Below are positions 1 through 64,000 of a stretch of DNA of 64,000 bases, piece after piece. Source of the stretch: Micavibrio sp. GTDB lineage: Bacteria > Pseudomonadota > Alphaproteobacteria > Micavibrionales > UBA2020. Each line of letters opens with the position of its first letter. The first letter of the stretch is position 1. The notes beneath the pieces are model-generated. The model worked only from the letters and a program-made list of their open reading frames with translations, did not search any database and was not told the DNA's origin. A program made the position numbers and the translations under genes. The DNA lies in the NCBI GenBank assembly GCA_028283745.1, contig JAPWJZ010000006.1, positions 248,001-312,000 on the forward strand. Reading direction: 5' to 3'.

Positions 1-407
1 GACAGGGTCTGCGCTTTCTGCTCGAGAATTTTGCCGATGCCAACCTCTTCCGCAACGTCAATCACCTGCTTGGTGACATCCAGCCCCGGAATTTTCTGCG
101 ACCATGCCATGTAGGTCAGGCATTGGCGCAGGCTGAGGCCTTCATAAAGGCCGAAGAAGTCGGAAAGATAGCCGGTCATGCGGTGGACTTCGCGCGGGTG
201 GTCGGTCACGTCCATGCCGCCGATGGTGATTTTGCCGCTATGAATTTTTTCAAGCGCAACGATGCAGCGCAAAAGCGTGGTCTTGCCCGCGCCGTTGGGG
301 CCCACCAAAGCCACCACGCTGCCCTGGTCGATGCTGAAGGATACGTCGTGGAGCACCTTCTTGTCGGGATACTCGAAGTTAAGGCCGTCGACCTCTACCA
401 TTTTCAT
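1..407 (-). CDS. ABC transporter ATP-binding protein (N-terminal part, cut by window edge)
   Basis: Reading leftwards from an ATG at 407, the frame is open to the window edge and gives about 135 residues. It starts MKMVEVDGLNFEYPDKKVL and has a Walker A motif GPNGAGKTT near residue 38, followed by the Q-loop region. This is the nucleotide-binding subunit of an ABC transporter and looks most like the ABC-2 or drug-export class that pairs with a separate membrane subunit; the signature motif and Walker B lie outside the window. A GGAG ribosome site sits 9-10 bases before the start. It is divergent from the polyamine operon, with 114 bases between the two starts. Substrate unknown. Confidence 0.85.
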   Translation of the reverse strand, partial: MKMVEVDGLNFEYPDKKVLHDVSFSIDQGSVVALVGPNGAGKTTLLRCIVALEKIHSGKITIGGMDVTDHPREVHRMTGYLSDFFGLYEGLSLRQCLTYMAWSQKIPGLDVTKQVIDVAEEVGIGKILEQKAQTL

Positions 408-438
408 ATTTAAAATCTCCCGATTCCTGACCTCATGC

Positions 439-471
439 TAACAGTACAGGCTGTTATTATAAACAGCTGTT
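439..471. promoter_or_regulatory. Paired AACAG/CTGTT inverted repeats in the divergent promoter region
   Basis: TAACAG (439-444) and CTGTTA (451-456) form a perfect 6-base inverted repeat around a 6-base spacer. A second, uninterrupted palindrome AACAGCTGTT lies at 462-471. Both use the same AACAG/CTGTT half-site and both sit between the divergent starts at 407 and 522. This looks like a double operator; the cognate regulator is not in the window. Confidence 0.4.
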
Positions 472-521
472 AACTAAAATAGTTTTTGCGGCAACCCCCG
501 CGCCATGTTAAGAGAAAAATT

Positions 522-1514
522 ATGTCCTCCGGCCTCGAATTAAAGTCTGTCAGCAAGGTCTTCGCGCACCCCTCGGGGCCCGTCCGCGCGGTTGATGACG
601 TCAGCTTCCATATCCGCGCCAACGAGTTCTTTACCCTTTTGGGTCCCTCGGGCTGCGGAAAAACAACGTTGCTGCGCATGATTGCCGGGCTCGAGCTGCC
701 GACCGCCGGCCACATGATTTTGGACGGGCAGGATATTGCGACCCTGCCGCCGCATAAACGCCCCGTTAATACCGTCTTCCAAAGCTATGCCCTGTTCCCC
801 CACCTGACCGTACATGAAAACATCGCCTTCGGCATGAAGATGCAGAAAAAGACCGCCGCCGAAATCGGCGTTGCCGTGACCGATGCACTGAAGCTGGTGC
901 GCATGGAAGCCATGGCCAGCCGCAAGCCGCAGGAACTTTCCGGCGGGCAGCAGCAGCGCGTGGCCCTTGCCCGCGCCCTTGTCAACCACCCTAAAATCCT
1001 GCTGCTGGATGAATCCCTTTCCGCGCTCGATTATAAACTGCGCAAGGAAATGCAGCTTGAACTAAAGCGCCTGCAGCGCGACACCGGCATTACCTTCGTC
1101 TTCGTCACGCATGACCAGGATGAAGCGCTGTCCATGTCCGACCGCATTGCGGTGATGGAACGCGGCAAGGTCGCGCAAATCGGCACGCCGCAAGAAATTT
1201 ACGACAGCCCCGAAACGCGCTACGTCGCCAGCTTCATCGGCATCTGCAACTTTGTTTCCGCCAAAAGCCTTGGCGTTGCCAGCGGCGGTGAAATTGGCTT
1301 CCGGCCGGAAGATGCAGCGTTCACGCGCGGCAAGGGCATGCTTTCGGGCATCGTGCGCGATGTCACCTATCGCGGCGCGGTTACGCATTACAACGTGAAG
1401 CTGGACAGCGGCGAAGACATTATATTGTCCGAAGACGACCCGCAGGACGTAAAAGCCGGCGACCCCGTCGGCATTGACATTGCAAAGGAACGGTTGATCC
1501 GATGCAGGGCGTAA
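522..1514 (+). CDS. potA: Spermidine/putrescine ABC transporter ATPase PotA
   Basis: 330 residues. Walker [10 protein letters not shown] at 41-49, ABC signature LSGGQQQ at 139-145, Walker B ILLLDES at 159-165 followed by [10 protein letters not shown], the same wording as E. coli PotA, then the H-loop [11 protein letters not shown]. The C-terminal part (about 235-330) is a TOBE-like regulatory domain. It energises polyamine import at the inner face of the cytoplasmic membrane together with the two permeases that follow. The frame is open upstream to a TTG at 486, but the ATG at 522, preceded by AAGAGA, starts the conserved protein. First gene of a run of overlapping genes to 6402. Confidence 0.93.
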
Positions 1515-2392
1515 AGCGCAAGACCATCTGGCTCGCCGCGCCCTTCCTGTCGCTGATGGGCATTTTTTTCATCCTGCCGCTGCTGCTCATCGTCGCCTAT
1601 TCGTTTTTGCAGGCGGGGGATAACGGCGGGGTGCTGTGGCACTTCTCGCTTGAGGGCTACACGCAAATTCTTTACAGCCGCGACCTTGACGACAAGCTGG
1701 TGTTTGACAGCGGCTACCTTGAAATTTTCGGGCGCTCGGTTGCGTTGGCGGCGCTTTGCACATTTATATGCCTGCTGGTCGGCTTTCCCATGGCGTACCA
1801 CATGGCAACACGCCCGCCCGCCCGCCGCAACCTGTGGATTTTGCTGGTCACTATTCCGTTCTGGACTAACCTGCTCATCCGCACCTATGCCTGGATGCTG
1901 ATTTTGCGCAGCGACGGGCTGCTGAACCGCAGCCTGATCAGCCTGGGCATTGTGGATGCGGATAGGCCGCTGGAACTGCTCTATAACAATTCCGCCATCG
2001 CCATCGGCCTGCTGTACAGCTACCTGCCCTTTATGGTGCTGCCGATATATTCCAACCTCGAGCGCATGGACTGGCGCCTGGCCGAAGCCGCTTCCGACCT
2101 GTATGCCACGCGCTGGCAGACGCTGCGGCACGTGATATTGCCGCTGGCGCGCCCCGGTATTGTCTCCGGCTGCGTGCTGGTATTTACGCCCTCCATTGGT
2201 TCCTACCTTACCTCCAACCTGCTCGGCGGCGGAAAAACCTTGATGCTTGGCAACCTTATCGAGCAGCAATTCGGCTTTTCCAGCAACTGGCCGTTCGGCT
2301 CCGCTATTTCGGTCGTGTTGATGGCGGTCGTCATGATCTGCCTTATCATCATGGCGCGCCGCGGCGGCCGGGGCCTTGAGGATTTGCTTTAA
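1502..2392 (+). CDS. potB: Polyamine ABC transporter permease PotB
   Basis: 296 residues, about six membrane segments. The first helix (about 13-33, [19 protein letters not shown]) and the cytoplasmic EAA loop ([20 protein letters not shown], near 195-215) mark a type I ABC importer permease of the PotB/PotH class. It forms the membrane channel with PotC and docks on PotA through the EAA loop. It starts inside potA (13-base overlap), which implies translational coupling, and its stop overlaps the potC start by one base (TAATG). Confidence 0.92.
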
Positions 2393-3183
2393 TGGCCGAA
2401 GCGCATACAACCCGCATGGCCGCAATGGCCCCCATTTCATGGCTGTCGCTCGCTTTCCTGTATACGCCCATCGCTGTCGTGCTTATTTTCTCGTTCAACA
2501 GCAGCGCCATTATTACCCAGTGGGAAGGCTTCAGCTTTAAATGGTATGGCGAGGCGCTGGGGGATGAAGCCCTGCACGACGCCGCCATAAACTCCCTTAT
2601 CGTCAGCGTCGGGGCGATGGTTTTTTCAACCCTTATCGCGCTGATGGTCGCGCTGGCCATGCATGGCCACCTGCCGCGCCGCGCCCGCCATTCCACCATG
2701 TGGATGATGACGTTGCCGCTGCTCATCCCTGAAATTGTCATTGCGCTGGCCACCATGTCTTTCTTCGCGCTGGCGGGCATCAACCTTGGCATTTTCAACG
2801 TGTTGATTGCGCATATCGTGTTCTGCATTCCCTTTGCCTATTCGCCCATCCGCGCGCGGCTTGGCACCATTCCGCCCGCGCTGTTCGAGGCCGCGGGGGA
2901 TTTGTATGCCAACCAGTGGAAGACTTTGCGTTACCTCGCCCTGCCGCTGATGGTGCCGGGAATCGTATCGGGCGCGATGCTGGCCTTCATCACCTCGCTG
3001 GATGATGTCATAATCACCCAGTTCGTGGCCCCGCCCGGTGCGGCCACGCTGCCTGTTTACATTTTTAGTAAAGTCCGCAAGGCCATTACGCCGGAGATCA
3101 ACGCCATATCATCCCTGCTTCTGGCGCTGTCGATCACCATCGTGCTAGTATCTTATCTCATCAACAGAAAAAAGGCGGTGTAG
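2392..3183 (+). CDS. potC: Polyamine ABC transporter permease PotC
   Basis: 263 residues, about six membrane segments. The EAA loop reads EAAGDLYANQWKTLRYLALP near 165-185, and the C-terminal segment LDDVIITQFVAPPG is typical of PotC/PotI. It is the second channel subunit of the importer. Its ATG shares one base with the potB stop. The paralogy to PotB is clear in the loop, but the sequences are otherwise divergent, as expected for the heterodimer. Confidence 0.92.
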   Translation: MAEAHTTRMAAMAPISWLSLAFLYTPIAVVLIFSFNSSAIITQWEGFSFKWYGEALGDEALHDAAINSLIVSVGAMVFSTLIALMVALAMHGHLPRRARHSTMWMMTLPLLIPEIVIALATMSFFALAGINLGIFNVLIAHIVFCIPFAYSPIRARLGTIPPALFEAAGDLYANQWKTLRYLALPLMVPGIVSGAMLAFITSLDDVIITQFVAPPGAATLPVYIFSKVRKAITPEINAISSLLLALSITIVLVSYLINRKKAV

Positions 3184-3185
3184 CC

Positions 3186-4235
3186 ATGACATGCGTTTCG
3201 TTCAAATCCGTGCTGCTGGCATCGGCTTTCAGCATCTGCCTTCTGGCGGCGTCATCCGCCGCCCATGCCGCCGATGAAAAAACGCTGTACGTATATACCT
3301 GGGATACGTATGCGGACAAAGACCTGTTCAAGCAGTTTGAAACCGAAACCGGCATCAAGGTCGTCACCGACATTTATTCGTCCAACGACGAATTGCTGGC
3401 AAAGCTGAAAAGCGGCGCCGCCTATGACATCGTCGTGCCGTCCGGCAACTACGTGCCCCGGCTGGTAAGCGAAAAACTGCTGCAGCCCCTGCCCGCCGAT
3501 ACGCGCAAGTTCGGCGACAGCATGGTGAAGCCCATGCAGCACCCTGCCTATGACCCCGACGTTACTTATGTGCTGCCGCTTTTCTACGGCACAACCGGCC
3601 TTGCCGTGAACACCAAGCTGACGAAAGATAAATTCGACAGCTGGAAAGACTTCTTCGACCGCCCGGCAGGCGCCGCCAAAAACCTTGGCGTGCTGGATGA
3701 TGTGGGCACGCTGCTGGATGTTGCGTCCCTTAAAGTCGACAAGCCCTATTGCGATGCCACGCCCGCAACGCTGAAGGCCATTCAGGCCATGCTGCTGGCG
3801 CAAAAGCCCTTCGTGAAGGTTTACGGCTCGACCGGTTATACGGAGCGCATGGCCGCCAACGAAGTAGCCGTGCAAATGGCCTGGAGCGGCGACGCCTTCA
3901 AGGCGCGTGAACAAAACCCCGCCATTCAGTACGTCTACCCGTCCGAGGGGGTGGAACTGTGGGCGGATAACCTTGCCATTCCCGTCAGCGCGGGCAACGT
4001 GGACGCTGCCAAAAAATTCATCGCCTTCGTGCTGCGCTCCGATGTGCAGGTGGTTTATTCCGACTACACCGGCATGCCGCCGACACAACAGGGCGCCGCC
4101 GACCAGCTGCCGGAAAAGCTGAAAAACGCACCGGAATATAACATTCCCGCCAGCGCCAAGGGCATTGTTTCCATGGCCTGCCCGCCCGCCGTCAACAAGA
4201 GTTACCAAAAAATCTGGGAGAGCGTGCAGAAATGA
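3186..4235 (+). CDS. potD: Periplasmic polyamine-binding protein, PotD/PotF type
   Basis: 349 residues. Residues 1-28 are a classical signal peptide ending SSAAHA before the mature ADEKTLYVYTWDTY. The mature protein follows the PotD/PotF pattern: an early YTWDTY strand, the SNDELLAKL segment, VVPSGNYV, FYGTTGLAVN and AWSGDAFKA, where aromatic and acidic residues line the polyamine site in known members. It captures ligand in the periplasm and delivers it to PotB/PotC. Two bases separate it from potC, and its stop overlaps the next start (ATGA). I cannot tell spermidine from putrescine preference by eye. Confidence 0.9.
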   Translation: MTCVSFKSVLLASAFSICLLAASSAAHAADEKTLYVYTWDTYADKDLFKQFETETGIKVVTDIYSSNDELLAKLKSGAAYDIVVPSGNYVPRLVSEKLLQPLPADTRKFGDSMVKPMQHPAYDPDVTYVLPLFYGTTGLAVNTKLTKDKFDSWKDFFDRPAGAAKNLGVLDDVGTLLDVASLKVDKPYCDATPATLKAIQAMLLAQKPFVKVYGSTGYTERMAANEVAVQMAWSGDAFKAREQNPAIQYVYPSEGVELWADNLAIPVSAGNVDAAKKFIAFVLRSDVQVVYSDYTGMPPTQQGAADQLPEKLKNAPEYNIPASAKGIVSMACPPAVNKSYQKIWESVQK

Positions 4236-5266
4236 GAAGCCTGATCGTTGCTCTTCTTCTGGCGGCAATTGCAGGCTCTCTTTGGTACTTTCTCAACCGC
4301 CCCAAGGAGGACTTGAGGATTTACACGTGGGATACTTACGTGGCGCCGGATCTTTTCAAGAAATTTGAAAAGGAAACGCGCATCCGCGTCATCCCCATTC
4401 TTTTCTACAGCAATGATGAACTGGAAGCGAAGCTGAAGACCGGCGCGGTGTTCGACCTTGTCATGCCGTCCGGCAACTACGTGTCGCGCCTTGTGGATGC
4501 GAAGCTGCTGCAGCCCCTGCCGCCGCAAATCCAGGCACTGGGCGCGCAGATGGATGCGCCGGTGCAGCACCCTGTGTATGACCCCGACTACAAATGGTCG
4601 GTGCCGCTGTTTTACGGCACCACCGGCATTGCGGTGGACCACAGCCGCACCTCCGAAACCATCACCAGCTGGAACCAGCTGTTCACCCGCCCCGCCGGCG
4701 AGAAGCCGGAAATCGGCATGCTCGATGAAGTATCCACCCTTATGGCCGTCACATCCATTGCCGCAGGCTCCAACTATTGCGACATGTCGCCGGAAATTTT
4801 GACGCGCATTGAACAAATGCTGCGCGCGCAAAAACCCTACGTCAAAAGCTATGAAGCCGAAGCTTACTTCGAGCATCTGGCGGCGGATGACCGCACGCTG
4901 CAACTGGCATGGAGCGGCGATGCCTTTATCGCCCGCCTCAAAAACCCCAATATCCAGTACATCTACCCCAAAGAGGGCGTGGAGCTGTGGCTGGACACCA
5001 TGGCCATTCCCGCCAATGCCCCCAACCCGAAGGCGGCGGCGAAGTTCATGGAATTTGTGCTGAAGCCCGAAAATCAGGCGCAATACGCCGAAGTATCGCG
5101 CAGCATGCCGTCCGTCGGCGCAACCCACGCCTTCCTGCCGGAAGAAATGCAGACCGCGCCGGAAATGAACGTGCCGCCCGGCACACGGGCGGTTATTTCC
5201 AGCGTCTGCGCCCCGCATGCCATTGCACTCTATAACGACCTTGTCGGTAGAATCATCGGTAAATGA
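4232..5266 (+). CDS. Second PotD/PotF-type polyamine-binding protein, membrane-anchored
   Basis: 344 residues, a diverged paralogue of the preceding protein with the same landmarks: LRIYTWDTYVAPDLFKKFE, YSNDELEAKLKTG, VMPSGNYVSRL, FYGTTGIAVD and AWSGDAFIA. Its N-terminus (MRSLIVALLLAAIAGSLWYF) is hydrophobic but ends in NRPKED with no clear Ala-X-Ala site or lipobox cysteine, so it may stay tethered to the inner membrane by one helix instead of being released. It overlaps its neighbours by four bases on both sides. Two binding proteins serving one permease pair suggests two ligand ranges; that is inference. Confidence 0.85.
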   Translation: MRSLIVALLLAAIAGSLWYFLNRPKEDLRIYTWDTYVAPDLFKKFEKETRIRVIPILFYSNDELEAKLKTGAVFDLVMPSGNYVSRLVDAKLLQPLPPQIQALGAQMDAPVQHPVYDPDYKWSVPLFYGTTGIAVDHSRTSETITSWNQLFTRPAGEKPEIGMLDEVSTLMAVTSIAAGSNYCDMSPEILTRIEQMLRAQKPYVKSYEAEAYFEHLAADDRTLQLAWSGDAFIARLKNPNIQYIYPKEGVELWLDTMAIPANAPNPKAAAKFMEFVLKPENQAQYAEVSRSMPSVGATHAFLPEEMQTAPEMNVPPGTRAVISSVCAPHAIALYNDLVGRIIGK

Positions 5267-6402
5267 GCCCTGGCACGCCCACAACGCCCCTGCCGAAGAA
5301 GGTGCTGATTATCGGCGCTTACGGCACTTTTGGCCTGCGCATTACGCGCTGGCTGGCAGCGGATCCGGCCATCAAGGTCATCATCGCCGGGCGCTCGCAC
5401 GAGAAATGCGAAAAGCTGGCGCGGGAACTGCAAAGCTCACCCAACCTGCCGCTGTACCACGCGCTTGATGCGCATAGCGGCTTGGCGGCGGTGCTGGAAC
5501 GGCTGAAGCCCGAAATTGTCATCCATACCTCCGGCCCGTTTCAGGGGCAGTCATATGATGTTGCCGAAGCCTGCATTGCCGCCGGCTGCCATTACATTGA
5601 CCTTGCGGATGGCCGCACGTTTGTTTCCGACATCACGAAACTGGATGCGGCGGCGAAAGCAAAAAACGTGACCGTGATCAGCGGGGCGAGTTCCGTGCCA
5701 TGCCTTACCGCCGCAGTCATCGACCATTACGTGCCGAAATTCCGCAGCATTACCGGCCTTGATTACGGCATTGCCACATCCATCAATGCGGATGTCGGCG
5801 TTGCGACGACGGCGGGCGTTCTCAGCTACGCGGGCAAGCCCTTCACCACCTTGAAGGACGGCCATATGCAGGTCGTATACGGATGGCAGGGACTGACCGC
5901 GCATAACTACCCCGACATCGGCATGCGCCTGATGGGCAATTGCGACGTGCCCGACCTTGCCCTGTTCCCCGAGCGTTACAAAGGCCTGCGCGACGTAAAA
6001 TTCACTGCCGGCGTCGAAGTCTATGCGCTGCATCTTGGCGTTTGGCTCGCGTCATGGCTGGTGCGCTGGGGGCGGCTTAAAAACCTTGGCGATTACGCTG
6101 GAAAGCTGATGCATTACGCCACCTACTTCAAGCCCCTTGGCACCAAGCAAAGCGGCTTTCACATGCGCCTGTCGGGCTATTCGCATGAAGGGCTTGAAAA
6201 GCGCGTAACGTTTTACATTATCGCAGGCTCAAACGACGGGGTTTATATTCCCGTGGCCGCCGCCGTGCTGTGCGCGCAGCAGCTGGCGAACGGCGGCATC
6301 ACGCGGCGCGGCGCCTTCCCCTGCCTTGACGTCATTACCTTGCAGCAATACCTCACCGCGCTGGCGGATAAAGATATCCGCAGCATGGAAGAAGAGGGTT
6401 AA
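5263..6402 (+). CDS. Saccharopine-dehydrogenase-like NAD(P)-binding oxidoreductase
   Basis: 379 residues. An N-terminal Rossmann fold is visible as KVLIIGAYGTFG (about 12-23) followed by IIAGRSHEKCEKLA, the pattern of the saccharopine dehydrogenase NADP-binding family. Then come VIHTSGPFQGQSYDVAEAC and YIDLADGR. The remainder matches no enzyme I can name. Saccharopine-dehydrogenase relatives include carboxynorspermidine dehydrogenase of polyamine synthesis, and this gene is translationally coupled (ATGA, 5263-5266) to a polyamine transporter, so a role in polyamine metabolism is possible but unproven. It is the last gene of the operon; the convergent efflux block ends 10 bases further on. Confidence 0.75.
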   Translation: MSPGTPTTPLPKKVLIIGAYGTFGLRITRWLAADPAIKVIIAGRSHEKCEKLARELQSSPNLPLYHALDAHSGLAAVLERLKPEIVIHTSGPFQGQSYDVAEACIAAGCHYIDLADGRTFVSDITKLDAAAKAKNVTVISGASSVPCLTAAVIDHYVPKFRSITGLDYGIATSINADVGVATTAGVLSYAGKPFTTLKDGHMQVVYGWQGLTAHNYPDIGMRLMGNCDVPDLALFPERYKGLRDVKFTAGVEVYALHLGVWLASWLVRWGRLKNLGDYAGKLMHYATYFKPLGTKQSGFHMRLSGYSHEGLEKRVTFYIIAGSNDGVYIPVAAAVLCAQQLANGGITRRGAFPCLDVITLQQYLTALADKDIRSMEEEG

Positions 6403-6412
6403 TTATCCCCGC

Positions 6413-7912
6413 TTAATTCTTCTTTTTGCCCTTGGTCGACGGTTCTTCCACGATGGGCTGCGATGCGCCGACCGCCGGCGTCATTGTCGCGGCAGATGTG
6501 GCTGCTGCCACTGCGGTTTTGGCCGCGGGCTTCACCGTATCCACCCAGCCGCCGCCAAGCGCTTTGTAAAGGTTGATGGCAGCTTCCAGCGTTTCAAGGC
6601 GGACGGAAGCATAGGCATCTTCCGCCGAAATCAGCGTGCGCTGCGAATCCAGCATCGTCTGGTAATCGGCAGAGCCTGCTTCATAAAGGCCGCGCGACAG
6701 CTCGTAGCTTTTGCGGGCCTGCTGCATGGCTTCATACAGCGCGTCTTCACGCAGGCGCGCGGTTTTGACGGCCATGAGTGAATCATTCACTTCCTGCAGC
6801 GCGGTCAGCACCGTCAGGCGGTATTCCTGCGCAATTTCAACCTGGCGTGCCGTGGCAAGTTCAACCCCGCCCTGCAATGCGCCGCCGCGGAAAATAGGCG
6901 CCAGCAGCGATGCCGCAACCGACAGCGTCGTCGTTGCCGGGTCCGCCACCGGAATAAACCCGAGGCCGGCACCCGCCGACAGATTCAGCGTCGGGAAGAA
7001 AGCCGCGCGCGCAACGCCAATGTCGGCATTGGCCGAGACAAGGTTTTCTTCCGCCGATTTAATGTCAGGCCGCTGTGCCAGCACCGTGGAGGGCTGGGAT
7101 ACCGGCACCTTCGGCACGGTGATGGTGTGAAGGCCCGTGCCCGTCAGGCCAAGGTCCTGCGGCGCTTTGCCCAAAAGAATAGCCAGCGCATTTTCAGCCG
7201 CGTCCTGCTGGCGTTGCAGCAGCGCCAGGCTTGCCTGCGACGTTGCCAGCGCGGATTTTTGCTGCGATACGTCAAGCAGCGAAACAGAACCTGCATCGTA
7301 CCGCGCCTGCGCGATTTTCAAGACTTCCTTGAGGATGCCGATGTTTTTCTGCGCCAGCGCCACGCGCTCCCGCAGGCTGAGCAGCGTGAAGTAACCGTCG
7401 GCGACGTCGCCCATGACGACAAGGCCGAGCGCATCATAGCTGTACATGCTGCCGCGCAAATTCGCCTGCGCCGCCGCAACGCCGGCGCGGTTCGCGCCAA
7501 ACAGGTCCAGTTCATACCCGACCGTCAGGCCAAGGTTGCTATTGCTGGCAAAATGGTTGCCGCCGGAATTGCCGTTGATGTTGTTGTTCTGGTTCGCGCC
7601 GGAGCTCAGCGACGCATCCACGGTCGGCAGCAGCGCTGCGCCCGCAATTTTGGCGCTGGCACGCGACTGGTTGACGCGGGCGAGCGATGCCTGCAGGTCA
7701 AGGTTATGCGAGAGTGCGTCGGACATGATGCCGTTCAGCTCACCGCTCTGGAAGCTTTTCCACCAGTCGGCGTTGATGGTTTCGCTGCCGGCAACAATGC
7801 TGCCGTCCTTCCAGGTGACGGGGAAGGCCACTTGCGGTTGCTTGTACTCGGGTATCAGCGAGCAGCCCGACATTACCAGCACGACGCAAAGGGCAGTCAA
7901 AGTCTTTCTCAT
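6413..7912 (-). CDS. Outer-membrane efflux lipoprotein (NodT/TolC-like OMF)
   Basis: 499 residues from the ATG at 7912, which follows a GGAGAGAGA ribosome site; the frame is open eight codons further but those lack one. Residues 1-17 are a lipoprotein signal with the cysteine of VMSGC at 17. The body has two outer-membrane-factor repeats (ASLARVNQSRASAKIAGAALLP and the matching SANADIGVARAAFFPTLNLSAG) with long helical stretches that build the periplasmic tunnel. The C-terminus is Ala-rich and Lys-rich (KGKKKN), unusual for the family. It most likely serves the MacAB and/or Emr pump encoded just upstream, as the outer-membrane exit duct. Confidence 0.9.
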   Translation of the reverse strand: MRKTLTALCVVLVMSGCSLIPEYKQPQVAFPVTWKDGSIVAGSETINADWWKSFQSGELNGIMSDALSHNLDLQASLARVNQSRASAKIAGAALLPTVDASLSSGANQNNNINGNSGGNHFASNSNLGLTVGYELDLFGANRAGVAAAQANLRGSMYSYDALGLVVMGDVADGYFTLLSLRERVALAQKNIGILKEVLKIAQARYDAGSVSLLDVSQQKSALATSQASLALLQRQQDAAENALAILLGKAPQDLGLTGTGLHTITVPKVPVSQPSTVLAQRPDIKSAEENLVSANADIGVARAAFFPTLNLSAGAGLGFIPVADPATTTLSVAASLLAPIFRGGALQGGVELATARQVEIAQEYRLTVLTALQEVNDSLMAVKTARLREDALYEAMQQARKSYELSRGLYEAGSADYQTMLDSQRTLISAEDAYASVRLETLEAAINLYKALGGGWVDTVKPAAKTAVAAATSAATMTPAVGASQPIVEEPSTKGKKKN

Positions 7913-7951
7913 GTCTCTCTCCAAAAAAAATTCCAAGTTTAGCGGGCAGCT

Positions 7952-9892
7952 TTATTCAGACGACAATGCCACCACAGGGTCCAGCCGCGCGGCCTTGCGG
8001 GCCGGAAGATAGCCGAAAAGAAGCCCTGTCAGCACCGCCGACGAAAAAGCGAGGATGGGGGGCGCCGCCGAGAAGCTGACGCTGACATCCAGAAGGGAAA
8101 TGCCCCAGCCGGCGGTAAAGCCGATGCCAAGGCCGAGAAGGCCGCCGATGATGCACACGACCGCCGCCTCGATATTGAATTGTAGCATGATATCGCGCAT
8201 GCGTGCGCCTGTTGCCATGCGAATACCGATCTCGCGTGTGCGTTCGGTCACACTCACCAGCATAATATTCATAACCCCGATGCCGCCAACGAGCAGCGAT
8301 ATGGCCGCCACCGCCCCCAGCAGAATGGTCAGGGTATTCTGCGTCGAGGTCGCCATTTCAAGGAACGATGCGGAGTTCAGCACGTGAAAATCTTCCACCT
8401 TGTGCCGCGCAATCAGCATCTGCGTCATGGCGTCCTGCGTGGCATCCATGTTTTCGGTATTTTCAATCTTCAGGTTGATGCTGTTGACATAATTTTGGCC
8501 AAACAGGCGAACGATGGCGGTGGTGACCGGCACAAAGGCCGCGTCATCCTGATCGCCGCCCCAGGGCATGGAACCTTTGGAGGAAAGCACGCCGATCACT
8601 TCAAACGGAATGTTATGAACAAGGATGTATTTGCCGACCGGTTCCTCCCCGTTCGGGAACAGCGTTTTCACGACTGTCTTGCCAAGCACAACCACGGCGG
8701 CATTGCCCTTCATGTCGCGCTCGGTAAAGAACGTGCCGTCGTCAACCGGCCAGTTGCGCACGTTGGGCATGGAAGCGCTGACGCCGGAAACGGAGGTTGC
8801 GTAATCAACGTTGCCAAAGCGCAGCGTCTGCCGCCCGCGCCGCTCCGACATTGAATCATCCACGTTCGGCAATTGCGATAGCGCGGCTTCATCATCCAGC
8901 GTCAGCGTCGCAATATCACCCGCGCCGCGGAAACCGGCGAGGCCCGGCTGCACCATGAGCAGGTTGGTCCCCATGGAGCTGATCTGGTCCAGCACCTTTT
9001 GCTTGCTGCCGTCGCCGATCGCCATCATCGTCACCACTGCGGCAACACCGATGATGATGCCGAGCAGCGTCAGCGCCGTGCGGAAAATATTGGCATGCAG
9101 CGCACGCAAGGCCGTTTTGCAGGATTCCATCACCTCCGTCAGAAGGCGCGGCGTCTTGCCTGCTTTATGCTGCGTCAGGTGGGGCATTTGGCTGCGCGGC
9201 GTTGTTTCGGTATCGCCGGAAATTTTTCCGTCGTGGATATGCACGACGCGGGCGGCATTGGCGGCGACTTTTTCATCGTGGGTGATGAGGATGATGGTAC
9301 GGCCTTCAGCATGCAGCTTTTTAAGCAGCGCCATAACCTCCTGCCCGCTTTGGCTATCCAGCGCGCCGGTGGGTTCATCGGCCAGAATAACGGGCGGGTC
9401 GTTCATAAGTGCGCGGGCAATGGCGACGCGCTGCTGCTGGCCGCCGGAAAGTTCCGACGGGCGGTGGTCAAGCCGGTTGCCAAGGCCAAGGTTGGTGAGC
9501 AATTCGCCGGACCGTCCTGCACGCTCCCCGCGCGTCATGCCATCGTATACGCCCGGAATTTCAACGTTTTCCTGCGCGGTCGCCGTCGCCAGCAGGTTAT
9601 ACCGCTGGAAAATAAAACCGAAGGTTTTGCGGCGCAGGCCCGCAAGGTCATCGGCCTCGAGGTTTTCCGCTTCCTCACCGCGCACGCGGTAAACGCCGGC
9701 GGTGGGGCGGTCAAGACAGCCAAGGATGTTCATGAGCGTCGACTTGCCCGACCCCGACTGGCCCATAATGGCCACGAATTCACCCGGCCAGATGGTCAGC
9801 GATATATCATCCAGCGCCTTTACCTGCATGTCGCCGGTTTCATAGAAGCGGCTGATGTTTTTAAGCTCGAGCAATGGCTGGATATTTGTCAT
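7952..9892 (-). CDS. macB: Macrolide/peptide exporter MacB (ATPase fused to permease)
   Basis: 646 residues. The N-terminal ATPase (about 1-230) has Walker A GQSGSGKST at 44-52, signature [15 protein letters not shown] and Walker B VILADEPTGALDS. Then comes a membrane helix (about 270-295, ALTLLGIIIGVAAVVTMM), a large periplasmic domain, and three C-terminal helices ending in the FtsX-like domain (TREIGIRMATGAR, FGYLPARKAARLDP). This is the mechanotransmitting ABC exporter that pushes substrates from the periplasm through an outer-membrane factor with the adaptor MacA. It lies 9 bases after emrB and is followed by the OMF gene, while macA is four genes upstream. Confidence 0.93.
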   Translation of the reverse strand: MTNIQPLLELKNISRFYETGDMQVKALDDISLTIWPGEFVAIMGQSGSGKSTLMNILGCLDRPTAGVYRVRGEEAENLEADDLAGLRRKTFGFIFQRYNLLATATAQENVEIPGVYDGMTRGERAGRSGELLTNLGLGNRLDHRPSELSGGQQQRVAIARALMNDPPVILADEPTGALDSQSGQEVMALLKKLHAEGRTIILITHDEKVAANAARVVHIHDGKISGDTETTPRSQMPHLTQHKAGKTPRLLTEVMESCKTALRALHANIFRTALTLLGIIIGVAAVVTMMAIGDGSKQKVLDQISSMGTNLLMVQPGLAGFRGAGDIATLTLDDEAALSQLPNVDDSMSERRGRQTLRFGNVDYATSVSGVSASMPNVRNWPVDDGTFFTERDMKGNAAVVVLGKTVVKTLFPNGEEPVGKYILVHNIPFEVIGVLSSKGSMPWGGDQDDAAFVPVTTAIVRLFGQNYVNSINLKIENTENMDATQDAMTQMLIARHKVEDFHVLNSASFLEMATSTQNTLTILLGAVAAISLLVGGIGVMNIMLVSVTERTREIGIRMATGARMRDIMLQFNIEAAVVCIIGGLLGLGIGFTAGWGISLLDVSVSFSAAPPILAFSSAVLTGLLFGYLPARKAARLDPVVALSSE

Positions 9893-9901
9893 GGGTTCAC
9901 C

Positions 9902-11482
9902 TTATTCCATTGCCGAGGCGAGGTCGACATGCATGTCCTTGCGCTTCGCCACTTTCAGCAGCGGCAGCAGCGGCACCGCCGCCAGCACCACGAACATCAT
10001 GATACGGAAGTCATTCAGGTAGGCAATGGCCGCCGCCTGCTGGTTGACGATACCGTCGACGAACGAAAAAGCGGCCGAGGAATAGCTGTTGAACGGCACG
10101 CCGGGCACAACGTTCAGCGCCATTTTGCTCATGGCACCCGGCTGCAGGCGCGCCCCCAGCTCCGCATGGTTGGTCTGGATGAACTGCGCCAGAAGCGCCG
10201 TCATGACAGAAATGCCGATACTGCTGCCGATGTTGCGGACAAGACTGAAAATGGCGGTGGCATCGTTGCGGTAATGGCCCGGCAGCGTCGCATAGGCAAT
10301 GGTGCTGAGCGGCACAAACACGAAGCCCATGCCAAAGCCCTGAATAAGCCCCGTCTGCGTCAACAGGCCTTCGCTGATGTCGAGGTTGAAAAGGCTCATG
10401 CGGTACAGCGAATAGGCGGTCAGCAAAAGGCCGGTCAGAATAATAAGCCGTACGTCAATTTTACCCAGCAACCGCCCGACCAGCATCATTGCCGCCATGG
10501 TGCCAATGCCGCGCGGTGCCAGCACAATACCCGTGGTCGCGACCGGATAGCCCATTAGGTTTTCAAGGTACGGCGGCAGCAGGGCCATGGTGGAAAGCAG
10601 GATGATGCCGATGATGAAAATAAAGATAAGGCAGAAGCTATAGTTGCTGTCCTTGAACATGCCGGGGTCGATGAAGGGCTTTTTCGCCGTTAAAATATGC
10701 ACGAAGAAAAGGTAGAAGGCGGTCACGGCCACCAGCCCCTCCACGACAATTTCAGGTTCGGAGAACCAGTCCTTCGTCTGCCCGCGGTCGAGCATTAATT
10801 GTATGCCGCACAGGAACAGGCTGAGGAACAGGAAGCCGAGAATGTCGAACTTGCGGTTTTTATCAATCGTCGTTTCCGGCAGGAAGGCCAGAATGCCCGT
10901 TGCCGCCATGATGCCGATGGGCAGGTTGATGAAGAAAACCCAGCGCCAGTTGTACGATTCCGTCAGCCAGCCGCCAATGGTCGGGCCCAGAATTGGCCCC
11001 AGCATAACGCCCACACCCCACATGGCCATGGCCTTGCCGTGGTCTTTGGGCGGGTTAATGTCCAGCAAGATCGCCTGGCTGAGCGGCACAAGCCCCGCGC
11101 CGAACACGCCCTGCAACAGGCGGAACAACACCATTTCCGGCAGGCTTTGCGCAATACCGCAAAGCATGGAGGCGATGGTGAAACCGATGACGCTGCCGAG
11201 GAAAAGTTTTTTACGGCCCAGCTTTGCCGCCAGCACCCCCGTCGGCGCGGTCATGACCGCGGCGGCGATGATGTAGGAGGTCAACACCCACGAAATCTGG
11301 TCTTGCGTTGCCGAAAGTTCCCCCTGCATGTGCGGCAGCGCGACGTTCGCAATCGTCGTGTCCAACGCCTGCATAATCGTGGCCAGCATGATGGAGATGG
11401 TGATGAAACCCTTTTTAATCGGGGCTTCCTCAACCGGCTCTATTGCGGCGGCGGATGAATGAGGGACCTTGGGGATGTTCAT
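9902..11482 (-). CDS. emrB: DHA2-family drug:H+ antiporter, EmrB-like
   Basis: 526 residues with about 14 membrane helices. Landmarks are MQALDTTIANVALPHMQGEL in helix 1, LGRKKLF of motif A after helix 2, and the motif C region WGVGVMLGPILGPTIGGWL. This is the inner-membrane major-facilitator component of an EmrAB-type tripartite pump for hydrophobic toxicants. It follows emrA after 29 bases and precedes macB by 9, so all of these are probably on one transcript. No strong ribosome site precedes its ATG. Confidence 0.92.
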   Translation of the reverse strand: MNIPKVPHSSAAAIEPVEEAPIKKGFITISIMLATIMQALDTTIANVALPHMQGELSATQDQISWVLTSYIIAAAVMTAPTGVLAAKLGRKKLFLGSVIGFTIASMLCGIAQSLPEMVLFRLLQGVFGAGLVPLSQAILLDINPPKDHGKAMAMWGVGVMLGPILGPTIGGWLTESYNWRWVFFINLPIGIMAATGILAFLPETTIDKNRKFDILGFLFLSLFLCGIQLMLDRGQTKDWFSEPEIVVEGLVAVTAFYLFFVHILTAKKPFIDPGMFKDSNYSFCLIFIFIIGIILLSTMALLPPYLENLMGYPVATTGIVLAPRGIGTMAAMMLVGRLLGKIDVRLIILTGLLLTAYSLYRMSLFNLDISEGLLTQTGLIQGFGMGFVFVPLSTIAYATLPGHYRNDATAIFSLVRNIGSSIGISVMTALLAQFIQTNHAELGARLQPGAMSKMALNVVPGVPFNSYSSAAFSFVDGIVNQQAAAIAYLNDFRIMMFVVLAAVPLLPLLKVAKRKDMHVDLASAME

Positions 11483-11511
11483 GGCTTTTGTTGCGTGCCG
11501 TGGTTAAAAGG

Positions 11512-12570
11512 TTACGGGTTTGTGGCGACTTTTTCTTTTTCGGTATGCGAGGACAGGTGCGGGTAGCTGCCTGTATCCACTGTCACGTTGGCGGACATGC
11601 CGGTGCGCAGCACAGGTTCCCCCGCTTTGCGGTCAGGCGCGATACGGACGGCGATGCGCTGCACCACCTTCACCCAGTTGCCGGTGGCGTTCTGCGCCGG
11701 CAGGACGGAAAATTCCGAACCTGTCGCGGGGCTGATGCTGGCAACGTGGCCCTGCCAGACATGGTCGGGGTAGGTATCAACCTCGATCTTCACGGGCTGG
11801 CCCTGCACCATGTTGGTGATTTCGGTTTCCTTGAAGTTGGCTTCAACCCATACATCGCCGTCTTCCACCATGCTGAGCGAGGGGAAGGACGCAATGGCAT
11901 AGTCGCCGGTTTTCGGCATGGTGCCCGTGGTGCCGTCAACAGGCGCATGCACAACCGTGCGCGCAAGGTTCAGCTGCGCCATATCCACCGCGGCCTTGGC
12001 AACCTTGTACAGCGGGTGGTCTTCCGGCGCGATGTCGGCATTGCCGTTCAGCTGGGCGAGGATGCCGACCAGTTCCTGCTGCAGCTGCGCGATTTTGGTT
12101 TTGGTGATGTCGCGTTCATGCTGCGCGTCTTCGCGGCTTTGCTGGGAAACAGCCTCGTGCATGTTGGGCGCGGCGCGGCGGTTATATTCAAGGTCGGCGT
12201 AATCAGCGTCGCTCTGCGCGATTTTGATTTCCTCGTCCTTCTGGCGGGCCTGCGATTTCAAGTCGTTGATCTGCGTGACGACAGCCGCAAGGCTGGCGGC
12301 TGTGCGGTCCACTTCAATCTGGAACGGTTGCTGGTTGATGGTGAACAGCACATCGCCCTTGTGCACGGCCTGGTTATCCCCCACCGTGACCGGCAGGATA
12401 ACGCCGGAAACTTCGGGCGCAACCGAAACCTTGTTGGCCTTGACGTAGGAATTGTCGGTTGAAATGTAGCGCCCGCTGAAAATATAGAACACCAGCGAAA
12501 CGACGATAACGGCAAGCGGCCCTGCAATCATGAGGACTTTGCGTGTTTTTTGTTTTTGCCCTGCGGTCAT
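11512..12570 (-). CDS. emrA: EmrA-like membrane fusion protein (HlyD family)
   Basis: 352 residues. One N-terminal membrane helix (about 13-32), then a split biotinyl-lipoyl fold (VSGVILPVTVGDNQAVHKGD and the returning VVHAPVDGTTG) separated by a coiled-coil hairpin of about 100 residues, then a beta-barrel domain (DGDVWVEANFKETEI). This is the periplasmic adaptor of the Emr pump. It begins 5 bases after the marR stop and sits directly before emrB, the usual emrRAB order. Confidence 0.92.
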   Translation of the reverse strand: MTAGQKQKTRKVLMIAGPLAVIVVSLVFYIFSGRYISTDNSYVKANKVSVAPEVSGVILPVTVGDNQAVHKGDVLFTINQQPFQIEVDRTAASLAAVVTQINDLKSQARQKDEEIKIAQSDADYADLEYNRRAAPNMHEAVSQQSREDAQHERDITKTKIAQLQQELVGILAQLNGNADIAPEDHPLYKVAKAAVDMAQLNLARTVVHAPVDGTTGTMPKTGDYAIASFPSLSMVEDGDVWVEANFKETEITNMVQGQPVKIEVDTYPDHVWQGHVASISPATGSEFSVLPAQNATGNWVKVVQRIAVRIAPDRKAGEPVLRTGMSANVTVDTGSYPHLSSHTEKEKVATNP

Positions 12571-12575
12571 GTTGA

Positions 12576-13049
12576 TTAGCCCTGCCCTTCTTCGCTGCCT
12601 GTCAGGTTGCCGCGCATGCGGGCCAGCAGGTTCATAAGCTGCTCCTGCTCCGGCAGGCTGAGGCCGGACAGCGCGGCGGCGCGCGTTTCAACGCCGTAGG
12701 CCATCAGGCGCAGGCGCACCGGTTCTGCCTTATCGGTCAGGAAAAGGCGAACGGCGCGGCGGTCGGTCGGGTCGGGCTTGCGTTCAACATGGCCGGAAGC
12801 CTGCATGCGGTCAACAAGGCGCGCAACCGAAATGGGCTGCATTTCAAGAATGTCGGAAAGACGCGCCTGGCTGATGCCGGGGTTGCGCCACAGCACCATA
12901 ATGGCGCGCCATTGTGCCTGCGTCACACCCGTAACCTGCACGCGACGGTTATAATCGCGGCGCATGAGTCGCCCAACGTCCTGCACCATGAACCCAAGGT
13001 TCTCTATAATTCTCTCGTCTTTCAGCATGTTATCCCGGGGTGATGTCAT
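12576..13049 (-). CDS. MarR/EmrR-family transcriptional regulator
   Basis: 157 residues from the ATG at 13049, which follows AAGGGA; a longer frame to 13082 exists but lacks a better site. The winged helix is recognisable: VTQAQWRAIMVLWRNPGISQ, LSDILEMQPISVARLVDRM (recognition helix) and the wing KPDPTDRRAVRLFLT. Such proteins are usually ligand-released repressors of the pump genes next to them. It is the first gene of the emrAB-macB-OMF run, and the AT-rich DNA just upstream carries inverted repeats that fit autoregulation. Confidence 0.88.
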   Translation of the reverse strand: MTSPRDNMLKDERIIENLGFMVQDVGRLMRRDYNRRVQVTGVTQAQWRAIMVLWRNPGISQARLSDILEMQPISVARLVDRMQASGHVERKPDPTDRRAVRLFLTDKAEPVRLRLMAYGVETRAAALSGLSLPEQEQLMNLLARMRGNLTGSEEGQG

Positions 13050-13067
13050 AACGTGATTCCCTTGATG

Positions 13068-13110
13068 GCTTATTATAAGCATACTTATATTATATCATCA
13101 TATAGTAAGC
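13068..13110. promoter_or_regulatory. AT-rich inverted repeats upstream of the marR-emrAB-macB run
   Basis: GCTTATTATAAGC at 13068-13080 is a perfect 13-base palindrome (6-base arms, one central base). Directly behind it lies a second dyad with outer arms CTTA (from 13084) and TAAG (to 13109). The block is much richer in A+T than its surroundings and sits immediately before the marR start. Placement and symmetry fit a MarR-type operator overlapping the promoter; this is inference. Confidence 0.45.
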
Positions 13111-13160
13111 CTTGAAGGAACTTTCAATAGCGTTCAAGAATCGCCATATTATTCAAGTAT

Positions 13161-14381
13161 TTACAATCGGGGCGTCATGCCCTTCATGCGCTTGGGCAGG
13201 CCGGCAGCAGGGTCGGCGGTGCTGGGGGTGATTTCAATGGCGACCTCGTCACCTTCCTGCAGGCCCTCTTTCACTTCCGCCATGGTGCGGTCCATCAGGC
13301 CGACGAAAACGGTTTTTTCGGAGCTTTTTCCACCATGGCCCGCGCTTGGCACATGCACGCGGTAAGCGGCCGCGCCGTCTTTATCTTCCTGCGCCACATG
13401 CTTGCCAAGGGCTGCAACCGGCACCAGCGGCACATCGGTTGCCTTGCCCAGCACGAAGAACATCTGCGTGCTCATGCCGCTCATCAACTGGCGGTCCTTG
13501 TTTTCAACGTCGACCAGCACGTCATACAGTACAACCTCGTTCACGATCTCCGGCGTCGGCAGCAGCTGGCGCACAACGCCCGTCCAGCGGCGCGTGGTAT
13601 TGCCAAGGGTGGTGAAGTAAACCTCGCCGCCCGGCTTCAGCTTCATGATGTCGGCTTCGGCCACCTGCGCGCGCACGGTCATGGTATCAAGGTTCGCCAG
13701 CTGCACCAGCGTGGGGGCAGATTGCACGGCGTTCAGCGTCTGGCCTTCTTTAATGTCGGCGACAACAACGGTGCCGTCCATGGGGGCGAAAACCTTGGTA
13801 TAGCCAAGGCTGGCTTTATCGCCATCCAGCGTGGATTCAGCCTGTTCCAGCTGCGCCTGCAGTGAATCCACCTGCGCTTTCGCCACTTCCAGCGCGGTTT
13901 CGGCGCTCTCGTACGCGTCCTGGCTGACGGCGTTTGTGACTTTCAATGTTTTGTTGCGGGTGTATTGCTGCTCCGCCAATTTTACCTGCGCCTGCTGCTG
14001 CGCGATTTGCGCGTGCAGCGTCTTCAGCGCCGCTTCATCCGCCTTCACGCGGGATTCATACACCTGCGGGTCAATATCCCCCAGCGGGTCGCCTTTTTTA
14101 ACGACATCCCCCAGCGCGACATACAGCTTTTTGATCTGGCCGGAGACCTGCACGCCAACGTCAACGTATTCCTTCGGCTCCAGCTTGCCTTGGGCGGTTA
14201 CCAGTTCCTCGATGCTGCCTTTTTCAATGGTGACGATGGAAACGCGCTTCGCCGCTTCCGCCGCCGCGCTGCGCTGCTGGTAAAAGGTAAGCCCGCCAAA
14301 GGCAAGCCCGCCCATAATGGCCAACACCAGCAGTACCTTCACCGGTTTGGGAATGCGCGAGGTGGATTTTTTCGATGCCAT
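13161..14381 (-). CDS. macA: MacA-like periplasmic adaptor (HlyD/RND membrane fusion family)
   Basis: 406 residues from the ATG at 14381, preceded by GAGAGA; upstream in-frame starts have no ribosome site. One inner-membrane helix (about 11-29, KVLLVLAIMGGLAFGGLTF) is followed by the split lipoyl domain (VQVSGQIKKLYVALGDVVKKGD), a long coiled coil (about 100-190), a beta-barrel and a membrane-proximal domain. The pattern AQGKLEPKEYVDVGVQVSGQ is characteristic of MacA. It is the adaptor for MacB, yet marR and emrAB lie between them. The 111 bases between its stop and the marR start carry a separate promoter-like AT-rich region. Confidence 0.9.
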   Translation of the reverse strand: MASKKSTSRIPKPVKVLLVLAIMGGLAFGGLTFYQQRSAAAEAAKRVSIVTIEKGSIEELVTAQGKLEPKEYVDVGVQVSGQIKKLYVALGDVVKKGDPLGDIDPQVYESRVKADEAALKTLHAQIAQQQAQVKLAEQQYTRNKTLKVTNAVSQDAYESAETALEVAKAQVDSLQAQLEQAESTLDGDKASLGYTKVFAPMDGTVVVADIKEGQTLNAVQSAPTLVQLANLDTMTVRAQVAEADIMKLKPGGEVYFTTLGNTTRRWTGVVRQLLPTPEIVNEVVLYDVLVDVENKDRQLMSGMSTQMFFVLGKATDVPLVPVAALGKHVAQEDKDGAAAYRVHVPSAGHGGKSSEKTVFVGLMDRTMAEVKEGLQEGDEVAIEITPSTADPAAGLPKRMKGMTPRL

Positions 14382-14550
14382 TGACTGTCTCTCGTTGCTC
14401 TCTTGCCATAAATAAAACAGCTGTCTGCCCCATGCCGGAAAAGGCAGCGTGCTTACATTCATTATACGTGCCAGTTTCGGCCACCCTGCACACTAAAAAC
14501 TTACGGCAGGCAGACACTTGAAAACAAACGTGATTTTAAAAAACTATCGG

Positions 14551-15189
14551 CTACCCGCGCTTGGTGACCTTCAGGAAGGCGCTCACCTTTTCCGCAATGC
14601 GGCGGTGGCCGCTGGCATTGGGGTGCAACCCGTCGCACAGCAGGGTTTTATAGCTCATCAGCGACCATGACTTCCAGATATCGACAAAGAACAATTCCTC
14701 CTCCGCTGCAATCTTTTCGATGACTTCGTTGAAAAGTCGCACGCGCTCCATGCGGTAGGCTTTGTTGGTGTTCCACGGCAGCGGGTCAACCTTTTGCTGG
14801 TCAACGGGGTTCAGGCCAACAAGCGCGATGTTGCGTGTGTATTTGCGCGCCGCGCCAATCAGGCGGCCAAGGTTGGCTTCAAATTCTTCGGGCGTGCGGT
14901 GGTAGCGCGCTTCCTTCACCATGTAATGCGCATCGTTCATGCCAATGGCGAAAATGGCCAGTGTTTCGGCTTCGGGGTTGAACCGCGCCGCCATTTCAGG
15001 CTCCACCCGCTTCAGCAAATCTTCGGATGTATGCCCCGTGACGCCAAGGTTATAGACATGAGTCTTCGGCCCGCGGCCCGCCATAAAGGTCTGGTCGATG
15101 CTGGAGCGCAGGCGCTGCACCCAGCCGCCCTGCTCATCCCATTCGCCGTAGGTGATGCTGTCACCGAAAAAAAATAAATCGCGCATCAT
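14551..15189 (-). CDS. SGNH/GDSL hydrolase
   Basis: 212 residues from the first of two adjacent ATGs (15189, 15186), preceded by a G-rich stretch; the frame is open 15 codons further. All SGNH blocks are present: FFGDSITYG (nucleophile Ser11), the block II glycine in LGVTGHTSEDLL, GMNDAHY (block III Asn) and CDGLHPNASGHRRIA (catalytic Asp and His). There is no signal peptide, so it is probably a cytoplasmic esterase or lipase-like hydrolase. Substrate cannot be read from sequence. It is divergent from the Nudix gene. Confidence 0.85.
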   Translation of the reverse strand: MMRDLFFFGDSITYGEWDEQGGWVQRLRSSIDQTFMAGRGPKTHVYNLGVTGHTSEDLLKRVEPEMAARFNPEAETLAIFAIGMNDAHYMVKEARYHRTPEEFEANLGRLIGAARKYTRNIALVGLNPVDQQKVDPLPWNTNKAYRMERVRLFNEVIEKIAAEEELFFVDIWKSWSLMSYKTLLCDGLHPNASGHRRIAEKVSAFLKVTKRG

Positions 15190-15424
15190 GCTGTGGCCCC
15201 CCCGGTAGCATGAAACTATGCTGTAAATATTCATAATACATTCTTATCGTTAAGACGGCGTTAGCCACAAACCGGCTATCATCAGCTTGACGCGCCGCAC
15301 AAACTTAAACAACTGAAATATATCATCAATCTAATACTGCGTCGCTTTGCCGTTCCTGCATTGCGCTTGAACTGGCAAGGGGGGCGGCGTAATCTTCGAC
15401 ATATATAAACATTTGAGGATGACC

Positions 15425-16057
15425 ATGTCGCAAGCCAAGCCTGCCGATGCCAACCCCGCCGCAAAACTGCTGTCCCGCAAAACCGTCTTTGAAGACTACC
15501 ACCGCGTGGAAGTGATGCGCGTGCAACCCCGCAGCCTGCGCAACGGCGGCTGGGCGGAGGAAATGGAGCGCGAGATCTGGTTCGGCAAGCAAATCGCCTG
15601 CATCCTGCTGTATCGTCCGGAAACGGATGAACTGCTGCTTAACCAGCAATTCCGCCTTGGCGCGATGATGGCGGGCGCGGAAGACCCTTTCCTGTTCGAG
15701 AATGCCGCAGGCGCGGTTGACGAAGGCGAAAGCGTTGAAGACGCCGCAAGGCGCGAAACGCTGGAAGAAACCGGCTGCGAAGTGCTGGACATGGAATTTT
15801 TCGGCAAGGTTTATTCCAGCCCCGGCTGCATGGCGGAGGAATACCACATGTTCGTCGCCCGCATTGGCGCAGAAGCAACCGCGGGCATTCACGGCCACTT
15901 CCATGAGGGTGAAGAAATTAAAACCCACATCCTGCCGGTGAAAGCCGCCATGAAAATGCTGGACGACGGGCATATCGTCAACGTCGCAACCGCCCTTAGC
16001 CTGAACTGGTTTGCACGCAACCATGACCGCCTGCGCAATAAATGGAGCCAAAAATAA
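15425..16057 (+). CDS. Nudix hydrolase (ADP-ribose / nucleotide-sugar pyrophosphatase type)
   Basis: 210 residues from the ATG at 15425, placed five bases after GAGGA; the in-frame TTG at 15413 lies before that site. The Nudix box is complete (G-x5-E-x7-R-E-x2-E-E-x-G, reading GAVDEGE then RRETLEETG). The N-terminal beta-sheet domain and the SSPGCMAEEYHMFVA segment after the box place it with NudF/NudK-type enzymes that split ADP-ribose or GDP-mannose. Its stop overlaps the sulfurtransferase start (TAATG). Confidence 0.88.
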   Translation: MSQAKPADANPAAKLLSRKTVFEDYHRVEVMRVQPRSLRNGGWAEEMEREIWFGKQIACILLYRPETDELLLNQQFRLGAMMAGAEDPFLFENAAGAVDEGESVEDAARRETLEETGCEVLDMEFFGKVYSSPGCMAEEYHMFVARIGAEATAGIHGHFHEGEEIKTHILPVKAAMKMLDDGHIVNVATALSLNWFARNHDRLRNKWSQK

Positions 16058-16875
16058 TGACCAGCGCGCTTATCTCGCCGGAAGACCTGCTGAAGAAGCT
16101 GGATAGCGTCAAGCTGATCGACGCCAGCTGGGGCTTAACCAACAGCAACGTGCGCATCGGCAATGCGGTTGATTTCGATATTGATGAAATTGCCGACCTT
16201 GACGCGCAATTCACCCATGCCATTCCCGCGCCGGAATTTTTTGCCGCCTGCGTGTCGGCCATGGGCATTTCCAATGGCGACCATGTGGTCGTTTACGACC
16301 GCATGGGCATGGCCATGGCGGCTTCCCGCGTGTGGTGGATGTTCCGCCTGTATGGTCACGACAACGTACAGGTGCTGGATGGCGGCCTGCCCGCATGGGT
16401 GCGCGGCGGCCACCCGCTGCAGTCAAAATCGGAGCGCGACATTGCCCCCGGCACGTTCACCAGCCGCTTCCGCCCCGAAATGCACAAGACCGGCGCGGAC
16501 GTGCTGGCCAACCTGCAATCCAAGACCTTCCTGATGCTGGATGCGCGCGATGCGAAACGCTATGCGGGTGAAGCGCCCGAACCGCGCCCCGGCATGCAAG
16601 GCGGGCATATTCCCGGCGCGATCAGCACACCGTTCCAGAACCTTATCGACCCCGCGACCGGCAAGTTTAAAACCGGCGCGGCGCTGCATGCGGAACTGGC
16701 TCATGTGGATACATCGCAGCGCGTCGCTATTTCATGCGGCAGCGGCGTGACGGCCTGCGTTGTCGCGCTTGCCTTGCATGAAATGGGCAAGGGTGATGCC
16801 GCAATTTATGGCGGTTCGTGGCAGGAATGGGGCGGCAACCCCGCGCTGCCGCGCACACAAGGCATGAAGCCCTAA
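16057..16875 (+). CDS. sseA: 3-mercaptopyruvate / thiosulfate sulfurtransferase (tandem rhodanese)
   Basis: 272 residues, two rhodanese domains. The first (about 1-130) is inactive and holds VVVYDRMGMAMAASRVWWMF; the second carries the catalytic cysteine (about 227) in CGSGVTA, the loop typical of mercaptopyruvate sulfurtransferases. It transfers sulfane sulfur from mercaptopyruvate to thiol acceptors. I prefer the ATG at 16057, coupled to the Nudix stop and preceded by GGAG, over the in-frame ATG at 16042. The next gene, metC, also handles sulfur amino acids. Confidence 0.88.
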   Translation: MTSALISPEDLLKKLDSVKLIDASWGLTNSNVRIGNAVDFDIDEIADLDAQFTHAIPAPEFFAACVSAMGISNGDHVVVYDRMGMAMAASRVWWMFRLYGHDNVQVLDGGLPAWVRGGHPLQSKSERDIAPGTFTSRFRPEMHKTGADVLANLQSKTFLMLDARDAKRYAGEAPEPRPGMQGGHIPGAISTPFQNLIDPATGKFKTGAALHAELAHVDTSQRVAISCGSGVTACVVALALHEMGKGDAAIYGGSWQEWGGNPALPRTQGMKP

Positions 16876-16903
16876 AATAACTTCCATGAAATAACTTCCA
16901 TGA
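16876..16903. repeat. 14-base tandem duplication before metC
   Basis: Two identical 14-base copies of AATAACTTCCATGA lie head to tail at 16876-16889 and 16890-16903, between the sseA stop and the metC start. Each contains the near-symmetric TTCCATGAA. It could be a paired binding site or a replication-slippage duplication. Confidence 0.7.
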
Positions 16904-16934
16904 AGCTTTTATATAGTTTCGGAGTACCGGCACC

Positions 16935-18092
16935 ATGGCGAAAAAACAGAACACCATTTTAACCCATACCGGTTCCAAACCGTCGGAATACCATGGGGCG
17001 GTCAACGTGCCGCCGCACCGTATGTCCACTATCGTCTTCCGCACCTATGCGGAATTTGAAAAGGTGCCGAACGTCCCCTTCTCCTATGGCCGCGCGGGTA
17101 CGCCCACCACCGCCGCGTTCGAGGAAGCTATTGCCGAAATTGAAGGCGCCTACCGCAGCGTTTCCACCTGCTCGGGCCTTGCCGCCATTCTGACAGCCCT
17201 CGTCGCCTTCACCAAAACCGGCGACCATGTGCTGATGCCCGATAACTGCTACGGCCCCGGCCGCAAGACCTGCGAGGAAATTCTGCGCAAGTTCGGCGTG
17301 GATGTTGAATATTATCCGCCCATGATCGGCGCGGGCATTGCCGCGCTGTTCCGCCCCAATACGCAGCTGGTCTTCATGGAAGCGCCCGGTTCCCTCACCT
17401 TCGAGGTGCAGGATATTGGCGCGATCAACAAGGCCGCGAAAGATGCGGGCATTAAAACCGCCATCGACAACAGCTGGGGCACGCCGCTGTTCATGAAGCC
17501 GCTGTCGCTTGGCATTGATGTTTCGGTTATGGCGGCCACCAAATACATTTCCGGCCATTCGGATGTGATGCTCGGCGTTGTTTCCACCAACGAAGAATCC
17601 TGGCCCGCCGTGAAACGCGCGGCGCTTATGCTGGGGCTGTGCGGCGGTTCGGAGGAACTGTACCTTGGCACGCGCGGCCTGCGCACCCTGCATGTGCGCC
17701 TGCCGCACCATCAAAAATCCGCATTGGACCTCGCAACATGGCTGCAGGAACAGCCGCAGGTGAAAAGGCTGCTGCACCCCGCCTTTCCGTCCTGCCCGGG
17801 GCATGAAAACTGGAAGAAGTATTACTCGGGCTCCTCCGGCACTTTCGGCATTATTCTGCATGAAACGAATAAAGAGAAAATTGCAAAGATGCTGGATGGC
17901 ATGTCCATCTTCCGGCTCGGCTTCAGCTGGGGCGGGTTTGAATCGCTGTTGTTCCCCGAACAGCCGCAGCCTATCCGCACCGCGGAAGCGTGGCAGGAAA
18001 CCGGTTTTTCCCTGCGCATCCATGTTGGTCTTGAAGATGCCGAGGACCTGAAGGACGATCTGGCGGGAGGGCTGAAACGCCTTGCGTCCTAA
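16935..18092 (+). CDS. metC: Cystathionine beta-lyase
   Basis: 385 residues, a PLP enzyme of the Cys/Met metabolism family. The PLP lysine is K203 in ATKYISGHSD; YGRAGTPT near 51-58 supplies the phosphate-binding tyrosine and arginine; and AIDNSWGTP carries the cofactor Asp. The wording STIVFRTYAEFE and GLRTLHVRLPHHQ matches alphaproteobacterial MetC. It cleaves cystathionine to homocysteine, pyruvate and ammonia. The following AAA+ gene begins within its last codons. Confidence 0.92.
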   Translation: MAKKQNTILTHTGSKPSEYHGAVNVPPHRMSTIVFRTYAEFEKVPNVPFSYGRAGTPTTAAFEEAIAEIEGAYRSVSTCSGLAAILTALVAFTKTGDHVLMPDNCYGPGRKTCEEILRKFGVDVEYYPPMIGAGIAALFRPNTQLVFMEAPGSLTFEVQDIGAINKAAKDAGIKTAIDNSWGTPLFMKPLSLGIDVSVMAATKYISGHSDVMLGVVSTNEESWPAVKRAALMLGLCGGSEELYLGTRGLRTLHVRLPHHQKSALDLATWLQEQPQVKRLLHPAFPSCPGHENWKKYYSGSSGTFGIILHETNKEKIAKMLDGMSIFRLGFSWGGFESLLFPEQPQPIRTAEAWQETGFSLRIHVGLEDAEDLKDDLAGGLKRLAS

Positions 18093-19467
18093 CCTTGGCC
18101 TTCTGGAAGACGTCGACTTTACGCCAGCCGAAACCTACGGCTGGTTCTACTACCTGAAACTTGAAGAACTGCTGCAACACCCGACGCCGCTGTTTGTGGC
18201 GCTGGTCGTTCTTTTTATCGCTGCCTCCGGCACGCTGCTCTGGCTGCTCAATAGCCGTCGTTTGTTAATGTGGCGGGCCATGCGCGGCAGCCTGCGCGCC
18301 ATGTTGCGCCTTTCAAAACGCCAGCTGCGCAAAAAAATACACCCCGACCTGCGGCTGGAAGCCCGCCAGCTGATGCGCAATGCCCGCGAGCGGCAGGGCT
18401 GGGCCATGTATACCATGGGCACACACCTTGCGGACCCGGACGACCGCTGTTTTAAGCAGGACCGCAAGCTGTCCTTCCTCTGGCTTAAAAAAGCGGCTTC
18501 CGCAAAAGACGAACAGGCGCAGGAATTGCTGTACGCCGGCGCGCAATCCGCCACGCGCGTGCATGATGAAGACACGCCCCACAATGGCGACCCGTTCCGC
18601 GAACTGCGCGGCATGATAGGGCTTGAGAACGTCAAGAAAGCCGTATCCGACATTACCAGCCGCACGCAGATGTTCGAAAAGCGCAGGGCGGAAGGCCTGC
18701 GGGTGTCGCAGCCCGCCCTGCACCTTGTCTTCCTTGGCAACCCCGGCACGGGCAAAACGACCGTGGCGCGGCTTTTGGGACGGATGCTGAAAAAAGTCGG
18801 CTACCTTTCCCGCGGCCACGTGGTCGAGGTTTCGGAAGGCGAGCTGATTGGCGAATACGTGGGGCAGACGCCCATCAAGGTGCATCGCAAAATCCAGCAG
18901 GCGCTTGGCGGTATTTTATTCATCGACGAAGCTTATTCCATGCTGAACGCCGTGGGCGATAATGCCTCCTTCTCCGGCAGTGCCATTGCGACGCTGGTGA
19001 AGTTCATGGAAGACCTGCGGCATGACCTCGTCGTGATTGTGGCGGGCTATCCGAAGGAAATGATCCAGTTTCTGGAATCGAACCCCGGCCTTAAATCGCG
19101 TTTTACGGAGGTTATCGGCTTTCCCGACTATGACCCGCCGGACCTTTCCCGTATTTACCTTGGCCTTTGCAAGGACCAGCAATACAAGCTGGAGCGTGAA
19201 ACCAGGGACAGGCTGCTTGACATCATGCAGGAAGCAAGGGAAACTTTTACCCATAACTTCTCGAACGGGCGTTTCGTGCGTAACCTGTTCGAGGACAGCA
19301 TTCGCTTCATGGCCATTCGCGTTGCCCGCAAAAAGCAAACCACGCGGGAAGATTTGATGCTGATATACCAGGAAGACCTTGAAAACGCCTATCTGCACGC
19401 AAGACGCGCCTATGGCCACAAGGAAGACGAGCCCCGCGGCATCGGCTTCTTCGCCAAGAACGACTGA
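18082..19467 (+). CDS. Membrane-anchored SLR + CbxX/CfqX-type AAA+ ATPase
   Basis: 461 residues from a TTG at 18082 that overlaps the metC end by 11 bases and follows GGGAGG; no ATG or GTG start is available before the conserved part. Residues 37-57 are one membrane helix. Residues about 95-155 resemble a Sel1-like helical repeat (ERQGWAMYTMGTHLADPD, KLSFLWLKKAASAKDEQA). The AAA+ module has Walker A GNPGTGKTT (219-227), Walker B ILFIDEA (278-284), a sensor-1 segment VIVAGYP, arginine-finger candidate GLKSRF, and NGRFVRNLFEDS. This is the CbbX/EccA AAA+ clade, but no Rubisco or ESX gene is nearby. Function unknown. Confidence 0.85.
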   Translation: MRPNLGLLEDVDFTPAETYGWFYYLKLEELLQHPTPLFVALVVLFIAASGTLLWLLNSRRLLMWRAMRGSLRAMLRLSKRQLRKKIHPDLRLEARQLMRNARERQGWAMYTMGTHLADPDDRCFKQDRKLSFLWLKKAASAKDEQAQELLYAGAQSATRVHDEDTPHNGDPFRELRGMIGLENVKKAVSDITSRTQMFEKRRAEGLRVSQPALHLVFLGNPGTGKTTVARLLGRMLKKVGYLSRGHVVEVSEGELIGEYVGQTPIKVHRKIQQALGGILFIDEAYSMLNAVGDNASFSGSAIATLVKFMEDLRHDLVVIVAGYPKEMIQFLESNPGLKSRFTEVIGFPDYDPPDLSRIYLGLCKDQQYKLERETRDRLLDIMQEARETFTHNFSNGRFVRNLFEDSIRFMAIRVARKKQTTREDLMLIYQEDLENAYLHARRAYGHKEDEPRGIGFFAKND

Positions 19468-19497
19468 GTATTTTTAAACCTGCGATAACCGGAACAT

Positions 19498-20025
19498 TTG
19501 GGGCAACACACTTTGGGCAACATCGAACATCTTATCGCTCCCGGGCTGACGGTGCTGGCAGGACTATACCTGCTGGCGCTGGGCAGCGGCATGAAATACC
19601 TGCCGCCAAAATTCATGCGCGGCAGCATGTGGGTTATTGCTCTGTCGGTACTGGTGCTGCTGTGGGGCGGCAGCTCCCTTAAAATTGCAACACTTGCGCC
19701 GAAGTATCCGGCATCCATGCTGGCCGATAAAATCCGCGCGGAAATGAGCCCGCCGACCCAGCTGGATACCACACTGCGCCTTGATGAAGTCATCGCCCGC
19801 GAAAATACCGTGGTGTATAATATGACCGTGCTGCCGGATAGCCATAGCGGTGACGTTGCCGCCTTTGCCGACAATGCGCGCGAAGAACTGCGGCAAAGCT
19901 CCTGCAATAATGCAGATTATAGGGACACGCTGAAATATGCTTCCGCCATTGAAATGAACTTCCGTGACAGCGATGGCAAGACGCTTGAATCCCTCACCAT
20001 CACAGCCAAGGACTGCGCGCCGTAA
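19498..20025 (+). CDS. Small membrane protein between two AAA+ genes (unknown function)
   Basis: 175 residues from TTG at 19498, or 170 from TTG at 19513; there is no ATG in a sensible place. Two hydrophobic segments lie at about 13-30 and 43-62 (MWVIALSVLVLLWGG), then a soluble domain of about 110 residues probably outside the cytoplasm. That domain contains LDEVIARENTVVYNMTV, two cysteines (SSCNNAD and KDC at the end) that could form a disulphide, and a final beta-rich part ESLTITAKDCAP. I do not recognise the family with certainty. It starts 30 bases after the first AAA+ gene and stops three bases before the second, so the three are probably co-translated. Confidence 0.7.
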   Translation: MGQHTLGNIEHLIAPGLTVLAGLYLLALGSGMKYLPPKFMRGSMWVIALSVLVLLWGGSSLKIATLAPKYPASMLADKIRAEMSPPTQLDTTLRLDEVIARENTVVYNMTVLPDSHSGDVAAFADNAREELRQSSCNNADYRDTLKYASAIEMNFRDSDGKTLESLTITAKDCAP

Positions 20026-20028
20026 ATC

Positions 20029-21177
20029 ATGGACAACCAGCTTCGCAAACGCGCCCTTGATGGCGAGCTGGATGCGCTGATGGCGGCAACGAAAGAATTG
20101 ATGCGCCCGGCGGACAATACCCGCAAGGAAGCCGCCATGTCGCTGCTGCGCGCCGCCTGGACGGGCAGCGCCGAAGCTGCGCACAAAGTCGCGCTTGACC
20201 TGCTGGCCCGCGCGCCGGACAGTTTTTATACCAAAGACCGCGACCTTGGCATTTTGTGGCTGCGGCAGGCGGCGCAGAAGGATTACAAGGAAGCACGCGA
20301 ATTGCTGCCCGCAATGGGTGCGGTGGACATGAACAGCTACCGCGACCCGTTCATGGAGCTTGAAGCGCTTGTCGGTCTTGGCAGCGTCAAGACGGCGATC
20401 ACCGAGCAGGCGGACCGTATGGCTTTTTTGAAGCTGCGCGAAAAGCAGGGACTGCCGCTTGTCCCCTCCGCCGCCATTCACCTTGTTTTTGCAGGCAACC
20501 CCGGCACGGGCAAAACCACCGTCGCCCGTATCTTTGGCCGGCTTTTAAAAAACATCGGCTACCTGCGCAGCGGGCATGTGGTGGAAGTTTCAGTGCATGA
20601 CATCATCGGCAAATGGGTCGGCGAAACGCCGCAGAAGGTTGCGGCCAAAGTAGCCGAGGCGCTTGACGGTGTTTTGTTCATTGATGAGGCCTACGGCCTG
20701 ATGGGCCACACCACTGTCACCGGGAATTCGTACGGGGCGGAAGCGATTACAACGCTGCTAAAACTGATGGAAGATCACCGCGACCGCCTTGTCGTCATCG
20801 CCGCCGGTTATACGGGCCGCATGAATGAATTCCTCGAGTACAACCCCGGCCTGAAGTCGCGCTTTACCGAGGTCATCACCTTCCACGATTATTCCCCCGC
20901 TGAAATGACGGCGATTTACCTGAAGCTGATGGCGGAGGGAAAATATGCGCTGACGATTGATGCGCAAGTCACGCTCGACAAGATCATGCAGGAAGCGCCG
21001 CAGCTGTTCCCGGAAAACTTCCCCAATGGCCGCCTTGTGCGCAACCTGTTTGAAGACACCATTAAATACGCCGCCAGCCGCGTTATGCGCCTGCCGCAGC
21101 CCACCCGCAGTGACCTTGTGACGATTACGGATGCAGATATTCTGCTGGCGTTTAAGGAGCTGAACGCGGGGCAGTAA
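20029..21177 (+). CDS. Soluble SLR + CbxX/CfqX-type AAA+ ATPase, paralogue of the 18082 gene
   Basis: 382 residues. There is no membrane helix. Residues about 35-95 form a Sel1-like segment (AAHKVALDLLARAPDSF, LGILWLRQAAQKDYKEA) matching that of the upstream paralogue. The AAA+ module has Walker A GNPGTGKTT (157-165), Walker B VLFIDEA (215-221), sensor 1 VVIAAGYT, GLKSRFTEVI and NGRLVRNLFEDT. The pair shares roughly half its AAA+ positions by eye. One anchored and one soluble ATPase in the same operon suggests a mixed ring or a membrane-linked remodelling machine; that is inference. Confidence 0.87.
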   Translation: MDNQLRKRALDGELDALMAATKELMRPADNTRKEAAMSLLRAAWTGSAEAAHKVALDLLARAPDSFYTKDRDLGILWLRQAAQKDYKEARELLPAMGAVDMNSYRDPFMELEALVGLGSVKTAITEQADRMAFLKLREKQGLPLVPSAAIHLVFAGNPGTGKTTVARIFGRLLKNIGYLRSGHVVEVSVHDIIGKWVGETPQKVAAKVAEALDGVLFIDEAYGLMGHTTVTGNSYGAEAITTLLKLMEDHRDRLVVIAAGYTGRMNEFLEYNPGLKSRFTEVITFHDYSPAEMTAIYLKLMAEGKYALTIDAQVTLDKIMQEAPQLFPENFPNGRLVRNLFEDTIKYAASRVMRLPQPTRSDLVTITDADILLAFKELNAGQ

Positions 21178-21517
21178 CGCGCGGCGCTTGCGCGGCCGGC
21201 AGTTTTGCAATAATTCCCGCAAGCGTGGCTTTCAAGGCAGCGTCATTCAAGGCCGCATGACTTTCCTGCAGAACCGCCAGCCTAGCGGGCGTCAAGGGTT
21301 CATATGCCGCCCGCAGCGCGGCAGAAGCAGGGCCGGGCGCGGGTTCACCGAAGCTGCCAGTCATTTCATTGTCGATTTCAAGGCCAACGTCCTGCTGCAG
21401 CTTGAACAGTTTATCAGCCAGCGACGGGTTGCCGGCGGTGCGCAATTGCGCTTCCGCCCTGTCAAGGTCGGGTCCGTGTTCGGAAATAACGAAGAGGGCA
21501 TCAAGGTCCAGCGCCAC
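21152..21517 (-). CDS. Small hypothetical protein downstream of nusB
   Basis: 121 residues from a GTG at 21517 placed after AAGGAA; a TTG two codons earlier is also possible. The sequence begins VALDLDALFVISEHGPDLDRAE, looks helical and soluble, and has Ala/Pro-rich ends. No signal, membrane helix or known motif is visible. It reads in the same direction as nusB, 69 bases beyond the nusB stop, and its end overlaps the convergent AAA+ gene by 26 bases. Codon choice looks coding, but I would not exclude a spurious frame. Confidence 0.5.
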   Translation of the reverse strand: MALDLDALFVISEHGPDLDRAEAQLRTAGNPSLADKLFKLQQDVGLEIDNEMTGSFGEPAPGPASAALRAAYEPLTPARLAVLQESHAALNDAALKATLAGIIAKLPAAQAPRVTAPRSAP

Positions 21518-21586
21518 CTGCAAAATTCCTTTTTTTGAAAGGCTCGACTATTCTAGCGAAAAGACGTTAAGGGAGCTTTAAAGGTC

Positions 21587-22099
21587 TTAAGCGCGGACGG
21601 ATTTTGCAATCTTATCAAGCACGGCGTTGACCAGCTTCGGCTCCGGCCCTTCGTAGAAGGCGGCGGTGACGTTGAGGTAATCGTGAATGATAATGCCGGT
21701 ATCAACGCCGCTATTGGCCAGCAGCTCCCACGCGCCAGCGCGCAGAACGGATTCCAGCAGCGTCTCGACGTCGCCCTTTTTGCCGGCAGCCAGCGCGGCG
21801 GCGATCATTTCATCGATGTCGGACCAGCGGTCCTGCACACCCATGACGATCGATTCCAGCAATTCCTCATCGGCGGGCACCAGCACGTCGCCGTCAATGT
21901 TGAAGCCGGAGCGGTGGTTGATGTATTCACGCACCGCGGATTTTGCATCCTGGTTGTTGAGGCGCATTTGATACAGAATTTGCACAGCAGCAAGGCGCGC
22001 GGACGTGCGCTTTGCCTTCGGCGAGCCGTCGGATTTTTTTGCGGAGCGTTTTTCCGGCGCTTTTGCGGGAACTTTGGTGAACTTGATTTTATCGACCAT
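21587..22099 (-). CDS. nusB: Transcription antitermination factor NusB
   Basis: 170 residues. An Arg/Lys-rich N-terminal extension of about 28 residues precedes the NusB fold, whose first helix ARLAAVQILYQM carries the RNA-binding face. The C-terminal helices contain LRAGAWELL and IIHDYLNVTAAFYEGPEPKLVNAVLDKIA, the most conserved part of the family. It binds boxA RNA with NusE in rRNA antitermination. GTGGGA precedes the ATG, which is 6 bases past the nrdR stop. Confidence 0.93.
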   Translation of the reverse strand: MVDKIKFTKVPAKAPEKRSAKKSDGSPKAKRTSARLAAVQILYQMRLNNQDAKSAVREYINHRSGFNIDGDVLVPADEELLESIVMGVQDRWSDIDEMIAAALAAGKKGDVETLLESVLRAGAWELLANSGVDTGIIIHDYLNVTAAFYEGPEPKLVNAVLDKIAKSVRA

Positions 22100-22105
22100 T
22101 GGCCG

Positions 22106-22573
22106 TTATCCCACTTTCTTGCAGACGTTCTCGAGATCGGCGAGGAAGGCGTTGTAGTCCTTCACCTCGCGGAAATCCTTGTAGACGGAGGCGTATCGCA
22201 CATAGGCGACAGGGTCGATTTGCGACAAGGCCGCCATGGCGCGCTCGCCAATCAGCTTGGTCGTCACATCGTTATCGCCGGCCTGCTCCAGCTGGCGGAC
22301 GATTTCATTCGCCGTGCGCTCGATAATGTCGGGGTCAACCGGGCGCTTTTGCAGCGCAAGGCGCAGGGACCGCAGCAGCTTGTCGCGGTCAAAGGCTTCG
22401 CGGCGTCCATCCGCCTTGCTGACGATGATTTCGCGCAGCTGCACGCGCTCGAACGTCGTGAAGCGCGCGTTGCAGCCGGGGCATTCACGGCGGCGGCGAA
22501 TAGCCGCGTCGTCTTCCGTCGGACGGCTGTCTTTCACTTGCGTGTCGGTGCTGGTGCAGAAGGGGCAGCGCAT
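22106..22573 (-). CDS. nrdR: Ribonucleotide reductase repressor NrdR
   Basis: 155 residues. A zinc ribbon formed by C3, C6, C31 and C34 (MRCPFC and ECPGCNARF) is followed by an ATP-cone domain ([20 protein letters not shown]). NrdR senses dATP/ATP through the cone and represses ribonucleotide reductase genes at NrdR boxes. Its GGAG ribosome site lies within the last codons of glyA, 7 bases upstream, so translation is probably coupled. Confidence 0.95.
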
Positions 22574-22580
22574 ATAGTGC

Positions 22581-23864
22581 TTACTCCAACGGGTAAATGG
22601 GGAACTGCTGGCACAGTTTCAGCACTTCGGCGGCGACGGCTTTCTCAACGTCGCCGTTATTGCCGGCGCCGTTGGCGGCAAGGCCGTCCAGCACGGATAC
22701 CATGTATTCGCCAACCAGCTCGAATTCAGCCTTGCCGAAACCGCGCGTAGTCGCAGCCGGCGTGCCGACGCGAATGCCCGACGTGACCATTGGCTTTTGC
22801 GGGTCGAACGGAATGGCGTTTTTGTTGCAGGTCATGCGGGCATGCTCAAGGCTCAGCTCCGCATCCTTGCCGGTCAGGTTTTTCGGGCGCAGGTCGACGA
22901 GGATGAGGTGGCAGTCCGTGCCGCCAGAAACAATATCAAGTCCGCCGTTTTTCAAGGTTTGCGCCAGAACGCGCGCGTTATCCAGCACGGCTTGGGCATA
23001 GACCTTGAAGCTCGGTTGCAGCGCTTCGCCGAAGGCGACGGCTTTTGCCGCAATCACATGCTCAAGCGGGCCGCCCTGCAGGCCGGGGAAGACGGCGGAA
23101 TTGACCTTCTTGGCAATTTCCTCGTCGTTGGTCAGAACGATGCCGCCGCGCGGGCCGCGCAGGGTCTTGTGCGTCGTGGACGTGACGATATGCGCATGCG
23201 CCATCGGGTTCGGATAAAGACCTGCGGCGATAAGGCCGGCGTAGTGCGCCATGTCAACCATCAGGAACGCGCCGACTTCATCCGCGATCTTGCGGAAGCG
23301 CGGGAAGTCAATCACGCGCGGATAGGCGGAGGCGCCGGCGATGATGAGCTTGGGTTTATGTTCGCGCGCCAGCTTTTCCATCTGGTCGTAGTCGATGATG
23401 CCGTCTTCGCGGCGCACATCGTACTGGATGGCGTTGAACCATTTGCCCGACAGGTTCGGCTTCGCGCCGTGCGTCAGGTGGCCGCCGGAGGCGAGCGAAT
23501 GGCCGAGGATGGTATCGCCCGGCTGCACCAGCGCCATGAAAGCCGCCTGGTTCGCCTGCGCGCCGGAGTGCGGCTGCACGTTGGCGAATTTCGCATCGAA
23601 CAGCTTGCAGACGCGGTCGATGGCGAGTTGTTCGGTGACGTCCACATATTCGCAGCCGCCGTAGTAGCGCTTGCGCGGGTAGCCTTCGGCGTATTTATTG
23701 GTCAGCACGCTGCCCTGTGCCTGCAGCACGGCGCGGGAGACGATGTTTTCGGAAGCAATAAGCTCCACCTGGTCGCGCTGGCGGCCGAGTTCCTGGCGAA
23801 TGGCGTTGTAAACCTCGGGGTCTGCCTGCATCAGCTCGCTTGCAAAGAAATCCGGCTCGGCCAT
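22581..23864 (-). CDS. glyA: Serine hydroxymethyltransferase
   Basis: 427 residues from the ATG at 23864, which follows AAGGAA by six bases and gives the usual family length; an upstream ATG at 23894 overlaps the rpiB stop (ATGA). Family landmarks are [38 protein letters not shown] and the PLP-lysine segment [12 protein letters not shown]. It interconverts serine and glycine, charging tetrahydrofolate with a one-carbon unit, and is a cytosolic homo-oligomer. It lies in the rpiB-glyA-nrdR-nusB run typical of alphaproteobacteria. Confidence 0.95.
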
Positions 23865-23890
23865 TTGTTGTTCCTTCAATTTCGCGTTCG

Positions 23891-24346
23891 TCATTTCACA
23901 CCACAGTTTGCGAGTTTTTCAACGCGGCCCGTATGGCGGCCGCCTTCAAAGTCGGTCGACAGAAATTCATCGACGCAATCAAGCGCCGTCTGCATGCCGA
24001 TCATGCGGGCGCCAAGGGCGATTGCATTCGCGTTGTTGTGCAGGCGGGCGAAGCGCGCCGTCGTGACGTCATGCACCAGCGCGGTGCGCACGGCGGCAAA
24101 GCGGTTCATGGCGATGCTGATGCCGATGCCGGAACCGCAGATGCCGATGGCCCAGGGTGCCATGCCTTCTTCAATCGCCTTGCCGATGGCAAAGCCGTAA
24201 TCCGGATAATCGACGCGGTCTTCGCTATGCGTGCCAAGGTCGGTAACGTCGTGACCGGCGCTGCGCAGATGCGCAATCAGCGCGGTTTTAAGCGCAAAAC
24301 CGGCGTGGTCTGAAGCGATAACGAGTTTTTTTGCAGCGTTGGGCAC
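23891..24346 (-). CDS. rpiB: Ribose-5-phosphate isomerase B
   Basis: 151 residues from a GTG at 24346 preceded by GGGGTG at good distance, giving the usual RpiB length; the open frame continues to 24412 but without a ribosome site. Motifs are [18 protein letters not shown], the catalytic-cysteine loop GICGSGIG and the phosphate-binding [15 protein letters not shown]. It interconverts ribose 5-phosphate and ribulose 5-phosphate. First gene of the leftward glyA-nrdR-nusB run. Confidence 0.9.
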
Positions 24347-24463
24347 GGGCGGCACCCCACATGATGTTAAAACTGCACAGTTGATACCAGATATAGTGGT
24401 TCGCTGCCACAATAATATACAAAATAGTTATTATGGATATTATATTCGCGCAAGGCGCGCCGC

Positions 24464-25471
24464 TTATTCAGGTTGCGGCAGCTTCAGGTTGCGGGGCGGC
24501 TTTGGCAGCAGGGGCCCGCCAATGAGCGCCCGCTCTGCACGCCCGCCGAGGCGCTGCAATTCGGCATGGGCTTTTTCAATCGGCGTCTTGTCGGAAAATT
24601 CGTCAAACGTGCGGAAGGTCACGGCATCCGCCTTGGTCGCAAGGTTATGCGCGATTTGCGTATAGGTACGGGCGGAGAAGTTGAAAACCTCCGTCAGCTT
24701 GTAGCCGATTTTTTCATCGTTCCTAGTGAAGGCAACGCGGTTGGCATCCAGCAGCGACCATGGCTCGGCCTCCTTCGCGGCGGCGATGCGCTGCGCTTCA
24801 AGGTGGCGGGCGTTGCTGCGCGCTTTTTCTTCGGCGCGGCGGTGAATGTTGCCGGACTCCGCCTTCAGCCATTGCGCCTGATAATCCTTGCCGCCGTCCA
24901 CCGCGGCATCCCACACCGTCTTGCCGCTTTTGGTCACGGCATTGATATTCGCGCCCGCGCCGAGAAGTTCGGCAATCACCGCAGGCTCGCCGCGTGCTGC
25001 CGCCACATGCAGTGGGGTATAGCCTTTTTCATCGGTGGCATTTACATCAAGCCCGAGCGACAAGAGCTGGCGCAGGCCGTCTATTTTTCCCTGCACGCAG
25101 GCGTAATGCAGCGGCGTGCGCCCGTCATTATCCCGCGCGTGCAGGTTCGCGCCGAAGTTGGCAAGGTCGGTGATTTTGTGAAGGCAGCTGTAACCTTCAT
25201 CCTGCACGGCAAGGTGCAGCGCGGTTGCGCCCATTGCATTCTTCACGTCAATCGAAAGGCCGCGGTTGAGGAAGACGGAAAGAATTTCGCGCCCGCGCGA
25301 CGTATAACCGTATTCTTCGCAATCCCGCACGGCGAGGTGCAGGCCGGTGTTGCCTTGCGCATCCTTCGCCTCCACGCTCGCGAATTTCAGCGCATTGGCG
25401 ACCGCCGCGCCATCCGCCTTCGCGCTGATGCTGGCAAGCATTTGCTGGTCGAGGTGCGATGACAGTGCCAT
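24464..25471 (-). CDS. Ankyrin-repeat protein
   Basis: 335 residues. Four to five ankyrin repeats fill about 30-205, seen as DAQGNTGLHLAVRD, NAMGATALHLAVQD, DNDGRTPLHYACVQGKIDGL, DEKGYTPLHVAAARGEPAVI and TKSGKTVWDAAVDGGK. The C-terminal 130 residues are charged and helical (RRAEEKARSNARHLEAQR), ending in a Pro-rich tail. It has no signal peptide, so the protein is probably a cytoplasmic protein-binding scaffold, or an effector if a secretion system recognises it; nothing in the sequence decides. CAGGGG precedes the ATG. It stands alone between rpiB and a small gene. Confidence 0.87.
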   Translation of the reverse strand: MALSSHLDQQMLASISAKADGAAVANALKFASVEAKDAQGNTGLHLAVRDCEEYGYTSRGREILSVFLNRGLSIDVKNAMGATALHLAVQDEGYSCLHKITDLANFGANLHARDNDGRTPLHYACVQGKIDGLRQLLSLGLDVNATDEKGYTPLHVAAARGEPAVIAELLGAGANINAVTKSGKTVWDAAVDGGKDYQAQWLKAESGNIHRRAEEKARSNARHLEAQRIAAAKEAEPWSLLDANRVAFTRNDEKIGYKLTEVFNFSARTYTQIAHNLATKADAVTFRTFDEFSDKTPIEKAHAELQRLGGRAERALIGGPLLPKPPRNLKLPQPE

Positions 25472-25579
25472 GCGTAAAGCCCCTGCTGAAACGTCGATGA
25501 TGTTTGATCTGTTATTTTACATACGACAGCAGATGCAGGTGGTCAAGTGACCGTGAACAAGAAGTCATATTTATGTAAA

Positions 25580-25780
25580 TTATTGAATGATGCCTTTTTT
25601 ACGCAGTGTGAATTCCAGCCGCATCAGCGCGTTTTTCTTGAACGCCGCCTCCCCTGCCGAAACCGGGCATTGGATGACAATTTCAGTACCGCTTTCGGTA
25701 TCCATCGCGCTGACGCGCATGATGTTGCCGACGGGCCGCAGCTCAAAAATGACCTCGCGTCCCTTCAAAGTTTCTGTCAT
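25580..25780 (-). CDS. Small conserved protein (DUF6898-like)
   Basis: 66 residues: GREVIFELRPVGNIMRVSAMDTESGTEIVIQCP then a helix KKNALMRLEFTLRKKG. The fold looks like a short beta-sheet plus one helix. It resembles a small family I remember from alphaproteobacteria as DUF6898; this is from memory and unverified. AGGAAAAAT precedes the ATG. It is divergent from gcdH, 85 bases between the two starts. Function unknown. Confidence 0.7.
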   Translation of the reverse strand: MTETLKGREVIFELRPVGNIMRVSAMDTESGTEIVIQCPVSAGEAAFKKNALMRLEFTLRKKGIIQ

Positions 25781-25865
25781 ATTTTTCCTACCTTGAAACC
25801 CCTTCTACGCCTGCCGTCACCCGCTGCAATAAGCGGGGCAAACGGCGCAAAGGAAACGTGAAATC

Positions 25866-27098
25866 ATGACAGCACAGGCCTCAGCGAAAGTCACCATGGA
25901 AAATAAAAAGCTCGACAAAACCCGCCTGAAACCTTCCTTCAAATGGGATGACGCCCTGCTGCTGGACGACCAGCTGACGGATGAAGAGCGCATGATCCGC
26001 GACAGCGCGCGCGACTACGCGCAGGATAAACTGCTGCCCCGCGTGCTGGAAGCCAACCGCCACGAAAAATTCCACCGCGAAATCATGAATGAGATGGGCG
26101 AACTGGGCCTGCTCGGTTCCACCATTCACGGCTATGGCTGCGCCGGCATCAACTACGTTTCCTACGGCCTCATCGCCCGCGAAGTGGAGCGCGTGGACAG
26201 CGGCTACCGCTCCGCCCTCTCCGTGCAATCGTCGCTTGTCATGTACCCGATTTACGCGTTCGGCACGGAAGAGCAAAAACAGAAATACCTGCCGAAGCTC
26301 GCGACCGGCGAATTTGTCGGCTGCTTTGGCCTGACGGAACCCGACGGCGGCTCCGACCCCTCATCCATGAAAACCCGCGCCACCGCCACCAAGGGCGGCT
26401 ACATTCTGAAGGGCGCGAAAATGTGGATCACCAATTCGCCCATCGCCGATGTCTTCGTCGTCTGGGCGAAGGATGACGCGGGCGATATTCGCGGCTTCGT
26501 GCTGGAAAAAGGCATGAAGGGCCTTTCGGCCCCGAAGATCGAGGGTAAATTCTCCCTCCGCGCCTCCGTCACTGGCGAAATTGTGATGGATGACGTTTTC
26601 GTGCCGGAAGAAAACAAGTTCCCCGAAGTGAAGGGACTGACCGGCCCCTTCTCCTGCCTCAACAATGCGCGCTACGGCATTGCCTGGGGCGCGATGGGCG
26701 CTGCCGAATTCTGCATGCATCAGGCACGCCAGTACACGCTCGACCGCGTCGTTTTCGGCCGCCCGCTTGCCGCAAACCAGCTGGTGCAAAAGAAGCTGGC
26801 GGATATGCTGACGGAAATCACCCTCGGCCTGCAGGGCGCGCTGCGCCTTGGTCGCCTGAAAGATGAAGAACGCGCCGCGCCGGAAAGCATTTCGCTGATG
26901 AAGCGCAACAACTGCGGCAAGGCGCTGGATATTGCCCGCGTCGCCCGCGACATGCTTGGCGGCAACGGCGTTTCGGACGAATACCATGTCATCCGCCATG
27001 CCATGAACCTTGAAGCCGTCAATACCTATGAGGGCACCCACGACATCCACGCCCTCATCCTCGGCCGCGCGATCACGGGGCTGCAGGCGTTTAGCTAA
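25866..27098 (+). CDS. gcdH: Glutaryl-CoA dehydrogenase
   Basis: 410 residues, an FAD-dependent acyl-CoA dehydrogenase. [16 protein letters not shown] and [15 protein letters not shown] form the flavin pocket, and the catalytic base is E389 in [20 protein letters not shown], the wording of glutaryl-CoA dehydrogenases rather than fatty acyl enzymes. It oxidatively decarboxylates glutaryl-CoA to crotonyl-CoA in lysine and tryptophan breakdown. The ATG at 25866 follows GGAA; another ATG ten codons in is possible. It is followed by a clear terminator. Confidence 0.92.
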
Positions 27099-27112
27099 AA
27101 CCTTCCACATTG

Positions 27113-27157
27113 AACAACAAAAAAGCCGCCCCATGACAGGGCGGCTTTTTTTGTTGA
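27113..27157. terminator. Bidirectional rho-independent terminator between convergent genes
   Basis: GCCGCCC (27125-27131), loop CATGACA and GGGCGGC (27139-27145), flanked by an A-run on the left and a T-run on the right that lengthen the stem. The symmetry means it can stop transcription of gcdH from the left and of the leftward gene ending at 27171 from the right. Confidence 0.9.
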
Positions 27158-27170
27158 AGCTTTTGCAAGC

Positions 27171-27854
27171 TTACATGTTGGGCTTTTGTTGCGGCACCAG
27201 CGGGGTCACCTTGTTGATGGTGATTTTGCTGGCGGCTTCGATGGGCGCGGTGATTTCAATTTTCTGGCCGCCGGCGACGGTTTCAAACGTAATCATGGTG
27301 CCGCTGAGCGCGGCGGAAGCCTGCTGCTGACCGTTGCCCTGCTGCTGGTTTTGCTGCTGCGCCTGCTGGGGCTGCTGCTGTCCTGCGGCTTTTTGCTCGG
27401 CTGCTTTTTGCGCGGCTTGCGCCTTCGCACGTTCCGCCAGTTCTTCCGGCGTTACTTCAACGGCGGAAAGCAGGTTGGGGAAGGTGTGGATGAACGGCAC
27501 GTCGATGCGCCCGCCGTAATAGCGGATTTTATAGGTCTTGCCGGCTTCAAGGTTGTCCTGAATATCGGGTGAATTGAATTTCAGGTGCAACTTGGTGTTT
27601 TCGTTTTCCAGCACCAGGCCCTTGTCGGTGATGACCTTGCGGTTATAGACCGCTTCCTGCTTGCCGGAATCCCAATGGTCGTAATCGTTCTTTACGTCCT
27701 TGAGCTTCACTTCCTGCTCGTGGATGGTGCCGTAGTTGTAATACGCGGGCGCGCCAACCGCAGCCCCGCCGATTGCGGCAATCATAAAGACGCGGCGCAG
27801 GCCGCCCTTCAGCTTTTCGCCAAAGCCCTTCTTTTTGCCATAGCTGTATGCCAT
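27171..27854 (-). CDS. Membrane-anchored protein with Gln-rich linker (unknown function)
   Basis: 227 residues from the ATG at 27854, which follows GGGAGAAAAG. A basic N-terminus (YGKKKGFGEKLKGGLRR) leads into one membrane helix (about 23-40). A periplasmic beta-rich domain (about 45-130) contains KFNSPDIQDNLEAGKTYKIRYYGGRIDVP, a pattern I have seen in DUF1523-like proteins, though I am not sure. Residues about 150-185 are Ala/Gln-rich (QQQPQQAQQQNQQQGNGQQQ) and flexible, followed by a short second beta segment. It lies downstream of the LdtR-like regulator on the same strand, which makes it a possible target. Confidence 0.65.
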   Translation of the reverse strand: MAYSYGKKKGFGEKLKGGLRRVFMIAAIGGAAVGAPAYYNYGTIHEQEVKLKDVKNDYDHWDSGKQEAVYNRKVITDKGLVLENENTKLHLKFNSPDIQDNLEAGKTYKIRYYGGRIDVPFIHTFPNLLSAVEVTPEELAERAKAQAAQKAAEQKAAGQQQPQQAQQQNQQQGNGQQQASAALSGTMITFETVAGGQKIEITAPIEAASKITINKVTPLVPQQKPNM

Positions 27855-27934
27855 TGCTTTTCTCCCGTCACATAAATTTGGATGGGAAAAACTTAGCACC
27901 CGTCAGATGAAAGGTCTATGGCCTAAAAACATAA

Positions 27935-27963
27935 AATTGCGCTAAATAGACATAATTGCGCAA
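27935..27963. promoter_or_regulatory. Direct AATTGCGC repeats upstream of the 27854 gene
   Basis: AATTGCGC occurs at 27935-27942 and again at 27954-27961, 19 bases apart (about two helical turns); the second extends into the palindrome TTGCGCAA. They lie about 80-110 bases before the 27854 start. Possible paired regulator site; evidence is placement only. Confidence 0.3.
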
Positions 27964-28021
27964 CTTTCGGAAAGACTAAGCGCCTGCCGGTCCCGGATTG
28001 CGCTGAAGGTCGAGAAAGGCC

Positions 28022-28489
28022 TTAAGAAGCGAGGGTCAGGCCGCCCGCTGCCATTTGTTCCGCCCAGAACGTTTCAAGGTCGCGCAGCACGTGGTTCATG
28101 CTTTCGATGCGCGTATTGGGCAGGCCGGCGGTGGAAAGTTTTTCTTCGTGCTTCTTGTAAAGGCGGGTGATGCCGTCGTTGAGCTTGCGGCCCTTGTCCG
28201 ACAGTTTCACGCGCACGGAGCGCTTGTCGTGAATGGAGCGTTCCTGCACCAGATAGCCGTTTTCGACCATCTTTTTGACGTTATACGACACGTTGGAGCC
28301 AAGGTAATAACCGCGCACCGTCAATTCCCCCACCGTTAGTTCGTCGGTGGAGATGTTGTGCAAAATCATGCTTTGGACGTTATTGATGTCGAGGATATTG
28401 GCGCGTTCCAGCTCCACCTTCAGCACGTCGAGAAACTGGCGGTGCAGGCGTTCGATGAGATTGATGGACTCATAATATGGTGACGTCAA
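28022..28489 (-). CDS. LdtR-like MarR-family regulator
   Basis: 155 residues. The winged helix is visible as NVQSMILHNISTDELTVGEL, the recognition helix GYYLGSNVSYNVKKMVENGY and the wing ERSIHDKRSVRVKLSDKG. This wording follows the alphaproteobacterial LdtR branch of MarR proteins, known from Liberibacter as a regulator of an L,D-transpeptidase gene and stress tolerance. No L,D-transpeptidase is in this window. An 18-base perfect palindrome lies 17 bases before the start, consistent with autoregulation. Confidence 0.85.
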   Translation of the reverse strand: MTSPYYESINLIERLHRQFLDVLKVELERANILDINNVQSMILHNISTDELTVGELTVRGYYLGSNVSYNVKKMVENGYLVQERSIHDKRSVRVKLSDKGRKLNDGITRLYKKHEEKLSTAGLPNTRIESMNHVLRDLETFWAEQMAAGGLTLAS

Positions 28490-28505
28490 CGGATATCCCC
28501 CTGTG

Positions 28506-28523
28506 TAGTACTAGCTAGTACTA
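28506..28523. promoter_or_regulatory. 18-base perfect palindrome before the LdtR-like gene
   Basis: TAGTACTAGCTAGTACTA is self-complementary over all 18 bases and contains two AGTACT-like half-sites. It lies 17-34 bases upstream of the ATG at 28489, where a dimeric MarR protein would block its own transcription. Likely operator; the assignment to this regulator is inference. Confidence 0.6.
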
Positions 28524-28574
28524 TTCTAGGCTATATCAAGTGGTTGTGGAAGGGGTTTCAAAAAACCTGCCTTC

Positions 28575-29666
28575 TTATGCCGTAAATATCAGGTCATCCG
28601 CGCCCAAAGGGGCAAAAATAGCTTCAACCGCATCATCCGCCACATCCGCGATACGGGCGGGCTGCCATTTGGGCGCGCGGTCTTTATCTATCAGCGCGGC
28701 GCGGATACCTTCATAGAAATCGTGCTGGCGTATCATACGCTGGCTCAATCGATATTCCATAGTCATAACGTCCGCGAAGCTCATCTGCCCGCCAAGGCGG
28801 ATTTGGCGCAGTGCCACCTTCAGGCTGGTGGGCGACATGCCGTACATGGCCGTGCGCGTATCGGCGGCGAAGGGTGAATTATCTTTTTCGAGCGATGCTG
28901 CAATGTCTTCCATCTTCGCATGACCGAAATGGCGGTCGATGCTTTCGCGGTTGGGCGCAATTTCAGACTCGCCGGGCGGCGGCGCACAATGCTGGTCCAG
29001 CACTTTGGTAATTTGCGCTGCCGGTTTTTCGCGGTCATCCCAGCGGATAGCCGTGAAAGATTCCATCAGCGCGTCAATGCTGGCCGCCGGCACGAAGTGC
29101 GTGGCGAAGCCGATGTATACCGTATCAATCGCCTTGATGCGCTTTGATGTCAGCGCAAGGTATTCCCCCGTCTGCCCGGGGCAGCGCGGCAAAAAGTAAC
29201 CGCCGCCCACATCGGGGAAGAAGCCGATATTGGTTTCCGGCATGGCGAACAGCGTATTTTCCGTCACCACGCGGTGCGACCCGTGCGCCGAAATGCCCTT
29301 GCCCCCGCCCATGACGATGCCGTTGATGAGCGCAATATAAGGCTTCGGGTACGTGAAAATACGGTGGTTGAGCGTATATTCATCATGGAAGAAATCACGG
29401 CCCAATGTGCCGTTGCCCCCCTCCTTCACCTCCAGCGCCACAGCCTTTACATCACCGCCGGAGCAAAACGCACGGTCCCCCGCACCGCGCACCAGCACGG
29501 CCTTGATGCTGTCATCCGTCATCCAGTTGACCAGCTGCCGGTCCATCGCTTGTATCATCGGCAAGTTCAGCGCGTTCAATGCCTGCGGGCGGTTGAGCGT
29601 AATAACGCCAATGCCGCCCTTTACTTCAAACAGAACATCGGTGGTGGCGGAAGCTGTATCGGACAT
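28575..29666 (-). CDS. 3-hydroxyisobutyryl-CoA hydrolase-like (enoyl-CoA hydratase fold)
   Basis: 363 residues. A crotonase core (VITLNRPQALNALNL, RAFCSGGDVKAV, GIVMGGGKGISAHGSHRVV) includes the HIBCH signature FPDVGGGYFLPR and the family C-terminal segment DFYEGIRAALIDKDRAPKW. Such enzymes hydrolyse 3-hydroxyisobutyryl-CoA in valine breakdown; some relatives act on other 3-hydroxyacyl-CoAs. GAAGGT precedes the ATG. The LdtR-like gene follows 86 bases downstream on the same strand. Confidence 0.88.
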   Translation of the reverse strand: MSDTASATTDVLFEVKGGIGVITLNRPQALNALNLPMIQAMDRQLVNWMTDDSIKAVLVRGAGDRAFCSGGDVKAVALEVKEGGNGTLGRDFFHDEYTLNHRIFTYPKPYIALINGIVMGGGKGISAHGSHRVVTENTLFAMPETNIGFFPDVGGGYFLPRCPGQTGEYLALTSKRIKAIDTVYIGFATHFVPAASIDALMESFTAIRWDDREKPAAQITKVLDQHCAPPPGESEIAPNRESIDRHFGHAKMEDIAASLEKDNSPFAADTRTAMYGMSPTSLKVALRQIRLGGQMSFADVMTMEYRLSQRMIRQHDFYEGIRAALIDKDRAPKWQPARIADVADDAVEAIFAPLGADDLIFTA

Positions 29667-29739
29667 CGCTTATTACCTTCACGTGAAATCAAGACGAAAG
29701 TGTAGTAAGATAAAGAGGCAGAGGTAAAGAGGAAAAAAC

Positions 29740-30141
29740 GTGGCCAAAGCGACCAGAGCCAAGCTTTCGGCATCCCTTATCGTGCTTATCATCGGCGTGA
29801 TACTTTGCCGTTTTTCGGCAAAAGGCCCCTCCATGGGGGTAGACAATGCCCGTATGTTTGCCGTGCTGCTTGCCACCATCGCCCCCTTTGCCCAGTCACC
29901 ATCCATTTACACTTTCGCGTTTTCCTGCAAAGTCTGCCTGATTATTTGCTGTTTCGCGACTATCGTCACGGGTGCATCAGCGCATTCGGAGCCCGAAGCT
30001 TTTTTTACGTTCATGTTCATTGCTTTTGGTTATTTCATCCTCTCTGCGGCGTTGTGGAGTATTTTAAAGCTGGTGCAGGGTGCAATCATTCTTGCAAAAG
30101 CTGCCAAAGCAGCCCAAGACAAGAACAATGAAACTCGATAA
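29740..30141 (+). CDS. Small integral membrane protein (unknown function)
   Basis: 133 residues from a GTG at 29740 that follows GAGGAAAA. Hydrophobic segments near 10-27, 37-55, 60-80 and 88-115 suggest three to four membrane helices, with a short basic C-terminus (AKAAKAAQDKNNETR). Several cysteines lie in the third segment (CKVCLIICC). No family recognised. Its end overlaps the next gene by 14 bases. Confidence 0.7.
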   Translation: MAKATRAKLSASLIVLIIGVILCRFSAKGPSMGVDNARMFAVLLATIAPFAQSPSIYTFAFSCKVCLIICCFATIVTGASAHSEPEAFFTFMFIAFGYFILSAALWSILKLVQGAIILAKAAKAAQDKNNETR

Positions 30142-30511
30142 AGAAAACATCAAACTCAAAGCCATCGACTACACGCGCATGGGCGCGAAGCTGGCGGTGC
30201 AGGCGGTGTGGTGGTATGTGGCCATGACGGTCATCGGGTTTTTTGCGGGCGGCATTGGCGCGTATATGGCGGCGGCGCATTTTGGTTACGGCGGCTGGCT
30301 GGGGTTTATCGCAGCGTTGCTTGGCTTTAGCCTTGGCACGATCGCAGGGTTCTTTACGGGGCAAATGATTGTGCTGGGCATTATTCAGGACATGATGCTG
30401 GATGCGGGTATCAAAACCGGAAAAATCGGCTATAAACGCGCGCGGCAATTGCTGCAGGAACGACGCGACAAAATAAACGCCGCCAGCGCCAAAAAACCCG
30501 AAAACCTTTAA
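30128..30511 (+). CDS. Small Gly-rich membrane protein (unknown function)
   Basis: 127 residues from the ATG at 30128, inside the end of the previous gene; an in-frame ATG at 30080 would add 16 residues that only repeat the overlap. Two glycine-rich hydrophobic segments (VAMTVIGFFAGGIGAYMAA and GWLGFIAALLGFSLGTIAGFF) lie between a basic N-terminus and a basic helical C-terminus (KRARQLLQERRDK). The glycine-zipper look suggests oligomerisation in the membrane. Probably co-expressed with the 29740 gene. Confidence 0.7.
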   Translation: MKLDKENIKLKAIDYTRMGAKLAVQAVWWYVAMTVIGFFAGGIGAYMAAAHFGYGGWLGFIAALLGFSLGTIAGFFTGQMIVLGIIQDMMLDAGIKTGKIGYKRARQLLQERRDKINAASAKKPENL

Positions 30512-30527
30512 AACCAGATGGATAGAT

Positions 30528-30557
30528 AAACCGGCGGATGAAAGCACCGCGGGTTTT
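30528..30557 (+). terminator. Probable terminator after the small membrane-protein pair
   Basis: AAACCGGCGG (30528-30537) and CCGCGGGTTT (30547-30556) pair with one mismatch around a 9-base loop and end in a short T-run. Position between two same-strand genes fits a terminator before hemB. Confidence 0.5.
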
Positions 30558-30574
30558 ACGCGTAAATAACATGA

Positions 30575-31675
<1,101 letters not shown>

Positions 31676-31693
31676 GCCGCCTTAAAAGGCCTT

Positions 31694-32548
31694 TTACTGG
31701 TATTCCTGCACATTCGGATTATCGGTGTCGTCGCCGATATCATTGTTTTGCACGGCATTACGCTGGGCCTCGCCGGAGGTGCACACGTATAGTGTAGTGC
31801 CGCCCTTCAGCAGAACGTCATGCGATACGTAAGCAAGCCCGATGGTCAGCAAATACAGGAACACAGACATCCATAAGGTATCTTTAGGTGTCCAGGTATT
31901 TTGCAGGTGCTGCATCTTCTTTTTTTCGTAAACGTTAAACTTCCAGACACAGCTTTCCAGCTTCCAGAAGCCCACGGCCAGCGCGCAAAGGTCAAATATC
32001 GCCAGTTCCTGCCACCGAATATAGGTAAACAGCTTGGGGATGCAGCCGACGGTCAGATAGCCGACCCACGGCGCCAGCTGCCATGCAATCATCACCAAAA
32101 TTGAAATAAAAGCGACGTTGGCAAAGAAGCGCAGATGCACTTCTTCAGGCTTGGTGTCGCGCTGCTTTTTGGGCGGCATGCAGACGGTGTAAAAATGCGC
32201 CAGTGCCAGCATAATGAGCGCGAAAAGGATAAGGCCAGCCACCTGAATGATGCGAACGTCATGCATGCTGCTGCCATCGCTGCAGTCCAGCAGCGGAAGC
32301 TTGTACGTGCTACAAACCGCATCTTTCAAATCGACCTTCATCAGCGGCGTGCTGATAAAAAGGTCAAAAATAAAGGTTTTGAAAGTGGCGCAGAACATCA
32401 TGATGAACGCGGCAAGGCGCAGGCCCGGGCGCTGGTTGCGGGTGCCGCGCTTCAGCGCGAACATGGCGCAAAGAAACAATATGGGACCAAAGGCGAAATA
32501 GAGGAATTTTGCCGCCGGGATACAATAAAAATAACAAAGCATCAGCAT
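31694..32548 (-). CDS. Polytopic membrane protein (unknown function)
   Basis: 284 residues from the ATG at 32548, preceded by GGGAG; the frame is open to 32635 without a ribosome site. Six or so hydrophobic segments are visible (for example MLCYFYCIPAAKFLYFAFG, VAGLILFALIMLALAHF, VAFISILVMIAWQLAPWVG and LWMSVFLYLLTIGLAYV). Cysteine content is high, including a loop VCSTYKLPLLDCSDG that could be disulphide-bonded, and the C-terminus is acidic. Base composition is lower in G+C than the neighbours, hinting at weaker constraint or transfer. Family not recognised. Confidence 0.7.
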   Translation of the reverse strand: MLMLCYFYCIPAAKFLYFAFGPILFLCAMFALKRGTRNQRPGLRLAAFIMMFCATFKTFIFDLFISTPLMKVDLKDAVCSTYKLPLLDCSDGSSMHDVRIIQVAGLILFALIMLALAHFYTVCMPPKKQRDTKPEEVHLRFFANVAFISILVMIAWQLAPWVGYLTVGCIPKLFTYIRWQELAIFDLCALAVGFWKLESCVWKFNVYEKKKMQHLQNTWTPKDTLWMSVFLYLLTIGLAYVSHDVLLKGGTTLYVCTSGEAQRNAVQNNDIGDDTDNPNVQEYQ

Positions 32549-32714
32549 GGGAAGGCTCCCGCAGCTTTTCGTGAAACAATGGCTGATTATGCCATTATTT
32601 TTAAAGCCTTTACTACGAAGTTCCGTCAGCCGCACTGCGGGATGCCTTTTGGCCTTTGACTTTTACAAGTGGCGCAGCCATCCTGAGGGTCGGCACAACA
32701 ACTGATTACATAAC

Positions 32715-33665
32715 ATGCAAGACAAGAAACCCACAGCCCCCGTCGCCACACCCATTTCCACCATCGAGGTGATTGGCTATGACAGCGGCTGGGGCTGCGC
32801 CAACTTCGGCTGCGAAGACGGCCCCCGCAAAATTTCGCCCTCTAACATCATTCACAAACTCGGCAAGCTTGGCCTGGCAACCAAATGGCGCGGGCCGCTG
32901 GGCCTCAAGTTCCTCGGCAACCATGCAGAGCTGACGACGAAGGAAGCCACCTTTTCGCTGGCCCTTGCAGGCGTGCGCCGGTTGTTTAACACCGTCAAGC
33001 ACGCGGTTGAAGCGGGCAATACGCCGCTGGTCATCGGGGGCGATCACTCATGCGCCATCGGCACATGGTCGGCGGCGGTGGCCGCCACCAAAAGCTTCGG
33101 CAATTTCGGCCTTATCTGGATTGATGCGCACCTTGATTCCCATACCCATGAAACGTCATATCAGGGCAAATGGGGCGGCTGGTGGCACGGGCAGCCCATA
33201 ACGGCGCTGACCGGTTTTGGCAAAATTGACTTCACCAGCGTTGGCGGCACGGCCAAAAAACTGTCGCCCCGCCACATCAGCATCATCGGACCGCACAGCT
33301 TCGAGCCCGCGGAAGTCGAATTCGTGAAAAAGAACGGCATCCGCGTTTACTTCCTTGAAGAAGTGCAGCAGCGCGGCTTCAAGGCCGTCTACGAGGAAGC
33401 GCTGAAACGCGCGACCGACGGCACCGCCGCCTTCGGCCTCAGCATCGACCTTGATGCCTTCCGCCCGGCGGATGCGCCCGGCGTCGGCTCGATCGAGGAT
33501 AAGGGACTCGTCGCGGCGGAAGTGCTGCCGGTCCTGAAAAGCACGGGCCGCCTGCCCGGCTTTACCGCCCTTGAACTTGCGGAATTCAACCCGCACCAGG
33601 ATAAAGATGACATAACGAGTAAACTGATTGAAAAACTCGTTGAAACTATATTTACAGAACGTTGA
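32715..33665 (+). CDS. Arginase-family ureohydrolase (probable arginase)
   Basis: 316 residues. The binuclear manganese ligands are in GGDHS (108-112), DAHLDSHT (137-144) and SIDLDAFRPADAPG. An active-site glutamate follows in the FTALELAEFNP segment. The family splits arginine, agmatine or related guanidino compounds to urea and an amine. The wording is closer to arginase than to agmatinase, but substrate needs testing. It stands alone; with the polyamine importer in the same window it may feed ornithine/putrescine metabolism. Confidence 0.85.
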   Translation: MQDKKPTAPVATPISTIEVIGYDSGWGCANFGCEDGPRKISPSNIIHKLGKLGLATKWRGPLGLKFLGNHAELTTKEATFSLALAGVRRLFNTVKHAVEAGNTPLVIGGDHSCAIGTWSAAVAATKSFGNFGLIWIDAHLDSHTHETSYQGKWGGWWHGQPITALTGFGKIDFTSVGGTAKKLSPRHISIIGPHSFEPAEVEFVKKNGIRVYFLEEVQQRGFKAVYEEALKRATDGTAAFGLSIDLDAFRPADAPGVGSIEDKGLVAAEVLPVLKSTGRLPGFTALELAEFNPHQDKDDITSKLIEKLVETIFTER

Positions 33666-33758
33666 TGTAAATAGATAATTAACGAAGCCGGGGTCATACT
33701 GTACATGAACACCCGGCAGAACAGCCGGCCCTTTCCACGACGGGTTTTTCAGGAAGAA

Positions 33759-34619
33759 ATGTTTAAGATTGTCGGACATATATTAGTTCTCGTCTGCACT
33801 ATTGGCGGGTACGTGTTGAACAAGGGGCACCTGCTTGTCCTTTGGCAGCCGTTCGAATTCATGATCATTTTCGGTTCCGCCGTTGCGGCATTTCTGGTCG
33901 CCAACTCTCCGCACGTGCTGAAGGCGACGATGAAGGACATCGGCGCGATCTATAAAAAAGACACGTATACAAAGGCGGAATATATAGAGCTGCTCAGCAT
34001 GCTCTACCTTGTGTTCAAGACCGCGCGCAGCAAGGGCTGGCTGGCGCTGGAACAGCACATTGAAAACCCCGAGGAAAGCGAGATCTTCAAGAAATTCCCC
34101 AAATTCCATGCCAACCACCACGCCGTTACCTTCGTGTGCGACTACCTGCGCCTTATTTCGCTGGGCGCTGAAAAGCCGCACGAAATTGAATCGCTGATGG
34201 AGCAGGAACTTGAAACACAGGTGAGCGAGCGCAACCACACCTCCCACGCCGTGCAGACCATGGCGGACGGCATGCCCGCACTCGGCATCGTCGCGGCGGT
34301 CTTGGGCGTTATTCACACCATGGGCTCCATTTCTGAGCCGCCGGAAATTCTTGGCCACCTTATCGGCGGCGCGCTGGTGGGTACCTTCCTTGGCGTGTGG
34401 ATGTCATACGGCTTTATCGCCCCTATCGCGAGCGCGATGAAAGAACGCAACGACAGTGAAGTGAAATACTTCCTGTGCATGAAAACCTCCGTCCTTGCAT
34501 TCCTGCAGGGCGCTGCGCCGCAGGTGGCGATTGAATTCGGTCGCAAAATTCTGCTTCATGACACGCAGCCGACGTTCATGGAAGTTGAAGAAGCGACGCA
34601 AAACGTAACGGCAACGTAA
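33759..34619 (+). CDS. motA: Flagellar motor stator protein MotA
   Basis: 286 residues from the ATG at 33759, which follows AGGAAGAA; the upstream frame to 33705 adds 18 unlikely residues. Four membrane helices: about 3-20 and 31-51 at the start, and GIVAAVLGVIHTMGS and LIGGALVGTFLGVWMSYGFI later. The cytoplasmic loop holds the rotor-contacting charged residues (RSKGWLALEQHIENPEESE). It forms the proton channel with MotB. Confidence 0.95.
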   Translation: MFKIVGHILVLVCTIGGYVLNKGHLLVLWQPFEFMIIFGSAVAAFLVANSPHVLKATMKDIGAIYKKDTYTKAEYIELLSMLYLVFKTARSKGWLALEQHIENPEESEIFKKFPKFHANHHAVTFVCDYLRLISLGAEKPHEIESLMEQELETQVSERNHTSHAVQTMADGMPALGIVAAVLGVIHTMGSISEPPEILGHLIGGALVGTFLGVWMSYGFIAPIASAMKERNDSEVKYFLCMKTSVLAFLQGAAPQVAIEFGRKILLHDTQPTFMEVEEATQNVTAT

Positions 34620-34631
34620 AGGGATAACGCC

Positions 34632-35642
34632 GTGGCCAAGCCGAACGACGACAAGCGGCCGATCATCATCATCAAGCGCGTCAAGAAGGTCGAAGGCGGC
34701 CACCATGGCGGCGCGTGGAAGGTTGCCTATGCCGACTTCGTGACGGCAATGATGGCGTTCTTCCTGCTGCTCTGGCTGCTCAACGTCACGACGGATGAGC
34801 AAAAAGCCATGATCTCCTCCTACTTCGCGCCGGCGGACCCGCGCATTTCCACGTCCACCAGCGGCTCCGGCGGTGTCATGGGCGGCACCAGCATGGCGAC
34901 CGAAGGCGCGATGACCAGCGACAAAAACCCCGTCATGGCCCAGCAGCGCGAACCCGCCGCCGGCGAAGGCAAGGAAGACGGCGACAACGGCACCAACAAG
35001 CAGACAACCGACGAGGAAAAAGAGATTGAAGCCATGGACAAGGCCGACAACAAGGCCTTCGACCAAGCGGGCGATGCCATCAAGCAGGCCATCCAGTCTC
35101 AACCCGAATTGAAGGAACTGGCGCAAAGCCTGATGGTGGACAACACGCCCGAAGGCCTGCGCATCCAGATCGTCGACCAGGAAGGCAAGCCGATGTTTGA
35201 AGTCGGCAGCGCCAAGCCCCTGCCCGCCGCCGAAAAGCTGTTCGCGCTGGTGGCATCGGTCGTGAAAGACATGCCCAACAAAATTTCCGTGCGCGGCCAC
35301 ACGGACTCCCGCCCCTATGGCAAGGACGCAAGCTATACCAACTGGGAACTCTCGTCTGACCGTGCCAATGCCAGCCGCCGCGTAATGCTGGCGGACGGGC
35401 TGGACACATCGCGCATTGAAAACGTGCAGGGCAAGGCCGACCAGGAATTGCTGCTGGCGAACGACCCCACCAACGCCCGTAACCGCCGCATCAGCATTAT
35501 TTTAATGAAGCAGTCCATTACCGCCCCGCCCGGCAAGGCAGGTGCGGCGGCCAAGCCGGCCGTGCCCGCAACGCCGAAACCGCCGAAGCCTGCGGCGCCC
35601 GAAACGCGCAAGCATGAAGACGGCGTGATTTACTTCCCGTGA
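34632..35642 (+). CDS. motB: Flagellar motor stator protein MotB
   Basis: 336 residues from a GTG at 34632. The single membrane helix YADFVTAMMAFFLLLWLLN contains the proton-carrying D35. Residues about 60-150 are a charged, low-complexity plug/linker (DEEKEIEAMDKADNKAFDQ). The C-terminal OmpA-like peptidoglycan-binding domain has VRGHTDSRPYG, NWELSSDRANASRRVML and NDPTNARNRRISIILMK. A Pro/Ala/Lys-rich tail of about 40 residues ends the protein. It anchors the stator to the cell wall. 12 bases after motA; its stop overlaps the bpt start. Confidence 0.95.
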   Translation: MAKPNDDKRPIIIIKRVKKVEGGHHGGAWKVAYADFVTAMMAFFLLLWLLNVTTDEQKAMISSYFAPADPRISTSTSGSGGVMGGTSMATEGAMTSDKNPVMAQQREPAAGEGKEDGDNGTNKQTTDEEKEIEAMDKADNKAFDQAGDAIKQAIQSQPELKELAQSLMVDNTPEGLRIQIVDQEGKPMFEVGSAKPLPAAEKLFALVASVVKDMPNKISVRGHTDSRPYGKDASYTNWELSSDRANASRRVMLADGLDTSRIENVQGKADQELLLANDPTNARNRRISIILMKQSITAPPGKAGAAAKPAVPATPKPPKPAAPETRKHEDGVIYFP

Positions 35643-36385
35643 CGCGGCGCGACAGCGTCCAGCTGTTCCTGCTGCCGCCCGGCCCCTGCTCCTACCTTGA
35701 TGGCCTGACCGAGCAAAAGGCCGCCACCGTCATTGCGCGCGACATGGGCCACTTTGCCCCCTTCCTGATCGAGCGCGGGTTTCGCCGCAGCCAGAAAATG
35801 TTTTACCGCCAGCAATGCAAGGGCTGCAGCGCCTGCATTTCCGCCCGCGTGCGGCTGCGCGACTTCGAAGTGCGCGGCGGCTTTGCCCGCACCCTGCGCC
35901 GGAATGCCGACATCACCGCCACCATAGAGCCGCCCGTTGCCACCATGGCGCTGTACGAGCTGTTTACGCGCTACCTGCACAGCCGCCACGCGGGCGGCGG
36001 CATGACAGACATGGCCTATGGCGACTTCAAGGCGATGATGGAAGAATTCCCCGATGATACCCGCTTCCTCGTTTGCCGCAAGGAAGGCGTCGTTGTCGGC
36101 ATAATGCTGTTTGATGTCACCATCAACGGCACATCTGCCGTGTATAGCTTTTTTGAACCGGAACTTGAAAGCCGCAGCCTTGGAACCTTCATGATTTTAA
36201 CGCTTGCTGCCGCCACGCTGGAAATGGGCAAGATTTACCTTTATCTCGGCTTCTGGGTCAAAGGGTCGCCCAAAATGACGTACAAGGAAAAATTCCAGCC
36301 GCTGGAATTATATGTGCAGGAAAAATGGATTGAATACGCGGATTATATCGCGCCTGCCCGCAGCCCAGAAAATAAAGGCGAGTAA
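35639..36385 (+). CDS. bpt: Aspartate/glutamate leucyltransferase Bpt (N-end rule)
   Basis: 248 residues from a GTG overlapping the motB stop (GTGA). It matches the ATE1-like bacterial Bpt family: PGPCSYLDGLTEQKA at the N-terminus, the cysteine cluster QQCKGCSACISARV, and the acyltransferase segment YLGFWVKGSPKMTYKEKFQPLE. It transfers leucine from Leu-tRNA to proteins with N-terminal Asp or Glu, marking them for ClpS/ClpAP degradation. The translational overlap with a flagellar stator gene is unusual. Confidence 0.92.
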   Translation: MTRRDSVQLFLLPPGPCSYLDGLTEQKAATVIARDMGHFAPFLIERGFRRSQKMFYRQQCKGCSACISARVRLRDFEVRGGFARTLRRNADITATIEPPVATMALYELFTRYLHSRHAGGGMTDMAYGDFKAMMEEFPDDTRFLVCRKEGVVVGIMLFDVTINGTSAVYSFFEPELESRSLGTFMILTLAAATLEMGKIYLYLGFWVKGSPKMTYKEKFQPLELYVQEKWIEYADYIAPARSPENKGE

Positions 36386-36991
36386 TTAAAAGCCGGATTG
36401 CTGGACGCGTGTCTTGGGCGCAAGCGATGTCGGTTTGGCCCAGATATGCGGCTGGTTCTCCATCACGGTCGTGACCTTCATGGCGGCGATTTCAAAGCGG
36501 GTGTCCAGCTTGTAGGAATCGCGGCTGCCGCGGGCGACGGAGTATAATTCGAGCGCGTCGGAATAGGCCTTCATCAAATCTTCGGCATTGCCGTCGGGCT
36601 TGGCGGCCAGCTGCTCCAGCAGCAAAATCGCGCTCGACTGGATCAGCAGGCGCGCATCGCCCGACAGGGCGGAAATTTTAAGGCCGAGGTCCTTGGTATC
36701 ACTGGCGCCAACGCCGCGCACTTCGCGGGAGAAGCTGAGCAGCTGCTCGTTCAGCCAGTCGACGGGACGTTCGGAGAAAAGCGCGGGGCCTGCAAGGCAG
36801 GCGGCAGCGGCAATCTGCCGGCCTTCGCCGCCATGCTCGAAAATCAGGCGGGCCATGGCAACAGGGCCTTTAAGATATTGCGCGGATGCATGGGAGGTGT
36901 CGGCGAACTGCGCAACATACATTGCCCAGCCCGCCGCAAAGGCTTCGCGAAAAATCTGCCTGTCCGGCAGAGAAGTCAGCTTAAAATCCAT
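36386..36991 (-). CDS. Hypothetical protein, helical (unknown function)
   Basis: 201 residues from the ATG at 36991, which follows AAGGG; ends immediately beside the bpt stop (convergent). Predominantly helical and soluble by eye: QIFREAFAAGWAMYVAQFAD at the start, LIQSSAILLLEQLAAKPDG in the middle, and a C-terminal MKVTTVMENQPHIW. No motif recognised, no signal peptide. Confidence 0.65.
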   Translation of the reverse strand: MDFKLTSLPDRQIFREAFAAGWAMYVAQFADTSHASAQYLKGPVAMARLIFEHGGEGRQIAAAACLAGPALFSERPVDWLNEQLLSFSREVRGVGASDTKDLGLKISALSGDARLLIQSSAILLLEQLAAKPDGNAEDLMKAYSDALELYSVARGSRDSYKLDTRFEIAAMKVTTVMENQPHIWAKPTSLAPKTRVQQSGF

Positions 36992-37184
36992 TACACACAC
37001 CCTTTAGTACATCCCCAAAAGGTCACTGTTACGGAGCTTCTTTCTGGAGAAGTCGGCAGTTGTAAAGCACCCCCTATGGGGAGTCCAGAAGTATCTGCCA
37101 AGCAATTGTTTTAGTTGGATAAAAACAAAGAAGCTCGCTTACGATTCCGGCAAAGATTCGGCATGGTTTTTCATGATCAGCCGA

Positions 37185-37225
37185 CCAAGAAAAGCCGCCC
37201 CCGGCAGCCCTACTGGCCGGCGGAT
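37185..37225 (-). terminator. Possible terminator at the dienelactone hydrolase end
   Basis: On the minus strand CCGCCGGC and GCCGGGGGCGG can pair imperfectly across the TAG stop of the 37210 gene and are followed by CTTTTC. Weak T-run and a bulge keep confidence low. Confidence 0.3.
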
Positions 37226-37950
37226 TTTTTGAGAAGGGCGAGCAGCGCGGAATAGGCTTTTTCTGCTTCGGCCTTGTTGTAGGACGGATTGTCCGGCACA
37301 CACCAGCCGTGCATGGCGTCATAGGTTTTGGCTTCGTACTGGCCGCCCCATTCGGCAAGGGCGGTGTTGAACTTGGCAATCGCCTCCGCAGGCATGGAGC
37401 TGTCATCCTTCGCGTGGCCCACGTGCAGCCGCGCCTTGATGCGGTTGATATAGGTATGCGGGCTGTCCGGCTTGTCGGTGTAAAGACCGCCGCCGTGGAA
37501 GGATGCGGCAGCGCCAATTTGTTCCGGCGCGGCAGCTGCGCCCAGAAGGGCCATTTGACCGGTATAGCAATAGCCAACGATGCTGAGGTGGCCGGGGCTG
37601 ACGCCCGCTTGCGCTTGCAGGAATTCGGCGTAGTGGCGCGCGTCCTTCGCCATATCGGCGGTGGTCATGGATGCCAGCAGTTCCTGCAGGCGCTTCATAA
37701 CCGCAGGGTCATCGCGGCGGATGGGGAATTCAAGCATCGGCGGCTCGCCGGAGCGGAAGAAGACGTTCGGCAGCAGCACCGTGTAGCCTTCATTGGCAAG
37801 GCGTTTTGCCATGTCAATGTGCGCGGGGCGGTTGCCGCCAATATCTGTCAGGTGAATGACGCCGGGCCAGTTGCCGCTTTCGGCCGGCTGGAACAACAGG
37901 CTGTGGCTGGTGCCGTCTGCCGTGATGATGCTGAGTTTTTTCTCGATCAT
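37210..37950 (-). CDS. Dienelactone-hydrolase-family alpha/beta hydrolase
   Basis: 246 residues. The nucleophile elbow reads VGYCYTGQMAL with cysteine as nucleophile, as in dienelactone hydrolases; the histidine is in MHGWCVPDN and the acid in the HAKDDSSMP segment. The early strand GVIHLTDIGGNRPAH is typical. Family members hydrolyse carboxymethylenebutenolide or related esters; the natural substrate here is unknown. GAGGGAG precedes the ATG. No aromatic-degradation genes lie nearby. Confidence 0.87.
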   Translation of the reverse strand: MIEKKLSIITADGTSHSLLFQPAESGNWPGVIHLTDIGGNRPAHIDMAKRLANEGYTVLLPNVFFRSGEPPMLEFPIRRDDPAVMKRLQELLASMTTADMAKDARHYAEFLQAQAGVSPGHLSIVGYCYTGQMALLGAAAAPEQIGAAASFHGGGLYTDKPDSPHTYINRIKARLHVGHAKDDSSMPAEAIAKFNTALAEWGGQYEAKTYDAMHGWCVPDNPSYNKAEAEKAYSALLALLKKSAGQ

Positions 37951-38033
37951 TTAAATTCTCCCTCAAGTACTGCTAACGCACGGGCGCCGGAATGGTTCAG
38001 CCCTCAAAAGGCCGCTTATTCCCGTGCAATCGT

Positions 38034-40277
38034 TCAGATACCGTTGAATTTCTTCGATTTCGGGAAGCCGTTGGGGGGCAACACGCCGGCCTGCGCGCGC
38101 TCGCCGCGCCACGCCTTCAGGCTGGTTTCCACCCGCTCCTTGCCCGCGCTGTAGAAGCTGAGGCCGTCCTTGAGCTTGAAGGTCTTCGCATCCGACAAGC
38201 CGCCATCGTTGTAGCGCTGCAGGATAACGCCGACGCCGCGCGCCATTTCCGGCACCTGATCAAGCGGGAAAATAAGCAGCTTGCGGTTTTCACCGATAAC
38301 GGCGACGCTGTCGCCCGTGACCGGCGTGCAAACCCGCGCCTCGACAGACTCTTTCACCAGCAGGCATTGCTTGCCGTTTTTCGTCTGCGACAGAATTTCT
38401 TTTTCCGGCACGATAAAGCCACGGCCGTCATCCGCCGCCACAAGCAGCTTGCGCTCGGGGTCGTGCTTCATGATGGTGACAATATCCGCTTCGTTCTGCA
38501 GGTCGATCATCAGGCGGATAGGCTCGCCAAAACCGCGGCCCGCCGGAAGCTTGTCGCAGCCAACGGTATAGAACTTGCCGTTGGTGCCAAAAATAACCAG
38601 CTTGTCGGTCGTTTCGGCATGCAGCGAAAACTTGTGGCTGTCGCCTTCTTTATAGGTAATGCCGTCAATCTTGTCCTGCTCGAGGTACCCCTTCATCGCG
38701 CGGATCCAGCCCTTTTCGGAACAGATGATGGTGATGGGTTCTTTTTCGATCAGCGCTTCCAGCGGCACTTCGGTCGTGTCGGGCGCCTTGCCAAGCTTGG
38801 TGCGGCGCTTGCCGAGTTTCGTGCCGGGGCCGAACAGTTCTTTCAGGTGCGCGACCTGCTTGCGGATGGCGGTCATCTGGCGGGCGGTGCTGCCGATTAG
38901 TTTTGTCAGCTCGTCGCGCTCTTTTTCAAGGTTGCTATGCTCGCGCTTGATTTCAAATTCTTCAAGCTTGCGCAAGCTGCGCAGGCGCATATTGAGGATG
39001 GCTTCGGTCTGCACATCCGTCAGCTTGAACTTCTTCATCATCACCGGTTTCGGTTCATCTTCCGTGCGGATGATGTGGATGACTTCGTCGATGTTCAGGT
39101 AAGCGATCAGGAAGCCGGCCAGCACTTCAAGGCGGTGGTTGATATGCTCCAGCCTGTGCTGCGAGCGGCGCACCAGTACTTCCTGCCGGTGGTCGATGAA
39201 GCACTTCAGCACTTCCTTCAGGTTCATGACGCGGGGCGTCAGGCCGCCATCCAGCACGTTCATGTTGAGGGAGAAGCGCGTTTCAAGGTCGGTGAACTTG
39301 TACAGCTGCGCCATCAGCAGCTCAGGCTCCATGCCGAAGTTTTTGGGCGTCAGCACCACGCGCACATCTTCCGCCGACTCATCAATGATGTCGTCAAGGA
39401 AGGGCAGCTTTTTGGTGGTGATCAGCTCGGCGATTTTTTCAATCAGGCGCGACTTTGCGACCTGGTAGGGAATTTCGGTGACGACGATCTGCCATTTATC
39501 GTTCTTCAGCTTCTCGACTTCCCACACGGCGCGCACGCGCATGGAACCACGACCGGTTTCATACGCCTGGCGAATGGCGGCCTTGTCCTCGGCAAGCGTG
39601 CCGCCGGTCGGGAAGTCAGGCCCCTTCACGAACTTCATAAGGTCTTTGACTTCGCATTCCGGCGTCTCGATCATGTGGTCGAGCGCATCGCACAGCTCGG
39701 CGACGTTGTGCGGGGGAATGTTGGTGGCCATACCGACCGCAATGCCGGACGAACCGTTGGCCAGCAGGTTGGGGAAGTTGGCCGGCATGACGATGGGTTC
39801 TTCGGAATCGCCGTCATACGTGGGGCGAAAATCAACCGCGTTTTCTTCAAGACCTTCCAGCAGCAGCTGCGAGACAACCGTCAGGCGCGCTTCCGTGTAA
39901 CGCATGGCGGCCGCGTTATCACCGTCGATGTTGCCGAAGTTGCCCTGGCCGTCAATCAACGGGTAGCGGACGGAGAAGTCCTGCGCCAGACGCACCAGCG
40001 CGTCGTATACCGACTGGTCGCCGTGCGGGTGGAATTTACCGATGACGTCACCGACGACGCGGGCCGATTTCTTGGGCGAATTTTCCGGCTTCAGCTGCAA
40101 TTGCGACATGGCAAAAAGCACGCGGCGGTGAACAGGCTTCAGCCCGTCCCGCGCATCCGGCAGGGAGCGCGACATAATGGTGGAGAGCGCATAGGAAAGG
40201 TACTTCTCGGAAACGATCTCTCCGAGTTCCTTGTTGCGGATTTCACTTGCGACGGTATTTGTGGGTTTCTTTGCCAT
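38034..40277 (-). CDS. parC: DNA topoisomerase IV subunit A
   Basis: 747 residues from the ATG at 40277; an in-frame extension to 40319 begins within the recO spacer and lacks a ribosome site. Landmarks are [40 protein letters not shown] and the active tyrosine in AMRYTEARL. The C-terminal third carries the beta-pinwheel repeats ([30 protein letters not shown]), shorter than in GyrA and without a GyrA box, which favours ParC. It unlinks replicated chromosomes with ParE, not found here. Last gene of the asmA-yihY-purB-recO run. Confidence 0.93.
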
Positions 40278-40345
40278 AGGCAGTGTTTTAGCGCATTTTA
40301 AAGCCTGTTTCCAGACCAAAATTCCGGCCTTTTAAGCCTTTAAAA

Positions 40346-41089
40346 TCAAGCGCTGGTCGCGGTTTTTTCAACCCTTTTAAGGAATTTCTCTTCCAGCCGC
40401 AGGCGCGGTTCCGGCAGGTTGCTGTTGCTCTGGGAAAAGACGCGGTGCAGCAGGAAATAGCCTGTCAGCTTCAGCCCGTCCAGAATATCCCCGTCTTCAA
40501 ACCGCGCTTCGCCGCGCAGGAAGGGCGGCAGGGCCAAAAGCCGGTCCTTATATTCCTCCCCCGCTGCGGCGGATACGGCGGAGCCGGATTTGGGGCTGAC
40601 ATAGCGCAGGTTATCCACAGCCCCCGTGCTGACACATTTGGAAAGGTCGATGCCAAAGCCCAGTTCCCGCAGCAGCCCCAGCTCCCAGAATATATAGGTC
40701 GCGGCCCAGAGGTCGCCGGAGAATGATTCCATCAGCGCCTGCATGCCGTCAAACACGCCGGGGTGCTTTTCATGCTCCGGCAGGGTTTTATCCGCAAGGG
40801 CGCAGGCGGATTGCAGGCAGGTAAGCTTGATGGATTCGTCAATCACATCCGCCGTGTGGCTTTTTTCAAGCTCGAAAGTATAGGTGCCCAGCTGGTCCTG
40901 CGATTTTGCCTGCCAGCTGGCGGAAACGACGTTGCCGATTTCCAGCACGCCGCGCGACTTGCTGGATGTCGCGCCGTATACATACCCCGCCGCCCGCCCG
41001 TGGCTTTGCGTCAGCAGCGATACAACGCCGCCGTTTTCACCATGAGGGCGAACGGAAAGGATGATGCCCGTGTCCTGCCATGAAATCAT
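40346..41089 (-). CDS. recO: DNA repair protein RecO
   Basis: 247 residues. The N-terminal OB fold begins WQDTGIILSVRPHGENGGVVSLLT, typical of RecO, followed by the helical domain (LTCLQSACALADKTLP, WELGLLRELGFGIDLSKC). Only the first of the usual zinc cysteines is present (SKCVSTG); the later ones read Ser/Ala, so the zinc site appears lost. It loads RecA onto SSB-coated DNA with RecR. It starts 7 bases past the purB stop with no clear ribosome site, implying coupling. Confidence 0.92.
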   Translation of the reverse strand: MISWQDTGIILSVRPHGENGGVVSLLTQSHGRAAGYVYGATSSKSRGVLEIGNVVSASWQAKSQDQLGTYTFELEKSHTADVIDESIKLTCLQSACALADKTLPEHEKHPGVFDGMQALMESFSGDLWAATYIFWELGLLRELGFGIDLSKCVSTGAVDNLRYVSPKSGSAVSAAAGEEYKDRLLALPPFLRGEARFEDGDILDGLKLTGYFLLHRVFSQSNSNLPEPRLRLEEKFLKRVEKTATSA

Positions 41090-41096
41090 GCGGTGC

Positions 41097-42395
41097 TTAT
41101 GCCGCCTTCAGCGCGCGATCGACAATTTTGCCCGTGTGCTTGGTATAGCGGGCGTAATTGAAGACCTTATCAAGGTCGGCGGGCTTCAACGCCTTTTTCA
41201 CGGCGGGGTCGGCAACGAGCAGTGATTTGAAATCCCCCTTGCCTTCCCATACCTGCATGGCATTGCCCTGCACGACCCGGTAGGCATCTTCGCGGCTCAT
41301 GCCGCTATCGGCCAGCGCCAGCAACATGGCCTGGGAGAAGACAAGGCCTTTCATGCTTTCAAGGTTCTGCATCATGCGGTCCGGGTAAATGAGCAGCTTG
41401 TCGATGATGCCTGCAAGGCGGTGCAGCGCAAAATCCGTCACAATCGTCGTATCCGGCGCAATGACGCGCTCGACGGATGAATGCGAAATATCGCGCTCGT
41501 GCCACAGTGCGACGTTTTCAAGCGCGGGGGTTACGCTGCTGCGCATCAGGCGCGCAAGGCCGGTCAGGTTTTCAGACAAGACGGGGTTGCGCTTGTGCGG
41601 CATGGCCGAAGAACCCTTCTGGCCGGGGCTGAAAAATTCTTCAGCCTCGCGCACTTCGGTGCGCTGCAGGTGGCGAATTTCAGTTGCAAGGTTTTCAACG
41701 CAGGCGCCAATCACGCCGAGGGTCGAAAAGAACACTGCATGACGGTCACGCGGAATAACCTGCGTCGAAACAGATTCCGCCTTCAGCCCCAGCTTTTTCG
41801 CGACATAGGTTTCAACGCGCGGGTCGATGGTGGCAAAGGTGCCGACCGCGCCGGAAATGGCGCAGGTGGAAACTTCGGCTTTCGCGGCAATCATGCGGTG
41901 CTTGCAGCGCAGGAAGGCGGCGTAATGCCCCGCCAGCTTCAGGCCGAAGCTGGTCGGTTCCGCGTGAATGCCGTGGCTGCGGCCGATGCAGAGCGTGTTT
42001 TTATGCTCCGCCGCGCGGCGCTTCAAGGCCACCAGCACTTTATCCAGCCCGGCGATGATAAGGTCGGAGGCCTGCCCCAGCTGCAGGGCAAAGGCCGTAT
42101 CAATCACGTCGGACGAAGTCATGCCCACGTGAATAAAGCGGGATTCCTTGCCGACGAATTCGGCAACAGACGTCAGGAAGGCGATGACATCGTGCTTTAC
42201 CTCGCGCTCGATTTCATCGATGCGGGCGACGTTGAAGTTGGCCTTCTTGCGGATTTTTGCCGGCGCATCCTTCGGGATCACCCCCAGCTGCGCCTGCGCT
42301 TCACAGGCCGCAATTTCAACTTCAAGCCACAGGCGGAAACGGTTTTCCGGCTCCCAGATATCGGCCATTTCCTTGCGCGTAAAACGGGGTATCAT
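41097..42395 (-). CDS. purB: Adenylosuccinate lyase
   Basis: 432 residues. The fumarase/aspartase-superfamily signature GSSAMPHKRNP is complete, with TSSDVIDTAFALQLGQ and the catalytic-histidine region GRSHGIHAEPTSFG. It acts twice in purine synthesis, releasing fumarate from SAICAR and from adenylosuccinate. AGGGAG precedes the ATG, which directly abuts the yihY stop. Confidence 0.95.
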   Translation of the reverse strand: MIPRFTRKEMADIWEPENRFRLWLEVEIAACEAQAQLGVIPKDAPAKIRKKANFNVARIDEIEREVKHDVIAFLTSVAEFVGKESRFIHVGMTSSDVIDTAFALQLGQASDLIIAGLDKVLVALKRRAAEHKNTLCIGRSHGIHAEPTSFGLKLAGHYAAFLRCKHRMIAAKAEVSTCAISGAVGTFATIDPRVETYVAKKLGLKAESVSTQVIPRDRHAVFFSTLGVIGACVENLATEIRHLQRTEVREAEEFFSPGQKGSSAMPHKRNPVLSENLTGLARLMRSSVTPALENVALWHERDISHSSVERVIAPDTTIVTDFALHRLAGIIDKLLIYPDRMMQNLESMKGLVFSQAMLLALADSGMSREDAYRVVQGNAMQVWEGKGDFKSLLVADPAVKKALKPADLDKVFNYARYTKHTGKIVDRALKAA

Positions 42396-43742
42396 TTATT
42401 CCACACTCCCTAAAGACAGTTGTTTTAATGTTGTTGTGCCCAGCGCCTTTTCCAGCGCCTTATTGGCATTTTCCACGGCGGCATCCACCGCCGGAAAGGC
42501 TTTGATGCGCACCAGCTGCAGCATCGCAATTTCATCCGCCGCGCGAATTTTTTCCAGCACGGCGGCCGCGCTGGTGGTATCGAACGGCACGGCGGGAATG
42601 TAATGCGGGTTGTCCTCGCCCGTCAGCACCAGAATGCCCTGCGTGACCAGGTCTTCCACAACGTCATCCACCGACAGGGCGGGAATGCCAAGGCGCAGCG
42701 CCAGCTGCTGCAGCGTCATGCCGTGACCCTGCTTGTAAAACGCCTGCCCGATTTCGGCGCAAATCTGCAGCGCCAGCTTTTCCTTTACCCGCAGGCTCAG
42801 GCTGCGCACGCGGCGCGACAATGCCTGGTTCGACGGGTTCTGGATGTAATAGCAAATGGCAGCCCCCGCCAGCAGCGTCATCCAGCCCGCATAAATCCAG
42901 ATCATGAACAGGACGATGGCGGCAAAGGCGGAATAGATGGCGGCATAGCTGGCCGAGCCTGTCACGAAAATGCCGAACATGATGCCCAGCACCTTCCAGA
43001 TGATGCCGGTCAAAAAACCCGCCAGCAGCGCCGGCACCCAGCGCACCCTGGTATTCGGCATCACCATATAAAGCGCGGCGAAGGCCAGCATGAACAGGAA
43101 GTACGGCACGACGTTGAACACCTGCTCCATCGCGCTGTCGACAAGGTCAATATGCAGCCATTGATAGACCACGTTGGCATGGCGCACCGCCGCCGTCATG
43201 GCAACCGACAGGAACAGGAACAACGGGCCGATCAACAGCACGCCCAGATAATCCTGCATCCGCTTCATAAACGCGCGCGTGTTCGGCACCCGCCAGATGT
43301 CGTTAAACGCTTCCTCGATCTTCTGCATCATCGAAATGGTGCCATACAGCAGCAGCGCCACGCCAACCGCACCCAGCACGCCGACGGAGATATTTTCAAC
43401 GAAGCCGGAAATTTTATCCGCCAGCTCCGCACTTTGCGCACCAAGGGGCTCAAGGAAGCTTTTGAGGAAAGGCCGCAGCTGGTCGCGCGCGCCAAACCCC
43501 TTCATCACCGAAAAGGCGATTGCCAGCAACGGCGCGAAGGACAGCAGCGTTGTATAGGCAAGGCTGGCGGCGCGCTGCGCATAATTGCCTTCCTGCATGT
43601 CGCGCGTAACGGCAACCACAAGACGCAAAAGGCGGATAGACAGCAAACCGGCGCGGGATTTGGGGTGCAAGCCGCCCTCGAAGACTTTTTCGAAGAAGTT
43701 TTGCGAGACTTTGTTCAGGTTCAAATCCACGGCGGCAAGCAA
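42396..43742 (-). CDS. YihY/UPF0761-family membrane protein with C-terminal winged-helix-like domain
   Basis: 448 residues from a TTG at 43742; a GTG four codons on is an equally weak alternative, neither with a ribosome site. Six membrane helices of the YihY family are visible, with the hallmark GNYAQRAASLAYTTLLSFAPLLAI, then GTISMMQKIEEAFNDIW and the final helices before VRSLSLRVKEKL. Residues about 330-395 (TLQQLALRLGIPALSVDDVVEDLV) look like a helix-turn-helix. These proteins were once called RNase BN; their role is unsettled. First of a tight run with purB and recO. Confidence 0.87.
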   Translation of the reverse strand: MLAAVDLNLNKVSQNFFEKVFEGGLHPKSRAGLLSIRLLRLVVAVTRDMQEGNYAQRAASLAYTTLLSFAPLLAIAFSVMKGFGARDQLRPFLKSFLEPLGAQSAELADKISGFVENISVGVLGAVGVALLLYGTISMMQKIEEAFNDIWRVPNTRAFMKRMQDYLGVLLIGPLFLFLSVAMTAAVRHANVVYQWLHIDLVDSAMEQVFNVVPYFLFMLAFAALYMVMPNTRVRWVPALLAGFLTGIIWKVLGIMFGIFVTGSASYAAIYSAFAAIVLFMIWIYAGWMTLLAGAAICYYIQNPSNQALSRRVRSLSLRVKEKLALQICAEIGQAFYKQGHGMTLQQLALRLGIPALSVDDVVEDLVTQGILVLTGEDNPHYIPAVPFDTTSAAAVLEKIRAADEIAMLQLVRIKAFPAVDAAVENANKALEKALGTTTLKQLSLGSVE

Positions 43743-43751
43743 TCTTTTACA

Positions 43752-45794
43752 TTACGGCGTGGCGGGCGCTGTTGCGCCGCCGTCCGTCACGGGTGCGGTT
43801 GCTGCCGGTTTTTTGCCGAACAGGCCACCGCCCAGCAGGTTGCCCAGCGCGGCTTTCGGGTCTTTTTTAATGTCCTTCAAAATGGTCTTGCCCTGGTCGC
43901 GCACGTTTTTGGCAGCGGCCTTGGCATCTTCCGGGTTGTCGAGCAGGCCTTGCACGGCGCCTTTATAGTCCGGCTTCACTTTAATGTCGCTGAAGGGGCC
44001 TTTAATATCAACCGGCACGGTAATGCCTTTTGCGCCGTCAACGGCGGAAGACGCTGTCAGCACCGGCAGCACGCGGTAATCAACGCGCTTTTGCGGCAGG
44101 TTAATATCACCCGCGCCCGTTGACTGCACCAAGGGGCCGCGCAGCTTCAGGTCGCTGTTATGCGCCACACCCGCAGTAATCACGAAGGTGCCGCCAAGAT
44201 CGACGAACTCCGTCTTGCCTTCCCCAACGCCCATTTCGCCAAGCCGCGACTGGATCATTTTGGCGACGTTCACAAGGTCGATGCCTTCAAGCGCGCCGTT
44301 TTTAAACAGGAACGAGCCCGTGCCCGCCAGCGCGTTCACAATCGCCTGCTGGCTTCTGCCGGTCGAAGTGACATCCACATTGGCATCCACCGTACCGCTC
44401 AGCTTCTTGAAATCGGCAAACGTCGTCAGCACGGGCTTTGCCTGCACATCCTTCATGTTAAAGTGAAAAGCAAGCGCGGGGGTTGCGGCGGCGGCATTGA
44501 CAGTTACATCAGACGAAAACTTGCCGCTGAACAGCGTCGCTTCGGACGATTTGGCATGCAGGTTGCCGTCTTGCAGGTTGACGGTCAGCGTGCTGGGGCC
44601 GACATCCGCCCCGCGCAGAGAAAAGCCTTCCGTTTGCAGCACGAGGTCGGCGTTGACGGCTTTGAGGCCGCTAAAGTCAATCGGCTTTGCATCCCAGCCG
44701 GCTTGAGGAGATGCGGTTTTTGCGGGCGCAGCGTCCTTTGCATCGCCGCCGTCTTTCTTGCCGCCGGTGAAGCGGTCAAGGTTCAGCTTGTTGACGGAAA
44801 CGCGGGCGTTCAGCGTCGGCTTCGCACCGCCGTAGCCGAGGGTCACGTTGCCCTTTGCGGTCACATCATCCAGCGCGAGCGTGGCGCTGACGAGCTTCAG
44901 TTCCGAGGCCGAGGCCTGCGCCTTGCTGCTGAACGAGACTTTTTCAAACGGCATTTCCTGCGGCTTGCCGCCGGTTGCCCAAGCAACGGTATTCGCCAGC
45001 GAAGAAATTTCGGTCTCAATCGAGCCCGCCAGCATGGTGCCGGCGGTGGCAAGGCTGCCATCCACCACGGCCTTGAAATCATCCGTCTTCAGGCTGAGCT
45101 TGCCGGGGGAGGCTTTGCCGTTCAGGAAATCAATGGGGTTTTCGATGCTGGCGAAGACATTGACCTTTTTCTTGTTGTAGAGCGCCGTGCCGTCAAGCTG
45201 GATGGCGCTGGCAAGGTCCGGGTACTTCACGGTCGCGCCGATGTTTTCAAGCAATACGGTCGTGCCTTTCTGCCTGTCGGTGAAGGACAGCGCGCCATCC
45301 TTGATTTGGAATTCGCTGAACTTGAAGCCAAGGTCGCTGCTCAGGTTCGCCTTGGGCGCGCCTTCTGCGGCATCACCCTTCGTCGTTTTGGCGTCTTCCT
45401 TGTCTTTCAGCTGGCTGAATTCCCAGTTCTTGCGGCCGTCGGCAGCCACTTCAAGGTGGATGACGGGCTTATCCAGCACGAAGCGCGTGACTTCGATTTG
45501 CTTGCTGAACAGCGGCTTCAAGGCAAGGCCGAGGTTCATTTCGTTCAGGCTGACCATGGTTTTGTCACCCGCCCAGCTGGCGTTGCTGAAGGTAACGTTT
45601 TGCAGGCGCAGGCCGATGTTGGGGAAGAAGCCAAGGCGCATGTCGGAGAAGGCAAGATCCCTGCCCGTCTTTTCCTTCACGGCGGCGATGACGCGCTTTT
45701 GCACTTCGTCTTTTGAGATGAACCGCGTTGCCGCAAAAATGCCGCCGCCGATGAGCAGCACAAGCACGAGCAGGAAAATGGCGAACTTCTTCAT
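43752..45794 (-). CDS. AsmA-family periplasmic protein
   Basis: 680 residues. One N-terminal membrane helix (about 4-23), then DLAFSDMRLGFFPNIGLRLQNVTFSN, the AsmA N-terminal pattern, long beta-rich middle, and an AsmA-2 C-terminal part (GTGSFLFKNGALEGIDLVNVAKMI, DIKGPFSDIKVKPDYKG). The C-terminus is Ala/Thr/Pro-rich. AsmA-like proteins form hydrophobic grooves that move phospholipids between membranes; this assignment to the family is firm, the exact lipid role is inference. AAGGAT precedes the ATG. Confidence 0.9.
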   Translation of the reverse strand: MKKFAIFLLVLVLLIGGGIFAATRFISKDEVQKRVIAAVKEKTGRDLAFSDMRLGFFPNIGLRLQNVTFSNASWAGDKTMVSLNEMNLGLALKPLFSKQIEVTRFVLDKPVIHLEVAADGRKNWEFSQLKDKEDAKTTKGDAAEGAPKANLSSDLGFKFSEFQIKDGALSFTDRQKGTTVLLENIGATVKYPDLASAIQLDGTALYNKKKVNVFASIENPIDFLNGKASPGKLSLKTDDFKAVVDGSLATAGTMLAGSIETEISSLANTVAWATGGKPQEMPFEKVSFSSKAQASASELKLVSATLALDDVTAKGNVTLGYGGAKPTLNARVSVNKLNLDRFTGGKKDGGDAKDAAPAKTASPQAGWDAKPIDFSGLKAVNADLVLQTEGFSLRGADVGPSTLTVNLQDGNLHAKSSEATLFSGKFSSDVTVNAAAATPALAFHFNMKDVQAKPVLTTFADFKKLSGTVDANVDVTSTGRSQQAIVNALAGTGSFLFKNGALEGIDLVNVAKMIQSRLGEMGVGEGKTEFVDLGGTFVITAGVAHNSDLKLRGPLVQSTGAGDINLPQKRVDYRVLPVLTASSAVDGAKGITVPVDIKGPFSDIKVKPDYKGAVQGLLDNPEDAKAAAKNVRDQGKTILKDIKKDPKAALGNLLGGGLFGKKPAATAPVTDGGATAPATP

Positions 45795-45827
45795 GGTTTC
45801 GTATCCTTAACAGGCAGTTGCAGTGAA

Positions 45828-45847
45828 CCCGGCGTTGCCGCGCCGGG
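45828..45847. terminator. GC-rich hairpin between asmA and the acyl-CoA dehydrogenase gene
   Basis: CCCGGCG (45828-45834) and CGCCGGG (45841-45847) pair perfectly around a 6-base loop. It follows the leftward acyl-CoA dehydrogenase stop, but no T-run follows, so it may be an attenuating stem rather than a full terminator. Confidence 0.4.
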
Positions 45848-45905
45848 CGTTATCGCGCGCAAGATAAACCCGGGCGCTGATTACTTTGACGGGCGCGAAC
45901 TCAAT

Positions 45906-47810
45906 TTATTTCGCGGGCCGCGACCAGGCCTTATCGCCAATCGTGGTTTGCGTATGGGCAAAAGATTCCGGCGCGATGCTCATGGTGGAGCAGCCGCCAC
46001 GGCCAATGGCGCGGGAATGGGCGCGGGCCATAGGCAGAATGCGGTCAAAGTAAAAACGCGCGGTCTTGATTTTGGTTTCATAGAAATCCGCGCCTTCCGG
46101 TTTTTCTTTCAGCCGCAGGCGGGCTACCGTTTCCATCTTCAGCCACATGTGGCCCATGGCGACATAGCTGAGCAGCTTCAGGTAATCGGTCGCCATCGCG
46201 CCGGCATCCACCATCACGCGGGACATCATTTTGTGATGCCCTGCTTTTGACAGCAGCATGGCCACCGCCGCGCGCAGGCGCAGCTTGTAGGTATGCTTGA
46301 AGACGCGGCCATAGGCGTTATAGCCCAGACGGAAGACAAGGCGCGGCGAAACGCCGTTCTTCAGCGCATCCAGCAGGTCCGCCTTGATTTCGCCAAGGTA
46401 CGGGCCCAGCAGGTTTTCCTTCATCACCTTGCGGCCGATAAGGTCGAGCGCCTGAATGCCGTTGGTGCCTTCGTACATGCGGGTAATGCGCGCATCGCGG
46501 TTATATTGCTCAACGCCGTGTTCCTTGATGTAGCCATGGCCGCCGAAGACCTGCATGGCGCCATTGGTGTTATCCACCGCGTTGTCGGTGAAGTGCGCCT
46601 TCATAACAGGAATAAGCAGGTCGAGGATTTTTTTGGCGCGCGCCTTTACCTTTTCATCGGGGTGCTTCTGGTAGGTATCCAGCTTCATGGCAACCCAGTA
46701 GGACAGCATGCGGCCGGCTTCCACCTGCGACTTGATGGTCAGCAGTTCGCGGCGCACATCGGGGTGGGCGATGATGGAGACGGCGGGCTTGGAAAGGTTT
46801 TCATCCCCGCCCTTCTGGTCAATCGGCTGGCCCTGCTTGCGGTCCAGCGCATAGGCAAGGCCGTTCTGGTAGGCAACTTCGGAAAGGCCAAGGCCCTGAA
46901 GCCCCACGCCAAGGCGCGCTTCGTTCATCATTACGAACATGGCGCGCATGCCTTTGTGCGCTTCGCCCACCAGCCAGCCTTTGGCGGCGGTGAAGTTCAT
47001 TTCGCAGGTGCTATTGGCGTGAATGCCCATTTTTTCTTCAATCCGGCCGCAGAAGGCAGGGTTACGTTCACCCGGCTGGCCATCGGGCGTGGGCAGGAAT
47101 TTCGGGACGAGGAAAAGGCTGATGCCCTTGATACCGGGCGGGGTCGTCGGGTCGTCAATTTTTGCCAGCACAAGGTGCAGGATGTTGGAAGTCAGGTCAT
47201 GCTCGCCGGACGAAATAAAGATTTTCGTGCCGGTGATAAGGTATGAACCGTCTTCCTGTTTCACCGCCTTGGTCTTCACAAGGCCAAGGTCGGTGCCGCA
47301 TTGCGGTTCGGTCAGGCACATGGTGCCGGACCATTCGCCGGTCACAAGCTTGGGCAGGTATTTATCCTTCAGCGCTTCGGTGCCATAGGTGTGGAGCGCG
47401 TTGTAGGCGCCATGCGACAGGCCGGGATACATGCCGAAGGCGAGGTTGGCGGAGCAGAACATTTCCGACAGTGCGGTGTTGATGACCGCCGGCATGCCAA
47501 GGCCGCCGTATTTCGGGTCGCAGGCGAAGCCCGGCAGGCCCGCCTGGCAGAACTGCTCGTACGCTTCCTTGAAGCCTGCGGGGGTTTTTACCGTTTTGGC
47601 ATCGCGGTCGTGCTTGCAGCCTTCATGGTCGCCTGTAATGTTGAGGGGGAAGAGAACATTTTCCGCCAGCCGCGCCGTTTCCTCGAGGAAGGAATTGATG
47701 GTTGCAACATCAAGGCTTTCAAAATCGCGGATGGACTTGAGCTGCTCTACATCCAGCACCTCGTTGAGTACGAAACGCATATCATCCAGCGGTGCTTTGT
47801 AGGTGGGCAT
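45906..47810 (-). CDS. Long acyl-CoA dehydrogenase (DmdC-like)
   Basis: 634 residues, longer than ordinary acyl-CoA dehydrogenases because of a helical C-terminal extension. Family motifs are MCLTEPQCGTDLGLVKT, ITGTKIFISSGEHD, the catalytic Glu in ITRMYEGTNGIQALDLIGRKV, and QVFGGHGYIKEHGVEQ. The layout matches the group holding 3-methylmercaptopropionyl-CoA dehydrogenase (DmdC) and related long-chain enzymes. Substrate cannot be assigned by eye. AAGGAGAG precedes the ATG. Divergent from the MaoC hydratase, its likely pathway partner. Confidence 0.9.
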   Translation of the reverse strand: MPTYKAPLDDMRFVLNEVLDVEQLKSIRDFESLDVATINSFLEETARLAENVLFPLNITGDHEGCKHDRDAKTVKTPAGFKEAYEQFCQAGLPGFACDPKYGGLGMPAVINTALSEMFCSANLAFGMYPGLSHGAYNALHTYGTEALKDKYLPKLVTGEWSGTMCLTEPQCGTDLGLVKTKAVKQEDGSYLITGTKIFISSGEHDLTSNILHLVLAKIDDPTTPPGIKGISLFLVPKFLPTPDGQPGERNPAFCGRIEEKMGIHANSTCEMNFTAAKGWLVGEAHKGMRAMFVMMNEARLGVGLQGLGLSEVAYQNGLAYALDRKQGQPIDQKGGDENLSKPAVSIIAHPDVRRELLTIKSQVEAGRMLSYWVAMKLDTYQKHPDEKVKARAKKILDLLIPVMKAHFTDNAVDNTNGAMQVFGGHGYIKEHGVEQYNRDARITRMYEGTNGIQALDLIGRKVMKENLLGPYLGEIKADLLDALKNGVSPRLVFRLGYNAYGRVFKHTYKLRLRAAVAMLLSKAGHHKMMSRVMVDAGAMATDYLKLLSYVAMGHMWLKMETVARLRLKEKPEGADFYETKIKTARFYFDRILPMARAHSRAIGRGGCSTMSIAPESFAHTQTTIGDKAWSRPAK

Positions 47811-47964
47811 GGCTCTCTCCTTAAACTTTTGAATACATTAACAAAAGAATCAGCCTGCTGCGCCGTAAATATGGCGGATTTTTGCCATAAGGCGCGGGAA
47901 TATTGCGTGGCTTCGCGTTAAATAATCCTTATATTCAGGCAGCAGCGTTTTGGAGTGTGCGGAT

Positions 47965-48423
47965 ATGCAGGGTAACGATTATTCATATATGGAAGACTTG
48001 CACGTGGGCCAGACTTTTGGCGGCGGCCCCGTTGATGTGACAGCGGCCGAAATTATCGCTTTTGCCAGCAAGTTCGACCCCCAGCCCTTCCACACCGATG
48101 CTGAAGCCGCCAAACATTCGGTCTTCGGGGAGTTGGTCGCCAGCGGCTGGCACACTGCCGCCCTGACCATGCGGCTGATTTTGGAATACAGCCCCAAAAT
48201 GAAAGGCGGCATGGTCGGCCGCAGCATTGAAAAGCTGAACTGGCTGCACCCGGTAAAACCCGGCGATCAACTATCATTCAAGGGCGAAATTCTGGAGCTG
48301 CGCGGGTCCGCCAGCAACCCCGCCCGCGGCATCATGCGCGTGCGCAACGCCACCTTCAACCAGCATGGCGACAAGGTGCTGGAATCGGAATCGGTTATTT
48401 TCGTGCCGCGGCGCACCGCTTAA
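47965..48423 (+). CDS. MaoC-family (R)-specific enoyl-CoA hydratase-like protein
   Basis: 152 residues from the ATG at 47965 following GGAG; the frame is open to a TTG at 47950. A hot-dog fold with the hydratase-2 motif is visible: FASKFDPQPFHTDAEAA, where Asp and His are catalytic, then FGELVASGWHTAALTMRL. Such proteins hydrate 2-enoyl-CoA. It lies divergent from a long acyl-CoA dehydrogenase, with 154 bases between starts, so the two probably serve one acyl-CoA route. Confidence 0.88.
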   Translation: MQGNDYSYMEDLHVGQTFGGGPVDVTAAEIIAFASKFDPQPFHTDAEAAKHSVFGELVASGWHTAALTMRLILEYSPKMKGGMVGRSIEKLNWLHPVKPGDQLSFKGEILELRGSASNPARGIMRVRNATFNQHGDKVLESESVIFVPRRTA

Positions 48424-48427
48424 ATAT

Positions 48428-49039
48428 TTAGTACCACTTAATCGGCACATCGTTCAGCCAGAACAGCAGGTTCCAGACCTGCTGGCCGATGAAGACGCCA
48501 AGGCAGGCCAGAAAACCGCCGAATGCCCAGTCAATTTTAAGCCCGCGGAAGAACACGCAGGCATTCACGAAAACGCCGTAATAGGTGATGACAGTAAATA
48601 CATGGTCCATCTGCGCGCGCGGGTACCAGCCCGCAACGGCGAGGATAAAGAACGGCAACGACACCAGCGACAGCGGAATGCCAATCCAGTTGCCCGCCTG
48701 AAAGGTGAGCCAGAAACGGTCACGGCGGTTAAAGGCCATGGCGGCAACCCACAGCAGCCCCAGGCCCGCAACGAAGCCGATGATGTAACTTGCGCCGTTG
48801 ATTATCATCACGGTGCGCATGGGCTGGTGGTCAAGCCCTTCCGGCGGCCACGTATATGCGAAGTAAAAACTTAACGGGAAGAACAGCGCGGGAATCCATA
48901 GTGACTGCAGCGCGGCTGCCTTGGAATTGTCTTTTTCAAACGGCGCAATGCCGCGACCGAACATGAAGATTAAATCAAAACTGCCGCGCAGCTTTTCTTT
49001 CCAGCTGACGGCGCCGCCCGTGCTTGTGGTGTCTGTCAT
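48428..49039 (-). CDS. Polytopic membrane protein (unknown function)
   Basis: 203 residues with about five membrane helices (SLWIPALFFPLSFYFAYTW, IINGASYIIGFVAGLGLLWV, IPLSLVSLPFFILAVAGW, VFTVITYYGVFVNACVFF, GFLACLGVFIGQQVWNLLFW). A cytoplasmic N-terminus of about 45 residues precedes them. It resembles YIP1-type membrane proteins in outline only. AAGGGG precedes the ATG. Downstream of, but separated by a terminator from, the von Willebrand gene. Confidence 0.7.
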   Translation of the reverse strand: MTDTTSTGGAVSWKEKLRGSFDLIFMFGRGIAPFEKDNSKAAALQSLWIPALFFPLSFYFAYTWPPEGLDHQPMRTVMIINGASYIIGFVAGLGLLWVAAMAFNRRDRFWLTFQAGNWIGIPLSLVSLPFFILAVAGWYPRAQMDHVFTVITYYGVFVNACVFFRGLKIDWAFGGFLACLGVFIGQQVWNLLFWLNDVPIKWY

Positions 49040-49069
49040 GAATCACCCCTTCGCGTGCCCCTGAATATC

Positions 49070-49100
49070 AAAACCGGCCCGGTACAATTGCACCGGGCCA
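49070..49100 (-). terminator. Rho-independent terminator after the von Willebrand gene
   Basis: On the minus strand GGCCCGGT and ACCGGGCC (49076-49099) form an 8-base perfect stem and are followed by GGTTTTG. It lies just beyond the stop at 49131. Confidence 0.75.
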
Positions 49101-49130
49101 GCTTGATGATCACGTTTACTATTATAGCAC

Positions 49131-51644
49131 TTACTGCCCCGTCGCGCTTTCGGATTTTGCGAGGCGGACAAGATTGACGAATTCCGACCGGTAGCCGAAT
49201 TCATCCTTGCCGCGGGCATTGTTCGCCATATCAATGATCTGGTCATAGGTAAGGCCGTTGGTATAGGCACTGCCGCGCAGTACCTGCCCGAAGCCCGCAA
49301 CAGCAGCGGCAAAGCGCAGGTCATCCGGCAGGTCGGCAAACTTTTTGTCATCCGACGGGGTAATCGGGCGGGTCATCAGCTTGCTGGTATCGCCATCCGG
49401 CTGCTTGAAGCGGATTTTGAGGAAGGCGTATTCATTACCGCCGTCTTTTTTATCCGTATCCACCGGCAGCGCTTTTTCCTTGGCGCTATAGCGGAGCGGA
49501 TCGCTGACGGGCTTCGCGCCGACGGGGGTGATTTCGTAGATTGCGGTCACCGCATGACCCGCGCCCACTTCACCGGCATCGATTTTATCGTTGTTGAAGT
49601 CTTCGCGGTTCAGGTGGCGGGTTTCATAGCCGATCAGGCGATATTCCTGCACCAGCGCCGGGTTGAATTCGACCTGGATTTTCACGTCCTTCGCGATGGT
49701 GAACAGGGTAGACCCCGCCTCTTCCACCAGCACCTTGCGCGCTTCATTCAGGTTGTCGATATAGGCGGCGTTGCCGTTACCGTTCTGCGCCAGCACCTGC
49801 ATGGTCGAGTCATGGTAGTTGCCCTGCCCGAAGCCGAGGACGGAGAGAGAGATACCTTCGTTGCGCTTTTTCTCGATGAAGGTTTTCAGCTCGTCCGTGC
49901 CGGAAAGGCCGACGTTGAAGTCGCCATCCGTCGCCAGAATGACGCGGTTGTTGCCTTCCTTCACGAAGCTTTGCTTGGCAAGGTCGTAGGCGGTGCGGAT
50001 GCCGTCTGCCCCAGCGGTGGAGCCGCCGGAATAAAGCCTGTCGAGCACATCGGCAATTTTCGCCTTGTCGGCAACTTTTGTCGGCGGCAGGGCCACGCCC
50101 GCGTTACCCGCATAGGTAACAATGGCAACGCTGTCATCCGGCTTCAGGCTGTCGAGCATCAGCTTGAAGGAGCTGACCAGCAGCGGCAGTTTATCGGGGC
50201 TGTTCATGGAACCCGACGTATCAATCAGGAACACAAGGTTCGACGGCGGTCGGGTTTCAAGGTCGTAGCCCTTGATGCCGATGTGGACGAGTTTATGTTC
50301 CGCATTCCACGGCGCCTGATAGACGGCGACGGTCGGCTTGAACGGGTCTTCGCCCTTTGCCGGCAGCGCGTAGCTGTAGGGGAAGTAGTTGATCATTTCT
50401 TCCAGCCGCACCGCGCCTTTGGGCGGCAGCGTGCCTTCATTGATCAGCTTGCGTATGAAGCTGTAGGACGACGTATCAACGTCAATCGAGAAGGTGGAAA
50501 CAGGGTCCTGCGCCGTGCTTTGCGCCGCGTTATCCTGGTAATCCGGGAAGGAATCTCCCGATTGCGCCATGATATTCGCACGGCCGTAATCGACCGGCGG
50601 CGCATAAGGCGCGGGCATCACCCCAGGCGCGGGAATAGCCGGCGCGGGAATAGATTGCACGGGTACCGGCTCGGGCACAGGCACAGGCATATCCGTCGGC
50701 GCGACTGCCATGATGCGTCCCGCCGCCCCTGCCGCAACTTCTTTATCCGCCATGGGCGCAAGGTTGTCGCGCCTGTCTTTGGATTTCTTAAGCTCGGCGG
50801 AATTTTCCACCGTGCCTTCACCCGCGATGCGCCCGCCGGACATCGGCGTCCAGATGCCTTTTTCTGCAGGCGCCGGCGCAAGCATGGCTTTCGGGGCCGC
50901 CGCCGCGTCCGATGATTGCATTAACTGCTGACGCTCTTCGGGGGGCGGCGCCTGCTCATTCGTCGTCAGGCGGCGGGCTTCAGCCTTTGAGCGCCATTCC
51001 TGCAGGGAATCGCCCTTCGGCTGCTGGATAGCTTGCGGCGCAGGTGCAACGGTGCCGTTCTGCACAAGACCTGCATCCAGCTTATCCTGCTGGCTGTTGC
51101 CAAGAATAACCGGCATAGCGGTGCTATCGGTTTTCATAGCGGTGCTATCGGTTTTCGTAGCGGTTTTCGTAGCGGCCTTCGCAGCCTCGTCATTCTGTTG
51201 TTGAGTTTTTGCGGTAAGCTGCGCATCTGCCGCCGCTGCCATGCCATCAACAGGGGCGTTTGAGCTCTGCATCTGGATGCCTTCAACGCGAACGCCGGAC
51301 GTATCTTTGACGTTTGTGGTAGCGGCCAGCTTCTCTTCCTTGCCGCCAATCAGCTCCATCTGGTGCGTGAAGAACGGCGCGCCGAGGACGGCGACGAGGG
51401 CGCAGAGGGCGACGGCGCCAACGGGGCCGGTAAGGTAACGGGGCTTGTTCATGAAGAATCTCCTGACATTGTTTTTGGGTTTCATGTCAGTCAGACGCTG
51501 CGCGTCGGCAATGTCTTGGGTATCAATATCAAAATTTTTGTCGAAAGCTTCCATGGCGGCGTTCATGGCCTGGCGGCGGCGTTCATCCGCGGGCGCGGGT
51601 GCCTTGATGGTATTGAGCGTCTTCAGCAATTGCTGCTCATCCAT
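49131..51644 (-). CDS. YfbK-like von Willebrand factor A protein, membrane-anchored
   Basis: 837 residues. A cytoplasmic N-terminus of about 65 residues (MDEQQLLKTLNTIKAPAPAD) precedes one membrane helix (about 70-92, GPVGAVALCALVAVLGAPF), then a low-complexity Ala/Lys/Pro-rich stretch to about 360. The YfbK-type N-terminal segment VSTFSIDVDTSSYSFIRKLI follows, then a VWA domain with intact MIDAS (LIDTSGSMN, GGSTAGADG, ATDGDFN) and the DUF3520-like C-terminus. It overlaps the ECF sigma gene by 8 bases; the short cytoplasmic part would suit sigma binding (inference). A KTDSTAM-coding tandem repeat lies at 51114-51155. Confidence 0.9.
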   Translation of the reverse strand: MDEQQLLKTLNTIKAPAPADERRRQAMNAAMEAFDKNFDIDTQDIADAQRLTDMKPKNNVRRFFMNKPRYLTGPVGAVALCALVAVLGAPFFTHQMELIGGKEEKLAATTNVKDTSGVRVEGIQMQSSNAPVDGMAAAADAQLTAKTQQQNDEAAKAATKTATKTDSTAMKTDSTAMPVILGNSQQDKLDAGLVQNGTVAPAPQAIQQPKGDSLQEWRSKAEARRLTTNEQAPPPEERQQLMQSSDAAAAPKAMLAPAPAEKGIWTPMSGGRIAGEGTVENSAELKKSKDRRDNLAPMADKEVAAGAAGRIMAVAPTDMPVPVPEPVPVQSIPAPAIPAPGVMPAPYAPPVDYGRANIMAQSGDSFPDYQDNAAQSTAQDPVSTFSIDVDTSSYSFIRKLINEGTLPPKGAVRLEEMINYFPYSYALPAKGEDPFKPTVAVYQAPWNAEHKLVHIGIKGYDLETRPPSNLVFLIDTSGSMNSPDKLPLLVSSFKLMLDSLKPDDSVAIVTYAGNAGVALPPTKVADKAKIADVLDRLYSGGSTAGADGIRTAYDLAKQSFVKEGNNRVILATDGDFNVGLSGTDELKTFIEKKRNEGISLSVLGFGQGNYHDSTMQVLAQNGNGNAAYIDNLNEARKVLVEEAGSTLFTIAKDVKIQVEFNPALVQEYRLIGYETRHLNREDFNNDKIDAGEVGAGHAVTAIYEITPVGAKPVSDPLRYSAKEKALPVDTDKKDGGNEYAFLKIRFKQPDGDTSKLMTRPITPSDDKKFADLPDDLRFAAAVAGFGQVLRGSAYTNGLTYDQIIDMANNARGKDEFGYRSEFVNLVRLAKSESATGQ
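51114..51167. repeat. Coding tandem repeat in the von Willebrand gene
   Basis: Two 21-base copies (51114-51134 and 51135-51155) are followed by a truncated 12-base copy. Read on the minus strand they encode TKTDSTAMKTDSTAM in the flexible linker. Unit length is a multiple of three, so copy-number change keeps the frame. Confidence 0.85.
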
Positions 51645-52194
51645 GGCGTTTCACCTTTTTCTCAAGTTCCAGCTTGTCGGCAATTTTCTTGCGGGCTTCA
51701 TGCACGCGCCACGAAATGGTGCCTTCTTCGCAATCCATCACTTCCGCGGCTTCGCGGTGCGTCAGCCCCTGCCAGCACACCAGAATAACGGTTTCCTTCA
51801 ACTGTTCGGGCAGGCTGTTGATGGCCTTTAATGTATCTTTGTGCCCCAGCTTTTCTTCGGGGTTGAGTTCTTCCGAAATAAAAATCGCATCTTCATACAG
51901 CGGCAGTTCACGCGCGTTGCGGCGGTTCTTCGCCTTGTAAAAATCCTTCGCCGCATTGATGACAAGGCGGTAGAGCCAGGTAGTAAAGGCGGATTCAAAC
52001 ATGAAGCTTGAAAGGTTGTGCGCAAGCTTGATAGAGGCTTCCTGCGCAATATCCTCCGCGTCTTCACGCACGCCGCACCATTGCCAGGCAACCTTGAACA
52101 TAAGCCCGTAATGCTCCTCCAGCAGGCGTGCGAAAGCCTGGCGGTCGCCGCCCTGCGCTTTCGAGATCAATTCCTCGGTATCCGGCTTGATCAT
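51637..52194 (-). CDS. ECF-type RNA polymerase sigma factor
   Basis: 185 residues. Region 2 is ALLEEHYGLMFKVAWQWCG through EDAEDIAQEASIKLAHNL, with the -10 recognition helix FTTWLYRLVINAAKDFYK. Region 4 is LKAINSLPEQLKETVILVCWQGLTHREAAEVMDCEEGTISWRVHEARKKI, with the helix-turn-helix that reads the -35 element. No classical anti-sigma (ZAS) protein is adjacent; instead it overlaps the VWA protein by 8 bases, which is therefore the likely partner. AAGGCA precedes the ATG. Confidence 0.92.
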   Translation of the reverse strand: MIKPDTEELISKAQGGDRQAFARLLEEHYGLMFKVAWQWCGVREDAEDIAQEASIKLAHNLSSFMFESAFTTWLYRLVINAAKDFYKAKNRRNARELPLYEDAIFISEELNPEEKLGHKDTLKAINSLPEQLKETVILVCWQGLTHREAAEVMDCEEGTISWRVHEARKKIADKLELEKKVKRHG

Positions 52195-52288
52195 GCTTTG
52201 CCTTGTTTCTTCTGAATATCAGACGATGGGAGAAACGTATCCCTTGGTAAAATTATTTATCAATAAAATCAATAGCTTAAATTATACG

Positions 52289-53023
52289 TCAGGCCGTAAA
52301 AGCCAAAAGTCCCAGTGATTTGAAGCTTGTATGGCCGTTTTTGCCGATGATGATGTGGTCATGTACCAATATATCGAGTGCGCGGGCAGCCTTGATGATT
52401 TCCTCGGTCATGGCAATGTCGCCGTCCGAAGGCGTGGGATCCCCGCTCGGATGATTGTGAACGAGGATAATGGCGGTCGCGCCAAGGTCAAGCGCGCGCT
52501 TAATGACTTCGCGGGGGTAGACCGGCACGTGGTCCACCGTACCCGTCTGCTTCACTTCATCCGCAATCAGCTGGTTTTTGCGGTTGAGGAAAAGAACGCG
52601 GAAATGTTCCAGCTTTTCATGCGCCATGGTGACGTAACAATAATCAATCAGCTTTTGCCACGAACTTAAAATCGGCTTCTTTTCAATTTCTTCAATCAGC
52701 ATGCGCTGCGTAAGGGCATGCACTGTTTTAAGCAGCACGGCGGAATTTTCGGACAGGCCCTTCACGGCCTTCAAGTCATCCACGCTGGCCGAAAGAACGC
52801 CGGCAATGCCGCCGAAGCGCGCCAGCAGCTGCTTTGCCAGCGGCTTTACATCCTTGCGCGGAATGGCCGCGAAAAGCAGCATTTCAAGCAGTTCATAGGT
52901 TTCAAAAGCACCAACGCCGGACTTTATGAAACGTCCGCGAAGGCGGTCGCGGTGGCCGGTGTGCAGGGGCGGGTCACCGGCGGGGGCTTCATCGTTGTCG
53001 GGGGTTGGCTGTTTTTTAGCCAT
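52289..53023 (-). CDS. radC: RadC-family JAB/MPN protein
   Basis: 244 residues from the ATG at 53023 inside the end of map (8-base overlap); the frame is open to 53068. A helix-hairpin-helix region (FGGIAGVLSASVDDLKAVKGL) precedes the JAMM metalloprotease motif, with EVKQTGTVDHVPVYPRE, then HNHPSGDPTPSDGD supplying the zinc ligands. RadC proteins are of uncertain function despite the repair name. Probably co-transcribed with map. Confidence 0.9.
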   Translation of the reverse strand: MAKKQPTPDNDEAPAGDPPLHTGHRDRLRGRFIKSGVGAFETYELLEMLLFAAIPRKDVKPLAKQLLARFGGIAGVLSASVDDLKAVKGLSENSAVLLKTVHALTQRMLIEEIEKKPILSSWQKLIDYCYVTMAHEKLEHFRVLFLNRKNQLIADEVKQTGTVDHVPVYPREVIKRALDLGATAIILVHNHPSGDPTPSDGDIAMTEEIIKAARALDILVHDHIIIGKNGHTSFKSLGLLAFTA

Positions 53024-53843
53024 AGGGGGGTTTCGTGTAACCTTTGGGCGAAAGCGTGAAAATTTCATAGCCCGTGTCGGTGACGGCCAGCGAATGTTCG
53101 AACTGCGCGGACAGCTGGCGGTCTTTCGTGACCGCGGTCCAGCCGTCGTTCAGAATTTTCGTCTGCCATGTGCCGGCGTTGATCATCGGCTCGATGGTGA
53201 AGAACATGCCGGCTTTCAACACCGGGCCCGTGCCCGCCACGCCATAGTGCAGCACGGACGGCGCGGTGTGGAACACGCGGCCAAGGCCATGGCCGCAAAA
53301 ATCGCGCACGACGGAGAAACGCTTGGATTCCGCATAATCCTGAATAGCCGCGCCAATGTCGCCAAGGCGCGCGCCGGGTTTTACGGCTTCAATGCCGCGC
53401 ATCATGCAGTCATAGGTAACGTCGGTCAGCAGCTTTGCCTTCATCGGCACTTTTTCGGAGGCGTAGTACATGCGGCTTGTATCGCCGTACCAGCCGTCAA
53501 GAATGACGGTGACGTCGATGTTGAGCATATCCGTATCTTCCAGCTTCTTGTCGCCGGGAATGCCATGGCAAACCACGTGGTTGATGGAGGTGCAGATGGT
53601 TTTAGGATAGCCTTTGTAGCCCAGGCAGGCCGGAATGGCTTTATGGTCGAGGATGAAGTCGTGGCACAATTTATCCAGCGCTTCGGTCGTAACGCCGGTC
53701 TTTACATGCGGCGTAATGAAATCGAGGCATTCAGCGGCCAGTCGGCCCGCTTTGCGCATACCGTCAAAATCGGCGGCCTTATAGATGATAATATCATCCG
53801 CATCGCCGTAATCGTCTTCGCTGTATGTAAAATCTAGGTTCAT
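53016..53843 (-). CDS. map: Methionine aminopeptidase, type I
   Basis: 275 residues from the ATG at 53843, preceded by GAGGGAAAA; upstream codons to 53924 lack a site. Metal ligands of the pita-bread fold are visible: NIDVTVILDGWYGDTSR (two Asp), GHGLGRVFH (His), FTIEPMIN (Glu) and AQFEHSLAVT (Glu). It removes initiator methionine from nascent proteins. An acidic N-terminal extension of about 25 residues (SEDDYGDADDI) precedes the catalytic domain. Confidence 0.93.
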   Translation of the reverse strand: MNLDFTYSEDDYGDADDIIIYKAADFDGMRKAGRLAAECLDFITPHVKTGVTTEALDKLCHDFILDHKAIPACLGYKGYPKTICTSINHVVCHGIPGDKKLEDTDMLNIDVTVILDGWYGDTSRMYYASEKVPMKAKLLTDVTYDCMMRGIEAVKPGARLGDIGAAIQDYAESKRFSVVRDFCGHGLGRVFHTAPSVLHYGVAGTGPVLKAGMFFTIEPMINAGTWQTKILNDGWTAVTKDRQLSAQFEHSLAVTDTGYEIFTLSPKGYTKPPYG

Positions 53844-54030
53844 TTTTCCCTCATCCAAACTCGTAAAATGGCCCCAAACAGGCCTAAAAACAAGTGAAAT
53901 ATGCCCGTTATGGCATCTTTGCACGCTTTAAACGGGCGTTTTAATGTGGGGTACACCTGTTAATCCCTTATCGCCTTAGCGCATTGGATTTGCTAAGTTT
54001 ATAAACACCAAAACAGGGAGTGACCGGCAA

Positions 54031-54777
54031 ATGATCAATTCACTTAACGCGGCGATACTTGTAATCGGCAACGAAATTCTTTCGGGCTCGACACAGGATG
54101 CGAACATCTCGTTTATCGCCAAGCGCCTCGCCGCCCGCGGGGTGGAGCTTACGGAAGTGCGCATCGTGCGCGATGTGGAAACCCAAATTGTCGGCACGCT
54201 CAACGACCTGCGCAGCAAATACAAATACGTCTTCACCACCGGCGGCATTGGCCCGACGCATGACGACATTACCGCCGAATGCGTGTCCAAAGCCTTTGGC
54301 GTCCCGCATGTCATCCACCAGGGCGTGCGCCAGGAAATGGAAGAACTGTATAAAGCCCGCGGGGTTGAACTGAATGCCGCGCGCCTGCGCATGGCAACCA
54401 TGCCCGAAGGCTGCGAGCTGGTAAAAAACCCCGTCAGCGGCCCGCCCGGCTTTAAAATGGGCAACGTCTTCGTCATGGCGGGCGTGCCGAAAATTATGCA
54501 GGGCATGTTCGAGCATGTGGAAACCATGCTGGAAGCCGGCAAGCCCATGCTGGCCCGCACCGTGCGCTGCAACCAGCGCGAGGGCGATATTGCCGAAGCC
54601 CTCGGCACTGTTCAAAAAGCCTATCCGGATATCGACATCGGCAGCTACCCGCACATGTTCCAGACGCCAAGCCTCAGCCTTATTCTGCGCGGCACGGATG
54701 AAGCGCAGCTGGCGGCCGCAACGGCGGAAGTCGCGGCCTTGGTGAAAGCGCGCGGCGAAGAACCGGAAATCGTTTAA
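54031..54777 (+). CDS. MoaB/MogA-fold molybdopterin-binding protein (CinA N-terminal type)
   Basis: 248 residues. Begins NAAILVIGNEILSGSTQDAN, typical of CinA-like proteins, followed by the pterin-binding TTGGIGPTHDDIT and VFVMAGVPKIMQ. The nicotinamide-nucleotide amidase domain of full CinA is absent, so this is the stand-alone N-terminal form, which in some bacteria has pyrophosphatase activity on ADP-ribose. GGGAG precedes the ATG. Divergent from map, with 187 bases between. Confidence 0.88.
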   Translation: MINSLNAAILVIGNEILSGSTQDANISFIAKRLAARGVELTEVRIVRDVETQIVGTLNDLRSKYKYVFTTGGIGPTHDDITAECVSKAFGVPHVIHQGVRQEMEELYKARGVELNAARLRMATMPEGCELVKNPVSGPPGFKMGNVFVMAGVPKIMQGMFEHVETMLEAGKPMLARTVRCNQREGDIAEALGTVQKAYPDIDIGSYPHMFQTPSLSLILRGTDEAQLAAATAEVAALVKARGEEPEIV

Positions 54778-54881
54778 ACAGGCGGCTCCCCCTACCCTCC
54801 CGTGTTGACGGAACTCTTTGGCCGCACCCTGCGTTAGTGGTTGCAGAACAACGTTTTTTAACACATGAAAAGGGTATAATC

Positions 54882-55136
54882 ATGGCCGCAACCGCTTCCA
54901 GTAAAACAATGATGGGTATTGTCATCGCACTTCTCGTCGCCATTCTTGGCTATTTTGTGCTGACCACGCCTGACCACCGCAGCTTCGGCACCAAGGTCGG
55001 CGATGCCGTCAACGAACTGCCGAACGGCGTCGACAAAGCCGCCCGCCAGATGGAAGACCGCACCCCCGCCGAGAAAATTGGCGACGCGGTTGATGACGCA
55101 AAACACGACACCAAGAAAGCCATTAACCAGCAATAA
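54882..55136 (+). CDS. Small membrane-anchored protein (unknown function)
   Basis: 84 residues from the ATG at 54882 following AAAGGG. One helix at about 10-28 (MGIVIALLVAILGYFVLT), then a charged amphipathic tail rich in Asp/Lys/Ala (VDKAARQMEDRTPAEKIGDAVDDAKHD, read with a break after MED), like YtxH-type envelope stress proteins. Function unknown. The next feature downstream is a very strong hairpin. Confidence 0.65.
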   Translation: MAATASSKTMMGIVIALLVAILGYFVLTTPDHRSFGTKVGDAVNELPNGVDKAARQMEDRTPAEKIGDAVDDAKHDTKKAINQQ

Positions 55137-55163
55137 GCTTTAAAGCCTGTTTACACACCGTTT

Positions 55164-55204
55164 CCAAGGCGGCACACTGTAGCCATTACAGTGTGCCGCC
55201 TTGG
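55164..55204. terminator. 18-base-arm perfect hairpin
   Basis: 55164-55181 and 55187-55204 are exact reverse complements (CCAAGGCGGCACACTGTA against its mate), with loop GCCAT. It lies 28 bases after the stop at 55136 and 48 bases before the serpin start. A T-run (TTTT at 55209-55212) follows a few bases later. It is probably a terminator for the small gene, though the arms are longer than needed. Confidence 0.7.
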
Positions 55205-55251
55205 GCCGTTTTAAGGATCCAGCGGCATTCCCCTTTCAAGGAATTGCCCCG

Positions 55252-56517
55252 ATGAAAAAAATCATTGCCTTCGCGCTGCTCGCCGCCGGTATTTTTTCAG
55301 CAACAGCCGCCTGCGCTGGCGATGCCGCGCCCAAGGCCGTCACCTTCAACGATGTAACCTTGAAAATGACCATCGCCGCCCTGTCGCATCAGGATGATCC
55401 GGCGGATAACCTTATTATTTCCCCCTACAACGCCGCCACCGCCATGACGCTGGTTGCAACAGGCGCTGCCGGCAACACGAAAAATGAATTTGCAAAAGCG
55501 CTGTTCGGCAACGACGGGGATAAAATGGCAGCCAACGCCAGTGCCGTTTCCGTCGCCAACCGCCTGCTGGCGGACAGCGCGAAAGACAGTGTCGAGCTTT
55601 TGACCGCCAGCGGCATCTGGGTCAATAAAAACATCGCAACGCTGAAGGATGATTACGCCGCCAGCGCCCGCAGGGATTTTGGCGCGGAAATTTCACCGGA
55701 AGACTTTAATGACACCACCGTGCCCGCCAAAATCAACAAATGGGCCAGCGACAATACCAAGGGCCTGGTCGACAACGTTATCGACAGCCTTGATAATAAC
55801 GATGCCATCGTTCTGTCCTCATCGCTCTATTTCAAGGGTCTCTGGACCTCGAAGTTCAACAAGTCCCTCACCGCCGATGGCGATTTCACGGCAGACGGCG
55901 CGCAAAAATTCAAAACCCCCATGATGCACCAGAACTTCACCGATGCCGGGCTCTTGAAATACGCCAGCGGTGATGACTATGAAGCCATTGCCATGACCTA
56001 TGGCCCCGCCGACAAGCGCGCCGCCCGCCTTATCCTCCTCCGTCCCAAAAACGCCGCCGAAAGCGCGCATGACTGGCTGGTGAAACAACCCACCGATGCC
56101 GCGCCCGCGTGGCTGGATGCCGCAAGCTTTGCGGGCGTGAAGGGCATGGTTGACCTGCCGCATATCGATCTCAAGCAGAAGCATGACCTTATCCCCGTGC
56201 TGGAAGACATGGGCATCAAGGACGCCTTCACCGGCGAGGCGGATTTTTCACCCATGGCAGATGTTAAAGGCCCGGGGCTTTACATCAGCCGCGTCTCGCA
56301 CGATGTTGTCTTCAAGACAGATGAAGACGGCAGTGAAGCCGCCGCGGTCACCACCATAACCATGCGCAGCCTTGCGATGGTGCAGGAACCCGACCCCATC
56401 CACATCAGTTTCGACCGTTCCTTCGTCTTCGCGCTGCAGGATGTTTCCTCCGGCAGCGTCCTCTTCATCGGCGTCGTCAACAAACCAAACGCGGAAATGA
56501 AAGCGATGACGCCCTAA
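55252..56517 (+). CDS. Secreted serpin-family protease inhibitor
   Basis: 421 residues from the ATG at 55252, which follows AAGGAA. Residues 1-22 are a signal peptide ending AACA before GDAAP; a cysteine just before it makes a lipoprotein form conceivable but the lipobox is poor. Serpin landmarks: NLIISPYNAATAMTLVATGA, the breach strand SSLYFKGLWTSKF, and the shutter/gate segment FVFALQDVSSGSVLFIGVVNKP. The hinge reads TDEDGSEAAAVTTITM, with small residues at P12-P9 as in inhibitory serpins; P1 falls near Leu in RSLAM. Alone in sequence, target protease unknown. Confidence 0.92.
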   Translation: MKKIIAFALLAAGIFSATAACAGDAAPKAVTFNDVTLKMTIAALSHQDDPADNLIISPYNAATAMTLVATGAAGNTKNEFAKALFGNDGDKMAANASAVSVANRLLADSAKDSVELLTASGIWVNKNIATLKDDYAASARRDFGAEISPEDFNDTTVPAKINKWASDNTKGLVDNVIDSLDNNDAIVLSSSLYFKGLWTSKFNKSLTADGDFTADGAQKFKTPMMHQNFTDAGLLKYASGDDYEAIAMTYGPADKRAARLILLRPKNAAESAHDWLVKQPTDAAPAWLDAASFAGVKGMVDLPHIDLKQKHDLIPVLEDMGIKDAFTGEADFSPMADVKGPGLYISRVSHDVVFKTDEDGSEAAAVTTITMRSLAMVQEPDPIHISFDRSFVFALQDVSSGSVLFIGVVNKPNAEMKAMTP

Positions 56518-56647
56518 GCCACAGCGCTGCAAACCGCCGGAAATATCGCAGACACATATAATTGCTAATTTATTCCCAGACGTCCGGCATTCTTCCCAAA
56601 AGAATCAACGACAGGAACGGAGCGGGAACCCCGCGAAACAAACGCAA

Positions 56648-56754
56648 CACGGGTGCATATGTACACCGGTGGCGTGTAGCTATCGGGCGGAATGCAACCA
56701 TCAATTAGTTAAAATCCAAACAGAAATTAACCTTTCGCTAATAAACTAATGAGT
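56648..56754 (+). promoter_or_regulatory. Conserved leader of the first TPS exoprotein gene
   Basis: This 107-base block aligns without gaps to 62097-62203 before the second exoprotein gene. Fixed parts include CACGGGTG, TACACC, GTGGCGTGTAG, AATGCAAC, TAGTTAAAATCCAAACA, AAATTAAC and TAATAAACTAA; the stretches between vary. GGTG can pair with CACC, and TACAC with GTGTA, as alternatives. It is probably a shared promoter plus RNA leader or operator. Confidence 0.65.
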
Positions 56755-59700
56755 ATGGTAGCCGCATTTATTAAATATGGCGCTTTGCTCGACCGCGTAA
56801 AACCGGCAGTTTTCCGCCACGTGATCATCCTTTGCTTTGCGATTGTTATGTCGCAAACGGGCATGGCCTATGCCAATCCCACCGGCGGCTCTGTATCCTC
56901 CGGCAATGCCACCATCGTCACCAGCGGCCCTACCGTCACCATCAACCAGTCCACCAACCGCGCAACCATTGACTGGCAGACCTTTAATATTGCCACCGGC
57001 GAAACCACCACCTTCAATGTGCCGACCGCGCATTCCATGACCCTGAACCGCATTGGCGGGCAGGACCCGTCGCAGATTTTCGGCACGCTGTCGTCGAACG
57101 GCAAAATTTATCTTGTGAACCCCAACGGCTTTATCTTTGGCAAAGATTCCGTCGTCAACGTCGCCGGTATTCTGGCGACAACGGCGGATATTAAAGACAA
57201 GGACTTCATGAAGGGCCGCATGAATTTTAACGCACCCGGCAAAGCCGACGCCGCCATTGTGCTGAACGGCACAATTTCGGCGGCGGAAGCGGGCCTTGCA
57301 GGTTTTGTTGCCCCTACCGTCATCAACAACGGCATTATTTCGGCCAAGCTGGGCCGCGTCAACCTTGCTTCCGGCGATACGCTGACGATGGACATGTATG
57401 GCGACAACCTCGTCAATGTCGCCGTCACCAATGAAACCGCGCAGCACCTTGCCTCCAACAACGGCCTTGTCATTGCGGATGGCGGCACGATTGCGATGAC
57501 CGCCGCTGTCGGCAAAAGCATCGTCAATGGCGTTGTTTCCAACAGCGGCATTCTGCAGGCGGCCTCCGTCGGCAAGAAAAACGGCAAAATTGTGCTGTAT
57601 GCCGAAGGCAGCAACGCGGTTGCGGGCAATAAAGCCGCCGACAAGGCTAAAAAATCCGGCCAGAGCGGCGTTATCGTTTCCGGCACGCTGGACGTTACCG
57701 GCACCAATGCCGGTGAAAAAGGCGGCAGCATTGACCTTCTCGGCGATGTGGTTGCCGTCGGCGGCGGCGCGACGCTTATGGCTTCGGGCATGACCGGCGG
57801 CGGCAATATTAAAATCGGCGGTGATTACCTTGGCACCGGCACCACCCCCACCGCGACCGATGTGCTGGTGGACAGCGATGTAAATATTTTCAACGACGCG
57901 CTCGATAACGGCGATGGCGGCAAAACGACAATCTGGAGCGACGGCAACACCTACTTTTACGGCAGCGTCTACGGCCGCGGCGGTGTAAATGGCGGTAACG
58001 GCGGCTTCGTTGAAACCTCCGGCCACCAGTACCTTGATGCGCAGGGATATGTTGACCTGACCGCGCCGGAGGGTGAAAAAGGCCTCTATTTCCTCGACCC
58101 CGCCAACATCACCGTCTACGGCAACGTTGACCCGGCTTATGTCTCGACCGACGGCTCCATCAGCCTTGCCTCCAGCCTGAAGCTGTGGATTGACGCATCC
58201 GATACCAGCAAGGTTCAGCTGACGTACAACACAATGTCCACAACCGCCAGCGGCGCGCTTGGTGCCACCACCATTACAGTCGGCTCGGTTACCGGCCTTA
58301 CCGTTGGCGCGCGCATTCGTCTTGGCAGCGCGGGCAGCGTTACCACCGCAGACACCCTGGGGGCGGATACCTATACCATCGCCAGTATTTCCGGCACGAC
58401 GGTGACGCTGACCTCGGCGCTCACCGCCGCCTATACCGGCTCTGCCGTGTATCAGGGCTATATTTCCGCCATCTACGATAAATCGGGCCGCGGCAATACC
58501 GCTACGCAAACCACGGCAAGCCTGATGCCCGTGTGGATCAGCAACGGCGTCAACGGGCTTGGCGTTGCCAGCTTTGACGGCAGCAACGACCAGCTTGTCA
58601 TGCCCGGCAGCGATTTTGCCTTTACCGGCACGCAGAATTTCAGCGTCGTCGCCTCGGCAACATCGCAGGGCGGCGATACCGTGACCAGCCCGCTGATCGG
58701 CAACCGCGACCCCAACAGCAACTTCAGCTGGATGATCCGGGGCCTTACCTACAACCTGCACCTGCACGGTACCGCGCAATACCTGACCGGCAAAACCTTT
58801 ACCGTCAACGACCCGAACATCGTCAGCACCACGGTTTCCGGCACATCGTCCCTCACCTCCAACGTCTATATCGGCGGCGGCCTTGTGCAGACAACAACGG
58901 GCTGGACCTATTACGGCACGCCCGGCACCCAGCTGTACATGGGCACCATGAACGACGGGACGAGCAAATATAAATACCAGGACATGACGATTTACAACAC
59001 GGCCCTTTCGACCGATGCGCGCAACCTGATGGAACAATACCAATCCGCGAAATGGAACATCGCGTTGACGCCGCCTGGCACGGGCTCCACCGAAGCTGCG
59101 AAGGCGACGGCGGCGGATGGTTACTCGGTCTTCACGACGCGCTACCTCGAGCGGCTGAGCCAGACGGCGAACGTGTCGCTGCAGGCGACCAACAACATTA
59201 CGCTGGATTTGAAGGGCGACACCCTGAACCTGTCAACCGCAGGCCGCAGCCTTTCGCTGACCGCGGGCAACAGCATCAACTCGCTCAGCAGCGGTTCCAT
59301 TACCACCAACAGCGGCAACATCAGCATGACGGCGACCGCCGGCACGCTCGATGTATCCAACGTCAGCCTGAATGCCGGCGCCAACGGCAGCGTCAGCCTG
59401 ACCTCCGGCGGCGCCATGACGCTGGGCAATACCACCGGTAAAACCGTCACCGCGCAGACAACCGGCAGCACGTCCGACGTGACCATCGCTTCCGGCAAAA
59501 CCGTGACCGCCACCGGCACAGGCACCCCGCTCACCGTGGTCAGCGGCCGCAACTTCGTGAACAACGCCGGCTCTGCCGCCCTGTCTGCCGCGAACGGCAG
59601 ATGGCTGGTTTACAGCGCCAATCCCGCCAACGACACGCTCGGCGGCCTGACCAGCGGTTTCCGCCGCTTCAGCTGCACCTACGGCGGCAGCTGCCCGGCC

Positions 59701-61959
59701 CTTGGCACGGGCAACGGCTTCCTCTATAAGTACACGCCCGTCCTGACGGCGACCCCGGACACGTTGAGCAACCTCACCTACGGCGCGCTCGCCCCCGGCC
59801 TCAGCAACTATGCTTACAGCCTGACCGGATATCTTGGCAGCGATGCCACCGCCGATACCGTCACGGGCAGCCTGAACGGCAGCACCGCTTACACGCAATA
59901 CAGCCCCGTCGGCACCTATAACATCAACTACGTCAGCGGCTCTCTTGCTTCCGCCATGGGCTATGGCTTCACCTACGGCAACAAGGCAACCGCGATTATC
60001 GTTGACCCGAAAGCGCTCATCATCACCGCCAACAGCGGCACCAAGACCTACGGCGATCTAATCACCTACGCCGGCACCGAATACGGCACCAGCGGCCTGG
60101 TCGGCACCGACAGCGTCACGGGCGTGACCGTCAGCAGCAGCGGCGCTGCCGCCACCGCAAACGCATCGACCACGCCCTATGCCGTTACCGCCAGCAACGC
60201 CACCGGCAGCGGGCTTTCCAACTATACTGTCAGCTACGTCAACGGCCAGCTGACGGTCAACAAGGCGGCCCTCTCCATCACCGCCGGTAACACGACCAAG
60301 ACCTACGGCGACGTAACCAACTTCGCGGGCACCGAGTTCAGCACCAGCGGCCTGAAGAACACCGACAGCGTCAGCAGCGTCACCCTTGCCAGCGCCGGCG
60401 CGGCAGCGACCGCCAATGCTTCCACCACGCCCTACGACATTACCGCCAGCAGCGCCACCGGCTCCGGCCTTTCCAACTACACCATCACCTACCACAACGG
60501 CCAGCTGACCGTTGGCAAGGCCGACCTGACCATCACGGCAAACAACGCCACCAAGACCTACGGCGACGTAACCAACTTCGCGGGCACCGAGTTCGGCACC
60601 AGCGGCCTGAAGAACACCGACAGCGTCAGCAGCGTCACCCTTGCCAGCGCCGGTGCGGCAGCAACCGCCAATGCTTCCACCACCGCTTACGGCATTACCG
60701 CCAGCAGCGCCACCGGCTCCGGCCTTTCCAACTACAACATCAGCTACGCCAACGGCGGCCTGACCGTTAACAAGGCCGACCTGACCATCACGGCAAACAA
60801 CGGCACCAAGACGTACGGCGACACCAGGACGTTCGCGGGCACCGAGTTCGGCACCAGCGGCCTCAAGAACACCGACAGCGTCAGCAGCGTCACCCTTGCA
60901 AGCGCCGGTGCGGCAGCAACCGCCAACGCGTCCACCACGCCCTACGACATTACCGCCAGCAGCGCCACCGGCACCGGCCTTTCCAACTACAACATCAGCT
61001 ACGCCAACGGCGGCCTGACCGTTGGCAAGGCCGACCTGACCATCACGGCAAACAACGGCACCAAGACGTACGGCGACACCAGGACGTTCGCGGGCACCGA
61101 GTTCGACACCAGCGGTCTCAAGAACACCGACAGCGTCAGCAGCGTCACCCTTGCAAGCGCCGGTGCGGCAGCAACCGCCAATGCTTCCACCACCGCTTAC
61201 GGCATTACCGCCAGCAACGCCACCGGCTCCGGCCTTTCCAACTACAACATCAGCTACGCCAACGGTGGCCTGACCGTTGGCAAGGCAGACCTGACTATCA
61301 CGGCGGACAACGCTACCAAGACGTACGGCGACACCAGGACGTTCGCGGGCACCGAGTTCGGCACCAGCGGTCTCAAGAACACCGACAGCGTCAGCAGCGT
61401 CACCCTTGCCAGTGCCGGTGCGGCAGCAACCGCCAATGCTTCCACCACCGCCTACGCCATCACCGCGAACAACGCCACCGGCTCCGGCCTTTCCAACTAC
61501 AACATCAGCTACGCCAACGGTGGCCTGACCGTTGGCAAGGCAGACCTCACCGTCAAGGCGAATGATGCAAGCAAGGACTTCGGCAGCAACTACCTGTTTA
61601 ACGGCACAGAGTTCAGCATCACGGGCCTGCGTAACAGCGACAGCGTTAGCAGCGTAACGCTTGGCAGCGCAGGCGCGGGCGTGACGGCGCCGCTGGGCGC
61701 TTACGGCATTACAGCGAGCAACGCCAGCGGCACCGGCCTTTCCAACTACAACATCAGCTATGCCAGCGGCACGCTGAACGTCAATGGCTCGCAACTATCG
61801 CAGGCACTGGATAATACCGCCAATATCATTTACCACCCCGTGAGCACCACAGGCGGCAACCATAACGACTATATGCTGATCCAATATACCCAGCCGCTGG
61901 CCGAAATTCTGGGCCTGCCGCAGGACCAATGGATTGTTTACACCGGCAACAACCACTAA
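56755..61959 (+). CDS. TPS exoprotein: haemagglutinin secretion domain, LamG-like domain, YDG repeats
   Basis: 1734 residues from the ATG at 56755, chosen because it aligns with the only ATG of the second copy; an ATG two codons earlier exists. An extended signal peptide ends near residue 40 (GMAYA before NPTGG). The TPS domain (about 40-290) has INQSTNRATIDWQTFNI, the secretion motif NPNGF near 122 and SNNGLVIADGGTIAMTA. About 460-770 is LamG/concanavalin-like (SLKLWIDASDTSK, VASFDGSNDQLVMPGS), interrupted by a small beta insertion. A MBG/YDG region starts near 1000, followed by seven 85-residue repeats. Secreted through a TpsB pore not in the window. Confidence 0.92.
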   Translation: MVAAFIKYGALLDRVKPAVFRHVIILCFAIVMSQTGMAYANPTGGSVSSGNATIVTSGPTVTINQSTNRATIDWQTFNIATGETTTFNVPTAHSMTLNRIGGQDPSQIFGTLSSNGKIYLVNPNGFIFGKDSVVNVAGILATTADIKDKDFMKGRMNFNAPGKADAAIVLNGTISAAEAGLAGFVAPTVINNGIISAKLGRVNLASGDTLTMDMYGDNLVNVAVTNETAQHLASNNGLVIADGGTIAMTAAVGKSIVNGVVSNSGILQAASVGKKNGKIVLYAEGSNAVAGNKAADKAKKSGQSGVIVSGTLDVTGTNAGEKGGSIDLLGDVVAVGGGATLMASGMTGGGNIKIGGDYLGTGTTPTATDVLVDSDVNIFNDALDNGDGGKTTIWSDGNTYFYGSVYGRGGVNGGNGGFVETSGHQYLDAQGYVDLTAPEGEKGLYFLDPANITVYGNVDPAYVSTDGSISLASSLKLWIDASDTSKVQLTYNTMSTTASGALGATTITVGSVTGLTVGARIRLGSAGSVTTADTLGADTYTIASISGTTVTLTSALTAAYTGSAVYQGYISAIYDKSGRGNTATQTTASLMPVWISNGVNGLGVASFDGSNDQLVMPGSDFAFTGTQNFSVVASATSQGGDTVTSPLIGNRDPNSNFSWMIRGLTYNLHLHGTAQYLTGKTFTVNDPNIVSTTVSGTSSLTSNVYIGGGLVQTTTGWTYYGTPGTQLYMGTMNDGTSKYKYQDMTIYNTALSTDARNLMEQYQSAKWNIALTPPGTGSTEAAKATAADGYSVFTTRYLERLSQTANVSLQATNNITLDLKGDTLNLSTAGRSLSLTAGNSINSLSSGSITTNSGNISMTATAGTLDVSNVSLNAGANGSVSLTSGGAMTLGNTTGKTVTAQTTGSTSDVTIASGKTVTATGTGTPLTVVSGRNFVNNAGSAALSAANGRWLVYSANPANDTLGGLTSGFRRFSCTYGGSCPALGTGNGFLYKYTPVLTATPDTLSNLTYGALAPGLSNYAYSLTGYLGSDATADTVTGSLNGSTAYTQYSPVGTYNINYVSGSLASAMGYGFTYGNKATAIIVDPKALIITANSGTKTYGDLITYAGTEYGTSGLVGTDSVTGVTVSSSGAAATANASTTPYAVTASNATGSGLSNYTVSYVNGQLTVNKAALSITAGNTTKTYGDVTNFAGTEFSTSGLKNTDSVSSVTLASAGAAATANASTTPYDITASSATGSGLSNYTITYHNGQLTVGKADLTITANNATKTYGDVTNFAGTEFGTSGLKNTDSVSSVTLASAGAAATANASTTAYGITASSATGSGLSNYNISYANGGLTVNKADLTITANNGTKTYGDTRTFAGTEFGTSGLKNTDSVSSVTLASAGAAATANASTTPYDITASSATGTGLSNYNISYANGGLTVGKADLTITANNGTKTYGDTRTFAGTEFDTSGLKNTDSVSSVTLASAGAAATANASTTAYGITASNATGSGLSNYNISYANGGLTVGKADLTITADNATKTYGDTRTFAGTEFGTSGLKNTDSVSSVTLASAGAAATANASTTAYAITANNATGSGLSNYNISYANGGLTVGKADLTVKANDASKDFGSNYLFNGTEFSITGLRNSDSVSSVTLGSAGAGVTAPLGAYGITASNASGTGLSNYNISYASGTLNVNGSQLSQALDNTANIIYHPVSTTGGNHNDYMLIQYTQPLAEILGLPQDQWIVYTGNNH
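60010..61785. repeat. Seven tandem 255-base repeats coding YDG-type domains
   Basis: Units begin at 60010, 60262, 60517, 60772, 61027, 61282 and 61537; the first is 252 bases, the next five 255 bases, and the last degenerate. Each encodes about 85 residues around KTYGD, FAGTEF, TSGLKNTDSVSSVTLASAG and GLSNYNISYANGGLTV. Units 3-6 are nearly identical at the DNA level, so copies are being homogenised by recombination. Confidence 0.95.
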
Positions 61960-62096
61960 CTGCCGCAGGTCTGTGACAGCACAGACATTCAGCAGATACA
62001 CTTGGCTGATATTTCTAATATGACGCGCCCGCGCCCTGCCCTTGCAGGAAACGTCTTTGCGGGAACGAATGCAGAACCTTTACGGTATCTGAAGCG

Positions 62097-62203
62097 CACG
62101 GGTGTGCCGTTACACCAGTGGCGTGTAGTGCATGCCTGAAATGCAACTACTGTATAGTTAAAATCCAAACATAAATTAACTTTTCGATAATAAACTAAAA
62201 AGT
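62097..62203 (+). promoter_or_regulatory. Conserved leader of the second TPS exoprotein gene
   Basis: Gapless partner of 56648-56754. At least 77 of 107 positions are identical in long blocks, although coding copies downstream differ at many third positions. GGTGT and ACACC can pair here (a better stem than in copy one). The rest of 61960-62096 holds no gene I can see. Confidence 0.65.
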
Positions 62204-64000
62204 ATGGTAGTCGCATTTTCGAAATATGGCGCCCTGCTCTCTCGCGTGAAACCGGCAGTTTTCCGCCCGATCTCAGTTCTTTGCTTCGCAATCCTCATGT
62301 CCCAGACCGGCATGGCCTATGCGAACCCGAGTGGCGGCACTGTGTCTTCCGGCACGGCCAGCATTTCATCCAATGGCCCTACCGTCACCATCAACCAGTC
62401 CACCAACCGCGCTGTTATTGACTGGCAGTCCTTCAACATTGATAGCGGCGAAACGACCACATTCAACGTCCCCACAGCCCATTCGCTGACGCTGAACCGC
62501 ATTGGCGGTCAGGACCCGTCGCAAATTTTCGGCACGCTGTCGTCGAACGGTAAAATCTATCTCGTCAACCCGAACGGGTTTATCTTCGGGCAGGGTTCCA
62601 CTGTCAACGTCGGCGGCATTCTGGCGACCACCGCGAATATCAAGAATACCGACTTCATGAAGGGCCGCATGAACTTCACCGCGCCCGGCAAGGCAGATGC
62701 CGCTATTGTGCTGAATGGCATGATTACCGCGGCCGATGCAGGGCTTGCGGGCTTTGTTGCCCCCAACGTCGTGAATAACGGCGTTATCATTGCCAAGCTG
62801 GGCCGCGTTAACCTCGCCTCCGGCGATACGGTGACGATGGACATGTACGGCGATAACCTTGTCAACGTCGCCGTCAGCAACGAAACAGCGCAGCACATTT
62901 CATCAAACAACGGCATCGTCATTGCGGATGGCGGCACGATCGCCATGACCGCTGCCGCCGGCAAAAGCGTCGTCAACGGCGTCGTTTCCAACGCGGGTAT
63001 TCTGCAGGCGGTTTCCGTCGGCCAGAAAAACGGCAAAATTGTGCTGTACGCGGAAGGCAGCAATGCCGTCGCGGGCAACAAGGCGGCGGACAAAGGCAAA
63101 AAATCCGGCCAGAGCCAGACCATCCTCGGCGGCTTCATCAACGCCAGCGGTTCCGGCGACAAGCAAAAGGGCGGTTCGGTTGAAGTGCTGGGGGATAACG
63201 TCATCCTCGGTGCAGGCTCTATCATTTCAGCTTCCGGCACCAATGGCGGCGGCAATATTAAAATTGGCGGCGATTACCTTGGCAGCGGCACCACGGCTGC
63301 GGCCTATAGCGTTTACGTTGACCCCGAAGCCACCATTTATAACGATGCTTTTGATAACGGCGATGGCGGTAAAACCACCATCTGGGCGGATAGCGACACG
63401 TATTTTTACGGCAGCGTTTATGGGCGCGGCGGCATTGAAAGCGGCAATGGCGGCTTCGTTGAAACCTCCGGCCACAATTACCTTGATGCCGAAGGCTATG
63501 TCGACCTGACCGCGCCGGAGGGTGAAAAAGGCCTCTACTTCCTCGACCCCGCCAACATCACCATCTACGGCAACTTTGACCCGACCTATGTTTCGACCGA
63601 TAGCAGCATCAACCTTGCCAGCAGCCTGAAGCTGTGGATCGACTCATCCGATACCAGCGCGGTGAACCTTACCTATAACAGCATGTCCACATCCGCAACC
63701 GGCCTTGCGGGCGCGAGCACCATTACCGTCGGCTCCGCCACGGGTCTTACCGTCGGCGCGCGTATCCGCCTTGGCGGCGCAGGTACGGCAGGCGCGGCAT
63801 CTACCGTCGGCGCGGATACGTATACGATTGCCAGCATTTCCGGCACCACTGTTACCCTTACCTCGTCCCTGACCAGCAGCTATACCGGCAGCGCGGTGTA
63901 CCAGGGTTACATCAGCCAGATCACCGATAAATCCGGCAACGGCAATAACGCCACGCAAACCACGGCTGCCAACATGCCGCTGTGGATTTCCAACGGGCAG
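62204..64000 (+). CDS. Second TPS exoprotein, N-terminal 599 residues (runs off the window)
   Basis: Starts at the ATG 62204 and is open to the window end. Long signal peptide ending GMAYA, TPS domain with INQSTNRAVIDWQSFNI, NPNGF and SNNGIVIADGGTIAMTA, then SLKLWIDSSDTSAVNL and the same beta insertion seen in the first copy (SATGLTVGARIRLGG). By eye it is highly similar to the first copy throughout the visible part. It is a tandem paralogue 244 bases downstream. Whether it has the YDG repeats lies beyond 64000. Confidence 0.9.
   Translation, partial: MVVAFSKYGALLSRVKPAVFRPISVLCFAILMSQTGMAYANPSGGTVSSGTASISSNGPTVTINQSTNRAVIDWQSFNIDSGETTTFNVPTAHSLTLNRIGGQDPSQIFGTLSSNGKIYLVNPNGFIFGQGSTVNVGGILATTANIKNTDFMKGRMNFTAPGKADAAIVLNGMITAADAGLAGFVAPNVVNNGVIIAKLGRVNLASGDTVTMDMYGDNLVNVAVSNETAQHISSNNGIVIADGGTIAMTAAAGKSVVNGVVSNAGILQAVSVGQKNGKIVLYAEGSNAVAGNKAADKGKKSGQSQTILGGFINASGSGDKQKGGSVEVLGDNVILGAGSIISASGTNGGGNIKIGGDYLGSGTTAAAYSVYVDPEATIYNDAFDNGDGGKTTIWADSDTYFYGSVYGRGGIESGNGGFVETSGHNYLDAEGYVDLTAPEGEKGLYFLDPANITIYGNFDPTYVSTDSSINLASSLKLWIDSSDTSAVNLTYNSMSTSATGLAGASTITVGSATGLTVGARIRLGGAGTAGAASTVGADTYTIASISGTTVTLTSSLTSSYTGSAVYQGYISQITDKSGNGNNATQTTAANMPLWISNGQ

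Follow-up and report, generated by a model that had tools for sequence, protein, structure and literature searches.

Where the function of an AAA+ ATPase of the CbbX/SpoVK/EccA clade is known, the protein is described as a dedicated chaperone whose N-terminal recruiter varies from member to member; SpoVK, for example, acts on MurG (PMC10659427). Members are recognized by a GY in sensor-1 and by an Asn placed four positions ahead of the finger-motif K/R (PMC10659427). Red-algal CbbX is a 1:1 hetero-oligomer of paralogues with a required pore-loop Tyr (PMC5437159). Clients are known for few members of the clade, namely Rubisco, ESX substrates, and MurG.

We analyzed a 64,000-nucleotide stretch (the window) of a Micavibrio sp. 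genome, from the alphaproteobacterial order Micavibrionales. It contains two ATPase genes of this clade, AAA1 and AAA2, separated by the gene for a small membrane protein, MP (Table 1). All three open reading frames were present where an initial annotation had placed them. Its description of two paralogous ATPases, one soluble and one with a membrane helix, around a small membrane protein with an external cysteine-bearing domain was borne out by the sequence identity and hydropathy of the ATPases and by the two helices and predicted outward fold of MP.

Anatomy of the locus

Table 1. Features of the AAA1-MP-AAA2 locus (positions in the window)
Feature	Position	Strand	Remarks
Rhodanese-type sulfurtransferase	16042..16875	+	Pfam Rhodanese 8e-23; upstream, same gene run
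metC-like PLP enzyme	16935..18092	+	Pfam Cys_Met_Meta_PP 2e-101; 11-nt overlap with AAA1
AAA1, membrane-anchored CbbX/SpoVK/EccA-clade ATPase	18082..19467	+	461 aa, TTG start
AAA1 predicted membrane helix, residues 37-57, N-out/C-in	18190..18252	+	Hydropathy 2.53, charge bias
AAA1 predicted degenerate Sel1-like repeat domain	18262..18588	+	Alignment; PDB profile matches all Sel1-type
AAA1 AAA+ module and lid, residues 173-433	18598..19380	+	Pore loop GEYVGQT
MP, two-helix membrane protein	19513..20025	+	Homologue starts; dN/dS 0.13 (G002 versus G003)
MP predicted membrane helices, residues ~7-25 and 41-59	19531..19689	+	+3 loop between, presumably cytoplasmic
MP predicted outward domain, AspS/PA3611 fold, cysteines 131 and 168	19750..20022	+	
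AAA2, soluble AAA1 paralogue	20029..21177	+	382 aa, ATG start
AAA2 predicted degenerate Sel1-like repeat domain	20029..20343	+	
AAA2 AAA+ module and lid, residues 110-371	20356..21141	+	Pore loop GKWVGET

The trio is preceded by genes for a NUDIX protein, the sulfurtransferase, and MetC and is followed, on the opposite strand, by those for NusB, NrdR, GlyA, and RpiB. From metC to AAA2, overlaps or short gaps join the genes into one conserved run. The rhodanese gene has the same place in G002 and G003, two other genomes of the order, and the metC/AAA1 overlap is also 11 nt in G002, G003, and G004. Scans for promoters and terminators gave nothing above chance.

The two ATPases share 46% identity over 379 aa (E=1e-99). 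Both matched Pfam AAA and AAA_lid_6, the lid expected of the clade, and their nearest solved structures were CbbX and EccA1. The Walker A, Walker B, sensor-1 GY, and arginine-finger motifs are intact in both proteins, where AGY and NPGLKSRF carry the clade signature. Scores against the three equivalog models stayed below the cutoffs: for AAA1 and AAA2, respectively, 201 and 195 bits against CbbX (TIGR02880, cutoff 459), 285 and 239 bits against SpoVK (TIGR02881, cutoff 423), and 222 and 216 bits against EccA (TIGR03922, cutoff 467). The first pore loop carries Trp in every AAA2 that was read, and Tyr or Phe in AAA1 and in those other relatives whose motif could be read. Phage and defence origins were considered and rejected, as PHROGs returned the generic AAA+ core only (phrog_4339) and PADLOC weak AAA matches only.

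By Kyte-Doolittle hydropathy, AAA1 contains a hydrophobic segment at residues 38 to 56 (2.53), and AAA2 has no membrane segment. The net charge of AAA1 is -4 before the helix and +11 in the next 30 residues. This bias predicts an N-out/C-in orientation, so that the AAA+ part should be cytoplasmic.

The initial annotation had also assigned a Sel1-like segment to each N terminus. Neither protein matched Pfam Sel1 up to E=1, and comparison with the Sel1 repeats of one relative gave no clear score. A profile of the N-terminal domains, when searched against the PDB, retrieved Sel1-repeat-type proteins only (4bwr, 4e-6; 8sxq, 1e-4; 6orc, 0.003). The AF2 model of the domain forms three helical hairpins (pLDDT 87), and its best Foldseek matches were nearly all Sel1 proteins, at weak E values of 0.2 to 1. 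Thus, profile search and predicted fold, rather than the repeats of one relative, identify the domain before each AAA+ module as a Sel1-like repeat domain, in a degenerate form.

The reading frame of MP opens at 19498, but its homologues start at the equivalent of 19513. The most likely start is therefore the TTG at 19513, giving a protein of 170 aa and a gap of 45 nt after AAA1 in place of the 30 bases first reported. With two membrane helices and a +3 loop between them, both ends of MP should face out. The model of its C-terminal domain is of modest confidence (pLDDT 63), and its top three structural matches belong to one fold family: PA3611 (3npd, 7.6e-5), the EpsS pilotin (6i2v, 2.4e-4), and the AspS pilotin (4ftf, 3e-3). 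A sequence profile search was likewise led by PA3611 (E 0.01) and AspS (E 0.16), and L146, a distant relative of MP, scored above the Pfam T2SSS_2 cutoff. Cys131 and Cys168 are conserved among MP homologues; they lie 37 residues apart, as do the cysteines of the AspS disulfide, Cys74-Cys111 (PMC3542185). The predicted outward domain is thus assigned the AspS/PA3611 pilotin fold with paired cysteines, newly recognized here, and this fold partly identifies the partner protein of the ATPases. The sequence has no lipobox and has two membrane helices instead, unlike an outer-membrane secretin-binding lipoprotein. MP had no match on plasmids.

Distribution and ancestry

The searches covered 142 genomes of the order, together with a sample of 385 from the class. 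The order metC-AAA1-MP-AAA2 was also found in G002, G003, and G004, all of the same genus as the window, with the contigs of G003 and G004 stopping inside AAA2. MP occurs in 4 of the 142 genomes, within this one genus, and the full gene order is present in each of the four. The initial annotation had named failure of the three genes to co-occur outside this genome as grounds against its reading; they recur in three further genomes. In G001, AAA1 and AAA2 overlap by 8 nt, and MP is absent; G005 has AAA1 without AAA2 and MP; a single metC-linked ATPase is found in G008 (genus g4) and in G006, G009, and G011 (g2). The distribution of the trio is narrow, with the pair lacking MP in one genome and lone metC-linked ATPases in other relatives. 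AAA1 and AAA2 stay adjacent in all five genomes of the genus that have AAA2. Comparison of G002 with G003 shows purifying selection on AAA1, MP, and AAA2 alike (dN/dS 0.13 to 0.15). Towards the window's genome, MP is the fastest diverging (36 to 39% identity), with dS near saturation.

An ATPase of the CbbX/SpoVK/EccA clade follows metC in 10/10 genomes of genera g1, g2, and g4 and in 0/18 readable loci elsewhere in the order, a count that leaves out one locus with 289 bases downstream and one unreadable locus. From the overlap with metC, the trio had been taken to be transcribed with sulfur-metabolism genes. The overlap is real and co-transcription is likely; the link to sulfur is one of gene order that does not extend beyond these three genera, and a sulfur function for the trio is unsupported.

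In a scan of genome contigs, AAA1 matched mainly SpoVK-like genes of a generic kind and a single close relative, the alphaproteobacterial MAG FW300_bin.31, which corresponds to the contig of G001; the scan with AAA2 returned no matches. Among the 385 genomes of the class, the full-length profile matched the AAA+ part only, outside the window's own genome. The MP-profile matches examined outside the order were stand-alone small proteins with no AAA+ neighbor.

In trees of AAA+ modules, AAA1, AAA2, the metC-linked single ATPases, and several SLR-AAA+ proteins of the order form one order-specific clade (98/95) that stands apart from CbbX and SpoVK. Within it, seven genes, including those of G005 and G008, make up an AAA1-type clade (100/99), and four genes make up an AAA2-type clade (100/98), which is joined by the lone gene of G017 (98/95). 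Since the G008 gene groups with AAA1 and the G017 gene with AAA2, the split between the two types is older than the genus, and a recent duplication within the genus is ruled out. The anatomy of AAA1, AAA2, and MP, their recurrence, and their clade are established at the level of sequence. The genome carries a third, distant CbbX-clade gene at C1:147160.

Two AAA+ modules of the same clade also occur within one polypeptide, in G001:C5, together with Sel1 repeats. A further two-module protein, G036:C290, has an SLR-like N terminus by inspection, and its modules are sisters. These same-clade fused forms, and the sister modules of G036 in particular, suggest that paired AAA+ modules arose more than once. 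AAA1 and AAA2 do not appear to be split halves of a fused double-AAA+ protein, since in the trees the D1 and D2 modules fail to pair off with the two ATPases. The presence of single, paired-gene, and fused-module forms in one order makes it possible to trace how paired AAA+ machines evolved.

A working model and its alternatives

The reading that we favor, and consider about equally likely to hold or to fail, is that AAA1 and AAA2 together, perhaps as a hetero-hexamer, make up a dedicated remodelling chaperone of the CbbX/SpoVK/EccA clade that is tethered to the membrane and coupled via MP to the envelope. AAA1 would assemble as an ATPase ring at the inner membrane, facing the cytoplasm. AAA2 would either enter this ring, as happens with the two red-algal CbbX isoforms, or add a partner ring. 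The Sel1-like repeat domains would recruit a client or adaptor, and the aromatic residues of the pore loops, a Tyr in AAA1 and a Trp in AAA2, would engage the client, which would be remodelled rather than degraded. Through its disulfide-stabilized domain, MP would connect the assembly with a partner beyond the inner membrane. The client is more likely to be an envelope-assembly or secretion factor than one of the neighboring sulfur enzymes.

The complete ATPase motifs, the clade membership, the anchor topology, the recruiter domain, the fold of MP, the retention of gene order in four genomes with purifying selection on the trio, and the recurrent pairing of AAA+ modules speak for this model. 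So do the precedents within the clade, namely dedicated chaperones such as SpoVK and the red-algal CbbX hetero-oligomer with its essential pore-loop Tyr. Against it, MP would expose only a short loop to the cytoplasm, and its predicted structure is of modest confidence. The model is further tempered by AAA1-type genes standing alone in G005 and G008 and by the pair lacking MP in G001, which indicate that neither partner is always needed. Hetero-assembly, contact with MP, and the kind of client are the steps of the model that we infer. An unassigned membrane-linked remodelling machine, as first proposed, is still the best reading of a trio that recurs, but within narrow limits.

In a more specific form, which we judge unlikely, AAA1 and AAA2 would assemble at the membrane into a mixed ring whose pore combines Trp and Tyr, and MP would link the activity of this ring in the cytoplasm to a partner beyond the inner membrane. 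If true, such a bacterial hetero-oligomeric trans-envelope remodelling chaperone would be without a described counterpart in the CbbX/SpoVK/EccA clade. An anchored and a soluble ATPase with a membrane partner offer a small, testable case of how a motor is tethered to the envelope, and the trio also bears on why two kinds of AAA+ subunits stay together.

The strongest alternative, possible but less likely than the favored reading, is that each ATPase makes a homo-hexamer of its own and serves a different client, the duplication having left mere adjacency and MP being a later insertion with its own job. Known bacterial CbbX is homo-hexameric, as is SpoVK by modelling, and the split between AAA1 and AAA2 predates the genus; AAA1-type genes occur singly in G005 and G008, as does an AAA2-type gene in G017, and G001 has the pair without MP. 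Mere adjacency fits poorly, however, with a pair that is kept in 5/5 genomes of the genus with AAA2 and with MP genes that lie exactly between AAA1 and AAA2 in 4/4 cases in the order.

It is improbable that the trio is an accessory of secretin or pilus assembly, with MP as an inner-membrane-anchored, pilotin-like protein that holds a secretin or a component of a pilus, whose assembly the ATPases drive. The modelled fold of MP equals that of AspS, with the same cysteine pair at the same spacing. Two secretins are encoded in the genome: the first belongs to a Tad/Flp-type cluster, and the second, by inspection, adjoins PilT-like and prepilin-like genes. MP is close to neither secretin, however, and is not an outer-membrane lipoprotein, and PA3611, of the same fold, is without a proven secretin role (PMC3542185).

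It is still harder to credit that AAA1 is an activase that restores blocked MetC, a PLP enzyme, or else acts on the sulfurtransferase, much as CbbX acts on the adjacently encoded Rubisco: metC and the ATPase gene overlap or nearly overlap in all ten genomes of g1, g2, and g4, even without AAA2 and MP, but metC of the same kind does without such an ATPase at the 18 other readable loci of the order, a membrane anchor is ill-suited to a soluble enzyme, and, as the whole block is syntenic, the adjacency may be inheritance only.

Comparison with known systems

No Rubisco large subunit and no WXG100 gene were found in the genome by searches whose controls were detected, in agreement with the initial annotation, which had noted that neither Rubisco nor ESX genes were present; as the control of the EccB search was silent, the absence of ESX rests on WXG100. 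We found no description of this set of ATPases and MP in what was accessible of the open full-text literature on SpoVK-like, CbbX-like, and EccA-like ATPases; with the literature limited to open papers, this is weak evidence.

CbbX resembles AAA1 and AAA2 in its AAA+ core, lid, and pore-loop motif, and its red-algal form shows that two paralogues can work within a single complex. The set in the window differs by an extra anchor, the Sel1-like domain, and MP; it belongs to a separate clade and lies in a genome without Rubisco. SpoVK, the MurG chaperone of sporulating Firmicutes, is the best NCBIfam core match for AAA1 and AAA2 and belongs to the same higher-order clade, and its envelope-side role is a useful analogy; its N-terminal domain is unlike theirs, and it too falls in a separate clade. 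EccA, of type VII secretion, shares the AAA+ core and a helical-repeat N terminus, but its repeats are TPR rather than Sel1-type, and one of the two window copies is membrane anchored.

The AspS/EpsS pilotins and PA3611 share with MP the predicted C-terminal fold and two conserved cysteines, whereas MP has two inner-membrane helices, is not a lipoprotein, and lies between two AAA+ genes. Also related are the SLR-AAA+ double-module proteins of the order (for example, L057:6455-9460 and L167:3566-7291), which belong to the same clade (98/95), have Sel1 repeats or an SLR-like N terminus, and often have two AAA+ modules; their modules are fused, their repeats longer, and their genomic places different, and they have no AAA1-type anchor. 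Thus, the superfamily is a known one, and the AAA1-MP-AAA2 combination is a narrow, clade-specific elaboration of it with a newly recognized pilotin-fold partner.

CbbX-clade ATPases in other settings

Besides the two ATPases of the trio, the window's genome encodes a third member of the CbbX/SpoVK/EccA clade of AAA+ proteins. It belongs to a different branch from theirs, one whose relatives are spread over several of the order's families.

In the compared genomes, modules of the clade were found within larger proteins. Three long proteins carry one or two CbbX-clade AAA+ modules that group in one clade with the ATPases of the trio, and these proteins also contain Sel1 repeats. The repeats are clear in two of them, L057 and L168, and recognized by inspection in L167; L057 additionally carries ankyrin repeats. 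In another protein, two CbbX-clade AAA+ modules follow a right-handed beta-helix domain. A type IV secretion coupling protein of the TraG/VirD4 type (Pfam, 6e-77) ends in a CbbX-clade AAA+ module and its lid, and the same architecture occurs in a second genome.

Coordinates of the features, by genome and contig (G000, the window's own genome; L, loci read out of these genomes)
Feature	Source	Position
Third ATPase	G000:C1	147160-147924 (L044:8924-10357)
Sel1-AAA+	G001:C5	L057:6455-9460
Sel1-AAA+	G036:C290	L167:3566-7291
Sel1-AAA+	G008:C21	L168:5706-8132
Beta-helix-AAA+	G017:C187	L169:5141-7984
Coupling protein-AAA+	G007:C4	L052:7976-11119
Coupling protein-AAA+	G012:C8	L051:3-1160 (contig start)
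ORF, 1736 aa	Window	56749-61959
ORF, at least 599 aa	Window	62204-64000 (continues past end)
Outward-domain relative	G443	L145:8626-9021
Outward-domain relative	G396	L146:8809-9378

Long ORFs at the window end

Two very long adjoining ORFs, with N-termini that resemble each other, are seemingly tandem paralogues.

Relatives of the outward domain

In other alphaproteobacterial families, two relatives of the trio membrane protein's outward domain are small stand-alone proteins, probably exported; the one in L146 exceeds the Pfam cut-off for T2SS pilotins.
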